Assembly: GCA_012518645.1 (NCBI GenBank)
Contig: JAAYRS010000117.1
Coordinates: 1-35,637, forward strand
Direction of reading: 5' to 3'
Length of the DNA stretch: 35,637 nucleotides
From: Bacillota bacterium
GTDB taxonomy: Bacteria; Bacillota; Limnochordia; Darwinibacteriales; Darwinibacteriaceae
Shown: piece after piece, positions 1-35,637 of the stretch
How positions within the stretch are numbered: the first letter of the stretch is position 1
Layout: each line of letters opens with the position of its first letter
Translations under genes and position numbers: made by a program
Notes under the pieces: model-generated
Told to the model about the DNA's origin: nothing
Databases searched by the model: none
What the model saw: the letters and a program-made list of their open reading frames with translations, nothing else

Positions 1-36
1 ACCCCGAGATTCTTACGGCTTTGTAGGAGAGATGCG

Positions 37-288
37 ATGGCTTTCTTGAATTTAGGTCAATTAGTTACTTCCAAGAAGGGTAGAGACTCTGGTAGAATGT
101 ATGTGGTGGTTGGTTTTTGTGATCAAGGCTACGTCCAGGTGGCTGACGGAGTTGTCAGAACGAGGAAGAGGCCTAAAAGGAAAAACATTAAGCATTTAGT
201 GGTCCACAAAGTAAATTTGGGATCAGAAACGTTTCAAGACCGGGACATTCGGGAATTTATAAAAATGCATAGTTTTACGGGGATATGA
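37..288 (+). CDS. KOW domain-containing RNA-binding protein (L14e-like)
   Basis: 83 aa basic protein, N-terminal '[21 protein letters not shown]' KOW-like motif, directly upstream of infA as in many Clostridia. Confidence 0.75.
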
Positions 289-310
289 GGAGAGGAGGGT
301 CCAACTTAGT

Positions 311-529
311 ATGGCTAAAGATGAAGCTATTGAAGTTGAAGGTACCGTTGTGGAACCATTGCCTAATGCAATGTTTCGCGTCGAATTAGAAAATGGGCAT
401 AAGGTACTGGCCCACATTTCAGGCAAAATGCGGATGAATTTTATCCGAATCCTGCCTGGAGATAAAGTAACCGTTGAACTATCCCCCTACGATCTAACGC
501 GGGGGAGAATTACGTATCGTAAAAAATAA
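311..529 (+). CDS. infA: translation initiation factor IF-1
   Basis: [72 protein letters not shown]. Confidence 0.98.
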
Positions 530-543
530 GCTAGAGCGGCTAA

Positions 544-672
<129 letters not shown>

Positions 673-700
673 GGATAAGAAAAAGGGGGTGTTTCTATCA

Positions 701-1066
701 ATGGCACGTGTTGCAGGTGTGGATTTACCTCGCGATAAGCGAGTTGTGATAGGTTTGACAAGTATCTACGGCGTGGGACGTAGTTCCGCTGAGAAAATTG
801 TTGAAATTTGTGAAATCAGCCCCGAGACCCGGGTGCGGGATCTTACAGACGAACAGGCCAGCCAAATTCGGGAAATTATTGAAAAACAGTTTTTAGTTGA
901 AGGCGATCTGCGCCGAGAAGTAAACATGAATATAAAAAGGCTGCGGGATATCGGTTGTTACCGTGGGATTCGCCATCGACGCGGTTTGCCGGTGCGCGGG
1001 CAGCGGACCAAAACCAACGCTAGGACCCGTAAAGGACCGAAAAGAGTTGCCGGCAGAAGAAGGTAA
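701..1066 (+). CDS. rpsM: 30S ribosomal protein S13
   Basis: [33 protein letters not shown]...; start moved to ATG at 701. Confidence 0.97.
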
Positions 1067-1091
1067 GCTGGACTGAAAGGAGGAAATTCTA

Positions 1092-1487
1092 ATGGCAAGA
1101 CCACGTAGAGGCCAGCGCGCCCGCCGCCGGGAGAGAAAAAATATTCCGGTGGGAATTGCGCATATCCGTTCCACGTTTAATAATACAATTGTGACCATTA
1201 GTGATTTGCAGGGTAATGTTATTTCTTGGGCGAGTTCAGGGAATATGGGTTTTAAAGGGTCCCGTAAAGGCACCCCTTTTGCGGCCGGGATGGCTGCTGA
1301 ATCAGCTGCCGCCGCCGCTTTGGATCATGGTGTGCGGGAAGTTAGTGTTTACGTAAAAGGGCCCGGTGCCGGCAGGGAAGCTGCTATTCGCTCCCTGCAA
1401 GCGGCAGGTATTGATGTGACCACAATCAAGGACGTGACGCCCATTCCTTACAACGGCTGCCGTCCGCCCAAACGGCGCAGAGTGTAG
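1092..1487 (+). CDS. rpsK: 30S ribosomal protein S11
   Basis: [46 protein letters not shown]...[11 protein letters not shown]. Confidence 0.98.
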
Positions 1488-1529
1488 TTTAGTTCGGCCC
1501 AGGCGTTAGCGAAGGAGGGTGCAGGAACT

Positions 1530-2471
1530 ATGATTGAAATTGAAAAACCAAGAGTTGAGCAAGTTGAATTGACCGACAACTATGGTAAGTTTGTAGTAGA
1601 ACCGCTGGAACGGGGTTATGGCATCACATTGGGCAATAGCCTCCGTAGAATTCTGCTTTCTTCTTTACCGGGGACGGCGGTGACTTCTGTTCATATTGAC
1701 GGTGTTTTACACGAGTTTTCTACCATAGAAGGAGTTGTGGAGGACACTGTCGATATCGTGCTTAATCTTAAGAAACTACTGGTTAAGCTGCACGTCGACG
1801 GCCCGGTGACCATTCGAATTGAGGCCGATCAGGAGGGGCCTTTGCTGGCCGGAGATATTACAACCGATCCTTCTGTGGAGATTCTTAATCCGGATTTGGT
1901 TATTGCTACTTTGCAAAAGGGTGCTCAACTAAATATGAATGTGACGGTAGCAAAGGGGCGGGGTTATGTAAGCGCCGAGCGAAACAAAGATCCCGAACAC
2001 CCCATTGGGCTTATTCCCGTGGATTCCATTTTTACACCGGTAAACAAAGTAGTTTATTCCGTAGAAGACACGCGGGTGGGACAAATTACCGACTACGACC
2101 GTTTAGTCTTAGAAGTTTGGACTAATCGCGTTATTGCCCCTGATGATGCAGTAAGCCTGGCAGCGAAAGTTCTTATGGAGCACATTAAATTGTTTACCGC
2201 CCTTACAGATGATGTGGCCGATGTGGAAATTATGGTAGAAAAACCGGAGGAAAGCATTGATCGGCTCATGGAAATGACCGTGGAGGAACTGGATCTTTCG
2301 GTCCGTTCTTACAATTGCCTGAAACGGGCAGGTATCAATATAGTTGATGAATTGGTTCGAAAAACTGAAGAAGATATGATGAAAGTGAGAAACCTGGGCA
2401 AAAAATCCCTGGCGGAAATTAAGGGCAAACTTGATGAACTAGGGCTTTCACTGCGCAAATCTGATGAATGA
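1530..2471 (+). CDS. rpoA: DNA-directed RNA polymerase subunit alpha
   Basis: 313 aa, RpoA N-terminal ([31 protein letters not shown]) and C-terminal domain ([17 protein letters not shown]). Confidence 0.98.
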
Positions 2472-2485
2472 GGTAGGTGAGGGAG

Positions 2486-2824
2486 ATGAGACTCAGGAAA
2501 CTAAGCCGTACTTCCGGCCATAGGCGGAGTTTACTAAAAAATCAAGTGACCGCCTTAGTCTTGCACGGCCGGATCGAGACTACAGAAGCGAAAGCAAAGA
2601 GTATTAAACCATTAGCTGATAAAATGGTTACCTTAGGCAAGAGGGGGGATTTGGCTTCCCGTCGCCAAGCTGCCGCTTTTTTGGTAGACCCAGCAGCTGT
2701 GCAAAAGCTTTTCGATGATCTGGCGCCTAAGTACGAGGAGCGCAGCGGCGGTTACACCAGAATCCTCAAAACCGGTGTTCGCCGCGGTGATGCGGCACCC
2801 ATGGCGATCATTGAATGGGTTTAG
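2486..2824 (+). CDS. rplQ: 50S ribosomal protein L17
   Basis: [38 protein letters not shown]; start at ATG 2486. Confidence 0.96.
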
Positions 2825-2841
2825 ATTTTTACCAACAAGGC

Positions 2842-2874
2842 CGCAGAGGAATTTCCCTCTGCGTTCTCTGTTTT
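2842..2874 (+). terminator. putative terminator/attenuator between rplQ and ecfA1
   Basis: CGCAGAGG...CCTCTGCG perfect 8-bp stem followed by interrupted T-run TTCTCTGTTTT. Confidence 0.55.
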
Positions 2875-2899
2875 GAGATGGCGTTGGAGGAGGGAAAGG

Positions 2900-3745
2900 A
2901 TGAAAACACCATTAATTAAGTTTTCCAATGTTGATTTTGTTTACAGCAAAGGCAGCACCTCCGAAACACTCCAAGCTCTGCGTGATATTAATTTAGAAGT
3001 TTATAAAAACGAGTTTGTAGCTGTTTTAGGTCATAACGGGTCCGGTAAATCTACCTTGGCCAAACACATGAATGCTTTATTAATACCTACTTCCGGCCAG
3101 ATAGTGGTTTCCGGATTGAATACCAAAGACCAAGAAAACGTCTGGAAAATACGTCAAAAAGTTGGCATGGTGTTTCAAAATCCGGACAATCAATTAGTCG
3201 CCACTACTGTGGAAGAAGATGTTGCTTTTGGTCCCGAAAATTTAGGCATCCCTTCTTCAGAAATTCGAAAAAGAGTGACGGAATCTCTGAAGGCGGTAGA
3301 TATGCTTGAATACAGGCTTCATTCACCCCACCAGCTTTCCGGCGGACAAAAACAAAGGGTAGCTATTGCGGGTATGATTAGCATGCGGCCGGAATGTATT
3401 GTGCTTGACGAACCAACTGCCATGCTTGATCCTGAAGGCCGCCGGGAAGTTATGCAGACCGCGCATAGGTTGAACAAGGAAGAAGGGATCACTGTTGTCC
3501 ACATTACCCATCACATGGACGAAGTTATCGACGCCGATCGGGTTTTAGTCATGGACAAAGGTAAAATTGCACTTCAGGGCGTTCCCCGCCAAGTTTTTAG
3601 TCAAGTTGACCTTTTACGCCGCCTGGATTTAGATGTACCTCAGGTTACCGATTTGGCTCAGCGCTTGCGCCGGAGGGGCTGTGCCCTTCCAGCGGACATA
3701 CTTACTGTTAATGAAATGGTGATGCATTTATGTCCATCAAATTAG
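2900..3745 (+). CDS. ecfA1: energy-coupling factor transporter ATPase
   Basis: Walker A GHNGSGKST, signature LSGGQKQRVAIAG, Walker B CIVLDEP; start ATG 2900 after GGAGGGAAAGG. Confidence 0.93.
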   Translation: MKTPLIKFSNVDFVYSKGSTSETLQALRDINLEVYKNEFVAVLGHNGSGKSTLAKHMNALLIPTSGQIVVSGLNTKDQENVWKIRQKVGMVFQNPDNQLVATTVEEDVAFGPENLGIPSSEIRKRVTESLKAVDMLEYRLHSPHQLSGGQKQRVAIAGMISMRPECIVLDEPTAMLDPEGRREVMQTAHRLNKEEGITVVHITHHMDEVIDADRVLVMDKGKIALQGVPRQVFSQVDLLRRLDLDVPQVTDLAQRLRRRGCALPADILTVNEMVMHLCPSN

Positions 3746-4599
3746 AAAACGTGTCCTATAGTTATTTAGAAGGGACACCCATGGCCAAGACAGCCCTAAA
3801 CAAGGTTAGCTTAGAAATTGAAGATGGCGAATTTGTGGGTTTGATCGGTCCCACGGGATCGGGTAAATCCACTTTGATCCAGCATTTTAACGGCCTGCTC
3901 CTTCCCTCTTCCGGAAAGGTTTTTGTGGACGGGGTAGACCTTGCTAAAAAAGATGTCTCCTTGCGTTTAATTCGCCAAAAGGTAGGCATGGTTTTTCAAT
4001 ATCCTGAACATCAGTTGTTTGGGGAGACTGTTTTAGAGGATGTGGGTTTTGGGCCCCGCAACGGCGGGTTGGCAGAAGAAGAAATAGTGGAGCGGGTCAA
4101 AGAAGCTCTTAACTTTGTGGGCCTGGACTACGAGGGCCTAAAGGATCGTTCTCCCTTTGAGCTTTCCGGTGGTCAAAAACGGAGGATGGCCATAGCCGGG
4201 GTTTTGGCTATGCGTCCTTCAGTGCTGATTCTCGATGAGCCCACGGCAGGCTTAGATCCCGCCGGGCGCCAAGAAATTTTAAACGAGATTAAAGCCCTTC
4301 AGGAAACAAGAGGTATTACAGTTGTCTTAGTCACGCACAGCATGGAAGATGTGGCCCGCTTGGTAGATCGTTTGATTGTCATGGAAAAAGGGGCGATTAT
4401 CCTTGATGGAACACCCTTGGAAGTGTTTCGCCAAGTGGAACGCCTGCGGAAAATAGGGTTGGGTGTGCCGAAAATTACGGAACTGATGCATGAACTAAAA
4501 AAACGCGGCCTAGATGTTAATACCGACATTTTCCGAGTCGAACAGGCAGAAGAGGAAATTTTGCGCGTACAGGGGTGGAAAAAGCATGACCATGTTTAG
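3730..4599 (+). CDS. ecfA2: energy-coupling factor transporter ATPase
   Basis: Walker A GPTGSGKST, LSGGQKRRMAIAG, overlaps preceding ORF; order ecfA1-ecfA2-ecfT. Confidence 0.93.
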   Translation: MSIKLENVSYSYLEGTPMAKTALNKVSLEIEDGEFVGLIGPTGSGKSTLIQHFNGLLLPSSGKVFVDGVDLAKKDVSLRLIRQKVGMVFQYPEHQLFGETVLEDVGFGPRNGGLAEEEIVERVKEALNFVGLDYEGLKDRSPFELSGGQKRRMAIAGVLAMRPSVLILDEPTAGLDPAGRQEILNEIKALQETRGITVVLVTHSMEDVARLVDRLIVMEKGAIILDGTPLEVFRQVERLRKIGLGVPKITELMHELKKRGLDVNTDIFRVEQAEEEILRVQGWKKHDHV

Positions 4600-5383
4600 G
4601 AACATCACAATTGGTCAATTCATTCCGGGCAATTCCGTCATTCATCGTTTAGATCCGCGGGTTAAGATTATTATTGCCGCGATTTTAATTGTCTTATTGT
4701 TCTTAGTAAAGACATTTTTAGGATACGGGCTTGTTGCTTTAGGTATTGCGGCCATAATCCGGTTTTCCGGGATCTCCTGGAGATTTGTTTTAAAAGGGCT
4801 GCGCCCGCTCTTAATTATTCTTGTTTTAACTGTTTCCCTTCATTTGTTTATGACGGAAGGGCAGGTTATCTTCAGGATTTGGTTCTTGAAAGTTACCTGG
4901 GAAGGCCTGCTGCGGGGTACAATGATGGGCGCCCGTTTACTCCTTTTGGTAATGGGTACTTCTCTTTTGACTTTGACCACTTCCCCCATCCAACTTACGG
5001 ACGGAATCGAAAGCCTGCTCAAACCCGGTAGGAAAATAGGTATTCCTGCCCACGAATTGGCGATGATGATGACTATAGCTTTGCGGTTCATCCCCACTTT
5101 GTTGGAAGAGACGGAGAAAATTATGAAAGCGCAGATGGCGCGCGGTGCGGATTTTCAAAGCGGGGGTATCCTTAAGCGGGCCAGAAGCCTAGTCCCTCTT
5201 TTGGTCCCCTTATTTGTGAATGCTTTTAGAAGAGCTGATGAACTGGCCGTTGCTATGGAAGCCAGAGGCTATCGGGGGGGAACGGGGAGGACTAAATTCC
5301 GGGAACTGCATTTTCAAAAAATAGATCTGGCAGCCCTCACAGTTGCGGCAACTTTTGCCTTAATTGTAGGCATTATTTTTTAG
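4586..5383 (+). CDS. ecfT: energy-coupling factor transporter transmembrane protein EcfT
   Basis: MTMFRNITIGQFIPGNSVIHRLDPRVKI..., 'AMEARGYRGG' coupling motif; start at 4586. Confidence 0.93.
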   Translation: MTMFRNITIGQFIPGNSVIHRLDPRVKIIIAAILIVLLFLVKTFLGYGLVALGIAAIIRFSGISWRFVLKGLRPLLIILVLTVSLHLFMTEGQVIFRIWFLKVTWEGLLRGTMMGARLLLLVMGTSLLTLTTSPIQLTDGIESLLKPGRKIGIPAHELAMMMTIALRFIPTLLEETEKIMKAQMARGADFQSGGILKRARSLVPLLVPLFVNAFRRADELAVAMEARGYRGGTGRTKFRELHFQKIDLAALTVAATFALIVGIIF

Positions 5384-5393
5384 AGGCGATCTT

Positions 5394-6134
5394 ATGGATA
5401 CTTATTGTTTAAAGGTTCAGTACGAGGGGACTGCCTATTCCGGTTTCCAAATTCAGCCTGATCAGCCCACGATCCAGGGAAAGCTGGAGGAGGCTTTAGC
5501 TAAATTAGCCACGGAACGGATCCGGGTAGTGGGTGCCGGGCGTACAGATGCCGGTGTCCACAGCGAAGGTCAAATAGTCAGCTTTCGCAGTTCCGGGCTT
5601 ACCGTCCCCACCGCTAAGCTGCCTTATGCCTTAAACAGGCTGTTGCCCGGGGATATCCGAGTTGTCGGCAGTGAAAGGCGGGCTAAAAATTTCCACGCCC
5701 AACGGAGCGCTTTGGAAAAAACCTACCGCTACCAAATATACCAAGGGCCGTTTCCCAACGTGTTTTGGCGGCGCTATGCCCTCTGGGAAAGAAATGACCT
5801 CAATTGGCCGGAGATGGAGCGCTGCTCCCGCTTGCTAGTGGGCACTTTGGATTTTGCGGCTTTTGCCGCCAGCGGCAGCAGTGTTAAAACAACTGTCCGC
5901 AGTATGCACCAGATTGAGCTGGACTGGGAAGGGCCGCTGAAAACCATTAGGTTTACGGCAGACGGATTTTTGTATAAAATGGTGCGCAATTTAGTAGGTA
6001 CTTTACTTGATGTGGGCCGGTGCAAAGTGGGTGCTAAGGATATAGAGGCTCTTTTGGCCAGCGGGGATCGCCGTTTGGGCAGTGCCACCGTTGCTCCTCA
6101 GGGTCTGTTTTTGGAAAGCGTTAGATACGCTTGA
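5394..6134 (+). CDS. truA: tRNA pseudouridine(38-40) synthase
   Basis: VQYEGTAYSGFQIQP..., catalytic 'GAGRTDAGVHSEGQ' motif. Confidence 0.96.
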   Translation: MDTYCLKVQYEGTAYSGFQIQPDQPTIQGKLEEALAKLATERIRVVGAGRTDAGVHSEGQIVSFRSSGLTVPTAKLPYALNRLLPGDIRVVGSERRAKNFHAQRSALEKTYRYQIYQGPFPNVFWRRYALWERNDLNWPEMERCSRLLVGTLDFAAFAASGSSVKTTVRSMHQIELDWEGPLKTIRFTADGFLYKMVRNLVGTLLDVGRCKVGAKDIEALLASGDRRLGSATVAPQGLFLESVRYA

Positions 6135-6159
6135 CACCCTCCGCGGAGTGTTATAAAAT
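6131..6159 (+). promoter_or_regulatory. sigma-A type promoter for rplM-rpsI
   Basis: TTGACA (6131-6136), 17-nt spacer, TAAAAT (6154-6159); the -35 overlaps the truA TGA stop. Confidence 0.6.
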
Positions 6160-6180
6160 TGAAGTTGGCAATTTTACTTA

Positions 6181-6229
6181 AAAGCCTGTTAAGGTCATAC
6201 ACAGCCCCGTTTGTGCCCTTTTCGGCTTA
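6181..6229 (+). ncRNA. putative structured 5' leader of rplM (L13-leader-like)
   Basis: Nested pairing AAGCC(6182-6186)/GGCTT(6224-6228) enclosing CACA(6200-6203)/TGTG(6212-6215), between promoter and rplM. Confidence 0.35.
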
Positions 6230-6266
6230 AAGATAAATTTACGGGACAAAGGGGGGGAATCCCAAA

Positions 6267-6701
6267 ATGAAAACCTATAGTGCAAAACCAGAAGAAGTTG
6301 AAAGAAAATGGTACCTTATTGACGCTGAAAATCAGGTTTTAGGCCGTTTGGCTTCCCAAGTTGCCTCAATTCTAAAAGGAAAACACAAACCTATTTATAC
6401 GCCGCATGTGGATACCGGTGATCATGTCATAGTGATTAACGCCGAGAAAATTCGCTTGACAGGCAATAAATTACAAGGCAAAAAATACGTCCGGCACAGC
6501 GGATATATCGGAGGGATTAAAACGGTTACTGCCGGTGAATTATTGAACCGCCATCCGGAACGTCTGATAAAATCCGCTGTTCGAGGTATGATTCCTCATA
6601 ACAGGCTGGGCCGAAAGATGATTAAAAAACTAAGGGTTTACGCAGGCGATCAACATCCGCATCAAGCTCAAATGCCGGAAACCCTAGAGTTAAAATACTG
6701 A
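6267..6701 (+). CDS. rplM: 50S ribosomal protein L13
   Basis: [54 protein letters not shown]. Confidence 0.98.
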
Positions 6702-6743
6702 TTGGGATCTGGTTTAAATCCTAGGTGAAGGGAGGCAGGCTGA

Positions 6744-7148
6744 ATGGGTGCCGTTCTAAGAGATGAGGTCAATTACGGGACTGGCAGAAGGAAAAAATCA
6801 GTTGCTCGAGTCCGAATTATTCCAGGTAATGGCAACATTACTATTAATAAAAGAGATATAAACGATTATTTTGGGAGAGATGTGCTCCGTACCATGGTGC
6901 GCCAACCTTTAGTTATCACGAATACTGAGGGTAAGTACGATGTTGTTGTCAACGTTCACGGCGGGGGCACAACTGGCCAGGCCGGTGCAATCCGTCACGG
7001 GATTTCCCGGGCTTTGATTACGGTGGACGAAGACTTGCGGGGAATTTTAAAGAAGGCGGGCTACTTAACCAGAGATCCGCGTATGAAAGAAAGAAAGAAA
7101 TACGGTTTGAAGAAAGCGCGGAAAGCACCGCAATTTTCCAAGCGTTAA
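6744..7148 (+). CDS. rpsI: 30S ribosomal protein S9
   Basis: [25 protein letters not shown]...[17 protein letters not shown]. Confidence 0.98.
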
Positions 7149-7153
7149 AGAGA

Positions 7154-9232
7154 TTACCCGGGAATGCTCCCGGGTTTTTTGTTTTCCTCTTCAGATGGAC
7201 TTGGCTCTTCGGGTTCGGTAGGTTTAGGGCTCGGTTCTTCCGGTTCAAGAGGGTCCGGGACGGGTACCTCCGGTTCTTCGGGGGCTTCCGCGGGCGGAGG
7301 CTGGGGTTCCGGGACAGTAGGCGGCGGCGGCGGTTCAGTTATTGGCGGCTCCGGCCGGGCCGGCGGCGGGGCTCCCGGGGTTGTGGGCGGTTCTTGAGGA
7401 AGCTTGGCCCGGGGAGGAGGCGCGGGGGCTTGGGCGCAAGGGGCAAATTGGACCGGCGCAGTACCCTTCAGAAAAGCATCCCTTTCTGTCTGAGGGCAGC
7501 GGCTGTTAGCCAAAAGGCCGGTAAAAACATCGATGAGGATATTTGTTTCAACGTTTTCGGGCACCTCAAATTCTCCTTTTTCGATTTCTTCCGCAGCTTT
7601 TTCCACGAACTCTGCCCAAATTTGCCTGGCTAAAGGAGGGGTCTCTTCTTCCTTATTCTCCTGCTGCTTTTGTACTAAAACACCGCTGATTAAAGCGGGT
7701 GTATAGCCTAAGCACCACTCTAGGCTGCCGTCTTGGGAAAAAGTCGTGCTGAAGGCGGCGGGCTGGTCCAGCTCTAAAGAATTTGTCATCAAAAGGTCGG
7801 TTAATAAATAAGCTTGTTCCGGGGACATAATCTGTTTCGGGGTCGGAGTTTTGTAATCCAATATTTTCCGGCCTTGGGCGTTGTTAACTTGAAGCAAGGC
7901 TTGGGCCGGGATAAAATTGCCTTTGTTGGCAAAAGGGAGAAAGGCTTGGGTCAGGTCCAAAAGGCTTAGCGGGCGGGGGAGATCCCCCATTACCAGGGCC
8001 AAATCAGCTTTACTTCGATCCAAATCCAAATTGAGCTCCTGGGCGAAATCTAAAAAGGCGGGTACACCCAATTTATCTAAGGTCCAGGCGGCCGCAGTAT
8101 TTAAATCCAAAGTAAAAGCGTGTTTCATAGTGACAGGGCCCCAATAGCGTTCCCCGCTGTTTTCAATACTAAAACCATTAAAATCCTGGGGGGCATCCTC
8201 CACTAAGTGATTTTGGGCCCAGCCTTCTTTTAAAGCCAAGGCATAAATCAAAGGGCGAAGGGTGGAACCCACTTTCTGCCGGCCTGCAGTGGCCAAGTTT
8301 TCCTGCTCTTCTTCATAGTTTAGGCCTCCGCTCATAGCTAAAATTCCCCCGGTTTGAGGATCTAAGGCCACTAGGGCACCTCCGGCGTTATGCTCTTTGA
8401 AAATACTCTCAGCTGCGTTCTGCAGTTTTAAATCCAATGATGTTTGGACCTCTAAGCCCCCTTGAAGAACCTGTTCCCGGCTGAGATCTTTTTCCAGCCG
8501 GCGCTGGACATAATCGGCAAAGTGGGGAGCGGCTCCCCTGCTATGGTGCCGGGAGGTAAGAGGTGTCTTTTGGGCTCGCTCTCGCTCTTCTTGGCTGAGA
8601 TGTCCATGCTTGTGCATTTTTTCTAAAACCAAGCCGCGCATTTCCATGGCTTTTTGAGGGTGGGCAAAGGGGGAAGCTTGTTCAGGCTCCTGGACCAAGG
8701 CGGCCAAAAGGGCACTTTCCTCTAACTGCAATTCTTGTACAGATTTACCAAAATAGGCTTGGCTGGCCGCGGCGGCCCCATAGCTGTCTTCACCAAAATA
8801 GGCTCGATTAAGGTACATCTCTAAAATCTCCCTTTTAGAATAGCGCCGTTCTATAACGGTGGGCAGGATTGCAAGTTTTAAGCGGCCCCAAGCCCCCTTG
8901 GGCTGAAAAAGTTGCTGTGCCAGGCGCTGAGTGATTGTTTTGGAGTTTTTAGAGAAGCCTTGATGTTCTTGAAAACGTTCGTCTTGGAAATCTATTATAG
9001 CTGTTTGCAGCTCCCGGGGTATTTTATCTAAAGGGGTGAAAATGATCCCAGTGCCCAGGTGTGCAATCATCGTCCCATCGCGATCATGCAAGATTGCCCC
9101 GGATTGGGGCTCCTCTTTATCGGACTCGGCCAGGACAGCCCGGGCCTGAAAAAACAAGCCGATTGTGCCGGCTAAAAGCACGGCCAGCAGGCCGGCAATT
9201 AAAACCAAATATCTTTTTTTAATTGTCCTCAT
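7154..9232 (-). CDS. class A penicillin-binding protein-like (GT51 + transpeptidase folds), predicted catalytically inactive, Pro/Glu-rich C-terminal tail
   Basis: GT51-like TITQRLAQQLF, YSKREILEMYLNRAYFGEDSYGAAAASQAYFGKS; transpeptidase-like GGALVALDPQTGGILAMSGG, GSTLRPLIYALAL, LGYTPALISGVLV. Start at ATG 9232 with CAGGAGGAAA RBS rather than 9397. Confidence 0.85.
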   Translation of the reverse strand: MRTIKKRYLVLIAGLLAVLLAGTIGLFFQARAVLAESDKEEPQSGAILHDRDGTMIAHLGTGIIFTPLDKIPRELQTAIIDFQDERFQEHQGFSKNSKTITQRLAQQLFQPKGAWGRLKLAILPTVIERRYSKREILEMYLNRAYFGEDSYGAAAASQAYFGKSVQELQLEESALLAALVQEPEQASPFAHPQKAMEMRGLVLEKMHKHGHLSQEERERAQKTPLTSRHHSRGAAPHFADYVQRRLEKDLSREQVLQGGLEVQTSLDLKLQNAAESIFKEHNAGGALVALDPQTGGILAMSGGLNYEEEQENLATAGRQKVGSTLRPLIYALALKEGWAQNHLVEDAPQDFNGFSIENSGERYWGPVTMKHAFTLDLNTAAAWTLDKLGVPAFLDFAQELNLDLDRSKADLALVMGDLPRPLSLLDLTQAFLPFANKGNFIPAQALLQVNNAQGRKILDYKTPTPKQIMSPEQAYLLTDLLMTNSLELDQPAAFSTTFSQDGSLEWCLGYTPALISGVLVQKQQENKEEETPPLARQIWAEFVEKAAEEIEKGEFEVPENVETNILIDVFTGLLANSRCPQTERDAFLKGTAPVQFAPCAQAPAPPPRAKLPQEPPTTPGAPPPARPEPPITEPPPPPTVPEPQPPPAEAPEEPEVPVPDPLEPEEPSPKPTEPEEPSPSEEENKKPGSIPG
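7156..7180 (+). terminator. rho-independent terminator for rplM-rpsI, inside the 3' end of the convergent PBP-like CDS
   Basis: ACCCGGG-AATGCT-CCCGGGT then TTTTT. Confidence 0.85.
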
Positions 9233-9510
9233 TTCCCATCTTTCCTCCTGAAAGATAGTATTTGCCCGGAAGCTCTCTTCCATGCGCCCCGCCGGAGGCG
9301 ACAGGGAGTAAATGTTTAAAACAGGATTATCCGGTATGCCCGGATAGCGCACGCTTTGCAAATAGAACGCACTAATCTGTCCGGCGGATCCTGCCAATAT
9401 CTAAAAGGCGCGCTGTAGAGGCCCTTTTCGTGGCAGTTCCACAAATTTAGCAGGGCGCGGATAAAACAGGACATTTCTCCTTCAAAGCTGACAATTGCAA
9501 CTTCTTCCAA
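9232..9510 (-). pseudogene. possible remnant of a small DsrE-like cytoplasmic protein
   Basis: TTG start at 9510 behind GGGGGGAG; 'MEEVAIVSFEGEMSCFIRALLNLWNCHEKG' and 'SICKACAIRA' recall a clostridial small-protein family, but the middle looks deleted and a family-like C-terminus (RMEESFRANTIF) continues in another frame. Confidence 0.35.
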
Positions 9511-9526
9511 TTATCTCCCCCCTCTT

Positions 9527-9546
9527 TCTTCGGCAATTGCCGAAGA
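9527..9546. promoter_or_regulatory. 20-bp perfect palindrome TCTTCGGCAATTGCCGAAGA (candidate operator)
   Basis: Self-complementary sequence in the divergent intergenic region upstream of both flanking genes. Confidence 0.5.
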
Positions 9547-9671
9547 TTTAGCGCTCCACACTAACAGAGGAAATCCTTTTACCTCTGGGGAAGGTTTGCG
9601 GTCCGGGCAGGAATTGTCGAAGTGCACAGGGAAATATTAGCCGAAAGGCAAGAAGAAGGAGAGACACTTAA

Positions 9672-11696
9672 GTGGAAAAATTAGGCCTTGACGATTTTTT
9701 AAACTACAAGTTTCTATCCGGGGTGGAGTATAGCCCCAATGGGAAGTATGCTTGTTTTGTAGTCCATCAAGCCAATTTAGAGGAAAACGGCTATAACTCC
9801 AATCTTTGGCTGTACGATGAAGCTCAAAGCAATCTTTTTCAGCTTACCGCCTGGAATCAAGAAAAATTATTTACCTGGTTAGAGGACAGCAAACATATTT
9901 TGTTTTCCGCCCTGCGTAATCCTAAAGACAAAGAAAGGCAGGCCGAGGGTGAGGATTTGACCGTCTTTTATAAGATCAATGTAGGGGGCGGGGAAGCCCG
10001 GGAGGAATTTCGGGTACCTTTAAAAGTTAATGATGTTAGGCACCTGGCTGCAGATAGGTTTTTACTAACCGCTGTTTATAATCCGGGGCGCCGGGAATTA
10101 GAAGGCCTTTCTACTCAGGAGAAGGCAGAGGCATTAGAAGAAAGGGAAAAGAATAAAGATTTTGAGGTGTTGGAAGAAATACCTTTTTGGAGTAACGGGC
10201 GCGGGTTTGTCAGTAAAACCCGCAGCAGGCTTTATCTTTATAAGCGTCAAACCCACACTTGGCAGGCTTTGACAGGAGAGAACCTTCAAGTACAGGGAGT
10301 ACAGCTTAATGCAGAAAAGACAAAGGCCATTGTGGTAGGCCAGGAATTCGAGGGCAAGGCGGAACAAACCAATGCACTTTATTTAATTGATCTTTTGAAG
10401 GAGACTGTGCATAAAATCACCCCGGAGGAAGAATTCTCCTATTCTAATGCTTTTTTTATCAATGATCAACAAGTAATTTGCCAAGGCAAGGACATGAAGA
10501 CCTATGGGCTTAACGAAAATGCCCGTTTTTACTTGGTTTCTGTCCCAACAGGAGAAAAGGAATTATTCACCCCGGATTTTGATAAAAGCACCTGGAATTC
10601 TGTGGGCTCCGACTGCCGCTACGGCGGAGGGGAAGCAGTTCAGCTGGACGGTGAACACCTCTATTTTTTGACTACTGAAAAGGATAGTTCTTATCTTAAC
10701 CGCCTTAGTTTTCAAGGGGAGGCAGAACAGCTCACCGTTGGCGGGGGTACAGTGGATTCTTACAGCGTACGCGGGGGGAAGATTTTGTTTATCGGCCTGC
10801 GGGGCTTAAAATTGCAGGAGTTGTACCGCTGGGAACAGGGACAGGAAACAGCATTGACGGAATTTAACGCTTGGGTTGCCAAAAGCAGGAAACTATCCGA
10901 ACCGCGGCCTTTGAGTGTGGAAACTGCTCCTGGTGTCACAATCGACGGCTGGGTTCTCTTTCCCGTTGATTATGATCCGGGACGGAAATACCCGGGGATC
11001 CTTAATATCCACGGGGGGCCTAAAACCGTCTACGGCCCGGTTTTTTTCCACGAGATGCAGTACTGGGCCAATCAAGGTTATTTTGTGTTTTTTTGCAATC
11101 CCAGGGGCAGCGATGGAAGAGGGAATGAGTTCGCCGACATACGCGGTAAATATGGTACTGTAGATTACGAGGATCTAATGAGCTTTACTGATTTTGTCCT
11201 CGAGCGGCATCCCAATATAGATGAAGAACGCTTGGCTGTGGCCGGCGGGTCTTACGGAGGATTTATGACCAATTGGATTATTGGGCATACCGATCGTTTT
11301 AAAGCGGCGGCTTCCCAGCGCAGCATCAGTAATTGGTTCTCTATGGGTTATACCGCTGATATTGGTTATTTCTTCGTCGATGATCAAATTGGGGCCTCTC
11401 CCTGGTCTGATTGGGAAAAACTATGGGCGCAGTCTCCTCTCAAGTATGCTGATCAGGTCCAAACGCCGACTTTATTTATCCATAGCGAAGAAGATTACCG
11501 CTGCTGGCTGCCAGAGGGTTTGCAGATGTTTACGGCTTTAAAATATCATGGTGTGCAGTCCCGCCTTTGCCTGTTCAGGGGGGAAAACCATGAGTTAAGC
11601 CGCAGCGGGAAGCCTCGTCAGCGCCGGCGCCGTTTAGAGGAGATCACCAATTGGTTTCAGCGTTTTCTTGGGGAAAACAGCAACAAGGATTATTAG
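9672..11696 (+). CDS. S9 family peptidase (acylaminoacyl-peptidase/prolyl oligopeptidase-like)
   Basis: Beta-propeller N-terminus; catalytic GGSYGG serine, HSEEDYRCW Asp, GENHELSRSGKP His; GTG start after AGAAGGAGA. Confidence 0.93.
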   Translation: MEKLGLDDFLNYKFLSGVEYSPNGKYACFVVHQANLEENGYNSNLWLYDEAQSNLFQLTAWNQEKLFTWLEDSKHILFSALRNPKDKERQAEGEDLTVFYKINVGGGEAREEFRVPLKVNDVRHLAADRFLLTAVYNPGRRELEGLSTQEKAEALEEREKNKDFEVLEEIPFWSNGRGFVSKTRSRLYLYKRQTHTWQALTGENLQVQGVQLNAEKTKAIVVGQEFEGKAEQTNALYLIDLLKETVHKITPEEEFSYSNAFFINDQQVICQGKDMKTYGLNENARFYLVSVPTGEKELFTPDFDKSTWNSVGSDCRYGGGEAVQLDGEHLYFLTTEKDSSYLNRLSFQGEAEQLTVGGGTVDSYSVRGGKILFIGLRGLKLQELYRWEQGQETALTEFNAWVAKSRKLSEPRPLSVETAPGVTIDGWVLFPVDYDPGRKYPGILNIHGGPKTVYGPVFFHEMQYWANQGYFVFFCNPRGSDGRGNEFADIRGKYGTVDYEDLMSFTDFVLERHPNIDEERLAVAGGSYGGFMTNWIIGHTDRFKAAASQRSISNWFSMGYTADIGYFFVDDQIGASPWSDWEKLWAQSPLKYADQVQTPTLFIHSEEDYRCWLPEGLQMFTALKYHGVQSRLCLFRGENHELSRSGKPRQRRRRLEEITNWFQRFLGENSNKDY

Positions 11697-11711
11697 ATAG
11701 GGGCGTTGTAC

Positions 11712-12035
11712 ATGAATAAATTGATTGAAGCAACTGACTCTAATTTTGAAAAAGAAGTTTTGGAAGCCACTTAACCCGTCTTCGTGGATTTTTGGGCGGT
11801 TTGGTGCAGCCCCTGCCGTCAGATTGCCCCCTTATTCGCCGAGCTGAGCAGGGAATACCAAGGTAAAATTAAATTTGTGAAAGTAAATGTAGATCAAGTA
11901 ACGGAGCCTGTGGGCAGATACGGCATAATGAGTATTCCCACCTTGATGCTTTTTAAGGATGGCCGGCCTATGGAAACAATAGTGGGTTTGCAGCAAAAGG
12001 CGGGCTTAAAGGAAGTTTTAGATAAGTATATCTAA
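11712..12035 (+). pseudogene. thioredoxin gene with one in-frame TAA (11772-11774)
   Basis: Translation [61 protein letters not shown]...; same frame on both sides of the stop. Confidence 0.85.
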
Positions 12036-12049
12036 AGGAGGAAAATAAA

Positions 12050-13345
12050 GTGCTGGGAGTGCGCTATGGTGTAGGCTATGTGGGGGTAGCTTTGCTGACC
12101 CAAGTTGTGGTTCAGTGGGTGACCTATTTTTATGCTCCGCCGGCAGAAAGGGGACTTGCGGCTTTACTGCCAATTGCTTTAGTGGGTTTGGCTATGGTTA
12201 TCGGGCGCATAATCGATGCTGTGGCTGATCCCTTAGTTGGCTTTTGGAGCGACAACAGCCGTTTCCAAGGAGGCCGGCGTTTGCCCTTTATTAAGTACGG
12301 CATGGTGCCCTTGGCTTTATCTTTTTTCTTGGTTTGGATTCCGTTGGGCGGTTCAGATACCTTGCGGTTCTTTTATTTAGCCTTTGTCCTTAGCTCCTTT
12401 TTCTTTTTCTACACTGTTGTGGTCGCTCCTTACTTAGCACTCCTGCCGGAACTAGCCGGTGATCATAGTGAGCGCACCAGGCTTTCCGCCTGGCAGGCAG
12501 GTTTCAATATTGCGGGCTTGGCAATTGCCATGGTTGGTTCGGCTTGGCTCATTGAAACTTTTAATTTTAAAATCATGGGGCTGGTTTTAGGCTTGGTGGC
12601 CTTGGCATCTTTCGCCATTACCGGGTTTACCGTGAAAGAGCGCCGCCTGCAGGAGGCTGGTGAACCGGAAAGCTTGTGGGTAAGTACGGCTTTAACTTTT
12701 CGGAACAAGCCGTTCTTATTTTACCTCGCCGCCCAGCTTTTGCTGTGGTTTGGCTTTAACATGACTATGATTGCAGTACCGTATGTGGTAACGGTCCTGA
12801 TGGTCATGGACGAAGGTGCTGTCGGGCTGGTCTTGGGGGTCGCCTTGCTTATTTCTGTGCTCTGCTTTCCCTTAATTGTCGTTTTAAGCAATAGATACGG
12901 TTACAAGAAGGTGCTCCTGCTGACCATGACCTTGCAGGCTTTAGTTCTGGGGGCCTTGGGTTTTGTAGGGCTTTGGCCCGGAAACATCCCGATTTTGTGG
13001 CAAGGTTTAATTACGGTTGGATTGGCGGGTTTTCCTTTAGCAGGCTTTTTTATAATTCCCAATGCTATGCTGGCGGAACTTACAGATTACGATTATGCCT
13101 TAACGGGAAAACGGAGAGAAGCAATCTATTTCGGAGTCCAGGGCCTGATTTTAAAATCAGCTATCGGGCTTAGTTCTCTTGTTTTAACTTTTGTCCTTGA
13201 GCGTTATGGTTTTAGTGTAGCTCAACCTTTGGGCGTGCGGATCAGCGGGCCCCTGGCGGGTTTCTTTGTCCTGGCCGGTGTGGCGGTGCTTCTGTTTTAT
13301 CCCCAAGATCTGGTTACGGAAAAAATCAAGGCAGTTAAGATTTAA
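12050..13345 (+). CDS. MFS transporter, GPH/MelB-like (MFS_2)
   Basis: 431 aa, about 12 TM segments, 'DAVADPLVGFWSDNSRFQGGRRLPFI' motif. Confidence 0.85.
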   Translation: MLGVRYGVGYVGVALLTQVVVQWVTYFYAPPAERGLAALLPIALVGLAMVIGRIIDAVADPLVGFWSDNSRFQGGRRLPFIKYGMVPLALSFFLVWIPLGGSDTLRFFYLAFVLSSFFFFYTVVVAPYLALLPELAGDHSERTRLSAWQAGFNIAGLAIAMVGSAWLIETFNFKIMGLVLGLVALASFAITGFTVKERRLQEAGEPESLWVSTALTFRNKPFLFYLAAQLLLWFGFNMTMIAVPYVVTVLMVMDEGAVGLVLGVALLISVLCFPLIVVLSNRYGYKKVLLLTMTLQALVLGALGFVGLWPGNIPILWQGLITVGLAGFPLAGFFIIPNAMLAELTDYDYALTGKRREAIYFGVQGLILKSAIGLSSLVLTFVLERYGFSVAQPLGVRISGPLAGFFVLAGVAVLLFYPQDLVTEKIKAVKI

Positions 13346-13445
13346 ACCGGGCCTCGGCGGGACCTTTTATGTAAAGGGTACTCAACAAGGGGGCAGCCAG
13401 AAGTTATAATACATGTAAAAGCTGCTTTCCAAAGGGGGCGATTTT

Positions 13446-13661
13446 ATGGAAAATAGAGTGGAATAATTAAGGAAAAGGCTGGGGTTAAGCCAACAAGAAT
13501 TAGGGGATATCCTGCGAGTTTCCCGACAGACAATCAGCCCAATTGAAACGGGAAGGTATAATCCTTCTTTAAAATTGGTCTTTTTCACCTCAGATTTTTT
13601 TAAACTGCCCATTGAGGAAATCTCCAGCCTTAAAAGAAATGATCAAAATGAAAAAGAATAA
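13446..13661 (+). pseudogene. XRE-family helix-turn-helix regulator with in-frame TAA (13464-13466)
   Basis: MENRVE*LRKRLGLSQQELGDILRVSRQTISPIETGRYNPSLKLVFFTSDFFKLPIEEIS. Confidence 0.8.
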
Positions 13662-14030
13662 TTTCTGGGTGGGGACGGCTTATCTTGCCGCAGGAATTAT
13701 ATTTTTACCTTTGTCCCTAAGCCCGGAGATTACCCTCGGTCATTATTTTTATTGGACCAAGCCCGCTTACTGCTACGAGCGGAAAAGGGATTAGGCTTTA
13801 TGTTCAACGCCCGGTTATGCTGCGGGACAAAGGGGGCCGGTACGCTTATCCCGCGGGTTTACCCATCATCTTTGCTTTACTAACTATCTTCTATGTCCTG
13901 GACACCCTGCAGATAGCGGAAAGCAAGTTCATCATCTTATTTTTATTTGCCTATTTGGTTTTCCAATGTAATCGGCATCGTTATTTTCCTGTACTTAAGC
14001 AAAAAACATCTAGGTTACCCCCGCTTATAT
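13648..14030 (+). pseudogene. degraded small membrane protein (DUF2178-like), several frameshifts
   Basis: MKKNNFWVGTAYLAAGIIFLPLSLSPEITLGHYFYWTKP... in one frame, ...VMLRDKGGRYAYPAGLPIIFALL...FAYLVFQ in another, VIGIVIFLYLSKKHLG in a third. Confidence 0.7.
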
Positions 14031-17000
14031 TGTCCGGGTTTGGCCGGTCTTTTCTTTCTTTTCCAGGCGGTGGAACAATTCATAGATAACGGGAATCACA
14101 AACAAGGTTAAAAACGTAGAAGTTGCCAGTCCGCCCATAATTGTGGCTGCCAGGGGCCTTTGGAATTCCGAACCCACCCCAAAACCCAGAGCCACGGGTA
14201 AAAGGCCGAAAATGGTGGTGATAGAGGTCATCAAAATGGGGCGCAGCCGTACTTGGCACGCTTCTAAGACAGCGTCCCTTACGGGCATTTGGGGCGCTTC
14301 TTTCCGCTTGAGATTAATGTAATCTACTAAGACAATGGCATTATTAACAACAATCCCTGCCAGGACGATAATCCCGATAATTGCCATAATGCCGATATTC
14401 CCGCCTACCAGCCACAAACCTCCTAGGGAACCGATTAAGGCCAGGGGGATAGAAAACATGATGATAAAGGGCTGGAGAAAGGATTCAAACTGGGCAGCCA
14501 TAACTAAATAGACCAAAGCCACCGCTAAAGCCAAGGCCAAGCCCAATTCGTCCAGGGATTCATCTATAACCTCCTGCATCCCGCCGATGTTAACATGGTA
14601 GCCCCGGGGGATTGCCATCTTTTCAATGATTTTCTGTGCGGCCTGTGTAGCTTTGGTTAAGGAAAGATCGCCTAAAATTCCGGTGACATAGATTACCGGG
14701 AGGCGGTTGGTGCGCTGAATCACTGTGGGGGCCGGCCCCACAATGGGTTCGACCACTTCGTTGAGAAGAATGGGGTTTTCCCCAAAACCACCGATTTGCA
14801 CAGGTGAAGTAATTTTTGTGTTTAATAAATCGTCCACGGAATCAACGGGAGAATTGGGCCTAAGCATTACAGGCAGAACCCGCCTTCCGATCTGCAAATC
14901 GGTTGCTTTTAGGCCGGAAGTTGCATAACGCATTCCCAAACCCACCTGCCCGGCGGTGAAACCCCCCAGGATACTGCGGGAAGTGTCCACGTTTAAAAAG
15001 AGTTCTTGGCCCCGGCGGAATTCAGAATCCTGCACGTCCCGAAAACCGGGGATTTGCCTCAATTCCCTGATTAATTCCTTGGAAAGGCCGAGTAAAACCT
15101 CAACATCTTCCCCGCGCACTTCAATTAAAAGGTTAGGCGCTAAAATAGTGCTGGCAGCCGATCCGAACAAGGAGCTGTCGGCGATATTAACCCGCAGGGC
15201 TCCGTGTTCTGTCAGCATATTCTGCAGCTCTTCGGCAATTTGGCTGCTGCTTCCTTTCCTCTGTTCGTGGGGGATTAAAGTAATGGAAAACTGGGCGTTT
15301 TCTATTCCGGTACCGGCAACCAAATCCAAAACATTCATTTCCCCTTGGTCCCCAACTTGGGTGGCAACGCTGGCTATCTCCGGGATGGCGGCCAAGTCAT
15401 CTTCGATTCCCGTGATCATCGTGCGCACTTTTTCTAAAGGAAGCCCCGCCGGCAGCATGGCGGTCACCCCTAGAAAACCCTCATCGAAACTGGGTAAGAA
15501 TTCCTGATCAAGGCTGGGGTAGATTAGAGCGGAAAAGATCAGTAAAAGTACCACAGCCCCCAGTACGATCGTTTTCTTGTCCAGTATTAACTGTAGAAAG
15601 CGGAGGTAGCCCCGCTGTACTTTTCTAAAAAGGGAAGGCTTTTTCTTGGAAGAAAGGGCCGGCCGGGTTTTTTTTCTAATGAATTTGGCAGAAAGCATAG
15701 GTATAAGTGTTAAGGCTACCAAAAGAGAAACAAGCAAAGAATAGGAGATCGTTAAGCCTAATTCTTTAAATAGCTGTCCGGCAATACTTTGGAGAAAGAT
15801 CACCGGTAAAAAGACAGCAATCGTGGTTGCTGTTGAAGCGGTGATAGCTCCCGTTATTTCCCCGGCACCGTTTTCAGCAGCTTCTTGGGGGGCCGCCCCC
15901 TCTGTTCTGTGGCGGTAAATATTTTCCAAGACCACGATGGAGGAATCCACCAGCATTCCTATGCCTAAAGCCAGGCCCCCCAAAGTCATTAGATTTAAAG
16001 AAAGATTGGAAAAATACACTAAGACAAAACTGGCAATAATTGATACGGGAATTGATAAAGCTATAATTAGAAGGCTTGGGAGGTTGCGGAGAAAAAACCA
16101 AAGTACAGCTACGGCCAAAAATCCCCCAATAAGCCCGCTGGTGGCTAAACTGCTGATGCTGTTGCGGATAAATAGGGATTGATCGGTGATTGTTGTAAAT
16201 TGAAGGTGGGGGTATTCAGCTTCTAAGCGGTGTAAAGTTTTCCGAAGATTATCTGCTACGCGCACAGTGTTTGCCCCGCTTTGGCGCATAATTTGGATTA
16301 AGGCGGTATCTTCGCCGTTAAACCGGGTTATTCCATCGCGGGGTTGCAGATGGGTGCTTACCTCAGCCACATCGGAAAGGTAAGTTAAGGAGGGGATCAT
16401 ACCGCCCAAACCGAGGATGCCGCTGCCTTGTTCCATGCCTACAATAATATCTTCCAATTCGGCGACGGTTTTAATCTCACTTCCGGCTCTGGTGCTGAAA
16501 CGAGTGTTTTCGGCGGTAACCGTCCCGCCGGGGACAACAATGTTTTGATACATTATTAATTGCTGAAGGATAACCGGCGTCAGCCCGATTTCATTTAAAT
16601 GTTCAGGGTCAAATAAGACTTGGATTTCTTCTTTGCTTGTTCCCAGAAGGCTCACTTCCGCCACGCCCAAAATCTGCTCTAACTGGGGTTTGATTTCTAA
16701 TAATTCTTCGGAAAGCTCAATAGGCGTGAGATCATCCCCGCTTACTCCCACCAGCATTAAAGGAAAATCGTTGGGGTCAACCTGGGCGACAACTGGTGTT
16801 TGGACTTCGTCGGGGAGTGTTAGGGCCGCTTGGGCCAAATTATTGCGGATATGATCCAAAGCGGAAAGCATATCCGTGCCCCATTGAAATTGGAGGGTGA
16901 TTGCGCAGATGTTGGCCATGCTGAAAGAATCTATCCTGCGCAGGCCGCTGACATTAGCTAAGGACCCTTCCACCGGTATAGTTACATCTTGTTGAATGGT

Positions 17001-17171
17001 CCTGGCTGAGCTGCCGGGATAGGGGATCACTACTACCGCTACGGGGAAGTTAAGATCAGGCAGAAGATCAATGCCAATCTTCTGCAGAGAGATGAATCCA
17101 AATAAAATTGCAATGATTACCACGACAGTAATAGCGATTGGCCTGCGGACAGCTAGTTTTGGTAATTGCAT
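14025..17171 (-). CDS. efflux RND transporter permease (AcrB/SwrC-like, HAE1)
   Basis: MQLPKLAVRRPIAITVVVIIAILFGFISLQKIGIDLLPDLNFP..., LGGLALGIGMLVDSSIVVLENIYRH; start at 17171 with GAGGAG RBS. Confidence 0.93.
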   Translation of the reverse strand: MQLPKLAVRRPIAITVVVIIAILFGFISLQKIGIDLLPDLNFPVAVVVIPYPGSSARTIQQDVTIPVEGSLANVSGLRRIDSFSMANICAITLQFQWGTDMLSALDHIRNNLAQAALTLPDEVQTPVVAQVDPNDFPLMLVGVSGDDLTPIELSEELLEIKPQLEQILGVAEVSLLGTSKEEIQVLFDPEHLNEIGLTPVILQQLIMYQNIVVPGGTVTAENTRFSTRAGSEIKTVAELEDIIVGMEQGSGILGLGGMIPSLTYLSDVAEVSTHLQPRDGITRFNGEDTALIQIMRQSGANTVRVADNLRKTLHRLEAEYPHLQFTTITDQSLFIRNSISSLATSGLIGGFLAVAVLWFFLRNLPSLLIIALSIPVSIIASFVLVYFSNLSLNLMTLGGLALGIGMLVDSSIVVLENIYRHRTEGAAPQEAAENGAGEITGAITASTATTIAVFLPVIFLQSIAGQLFKELGLTISYSLLVSLLVALTLIPMLSAKFIRKKTRPALSSKKKPSLFRKVQRGYLRFLQLILDKKTIVLGAVVLLLIFSALIYPSLDQEFLPSFDEGFLGVTAMLPAGLPLEKVRTMITGIEDDLAAIPEIASVATQVGDQGEMNVLDLVAGTGIENAQFSITLIPHEQRKGSSSQIAEELQNMLTEHGALRVNIADSSLFGSAASTILAPNLLIEVRGEDVEVLLGLSKELIRELRQIPGFRDVQDSEFRRGQELFLNVDTSRSILGGFTAGQVGLGMRYATSGLKATDLQIGRRVLPVMLRPNSPVDSVDDLLNTKITSPVQIGGFGENPILLNEVVEPIVGPAPTVIQRTNRLPVIYVTGILGDLSLTKATQAAQKIIEKMAIPRGYHVNIGGMQEVIDESLDELGLALALAVALVYLVMAAQFESFLQPFIIMFSIPLALIGSLGGLWLVGGNIGIMAIIGIIVLAGIVVNNAIVLVDYINLKRKEAPQMPVRDAVLEACQVRLRPILMTSITTIFGLLPVALGFGVGSEFQRPLAATIMGGLATSTFLTLFVIPVIYELFHRLEKKEKTGQTRTI

Positions 17172-17270
17172 ACAAGAGTCCTCCTCGGGATAAACAAATC
17201 CAAGTACAATTTCTGGACAAAAAAGAGTTATCCTGCCTTTAACTGTTGAAGAAAAAGGGGGAATTGGGGT

Positions 17271-17777
17271 GTGGGCAGATTTAACGGACAGCTTAAACAA
17301 TTTTGGGCCCTATTAATTTTAACTGTGTTTTTGTTTCTATGGTGGTTTAACTTTCCGGCAGCACCTCCTTCCCGGGAAAAACCGCCGGAAAAAAATGACC
17401 TTGAGGGCTGGCGAGCCGGATTTTCCGAAACGGACCTTGATCTTTTAGCCCGGGCTGTGCAGGCCGAGGCAGAAGGGGAACCTTACGACGGCCAAATTGG
17501 GGTTGCCGCGGTGATCTTAAACAGGGTCCGCCATCCGGAATTTCCCAATACTATCCCGGGCGTAATTTACGAGCCGCTGGCTTTTTCCATAGTAGCCAAC
17601 GGGCGGATCTACAATCAAGCCGATTCCAGGGCTTTGCAGGCAGCTCACGATGCTCTAAGCGGACTTGATCCCACCGGCGGCGCCCTTTATTTTTATAATC
17701 CCGCTAAAACCCGCAGTGCTTGGATTAAAAACAGGCCGGTTTTAAAGACCATCGGCAAACACGTTTTTTCCGGTTAG
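17271..17777 (+). CDS. cell wall hydrolase, SleB-like (Hydrolase_2), N-terminal TM anchor, no peptidoglycan-binding repeat
   Basis: LLARAVQAEAEGEPYDGQIGVAAVILNRVRHPEFPNTIPGVIYE...GALYFYNPAKTRSAWI; followed by ypeB. Confidence 0.88.
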   Translation: MGRFNGQLKQFWALLILTVFLFLWWFNFPAAPPSREKPPEKNDLEGWRAGFSETDLDLLARAVQAEAEGEPYDGQIGVAAVILNRVRHPEFPNTIPGVIYEPLAFSIVANGRIYNQADSRALQAAHDALSGLDPTGGALYFYNPAKTRSAWIKNRPVLKTIGKHVFSG

Positions 17778-17785
17778 GGGGCTGA

Positions 17786-19039
17786 GTGGTGAATTGTAAG
17801 CTCAAGGACAGGCTGATAATAATAGTGTTCGCTTTGGTTTTGCTCAGTGTGGGGTTTGCCGGCGGCCAGTATTACCTGCACCGAATTTATCAAAGGCAGA
17901 TCGAGGTCAGCTACCGGCGGGCCTTAAGCGAATTTGCCACCCATCTTCAAGAATTAACCATAGAATTAGGCCGATCCCGTTTAGCCCAAAGTGATCCGCT
18001 GCGCGATTCTATCGGTGCCGATCTGCGGCGTCTGGTTTATGCGGCTCAAAGTAATATGGGAGAACTGCCCTTAGGGGAAATTCAAACCGAACGAATCGCC
18101 GGGCTGTTGGCCCAGGCTTATAAATATAGTTTCCTTTTCAACCCGGAGCAAGCCGAACGCTTGTATCAACAAGCGGGGCGTGTCAGCAGGGGACTGCAAA
18201 ACATTTTGGTGCAAAAAGAAAAAGAATTCCCCTGGGTTTCTTGGCGGGAATACCTTGGTGCCCGTTTAACTTTTGGCGATTTGCTGCAAACTTTAGCCAC
18301 CATTAATAACGATTTAGATGAGTTCAAAATTCCTCTCAGGAAGGGGGAAATCGAGGGGGAGATAATCAGCCCCCAAGAAGCCGTTTCCCAAGCCCAAGCC
18401 TTTAGCGGAAAGCAAGAATTGGACTTTAAGGTTACCAAGGAAAGCCGGGGTTCTCCGCCAACCTACACTGTGGAAGCCCAAGGAGAGGAACAACACCTTA
18501 TTGTGGAAGTTTCTCAAAAAGGGGGGGTGGTTTTATGGATGGCCACAGTTCAAACCATTGAGGAACAACGATTAACTTCCCGGGAGTTAATCCAATTCGG
18601 AAACAGCTTCTTGCTGGAAAAAGGGTTTCCCCCCATGCATGTGACAGATCTCCAGTTACTACAGAACAAGGCTACCCTGACTTTTGTACCGGTGCGGGAT
18701 GGGATTTTGCGGTACGCTGAGCCTGTAAAAGTCCAAATCAGCGCGGCGGACGGCGCAATCTTAGGATTTTGGGGTGTCCCTTACTACCTGGCCCAAAGCA
18801 GATCAGGACAACCTTTGGAGAGAACGGCGGAACAAGAATGGGAATTGGAAGATAAAATCAAAAGGGGGGTTGAAGTCCTGGATCAAAAACTGGCTTTGAT
18901 CCTTAATGGAAAACAAGAAGAAATCCTCACTGCCCGCTTGGGGGTCCAATACGGAGAAGAGTACTATTTAATTTACCTTAATTTTGAAAGCGGCGCCGAA
19001 GAAGATCTTGTTCCAGTGGCTTCACCGGAATTCTTTTAA
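17786..19039 (+). CDS. ypeB: germination protein YpeB
   Basis: 417 aa, N-terminal TM, YpeB-type N-terminal region and PepSY-like C-terminal repeats; paired with sleB-like gene. Confidence 0.88.
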   Translation: MVNCKLKDRLIIIVFALVLLSVGFAGGQYYLHRIYQRQIEVSYRRALSEFATHLQELTIELGRSRLAQSDPLRDSIGADLRRLVYAAQSNMGELPLGEIQTERIAGLLAQAYKYSFLFNPEQAERLYQQAGRVSRGLQNILVQKEKEFPWVSWREYLGARLTFGDLLQTLATINNDLDEFKIPLRKGEIEGEIISPQEAVSQAQAFSGKQELDFKVTKESRGSPPTYTVEAQGEEQHLIVEVSQKGGVVLWMATVQTIEEQRLTSRELIQFGNSFLLEKGFPPMHVTDLQLLQNKATLTFVPVRDGILRYAEPVKVQISAADGAILGFWGVPYYLAQSRSGQPLERTAEQEWELEDKIKRGVEVLDQKLALILNGKQEEILTARLGVQYGEEYYLIYLNFESGAEEDLVPVASPEFF

Positions 19040-22000
19040 GCCAAAGCCCTAATTTGAAGAGCTTTAATAGTGGTTAGTCGGCGGTGCTCCTTTCTGGAAA
19101 TTTCCCCTTTAATCAACAGCAGGGGTTGGTTGAAAATTAGCGGGCCAAATTTGCGATAAATGTTTTCAAAAATAATGACATCGAACAAACCAAACTCATC
19201 CTCCAAAGTTAAAAAAACAACAGTTTTTCCACTGCGGGTTGGAGGCCGCTGAGCCCGAATAACGAGGCCTGCCGTACGCACTATCCCTTCTTTTTGCGCT
19301 TTTACTTCTTTGCTGGACAGAATTTGTTTTGAAAGGCGGGGCCGGTAGAATTCCATAATATGCTCTTTGGCGGCCAGACCTAGGGACGCATATTCCCGCA
19401 GCCAGCGTTCTAAGGGGGCGAAATCCGGGATGGAGTAATTTGCAGTGGGGTTTTCTAAACAGAGACTGCCTTGTTTTAAGCGGTAGGACTTGGGAAGATC
19501 CCAAAGCAGGGCCCGCCGGTTTAAGGAAAAACGATCGAAAGCCCCGGCCAAAATCAAGTTCTCAACAACATCTTTATTAACTGCTGTCCGCCGCACAAAA
19601 TCGTGTAAAGAATAAAAAGGTTGTTCTAGGCGGGCCTCTTGAATAGATTCTAAAAACGTGTCTTCCATGCCTTTAACCTGCCGAAGGCCAATCCGGATTG
19701 AATTTCCGGCCGCTTCGAATTCCGGGACGCTGTGATTAATGTCCGGGGAAAGGATTGTCAGTCCGCGGTTGCGGGCTTGGGCGCAAAGGGTGTTGGCCGG
19801 ATAAAAACCCAAAGGCTGTTGGTTAAGCAAAGCAGCGTAAAACTGAGCGGGATGGTGTTCTAATAAATAGGCGGTACGATAAGCAGTATCTGCGAAAGCG
19901 GCAGCGTGGGCTTGGCAAAATCCATAGCCCGCATAACCCGCGAGATAAGAGAAAATTGTTTCTGCAATTTTCTGCTTGACTCCGTTAGCCTCTGCTTTGG
20001 CGATAAATTCTTTCCCTATTGCTTCCATTTCGGTTTGAGAGCGAAAATTAGTCATTACTCTTCGTAAACGATCCGATTCCCCAGGGGTAAAACCCGCTAT
20101 TTCAGCGGCAATTTCAATTACTTGTTCTTGATACAAGACTACTCCATAGGTGGAGGCTAAAATTTTTTCCAATTTAGGATGGATATAAGTGGGTTTTTCC
20201 CGGCCGCGGCGGCGCGCAAGAAATGGTTCTACCATATTCCCTTGAATGGGTCCGGGGCGGATTAAGGCAATACTAGCCACAATATCTTCAAAATGATCCG
20301 CTTGAAGCCGGGTTTGGAGATGGCGTTGGGCAGGGCTTTCCAGCTGAAAAACCCCTACTGTCTCTCCTTTTTTTAAGCGTTCGAAAGTGGGGCCGTCATT
20401 TAATGGGATTTGGTTGTACTGCAGTTTGGGCCCGGTTTTTTGAGCTGCCTGGGAAACCGCAGCCAAAGTCCGGAGGGAAAGCACATCAATTTTGATCAAG
20501 CCCAAATCCTCAATAGTGTTCTTATCAAATTGGATGATGGGAGCCCCCTTAGCTCCAAACTGCAGCGGGGTTACTTCTGTTAAAGGGCGTCCGCTGATCA
20601 CCAGTCCTCCCAAGTGGGTGCCAATGTGGCGGGGCAGGCCATTAACGGCAGCGCAATAAGTTAAAAGCTTCTTGAATTTTGCCTGGTGCAGGGGATGTTT
20701 TTTTAATTCCGGCAAACGGTTTAGTAAATTCTCAATGCCGTCCGCGGGAACACTGGTTATATTTTTAGTTAACTCTCTCAGTTTTGCCGGGCTATAACCG
20801 AAGGCCCCGCCTAAATCTTTTAAAGCGGAGCGGGCGCGGTAAGTGTGGAACGTACAGACCGAAGCGGCATAATCCCTACCATAGCGGTTATAAACATAAT
20901 CAGCAATTTGATCGCGGCGGCGGGCATCGAAATCAATATCAATATCAGGTTTTTGGGCCCGTTCCGCGCTTAAAAATCGTTCGAAGAGTAAACCGCGGGC
21001 GAAAGCGTCTACGTTGGTAATTTCCAAACAATAAGCCACCACTGAATCCGCCGCGGATCCTCTTCCTGCGTAGTAAATCTTTCGTTTTTGGGCCTCTCGG
21101 ACCAAATCCCAAACTGCAAGAAAATAATCAGCCACATCGAGCCGGTTGATAATTTTCAATTCGTGTTCAATCCGCCGGCGCAGGGCTGGAGTAATTGAAG
21201 CGTATCGTTTTTCGGCGCCTTCCCAAGTGAGTTTGGCCAGGAACTGCCCGGCTTTTTGGGGCTCATGATCAGGGAAAAAACGGGGAAAAAGATTTTGCTC
21301 CAAATCCAGTACCGGAGTACAGCGTTTGGCAATCTCCAAAGTGTTTTGAATTGCCTCAGGAAAAGGGGCGAACCGTTTTTTCATTTCCTGCGGAGAGGCG
21401 AAATAATTTTCTCCGTTTAAGGGCCGCTCCGGATGAAGGTCAGTTAATTGAGTCCGGGTCCTTACGCATACTAACAGGTCGTGGAGGGGAAAATCTCCTT
21501 TTTTTAAATAGTGGACATTGTTAGTTGCCACGATGGGGATTTTTAGTTTTTGATGCAGGCGAAAAACCTGGGTAAGCAGGCGTTTGGTAAAAATGGAAAA
21601 ACTATTAATCATCTCTAAATAGACCTGTTCTTTTCCGAAAATATCCACCAAGCGCAGGGCTTCTCTCTCCGCCCTCTTATAATCCCTGTTTAAAATAGCT
21701 CTAGAGATGCCCGAACGACGGCAGCCGCTGAGAGCAATTAAATTGTGGGCATTGTTCCCCAAGGCTTCCCAGGAAACTGCGCAAGAACGGCCGGGGCCCA
21801 ATCTATATCCGGCAGTTAAAAGGCGGCAGAGGTTACTGTAACCTTTCTGGTTTTCCGCGAGCAAGGTAAGGTGGGTACCGTCTTCAGTGGTAATTTCAGC
21901 GCCTTGAATTGGCTTGATTCCTAAAGCCAGTGCTTTCTTCTGAAAATCTACTGCGGCGCTGACATTACCGTGATCTGTCAGGGCCAAGGCCGGCATTTCA

Positions 22001-22089
22001 AAGCGAGCCGCTTCTTGCAGGTAAGATTCCGGGGGAGAAGCCCCATCTAAGAAAGAATAAGGAGAATGGACATGTAAATGCACAAACAC
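19036..22089 (-). CDS. dnaE: DNA polymerase III alpha subunit, short DnaE/ImuC-type
   Basis: PHP domain HLHVHSPYSFLDGAS; active-site PDIDIDFDARRR and IKIDVLSLRTL; GTG start with GGAGG RBS. Confidence 0.93.
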   Translation of the reverse strand: MFVHLHVHSPYSFLDGASPPESYLQEAARFEMPALALTDHGNVSAAVDFQKKALALGIKPIQGAEITTEDGTHLTLLAENQKGYSNLCRLLTAGYRLGPGRSCAVSWEALGNNAHNLIALSGCRRSGISRAILNRDYKRAEREALRLVDIFGKEQVYLEMINSFSIFTKRLLTQVFRLHQKLKIPIVATNNVHYLKKGDFPLHDLLVCVRTRTQLTDLHPERPLNGENYFASPQEMKKRFAPFPEAIQNTLEIAKRCTPVLDLEQNLFPRFFPDHEPQKAGQFLAKLTWEGAEKRYASITPALRRRIEHELKIINRLDVADYFLAVWDLVREAQKRKIYYAGRGSAADSVVAYCLEITNVDAFARGLLFERFLSAERAQKPDIDIDFDARRRDQIADYVYNRYGRDYAASVCTFHTYRARSALKDLGGAFGYSPAKLRELTKNITSVPADGIENLLNRLPELKKHPLHQAKFKKLLTYCAAVNGLPRHIGTHLGGLVISGRPLTEVTPLQFGAKGAPIIQFDKNTIEDLGLIKIDVLSLRTLAAVSQAAQKTGPKLQYNQIPLNDGPTFERLKKGETVGVFQLESPAQRHLQTRLQADHFEDIVASIALIRPGPIQGNMVEPFLARRRGREKPTYIHPKLEKILASTYGVVLYQEQVIEIAAEIAGFTPGESDRLRRVMTNFRSQTEMEAIGKEFIAKAEANGVKQKIAETIFSYLAGYAGYGFCQAHAAAFADTAYRTAYLLEHHPAQFYAALLNQQPLGFYPANTLCAQARNRGLTILSPDINHSVPEFEAAGNSIRIGLRQVKGMEDTFLESIQEARLEQPFYSLHDFVRRTAVNKDVVENLILAGAFDRFSLNRRALLWDLPKSYRLKQGSLCLENPTANYSIPDFAPLERWLREYASLGLAAKEHIMEFYRPRLSKQILSSKEVKAQKEGIVRTAGLVIRAQRPPTRSGKTVVFLTLEDEFGLFDVIIFENIYRKFGPLIFNQPLLLIKGEISRKEHRRLTTIKALQIRALA

Positions 22090-22119
22090 TTAAACACCTC
22101 CGAAGACTTTTGTTATGCT

Positions 22120-22356
22120 CTAATCGGCCAGGCGGTACAAAATCCAATGTTCTTGGGCGGGTAAATAATGGAGTTCGCACCAGCAGCGGTTGGTGCTGAC
22201 TTCATAGACATGCAATTCCGGTTCTTCCAACCACCATTGACCCGATTCACGCCAATGATCCAGGATATACTTGATGTAATAGGGGCGCCGGAAATAAAAG
22301 CGGAAGGGGAAACCGTTTAATTTAATCAGTTGGATGGGCTGGTTAACGAGCCTCAT
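22120..22356 (-). CDS. DUF6504-like small protein
   Basis: 78 aa Trp/Tyr-rich protein whose ATG overlaps the upstream imuB-like stop; position between ImuB-like and DnaE genes. Confidence 0.65.
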   Translation of the reverse strand: MRLVNQPIQLIKLNGFPFRFYFRRPYYIKYILDHWRESGQWWLEEPELHVYEVSTNRCWCELHYLPAQEHWILYRLAD

Positions 22357-23453
22357 TTTGAAAAAGACTCCTCTTGCATTATTAAAAATCGATCTCTCCG
22401 GGAGAGTTTAACTCCAATTTGGGCCGGGAGCCCTGCCGCAAGCTGGGGAGCGGCCGGTTCTAAAAACATATTTAATTGAGTAGGCGGGGCCTTCTCGAGG
22501 GCGCCCGCAGCTAAGGTGATTTTGGCCAGCGATTTTTGGGGAAGGATGCTTTCAACCGCTCTTTTTAAAACACCCGCTTCATTAGTGGGCGTTTTAAATC
22601 GCCGCTGGGTTTTTAAAAAGGCTTGTTCAGCGGAAATGACTTCTAACTTTAAGACTCCGGCAATTTTATTTTGTTCCTGCAGGATGCGGGCAAGCTGATG
22701 GGCGCCTTGCTTTAAGTAAGGCTTCAGTTCCCGGGGCGTTAAAGGCCTTAAAAACCCCTTTAAAGCGGTACAGTCTAATTCCCAGCGCAAATCCCCGGCC
22801 GCTTGGGCTTGAAAGGGAATTAAATCTTGGCCCCGGCCTAATTGCTGCAGTACTTTTGCTCTTTGACCAAATTGGGCAGTCAGTTCCGTCAGAGATAATT
22901 CAGCTAATTCTCCGATTGTTTTCAAGCCGAGCTTCTCCAGTTGTTTTGATTCCGGCAGGGGCAGGCGCCTTAGGGGAATTTGTTTTAAAAAATCTTCAGT
23001 CCGCTGCTGAGGGACAAAACTCCCGCCGGGGCGGGGGTTGTGTGCTGCCAGTTTTGCCACCAATTTGCCGGTGCCCGCACCCCAAATGGCTCCCCAGTTT
23101 TCCTTTTCCAAGAATATCTCCAAGTCGGCAATAAATTGTTCCAGAATCCCCAGCCGCCTGAAGCGCAGATACCAGGAATGGGGATATTCCGGCTCCAGTT
23201 CTTCTGTGTACTGCTTTGAAAAATCATGCCATATCTGAGCGAAAGGCCAAAAATCATCTGGGGCGATCGGTTCGGTTAGAATTGGTTTTTCCAGCTGGCA
23301 GACAATATTAGGCTTGATTTGAACCCCATACTGCTTTAACTCCGGGGAAAAATCCCAAACATCCTCGTTGTATGTTAAAATGTAAAAAGAGCCTGGCCGG
23401 GAAGGGGTAAAATGGTGAATATAAAAGTGGCGCAAGCCACAGTAGGCGATCAA
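22353..23453 (-). CDS. Y-family polymerase-like protein, ImuB-type (predicted non-catalytic)
   Basis: 'LRRLPLPESKQLEKLGLKTIGELAELSLTELTAQFGQRAKVLQQLGRGQD' is Y-family HhH-like; acidic catalytic motifs not visible; TTG start after GGAG. Confidence 0.75.
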   Translation of the reverse strand: MIAYCGLRHFYIHHFTPSRPGSFYILTYNEDVWDFSPELKQYGVQIKPNIVCQLEKPILTEPIAPDDFWPFAQIWHDFSKQYTEELEPEYPHSWYLRFRRLGILEQFIADLEIFLEKENWGAIWGAGTGKLVAKLAAHNPRPGGSFVPQQRTEDFLKQIPLRRLPLPESKQLEKLGLKTIGELAELSLTELTAQFGQRAKVLQQLGRGQDLIPFQAQAAGDLRWELDCTALKGFLRPLTPRELKPYLKQGAHQLARILQEQNKIAGVLKLEVISAEQAFLKTQRRFKTPTNEAGVLKRAVESILPQKSLAKITLAAGALEKAPPTQLNMFLEPAAPQLAAGLPAQIGVKLSRRDRFLIMQEESFSK

Positions 23454-23470
23454 TTATTATTGCTCCTTTC

Positions 23471-23484
23471 AGAACAAAGGTTCG
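23471..23484. promoter_or_regulatory. LexA/SOS box 2 (AGAACAAAGGTTCG)
   Basis: GAAC-N4-GTTC Gram-positive SOS box core, just downstream of the imuB-like -10. Confidence 0.75.
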
Positions 23485-23489
23485 CATCA

Positions 23490-23518
23490 ATTATATACAG
23501 AACTACTGTTCTGGTCAA
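23490..23518 (-). promoter_or_regulatory. sigma-A promoter of the imuB-like operon
   Basis: Reverse strand TTGACC-N17-TATAAT. Confidence 0.8.
23498..23513. promoter_or_regulatory. LexA/SOS box 1 (CAGAACTACTGTTCTG)
   Basis: GAAC-N4-GTTC core within a 16-bp inverted repeat, lying in the -35/-10 spacer. Confidence 0.85.
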
Positions 23519-23539
23519 GGCGGGAAAGGATGTCAAAAT

Positions 23540-24304
23540 GTGGAAGTTACGTTTTTGGGGACAGGGACTTCTCATGGGGTACCGGTGATTGGATGCAGCT
23601 GTGCGGTCTGCACAAGTCTGAACCCTAAAAATAAGCGAACCCGCAGTTCTTTATGGCTAAAGACGAAAGAGGCCAGTATAGTCATTGATACTGCCCCCGA
23701 ATTTAGGCTGCAGGCCCTTGAGGCCGGCCTCAAGCATGTAGATGGAGTCTTATACACTCATTGCCATGCGGATCATGTCTTTGGCTTTGATGATTTACGG
23801 GCTTTTAGCCGCGGCGCTAAAAAAAGCATTCCCCTCTACGGAAACAAAACCACAATTTCAGAGCTGCGGGAAGTCTTTGCTTATGTTTTCAGGAAGACCC
23901 AAAAAGGGGGAGGGAAACCGCGGGTGGAAACCATTATTGTTGACAAGGATCTTTTTCAGGTTAAGGGCGCCCGGGTGCAGCCCATCCCCGTTATTCACGG
24001 CCGGCTTCCCATTTTGGGCTATCGTTTAGGACAGCTGGCTTATATAACTGATTGCAGTTATATCCCCCCGGCTTCTTTAGAACTCCTGCAGGGTCTGCAG
24101 GTTTTAGTTTTAGGAGTTGTCCGCTATGAAGCCCATCCTACACACCTAAATGTAGAACAAGCCCTCCGGCTTGTGGACAAACTTCGGCCCCGGCAAACTT
24201 ATTTTACCCACATCTCTCATCTGCTGGAACACGATAAATTGAATAAAACTCTCCCTTTCGGGGTAAAGTTGGCTTATGACGGCTTACAAATCCATTGTGC
24301 TTAA
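23540..24304 (+). CDS. MBL-fold metallo-hydrolase (PhnP-like)
   Basis: MEVTFLGTGTSHGVPVIGCSCAVCTS..., THCHADHVFGFDDLR metal-binding motif. Confidence 0.9.
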   Translation: MEVTFLGTGTSHGVPVIGCSCAVCTSLNPKNKRTRSSLWLKTKEASIVIDTAPEFRLQALEAGLKHVDGVLYTHCHADHVFGFDDLRAFSRGAKKSIPLYGNKTTISELREVFAYVFRKTQKGGGKPRVETIIVDKDLFQVKGARVQPIPVIHGRLPILGYRLGQLAYITDCSYIPPASLELLQGLQVLVLGVVRYEAHPTHLNVEQALRLVDKLRPRQTYFTHISHLLEHDKLNKTLPFGVKLAYDGLQIHCA

Positions 24305-24354
24305 AACGGGTCTTTTGCATATAGTGTAATGATCTTCATTTGTGGAGGGAAAAG

Positions 24355-24948
24355 ATGATTATACATAAGGAATATGCTCTGAAGCGATTTTGTGAGGCCC
24401 CTTTAGAACACAAGTTTAGTAAGTTTCTTTTGGAAAAACTGCTGCAAAACTCGGATTTGATGGAAAGATTAGTTTTTGTTGCTACCCGCGATTATTTTCC
24501 CAACACGATGCTGGTTGCCCAAGCGGGAGCCTCGGAAAAAGGCTTTGTGTTGGAATTGGGAACTCTTGAATCGGAACAGATTACTTTGGTGAACGGCCGT
24601 TTATTGAAAGAAAAAAAGACTAATAGGGAGGCCCGGATTGAAGATCCTTTAGAGGCTTGGCAAGTGTTGCAGGATTTCAGAGGAACTCTCCATGTCCAGC
24701 TTGTTTTTAAAGACGAAACCCCCGATTGGTACGAAGAGTTGATGTTACCCAGCGAAGCGGTATCCAAAAACGTTTTAGTGCCGGGTTTCGCGGCTTTTAT
24801 CCGGGAACAAATCGATTTAGTCCTTTGGGGTGTTATCTTAAAAGATCAAATTGAGCAAGCCTTAGAAACTAAGGATGAGACCTTATTTCGAAAATCTGCA
24901 AGATTGTATAAGCAGGTTTGCCAGTCTTGTTTTTGGAAGCTGTCCTAA
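24355..24948 (+). CDS. YpiB/UPF0302-like protein with C-terminal IDEAL-like segment
   Basis: N-terminal 'FLLEKLLQNSDLMERLVFVA', C-terminal 'LKDQIEQALETKDETLFRKSARLYKQ'; start at ATG 24355. Confidence 0.5.
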   Translation: MIIHKEYALKRFCEAPLEHKFSKFLLEKLLQNSDLMERLVFVATRDYFPNTMLVAQAGASEKGFVLELGTLESEQITLVNGRLLKEKKTNREARIEDPLEAWQVLQDFRGTLHVQLVFKDETPDWYEELMLPSEAVSKNVLVPGFAAFIREQIDLVLWGVILKDQIEQALETKDETLFRKSARLYKQVCQSCFWKLS

Positions 24949-24969
24949 AGAAAGATTTATTTTCCTTCC

Positions 24970-24998
24970 CCTGCCTGGCTTCCCAGGCAGGATTTTTT
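24970..24998 (+). terminator. rho-independent terminator
   Basis: CCTGCCTGG-CTTC-CCAGGCAGG followed by ATTTTTT. Confidence 0.9.
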
Positions 24999-25047
24999 AT
25001 CTTCAACGTGGAATCCTCATACAGCCCACCACTTGGAGGTAGTTACT

Positions 25048-25611
25048 TTGAAAGCAGTTGCCCCTCGAAAAAAGAGCCCGCTGCGGGAGTTGTTGGAAAC
25101 CATTGGTTCGTCTGTAATTATTGCTGCTTTGATCATGATTTTTGTTGCCCGGGCTTACACTGTAAATGGCGATTCTATGCTGCCAACTTTAAAACACGGG
25201 GAACGTTTGTTGGTGGACAAGATCTCTTACCGATTTATAGCGCCTGCGCGCGGTGAAATAAATGTTTTTAAAAATCCTTCTAATACTGGCGAACAATTTA
25301 TTAAACGGGTCATTGGCATCCCCGGGGATCAAGTAGCTATTAGGGAAGGCGTAGTCTATGTTAATGATCAGGCTATTGAAGAGGAATATATTTTGGTTCC
25401 GCCCCGGCTTGATTTCACCCCGCATCGGGTCCCCGAAAATTCCTATTTTGTTTTAGGTGATAATCGCAATAACAGTGAAGACAGCCGTTTCAGCAGAGTT
25501 GGCTTTGTACCGCGCAAGCTTGTTATCGGCCGTGCAATCTGGCGTTATTGGCCTTTGAGTAAATTTAACCTGGTTTTACGCCCGGCAGTGTTTAAGGAGG
25601 TTTCCTTTTAG
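25048..25611 (+). CDS. lepB: signal peptidase I
   Basis: GDSMLPTL, KRVIGIPGD, LGDNRNNSEDSR motifs; probable TTG start at 25048 after GGAGGT. Confidence 0.95.
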   Translation: MKAVAPRKKSPLRELLETIGSSVIIAALIMIFVARAYTVNGDSMLPTLKHGERLLVDKISYRFIAPARGEINVFKNPSNTGEQFIKRVIGIPGDQVAIREGVVYVNDQAIEEEYILVPPRLDFTPHRVPENSYFVLGDNRNNSEDSRFSRVGFVPRKLVIGRAIWRYWPLSKFNLVLRPAVFKEVSF

Positions 25612-26189
25612 CTCCGGTTGGGCCCCACGATCCCCGCGGAAATAATAGTCTTAAAAGCGTCTTCCACACTAATATCCACAGGAAGGCAGTCAGTGCTGGG
25701 AACCACTATGAAAACACCGGAAGTTGGGTTAGGCGTGGTGGGGATGAACACCGTTGTAGAACTGCTTTTAATGACGGTGTTGAATTCCGGGATATCCTCG
25801 TTAGTGACAAAACCCAAGGCATACATCCCTAACCGGGGGTATTGGACTAAAACCACCCGCTGAAACCTTTGGGCCTCATTTGAATCAGAAAAGGCTTTGA
25901 CAACCTGCCCCACTCCTTGGTAAATGTTATTCAAAATGGGGATTTTCAAAAAAATTCCTTCTGCCCAGTGAAAAACCTTGCGTCCAATTACATTGGTTGT
26001 AAAAATACCTGTGGCCAAAACTAAGAGTAGAGTAAGGACGGCGCCTGCGCCGGGGATATGGAAACCTACTAATCTGGCTATGACCTTTCCCAAGATGCCG
26101 TCGATAGTAACAAGGCCAAAAACAAGCACATAGACTGTTATGACTCCAGGCAACAGAATTAGTAAACCGTTGATGAAATATCTGCGCAA
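25608..26189 (-). CDS. DUF502 family membrane protein
   Basis: MRRYFINGLLILLPGVITVYVLVFGLVTIDGILG..., FIPTTPNPTSGVFIVVP motif. Confidence 0.92.
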   Translation of the reverse strand: MRRYFINGLLILLPGVITVYVLVFGLVTIDGILGKVIARLVGFHIPGAGAVLTLLLVLATGIFTTNVIGRKVFHWAEGIFLKIPILNNIYQGVGQVVKAFSDSNEAQRFQRVVLVQYPRLGMYALGFVTNEDIPEFNTVIKSSSTTVFIPTTPNPTSGVFIVVPSTDCLPVDISVEDAFKTIISAGIVGPNRS

Positions 26190-26278
26190 GCTTCATCACC
26201 CTTTCCATTAAGATTATAACAATCTTCCCCCGGCCTGTACACATCCGGAGGCTTAAATTGTTTGTCCCCAAAAAGCAG

Positions 26279-26311
26279 CCGGCCTTTCACGGTAAGGCCG
26301 GTTTTCCTTTT
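26279..26311 (+). other. hairpin with T-rich tail upstream of pepT
   Basis: CCGGCCTT-TCACGGT-AAGGCCGG followed by TTTTCCTTTT. Confidence 0.5.
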
Positions 26312-26396
26312 ATAAATTCTTCCGGCAGGAAAAAACGAAAGTAAAGGGAAATCATTTCTACAAATCAAACGTTAAATTGGCCTGGGAGGCGGAATA

Positions 26397-27638
26397 ATGA
26401 GAGCGTACGAACGATTATTGCGGTATTTGAAATTTGAGGCTCCGTCTGATGCCGGCAGCGAGACTTTTCCCAGCACTCCTCAACAACTTAATTTTGGGCG
26501 GTATTTAGTACAGGAAATGCGGGAATTGGGTATCCGGGATGCGGAATTAGATGAAAACGGCTACGTGTTCGGTACTATCGAATCCAACATAAAGAATTGG
26601 TCCGGGCCGGTGATTGGCTTTCTCGCTCACCTAGATACAGTCCAAGATGTACCATATCAAAATATTAAAGCTCAAATAATCGAAGATTATGACGGCGGCG
26701 ATCTTTGCCTTAATCCGTAGCAGAACATTATCCTTAGCCCTCGAGAATACGGCTCTTTGAAATCATATATCGGCCGCGATTTGATTGTCACCGACGGCAC
26801 AACCCTTCTGGGGGCGGATAATAGGGCGGGGATAGCGGAGATTATGACTATGGCCCAGGAGCTGCTAACTAATCCCGAAATAAAGCACGGCACCATCAAA
26901 ATCGGCTTCACCCCCGATGAAGAAATAGGGCGGGGGGCAGATCGCTTTAATCTGGAACGCTTTGGCGCCGATTTTGCTTATACAGTGGACGGGGGGGCTT
27001 TCGGTTCGGTAGATTACGAAACTTTCAATGCAGCTACTGCTAAAATCACAATCCAAGGCCGGAACATACACCCGGGAACAGCTAAAGGAAAAATGAAAAA
27101 CGCCGCTTTGATTGCCATGGAATTTAATGCTTTCTTACCCGTTTTGGAACGCCCGGAATACACTGAGGGATATCAAGGTTTTTACCACCTAATTGACTTA
27201 AAGGGGAGTGTAGAGCACGCTGAGTTAACTTACCTGCTGCGGGATCACTGCCGGGAAAAATTCGAGGCTAAAAAGGACACTTTGCAGCTGGCTGCGGAAC
27301 ATCTAAATTCTAAATATGGTTTGAGTACAGCTGTGGTAGAGATTGCTGACAGTTATGCCAATATGGCGGAACAAATCAAACCCCATTGGCATCTAATCGA
27401 AACGGCCTACGCCGCTGTGCGGGAGGTGGGGGGTAACCCCCAAAGCAATCCGGTGCGCGGCGGTACAGATGGCGCCCAATTGTCGTTTATGGGGCTTCCC
27501 TGCCCAAACTTGGGGACGGGAAGTCACAACCATCACAGTAAATTGGAATATGCCTGTGTCCAGGCTATGGATGACTGCGCCGCCCTCTTGGTTAGGATTG
27601 CCCAAAAATATGGGGAAGGTGAAATCAAGCGCAGGTAA
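26397..27638 (+). pseudogene. pepT: peptidase T (M20B) with one in-frame TAG (26718-26720)
   Basis: ...[54 protein letters not shown]...GGTDGAQLSFMGLPCPNLGTGSHNHHS; frame unchanged across the stop. Confidence 0.88.
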
Positions 27639-27651
27639 TTTGATTTGCTGT

Positions 27652-27957
27652 TCACCCTTTTTTATCGAGATGTAAACCCATCAATTTTCGAATTCGAATC
27701 AGGTGATCTGCTTCAGCATCAGAAGGGGTTTTTCTGATGGTTTCTCCTGTTGTATTGTGGATTAGGTGAACGACATTTCCCTTTAATTCTTTGTTGTATT
27801 GGAAACTGAGGCGGCTGCGGCCTGTGGAAGGTTTGCGGCTCACGCTGAGAACATCGTCGCTTTTCTTGACGGCCAGTTTCGGGACTTCGCCTGTAATTAT
27901 CTTCTCCAGCTGCTTTTTACCGGATGTGTGTATGGGGGGGATTCTCATTTTTTTCAC
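27652..27957 (-). CDS. FlaG-like protein
   Basis: 101 aa, 'RLSFQYNKELKGNVVHLIHNTTGETIRKTPSDAEAD' resembles the FlaG domain. Confidence 0.6.
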   Translation of the reverse strand: MKKMRIPPIHTSGKKQLEKIITGEVPKLAVKKSDDVLSVSRKPSTGRSRLSFQYNKELKGNVVHLIHNTTGETIRKTPSDAEADHLIRIRKLMGLHLDKKG

Positions 27958-27979
27958 TTCAACCTTGCTCTTACTTATA

Positions 27980-28007
27980 ATATCGGTAGAAAACTATTAT
28001 TTCTTTA
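27980..28007 (-). promoter_or_regulatory. SigD/sigma-28-like promoter for the FlaG-like gene
   Basis: Reverse strand TAAA-N16-ACCGATAT, 22 nt from the GTG start. Confidence 0.5.
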
Positions 28008-28033
28008 CCGCCGGCGGGGATTCTTCGGATCTT

Positions 28034-28062
28034 TTCACAAGCGGTCCAAAATAAGGTATAAT
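28034..28062 (+). promoter_or_regulatory. sigma-A promoter for DUF1538-PII operon
   Basis: TTCACA-N17-TATAAT. Confidence 0.65.
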
Positions 28063-28127
28063 GAAAAGGCAGAGCATTGTCCAGTTTATGATCTAAATAA
28101 TCTGCGCACCATCAAAGGAGGATCTCC

Positions 28128-28814
28128 GTGCTCAAAGATTTGTTCGGTACATTTAAAAGCATAACTCCCATTGTTTTGGGCTTAATTCTTTTTCAACTAT
28201 TGGTTTTAAGGCGCCCCTTGGAAAAGCCGCACTCTTTTATAGGAGGTTACTTCTTAAGTTTAATCGGGCTTTTTTTGTTTTTAAAGGGCTTAACCCTGTG
28301 TCTGCTGCCTTTAGGTGAAAGCGTCGGGGCGAATTTAATAGTTTTAGATAATAAGTTTTGGATTGTGGCCGCGGGATTTTTGTTAGGCTACCTTTCCACT
28401 TTAGCGGAGCCGGCCCTCCATGCTTTGGCAATGGAGGCGGAGGAACTCTCAGTTGGGGCTTTGCCTAAACAGGTCCTAATTCATGCAGTTGCCGTTGGTT
28501 TTGGGATCGGAATGGCTTTAGGCATTGCAAAAATCCTCTTTCAGATTTCTTCCGCTACAATAATCGTTCCCATCTTGTTTGTCACCATTATTTTAACCTA
28601 TTTCGCGCCGGCGGGGATTGTGGGAATAGCCTTTGATTCTGCCAGCGCTACCACGGGGCCTATCAATATCCCTATTAATATGGCGGTAGCTATTGGCCTT
28701 TCTAAAATTTTAGCTGTTACTGATCCTTTGTTATACGGATTTGGTTTAGTTGGGCTTACCTCATTGGGGGCCGCGATCAGCGTCCTTATCGTGGGCATCT
28801 TTGTTGGTATTTAG
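28128..28814 (+). CDS. DUF1538 domain-containing membrane protein
   Basis: Hydrophobic 228 aa, 'LGYLSTLAEPALHALA' and 'FDSASATTGPINIPINMA' motifs; GTG start after AAAGGAGG. Confidence 0.85.
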   Translation: MLKDLFGTFKSITPIVLGLILFQLLVLRRPLEKPHSFIGGYFLSLIGLFLFLKGLTLCLLPLGESVGANLIVLDNKFWIVAAGFLLGYLSTLAEPALHALAMEAEELSVGALPKQVLIHAVAVGFGIGMALGIAKILFQISSATIIVPILFVTIILTYFAPAGIVGIAFDSASATTGPINIPINMAVAIGLSKILAVTDPLLYGFGLVGLTSLGAAISVLIVGIFVGI

Positions 28815-28836
28815 TTGCTGAAAGGAGGTTTTTTGG

Positions 28837-29163
28837 ATGCAATTTGTAGCCATTTTTGTGGTTGTAGAGCGGGGCAAAGCAGATCACATCGTCGACGAAG
28901 CTAAAGTAGCGGGGGCCTTTGGAGCCACGATTTTTTACGGCCGGGGAACCGGTGAAAAGGAATTCAAGAAATTCTTTAACTTACATGTAGAGTCTTCCAA
29001 GGAGATCATTTTTATCCTCACTCCTGAGGATAAAAAACAGCCTATAATCGATGTGTTGGTCAAGGCGGGTAAATTAGATGACCCGGGGACGGGAATCCTA
29101 TTTACAGTGCCCATCGGGGACATGGTTGGTTTCCATCATAGAGAAGGCATCGTTAAGGATTAG
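28837..29163 (+). CDS. P-II family / PII-like regulator
   Basis: MQFVAIFVVVERGKADHIVDEAKVAGAFGATIFYGRG..., GTGILFTVPIGDMVGFH. Confidence 0.82.
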   Translation: MQFVAIFVVVERGKADHIVDEAKVAGAFGATIFYGRGTGEKEFKKFFNLHVESSKEIIFILTPEDKKQPIIDVLVKAGKLDDPGTGILFTVPIGDMVGFHHREGIVKD

Positions 29164-29216
29164 ACGGGGCAGAGGCGAAGAATTGAAAAAGGGTTTAAAG
29201 CAAGGGGGACTGAGCG

Positions 29217-29465
29217 ATGGTTAAGGTTGGTTTATTCCTTGTGGTCTTCTTCCCTGCCTATCTTCTTTCCCGTATTTTACTAGGCGTTTTTGGCCTTTCC
29301 GGATTTAACTTGGCTGAGCCGAGTTTACTCCGGCTTGCTCTCGATCTTTTGTTTTGGCTTCTTTCCTGGGCAGTAAGTGTGATTGTCTATCTTACGATCC
29401 GGGACGGGCTTAGAGAGTATCAAAAAAAGAAAAAAAACGAGGAGGAATTCCATGAAATATCGTAG
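29217..29465 (+). CDS. small hydrophobic protein, unknown
   Basis: 82 aa, two predicted TM segments, ATG, overlaps next gene start. Confidence 0.55.
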   Translation: MVKVGLFLVVFFPAYLLSRILLGVFGLSGFNLAEPSLLRLALDLLFWLLSWAVSVIVYLTIRDGLREYQKKKKNEEEFHEIS

Positions 29466-30396
29466 ATTAGGCCGTTCAGGCTTAAAAGTGAGTGAAATTT
29501 CTCTGGGAAGTTGGCTGACCTATGGAAAAACAGTTGAGGATGATCAAGCCCTGAACACAATACGGCGCGCTTACGAGCTGGGCATTAATTCTTTCGACTC
29601 AGCTAACGTGTACGAAAGCGGTGAAGGCGAGCGGGTAATGGCAAAAGCCCTCCGTTCTTTTCCCCGCGAATCCTATATTATTACAACAAAGGCCTTTTGG
29701 CCCATGGGGGAAGGTGTTAACGAGCGGGGCTTATCGCGCAAACACGTTTTTGAACAACTGCATGCCAGTTTAAAACGAATGGAATTAGACTACGTGGATA
29801 TCTTCTACTGCCACCGCTACGATCCGGAAACACCTGTGGAAGAAACCTTACGCGTAATTGATGATTTTATCCGGCAGGGCAAAGTACTTTATGCGGGTGT
29901 AAGCCAGTGGAGTGCGGCCCAGATTCAAGAAGCAATCACAATTGCGGATCACTATTTGTTAGATCGGATCGTGGTTAATCAACCAGTATATAACCTGCTT
30001 AACCGTTATATCGAGGAAGAGATAATCCCCTTAAGCACTAAACAGGGGATTGGGCAGATCGTCTTTTCACCGCTGGCCCAAGGCATGCTGACCGGAAAAT
30101 ACCGCGGCGGGCAGATCCCGGAAGGGACAAGGGGCTCTAATCCCGAGGTTAATAAATGGATCAATGAAATGATTGCCTCCGGGGTAATCGCCAAGGTGGA
30201 TGCTTTAGAGGATCTAGCCCGGGAAGGGGGAATTTCCTTTGCGGAAATGGCCTTGGCTTGGGTTTTAAGACAGCCTAACGTAGCCAGTGCTTTGGTGGGT
30301 GCAACCAGGCCCGAACAAATTGAAGCCAACGTGAAAGCGATCGAAGTAACCTTAGATGAAGAAATATTGGAAAGAATAGAAGAAATCTTGGCCTAA
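29452..30396 (+). CDS. aldo/keto reductase (Kv-beta/YghZ-like)
   Basis: MKYRRLGRSGLKVSEISLGSWLTYG...DSANVYESGEGERVMAKAL...DIFYCHRYDPETPVEET. Confidence 0.94.
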   Translation: MKYRRLGRSGLKVSEISLGSWLTYGKTVEDDQALNTIRRAYELGINSFDSANVYESGEGERVMAKALRSFPRESYIITTKAFWPMGEGVNERGLSRKHVFEQLHASLKRMELDYVDIFYCHRYDPETPVEETLRVIDDFIRQGKVLYAGVSQWSAAQIQEAITIADHYLLDRIVVNQPVYNLLNRYIEEEIIPLSTKQGIGQIVFSPLAQGMLTGKYRGGQIPEGTRGSNPEVNKWINEMIASGVIAKVDALEDLAREGGISFAEMALAWVLRQPNVASALVGATRPEQIEANVKAIEVTLDEEILERIEEILA

Positions 30397-30409
30397 AAAG
30401 TGAAATAAG

Positions 30410-30441
30410 GCGGGGCGCCGCAAAGGGGTGCCCCGCTTTTT
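30410..30441 (+). terminator. rho-independent terminator
   Basis: GCGGGGC...GCCCCGC followed by TTTTT. Confidence 0.9.
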
Positions 30442-30633
30442 GTTCGGAGTAATTTTAAAACGTCCTTTTAATTATGCCGGAAGGAGCGTAAGGTTTGCGG
30501 ATCCAATAATTCACTACAGGGATTTCTATTTTTTCACAGAAGATATTTTCTATGCGCCTAACAAGGAAATATGCTCTAAAGTTTGAATATCTAGGCAGAT
30601 CCACCGGGTGTTTAAGGAAGGTTGGTTTGAGAA

Positions 30634-31941
30634 ATGCGGGAATCCATTATACCTGAAAGATTGCGAAATAAAAAGAAGGAGCGCAGGCAAGAAGGAAGCG
30701 GGAAACAGTTCAGCTTGCTCCTTTTTGCTTTGCTCACCCTAGCTTTAACGGCCTTCGGGGCTTATTATTTTCTTATTCCCAAACAAGAAAGTTTCCGGCT
30801 GGATTTTTACACTTATAGCGAAGTAGGCACCGCGGATTTTCTAGAGGCTTTGACAGTTAAAGGGACAATTGTCCCTAAAAAAATAGTGGTGCTTGAAACC
30901 AAAATCGCCGGGGTTATTGAAGAGATTTTAGTCCAGGAAGGCCAAGATGTGGATTTAGGCGATCCTCTCTTCACCTTGTATTCCTCGGAAATAGTGGCAG
31001 AAAAAAATGATGCGGAAACTGAATTAAATGAAGCTAAAATCCGGCTAGCCCAGTTAGGCTTAGATCAAGAATTGGAAATGGGAAATGAACGGATGAAAAT
31101 TCTTGATGCGGAGAAAGGCTTGGAAAGGGCCAGGGACAACCTAGGGCTGCAGCAGGTACTTTATAATTACGGTTCTATTCCCCGGATTGAACTAGAAAAA
31201 GCGGAACAAGAGGTTGAAGCCGCCGAACGGCGGTTAATCCAGAGTAAACGGGAAATGGAATTCCTGGGCCGTAAACATAGTGCTGATCAGACAGCTTTGG
31301 AAAAGACGGTAAGGATCAATGAAGACAAGTTGGCCCGGGCAATGGAAAAAATGGAAAACTTCACAGTCAGGGCCCCCTTCCCGGGACGGGTTTTATCCCT
31401 GAAAATTCCCACTAACCGGATCGTAACGGCCCACCAGGAATTAGGGGAACTGGCGGATTTAAGGGAACAGGCAGTGGAACTTCTGGCAGCACCGGGCCAA
31501 ACGGAGCGTTTTGGGCCGGGGAGCGAAGTTACCATTACCCTTGGACAAACCAAGTACAAAGGGGAAGTATCATATATCGCTCCTCAAGCCAAACAGGGCG
31601 CCGATGGCTCTACGGTCTTGGTCCGGGTTGATTTTCTAGAAGAAGCCTCTCATTTACGCCCTAACAGCGCTGTAACGGCAGACGTCCATCTGCGGCTGCA
31701 TAAAGACAGCCCGTTTTTACCCCGCGGTGCTTACCTAACCAGCGGGCAGCAGCTTTTTGTTTACGTTATCGACGGTCAAACCGCTAAGCGCCGGGAGGTG
31801 CAGTTCGGTCTCATCCAAGGCAGTGCCATTCAAATCTTAAGGGGGCTGGAACCGGGAGAAAAAGTGATTGTAAGTTCTTACGACGAATTCCGGCATTTGG
31901 AGGAAATAAAGATTAAGCCTGAAGGGGGGCATTCTTTATGA
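30634..31941 (+). CDS. efflux periplasmic-adaptor/membrane fusion protein (HlyD/MacA-like)
   Basis: N-terminal TM; biotinyl-lipoyl motif VLETKIAGVIEEILVQEGQDVDLGDPLF; long coiled coil; FTVRAPFPGRVLSL. Confidence 0.9.
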   Translation: MRESIIPERLRNKKKERRQEGSGKQFSLLLFALLTLALTAFGAYYFLIPKQESFRLDFYTYSEVGTADFLEALTVKGTIVPKKIVVLETKIAGVIEEILVQEGQDVDLGDPLFTLYSSEIVAEKNDAETELNEAKIRLAQLGLDQELEMGNERMKILDAEKGLERARDNLGLQQVLYNYGSIPRIELEKAEQEVEAAERRLIQSKREMEFLGRKHSADQTALEKTVRINEDKLARAMEKMENFTVRAPFPGRVLSLKIPTNRIVTAHQELGELADLREQAVELLAAPGQTERFGPGSEVTITLGQTKYKGEVSYIAPQAKQGADGSTVLVRVDFLEEASHLRPNSAVTADVHLRLHKDSPFLPRGAYLTSGQQLFVYVIDGQTAKRREVQFGLIQGSAIQILRGLEPGEKVIVSSYDEFRHLEEIKIKPEGGHSL

Positions 31942-32660
31942 TCAGGTTAGAGGCCATCAGCAAAGAGTATTCTCTGGGGGACGTTAAGATTAGGGCCTTG
32001 GATGACATTTTTTTGGAGATTAAAAGGGGGGAGTTTCTCTCCGTTATGGGACCTTCCGGTTCCGGAAAATCTACTTTATTAAATATTCTGGGTGTCCTAG
32101 ATCAGCCCACCGGAGGCGCCTATTATTTAGAAAATGTGGATATTACAGAACTGCGTGATCGGGAATTAGCCCGAATCCGCAATCGCCATTTTGGTTTTAT
32201 CTTCCAAAGCTATAACCTATTTCCGGAATTAAGCGCTTTAGAAAACGTTATGGTGCCCTTAATATATGCTGGGAAAACCAAAAAAGATCGCTCCAAAAGA
32301 GCCAGGATGCTCTTGGAGGAGGTGGAGATGGGCCATCGCCTCCATCATTTCCCCAATCAGCTTTCAGGGGGCGAACAGCAGCGGGTGGCTATTGCCAGGG
32401 CCTTGGCCAACAACCCCGCCCTAATTTTGGCCGATGAACCAACGGGTAATTTGGCCAGTGAGCAGAGTAAAGAAATAATGGGGCTTTTGCAGGGGCTGAA
32501 CAGCGAGGGGACCACTGTTGTTATCGTCACCCATGATCCCCGAATCAGTGCCTACGGAAAACGTGTGGTGGAGCTTAAAGACGGAGGAATTATCTCTGAT
32601 CAGCTAATAGTATTCAATAGTTACGGAGGTGCCGGCAGTGCTGAAGAAAATGCGCCGTAA
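31938..32660 (+). CDS. ABC transporter ATP-binding protein (MacB/LolD type)
   Basis: [24 protein letters not shown]..., [26 protein letters not shown]. Confidence 0.95.
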
Positions 32661-33705
32661 AGCCTTCTTTGTCCTATTCTTTTTACTTTTAAGTTTTTTG
32701 GCTGCGGAAGCGCAAGAGCTGGAATTAACCGTGAAGGATGCGGTTGCTCTAGCCCTAGAACATAATCTTGATTTTCGAATGGTTTTCTTAGATTGGCAGC
32801 AGGCTCAACAGGCTTTGGAAAGGGCCCAATTTGTTGGTGATCGGGAAATGACGGCGGCAGCAGAAAAAGAATGGCTGCAGGCGGATAAAACCTACAGAGA
32901 AAGCAGGGAAAACCTGGCTAATGTGGTCCGCAGCGCTTATCAAGAGATTCTCCAAAGGGAGAGGGAAGCTGCTGATCGTCTGGCAGCTAAAGAACGGGCG
33001 GAAGCGCAACTGAAAATCGATGAAAGCAAATACGAGGCGGGACTGTTGTCCAGCCTGGATATCCAGCGCACAAAGCACAGCCTGCATAACGCCGAATTTA
33101 GTTATCAAACGGCGCTGGTTAATTTGGCAACCAATCGTTTGCAATTCAACGAGCTCCTTGGTTTGGATTTAGGGCAGGAGCTGCTGCTGACAGAAAGCCT
33201 TCTTTTGGATTTCCTACCTTTTGATTTTACTTTAGAAGAGTGTTTTTTGCTGGCCTTAAAATTGGACGAGGGGGTTCTTCAGGCAAAAGAAGGCTTGAAG
33301 AAAGCGAAGGAAAAGGTCTTAGCTGCCCAAAGCCCCTTTACCCCTTTGGTAGAACAAGAGCAAGCTCTAGTGGCAGAAGAAAAAGCAAAAATCCACTTGG
33401 TGAAGGCTAAAAACGCCCTTTATTTCGAAATTCGGGCCGATTATTATAACCTAGAGGCTTTAGCCCATCTGGTGCAGGCTAAAGAGCGGGAAATAGAGCT
33501 GGAGCGAAAAACCCTCCAGGCGGAAGAAAGTAAATATAAAGCCGGAGTGATCAGCAATGCTCAAATCCTGGCCCAACAGGAGAAATTAGCTGCGGTGGAA
33601 CAAGAATACAGTGACGCCCTGCTCCAGTACAGCTTAAACCGAATCAAACTGCTGCAAAATATGGGTAGGGGCGAAATTCTCCGGGGTGAAGAAAATGAAA
33701 ACTGA
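32638..33705 (+). CDS. TolC/OEP-family protein, apparently lacking beta-barrel segments
   Basis: Signal peptide; two OEP-like helical repeats (VKDAVALALEHNLDF..., SKYEAGLLSSLDIQRTKHSLHNAE, SKYKAGVISNAQILAQQEKLAAVE); GTG 32638 after GGAGG. Confidence 0.8.
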   Translation: MLKKMRRKAFFVLFFLLLSFLAAEAQELELTVKDAVALALEHNLDFRMVFLDWQQAQQALERAQFVGDREMTAAAEKEWLQADKTYRESRENLANVVRSAYQEILQREREAADRLAAKERAEAQLKIDESKYEAGLLSSLDIQRTKHSLHNAEFSYQTALVNLATNRLQFNELLGLDLGQELLLTESLLLDFLPFDFTLEECFLLALKLDEGVLQAKEGLKKAKEKVLAAQSPFTPLVEQEQALVAEEKAKIHLVKAKNALYFEIRADYYNLEALAHLVQAKEREIELERKTLQAEESKYKAGVISNAQILAQQEKLAAVEQEYSDALLQYSLNRIKLLQNMGRGEILRGEENEN

Positions 33706-35002
33706 AGGATCCAAGCTTTCCTTGATTATTTTAGTATTGGTTTTAAGCTGGAATTGGCCCCTAGAAGGGGCGACCCGGGAAATTAACTCACTAGGACTAG
33801 GCCTGGAACAGGCTTTGGAGTTAGCTTTTAGCCGCAGTCCCCGCTACTCTTTGTTTCTGCGGGAATGGGAGATTAGGGAAAAACAAGCCCAAGCGGCCAA
33901 AGGCCCCGCTTTTAAGGTGAGTGTAACCCCGATGGAAATAGAAAACGGTGCTTGGGAAAAACCTCGGGGCCGGATTAATCTCAGCCTACCTTTAGGTTCG
34001 GCTGTTGATTTGGGCGCCTCTTTAAGTTTTAAATTTGATCAAAGAAAATTAGAAGCCGTCCCGGAGGGTTCTATAAATTTAGATTACAGCTTCTTTGCTC
34101 AAGAAAAGGAGCCGCAATCGCCGGCGGAAAGGGGCTTACTGGATCAAAAAAACGCGTTGGTGCTGGAGGTTACGGATCTTTTAATTGAATTAAAAAGCAA
34201 ACTCAACCTAGAGGAATACCTGCAAAAAAGGTATGAGTTTTTACAAAAGTCCCTTTGGGCCGCCGGCCTTACCCCTAATTACAGCGATCTAAGCCTTAAG
34301 GCTGAAATAAGGGGGGCGGTTCAGGACTTGGCCCATTTACGGGGTGAAATTGATCTGCTGCAAGTAAAGCTGGACTCTCAATTGCAAACGGGAACAACTG
34401 CTTATCAGCCGTCTATAACCGTAAGGGATCCGGAGTTTGTTCTCGATTTTGCAGCCTATCAAAAGGAATTATTCGCATTTAACCCCAATTTACGGTTGGC
34501 GCGGGAAAAACTGAAAGCCGCCGAGGCGGAGTTAACCCAGGTGAAAAAAACCAGGGGCTGGGACCTTAAAGCCCGGGGCCAAATTAATCTGGACACCACT
34601 TGGAGTATAGGGTTAACAGCCAAAAAAGAATTTTCCTCGCCTGGGGTTAGGCTGCAGGAACTGGAGTTGGAGCTGGCTCAAGCAGAGCTTGCTTTAGAAG
34701 AACAGGAACTGAGCCTGAAAAACCAGCTGAGGGAAGCCCTGCAAAGGGTGGATTCCGCTTTAACCAATATTGAACTGCAGGCAGAACACCTAGCAGAGGC
34801 CCAAGAAGATTTAGCATATACTCAACGTCAATTCCAGGTTGGTTTGGCAGCTGAATTGACCTTGAAAGAAGGGGAGCTGGCGGTGCAAAAGGCGCGGTTT
34901 GAGTACGCTAATGCCCAATTTAACTATGTCCAAAGCGTCTTGCGCCTCTATGGGCAATGCGGACGCGATTTAAGGCAGGAAGTTAAAAAATTGATGAAGT
35001 AG
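33686..35002 (+). CDS. second TolC/OEP-family protein
   Basis: Signal peptide; LEQALELAFSRSPRYSLFLREWEI; beta-like segments RINLSLPLGSAVDLGASLSFKF; C-terminal OEP helices (RQFQVGLAAELTLKEGELAVQKA). Confidence 0.8.
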   Translation: MKKMKTEGSKLSLIILVLVLSWNWPLEGATREINSLGLGLEQALELAFSRSPRYSLFLREWEIREKQAQAAKGPAFKVSVTPMEIENGAWEKPRGRINLSLPLGSAVDLGASLSFKFDQRKLEAVPEGSINLDYSFFAQEKEPQSPAERGLLDQKNALVLEVTDLLIELKSKLNLEEYLQKRYEFLQKSLWAAGLTPNYSDLSLKAEIRGAVQDLAHLRGEIDLLQVKLDSQLQTGTTAYQPSITVRDPEFVLDFAAYQKELFAFNPNLRLAREKLKAAEAELTQVKKTRGWDLKARGQINLDTTWSIGLTAKKEFSSPGVRLQELELELAQAELALEEQELSLKNQLREALQRVDSALTNIELQAEHLAEAQEDLAYTQRQFQVGLAAELTLKEGELAVQKARFEYANAQFNYVQSVLRLYGQCGRDLRQEVKKLMK

Positions 35003-35016
35003 AGAGGTTGAGCAGC

Positions 35017-35637
35017 TTGTCTTTTCTGGATCAGCTAAAATGGTCCCTGCGCCATTTTAAACGGCAACTTGTGGAGTCATTTTTAATAATTTTAGCTATT
35101 GCCTTGGGCGTTGCTGTTATCGTCACAGTTCTCACCCTATTTTTATCGGCCGGGAGGCAGTTTTCCGCGGTGGGACTGGAAGATTATTTCCGTACTTTCC
35201 AAGTAGTGAGCAAATTGGAAGGAACCTCCCGGGAAACCCCCCCCTTGGTATTGATCGGGTCAGAAGGTTTACCCGATAGAGATTGGGAAACTACATTGGG
35301 GGAAATAGAAGAGCTGCAAAATAATCTTCCTCCCGATATGCACGTTTTCGTGGAAACAATTTGGCTGGTCCAGACCCCCCTGCTCCAGGAAACCGAAAGG
35401 GAGGAAGATAATGATTGGTTCGGCTGGACGGAGGGCAACAGCATTTTTTTAACAGGTACAACGCAAAGGTACTTTTCCTTTAAGGAGATGTCTCTGCACA
35501 GCGGCAATTGGTTTTTAGCCGAGGACGTTGAAAACCAAAATAAAGTTGTGATAATAACCAGCCAATTAGCAGCAAGGCTTTTCGGGGAGGAGGAGCCTCT
35601 AGGAAAAACCCTGCCCATTAAGGCGGGCGAAGACCTA
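35017..35637 (+). CDS. ABC transporter permease, MacB/FtsX type (truncated by window end)
   Basis: TTG start; manual translation SFLDQLKWSLRHFKRQLVESFLIILAIALGVAVIVTVLTLFLSAGRQ...LFGEEEPLGKTLPI; no stop before 35637. Confidence 0.85.
   Translation, partial: MSFLDQLKWSLRHFKRQLVESFLIILAIALGVAVIVTVLTLFLSAGRQFSAVGLEDYFRTFQVVSKLEGTSRETPPLVLIGSEGLPDRDWETTLGEIEELQNNLPPDMHVFVETIWLVQTPLLQETEREEDNDWFGWTEGNSIFLTGTTQRYFSFKEMSLHSGNWFLAEDVENQNKVVIITSQLAARLFGEEEPLGKTLPIKAGEDL

Follow-up and report, generated by a model that had tools for sequence, protein, structure and literature searches.

A class A penicillin-binding protein homologue with substituted motifs at both active sites, conserved in six genera of Bacillota behind a forespore-type promoter

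Possible essential, non-catalytic roles of cell-wall synthases are usually probed with engineered mutants, and the degenerate LytM activators EnvC and NlpD illustrate how dead cell-wall enzyme domains can regulate live ones. In Bacillus subtilis, a catalytically inactive mutant of the penicillin-binding protein (PBP) PBP2B still supports division (PMC5656894), and two PBPs of the forespore, PbpF and PbpG, take part in building the germ cell wall (PMC9600426). The forespore LytM protein SpoIIQ of this species has lost its catalytic His, is seemingly inactive and has a structural job, several clostridial SpoIIQ proteins being intact (PMC4982068). Here we describe a natural class A PBP homologue that is predicted to have lost both of its activities, encoded within a 35,637-nucleotide stretch of contig JAAYRS010000117.1 (assembly GCA_012518645.1, a Bacillota bacterium), which is referred to below as the window.

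The gene is an uninterrupted ORF of 692 codons (Table 1); an in-frame TTG at 9397 offers a longer ORF, but it lies 5′ of the ribosome-binding site. Both domains of the protein score above the Pfam cut-off, Transpeptidase (PF00905) with an E value of 2.5e-11 and Transgly (PF00912) with an E value of 1e-33, the latter match covering profile positions 68-178 only. The AlphaFold model is confident overall (pLDDT 88.3, pTM 0.81) and within the GT51 remnant, where pLDDT is mostly 88-98 and the lowest block, of 75, falls near residues 91-100. The listed Foldseek matches were all PBPs, those of class A being the best. These domain matches and the predicted fold, together with the phylogenetic tree and the gene order shared with motif-intact orthologues, establish the window protein as a class A PBP in both descent and fold. 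Its Pro/Glu-rich tail is also found, as a consensus feature, in catalytically intact orthologues.

Table 1. Positions of the features discussed, in window coordinates
Feature	Position	Strand	Basis or detail
Class A PBP homologue, predicted catalytically dead, 692 aa	7154..9232	-	start ATG 9232
Forespore-type (sigmaF/sigmaG-like) promoter box	9256..9285	-	GCATG 9285-9281, 18-nt spacer, AATACTA 9262-9256
AGGAGG ribosome-binding site	9244..9249	-	11 nt 5′ of ATG
N-terminal cytoplasmic tip and membrane helix, residues 1-38	9119..9232	-	sequence; AlphaFold helix 2-39
GT51 domain remnant, residues ~40-222	8567..9115	-	Pfam Transgly and model
Motif-1 catalytic Glu to Gln83	8984..8986	-	alignment
Deletion point F93/S94, 18-20 residues of donor-site/jaw loop	8951..8956	-	alignment; main gap at ~8954/8953
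Motif-3 catalytic Glu to Leu120	8873..8875	-	alignment
Transpeptidase domain, residues ~284-520	7673..8383	-	Pfam, AlphaFold/Foldseek
SxxK to STLR, S323-R326	8255..8266	-	Lys to R326 at 8257-8255
SxN to DLN, D376-N378	8099..8107	-	Ser to D376 at 8107-8105
KTG to STT, S495-T497	7742..7750	-	alignment
Pro/Glu-rich C-terminal tail, residues 601-692	7157..7432	-	sequence; disordered in AlphaFold model
AcrB-type RND pump	14025..17300
sleB-ypeB spore germination pair	17271..19039
PepT-like M20 peptidase, two same-frame ORFs	26397..27638		split by in-frame TAG 26718-26720
HlyD-like adaptor, ABC ATPase, two TolC-like outer membrane efflux (OEP) proteins	30634..35002		consecutive

A first-pass annotation, made from the sequence alone, had reported that all five key catalytic sites of an otherwise well-formed gene were changed. 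When we located the catalytic columns by alignment with 31 motif-intact orthologues, they fell exactly where that annotation had placed them and nowhere else in the protein; the five substitutions were correct to the codon, and the uninterrupted ORF, ribosome-binding site and Pro/Glu-rich tail that it described are all present. The same alignment revealed how consistently these sites have changed among the family members that share the substituted form. In the glycosyltransferase, the motif-1 column holds Glu in all 30 intact orthologues with sequence there and another residue in 14 of 18 substituted members, the jaw loop being absent in the four that still have Glu; at motif 3, Glu (30/31) or Asp (one) in the intact proteins is replaced by a non-acidic residue in 18/18. 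In the transpeptidase, the SxxK Lys (K326 in 31/31 intact orthologues) has become Arg in 18/18, the SxN Ser (S376 in 31/31) has become Asp in 19/19, and the KTG Gly (G497 in 31/31) is found in none of 18. The window protein retains the nucleophile Ser323, the SxN Asn and the motif 4/5 region of its GT51 remnant.

Two lesions can be added to the original five. The segment from motif 1 to TITQ spans 33 residues in the window protein instead of 53, which indicates loss of the donor-site/jaw loop; in addition, GGSTITQQ has been eroded to NSKTITQR. Across the substituted members this segment measures 19-34 residues, the deletion being larger in most of the others than in the window protein, which forms the deepest branch of their clade; that the deepest branch has more of the loop left fits a stepwise erosion. 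The GT51 Glu residues, the donor-site loop, SxxK, SxN and KTG are thus all missing from the window protein. It could be argued that the protein continues to catalyse with changed residues, Arg serving for the SxxK Lys for instance, or that one of its activities survives, as the nucleophile Ser is kept in 12 of 18 members and the motif-1 Glu in four. But this Ser is replaced by Thr or Gly in the other six, the SxN Ser, the KTG Gly and the motif-3 Glu are gone in all, and the donor loop is deleted, which makes such an enzyme barely credible. Each activity would need to survive several independent lesions, of the kind carried by 19/19 family members with the substituted form, and for this reason we treat both as lost; by its motifs, the homologue is almost certainly catalytically dead. 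Sequencing error or chance as the source of the motif changes was ruled out, because the pattern is common to 19 genomes.

Relatives were searched for by protein, by Pfam family and by a profile of the substituted clade, in contigs from metagenome-assembled genomes called Bacillota, Firmicutes or Clostridia; the sample comprised 23 genomes of the window's family and 73 of the whole class, including three single-contig class members (G040, G051 and G057) of ~71-73% GC. For the class Limnochordia, Limnochorda pilosa is described as a Gram-negative spore-former in the title of a work cited in PMC11456536. The substituted form occurs in 19 of the 23 family genomes, representing six genera (g1, g2, g3, g6, g8 and g9), so that orthologues with the same substitutions do exist, while the remaining four (G003, G004, G006 and G011, from g4, g5 and g7) carry a motif-intact orthologue at the same locus. 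The profile, which gave 987-1241 bits for the 15 near-complete substituted proteins and at most 733 for motif-intact orthologues, did not detect the substituted form in the 50 class genomes outside the family, where the motifs were read directly in 27 orthologues and the remainder were classed by the bit-score gap. In a tree built with the motif columns excluded, the substituted proteins form one clade with support 100/100, on a long stem (0.76), and the four family members with intact motifs are its sister group. Both kinds of locus have the gene order ecfA1-ecfA2-ecfT-truA-rplM-rpsI-PBP-trx-RND-sleB-ypeB in common, indicating vertical descent at a single locus.

The window contains other features worth recording. 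The row of HlyD-like, ABC and TolC-like genes and the AcrB-type RND pump, in a Bacillota genome, are hints of a diderm or otherwise unusual envelope. The reading frame of the PepT-like M20 peptidase gene stays open through its internal TAG, which may reflect a nonsense mutation, an assembly error or recoding.

The substituted gene shows the marks of selection. Its ORF is intact in every genome where a contig end does not cut it, and core dN/dS is ~0.15 in both domains, as measured in genus g3 (dS ~1.3), genus g9 being saturated; the motif-intact class A paralogue of the same g3 genomes has a dN/dS of 0.044, so that selection on the substituted form, though purifying, is some 3-fold more relaxed than that on the paralogue. 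At 16 positions the substituted and intact clades are each near-invariant for differing residues, including the changes of K to R326 and of S to D376, and the replacement of the KTG Gly by Ser (in the window protein, by Thr497). The new fixed residues of the substituted clade are W115, R117, P124, R326, D376 and L424, and W115, R129, H236/H342, R362, E562 and Q581 are near-invariant in that clade only. A second member, which lacks the whole loop, was likewise modelled with confident GT helices (pLDDT 82.3). The increasing loss of GT-loop residues within the clade, the long stem branch and the looser dN/dS could be taken to describe a pseudogene in slow decay, drifting after its activity was no longer needed. 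This explanation, which we consider very improbable, has to contend with intact ORFs, a dN/dS of 0.15 for either domain, newly acquired residues that do not vary, a conserved promoter and ribosome-binding site, and a confidently predicted fold. Given the intact ORFs in six genera, the core dN/dS, the newly fixed residues and the intact predicted fold, the gene is very probably maintained rather than decaying, as the first-pass annotation had supposed; with its catalytic residues lost, its fold kept and purifying selection acting across lineages, the protein is, by sequence and predicted fold, a pseudoenzyme.

Among the fixed residues, Arg326 and Asp376 would lie opposite one another in what used to be the active site, possibly joined by a salt bridge. 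This bears on the possibility that the protein senses the cell wall or muropeptides, or acts as an unreactive decoy to which lipid II or peptidoglycan binds. Such a role would suit a membrane-anchored extracytoplasmic protein that retains a pocket fold and the acceptor-side GT motifs, but the Arg-Asp pair would probably fill the pocket and the cytoplasmic tail is short and has no signalling domain; we regard it as improbable, and covalent beta-lactam sensing is excluded by the loss of the acylation motifs.

The family genomes are well supplied with other synthases. A second GT51 protein above the Pfam cut-off is present in 23/23, all 20 of the class A paralogues that we aligned have every motif, including the copy in the window's own genome (G000:C59), and SEDS matches (2-4 each) and further transpeptidases are found in all of them. 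By gene content and motifs, catalysis is thus covered by other enzymes, and the separate active class A PBP that the first-pass annotation had suggested looking for is present. The combination of an intact paralogue in every genome with 2-4 SEDS matches would also suit a regulator instead of a scaffold: much as degenerate LytM activators do, it could act allosterically in the forespore to stimulate or inhibit either the intact class A PBP or a SEDS/class B synthase; the invariant residues confined to the substituted clade are in keeping with this. Yet the paralogue shows no obvious change between genera with the substituted and the intact form, and a scaffold would leave identical traces. We judge regulation in place of scaffolding to be unlikely.

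The first-pass annotation had also raised a possible link to spores, which is supported by several lines of evidence, beginning with a conserved forespore-type promoter. This box lies ~20 nt 5′ of the start codon in 21/21 family members with upstream sequence. Its -35 element is GCATG (GAATG in two members), its spacer is 18 nt (17 in one) and its -10 element has the form RATACTA (CATACTA in one, GATAATA in one). We take the B. subtilis forespore consensus to be GHATR-N18-CATWHTA, by which sigmaF and sigmaG are not separable and for which a literature search turned up no paper; all 21 boxes have at most one mismatch to GHATR-N17..19-CATWHTA. At the same loci, ecfA1, truA, rplM and trx have 2-4 mismatches in all but one case. 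Perfect matches also precede the distant intact orthologues in G041, G050 and G055, and several intact orthologues of family f3 have a -10-like match only. Across the family genomes, 119 exact matches to the box were found versus 45 for a reversed control, genome-wide matches of the ...CTCCAATACTA type, which resemble coding sequence, having been set aside. The same box occurs at the identical spacing, 19 nt 5′ of SpoIIQ-like M23 genes, and a variant precedes a gene for a small acid-soluble spore protein, SASP (L126). It was not consistently found 5′ of sleB, and sleB was for this reason left out as a positive control. The box is absent 5′ of the class A paralogue, where no clear promoter was found; on that account, we do not assign the paralogue to sigmaA control.

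Gene content points in the same direction. SigG, present in 23/23 family genomes, SASP, and the SleB-YpeB pair that lies in the window mark the organism as a spore-former by gene content. At most loci the sleB-ypeB pair keeps its synteny with the PBP gene. Class-wide, the PBP gene occurs in 56/65 SigG-positive and 3/8 SigG-negative genomes, a weak co-occurrence (Fisher p 0.005, ignoring phylogeny; p 0.08 on the best genomes only). The SigG-negative genomes that have the gene are G035, G046 and G068, the other 5/8 being without it, and it is missing in 9/65 SigG-positive genomes; one SigG-positive family, f11, is without it. The conserved promoter makes it probable that the substituted PBP is expressed in the forespore.

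Other genes came to light in the course of this survey. The SpoIIQ-like M23 proteins (L121 = G000:C106, L128, L129, L142 and L153) read FNAGIQ or FNAGIE at the site of what is presumably the M23 HxxxD motif, which suggests that they are degenerate too; such proteins occur in both substituted-PBP and intact-PBP genera. In genomes with the substituted PBP, a small protein of 61-63 aa (...NPEL..CSLADV...; L119, L139 and L148) is encoded behind a conserved forespore-type promoter and is possibly an uncharacterised forespore protein. A conserved protein of 90-95 aa (...LVDHAIL..QAAERKYMYWL...; L122, L141 and L149) is also encoded behind the forespore-type promoter.

Read from the sequences, the motif loss, its single origin, and the conservation of the gene and its promoter are established. 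We favour the explanation, with a probability of roughly 0.6, that a forespore class A PBP has been turned into a pseudoenzyme with a scaffolding or regulatory part to play in the forespore envelope. The ancestral gene would have encoded a forespore-type bifunctional class A PBP, of the kind still motif-intact in the sister genera, and both active sites would have been lost in the ancestor of the six-genus clade, the glycosyltransferase losing its donor-site/jaw loop and the transpeptidase pocket gaining the fixed Arg and Asp, while the class A fold, membrane anchor and Pro/Glu tail were retained. Transcribed inside the forespore, as its promoter implies, the protein would then most probably be a non-catalytic structural or regulatory part of the forespore envelope machinery, holding or tuning active synthases (for instance the remaining class A PBP or SEDS/class B pairs) or, alternatively, binding the nascent germ cell wall. 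The structural, scaffold or sensor role proposed in the first-pass annotation is plausible, and the chances of a structural scaffold against some other non-catalytic role are evenly balanced.

If this explanation holds, both domains of a class A PBP would have been naturally stripped of catalysis with their structure kept, and the motif-intact orthologues that occupy this locus in sister genera would be matched controls. The forespore-type promoter points to a defined developmental stage for the non-catalytic role. The odds are even that a synthase has been converted in both domains to a dedicated non-catalytic forespore morphogenesis protein in six genera. Such a sporulation component would be of a kind that the literature searched does not describe. 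Phrase matching in open-access papers, aimed at naturally inactive PBPs or pseudo-PBPs, at class A members without activity and at SxxK loss, found no natural precedent; this is a weak form of absence. For annotation, these findings serve as a warning that the label PBP1A, when assigned by homology, can fall on a protein that does not react with beta-lactams.

The window protein resembles bifunctional class A PBPs such as Staphylococcus aureus PBP2 and Escherichia coli PBP1b in the order of its domains, in its fold (with a Foldseek TM of up to 0.63 against E. coli PBP1b), in its membrane anchor and by sequence homology, and differs from them in having no catalytic motifs and a deleted donor-site/jaw loop. 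With B. subtilis PbpF and PbpG it shares class A descent, a forespore-type promoter and a spore-forming host, a likeness by expression, but these are germ cell wall synthases, which by its motifs the window protein cannot be. EnvC and NlpD offer a parallel from a hydrolase family, whereas the present protein belongs to a synthase family. PBP2B provides the precedent of a PBP needed structurally without catalysis, although in that case the inactive protein is a laboratory mutant of a class B PBP whose wild type is active, and here the change is natural and concerns class A. SpoIIQ has an unrelated fold and a known partner, SpoIIIAH, but on our reading of the substituted PBP the two would be alike in being forespore membrane proteins derived from cell-wall enzymes, each having lost catalysis and taken on a structural role.
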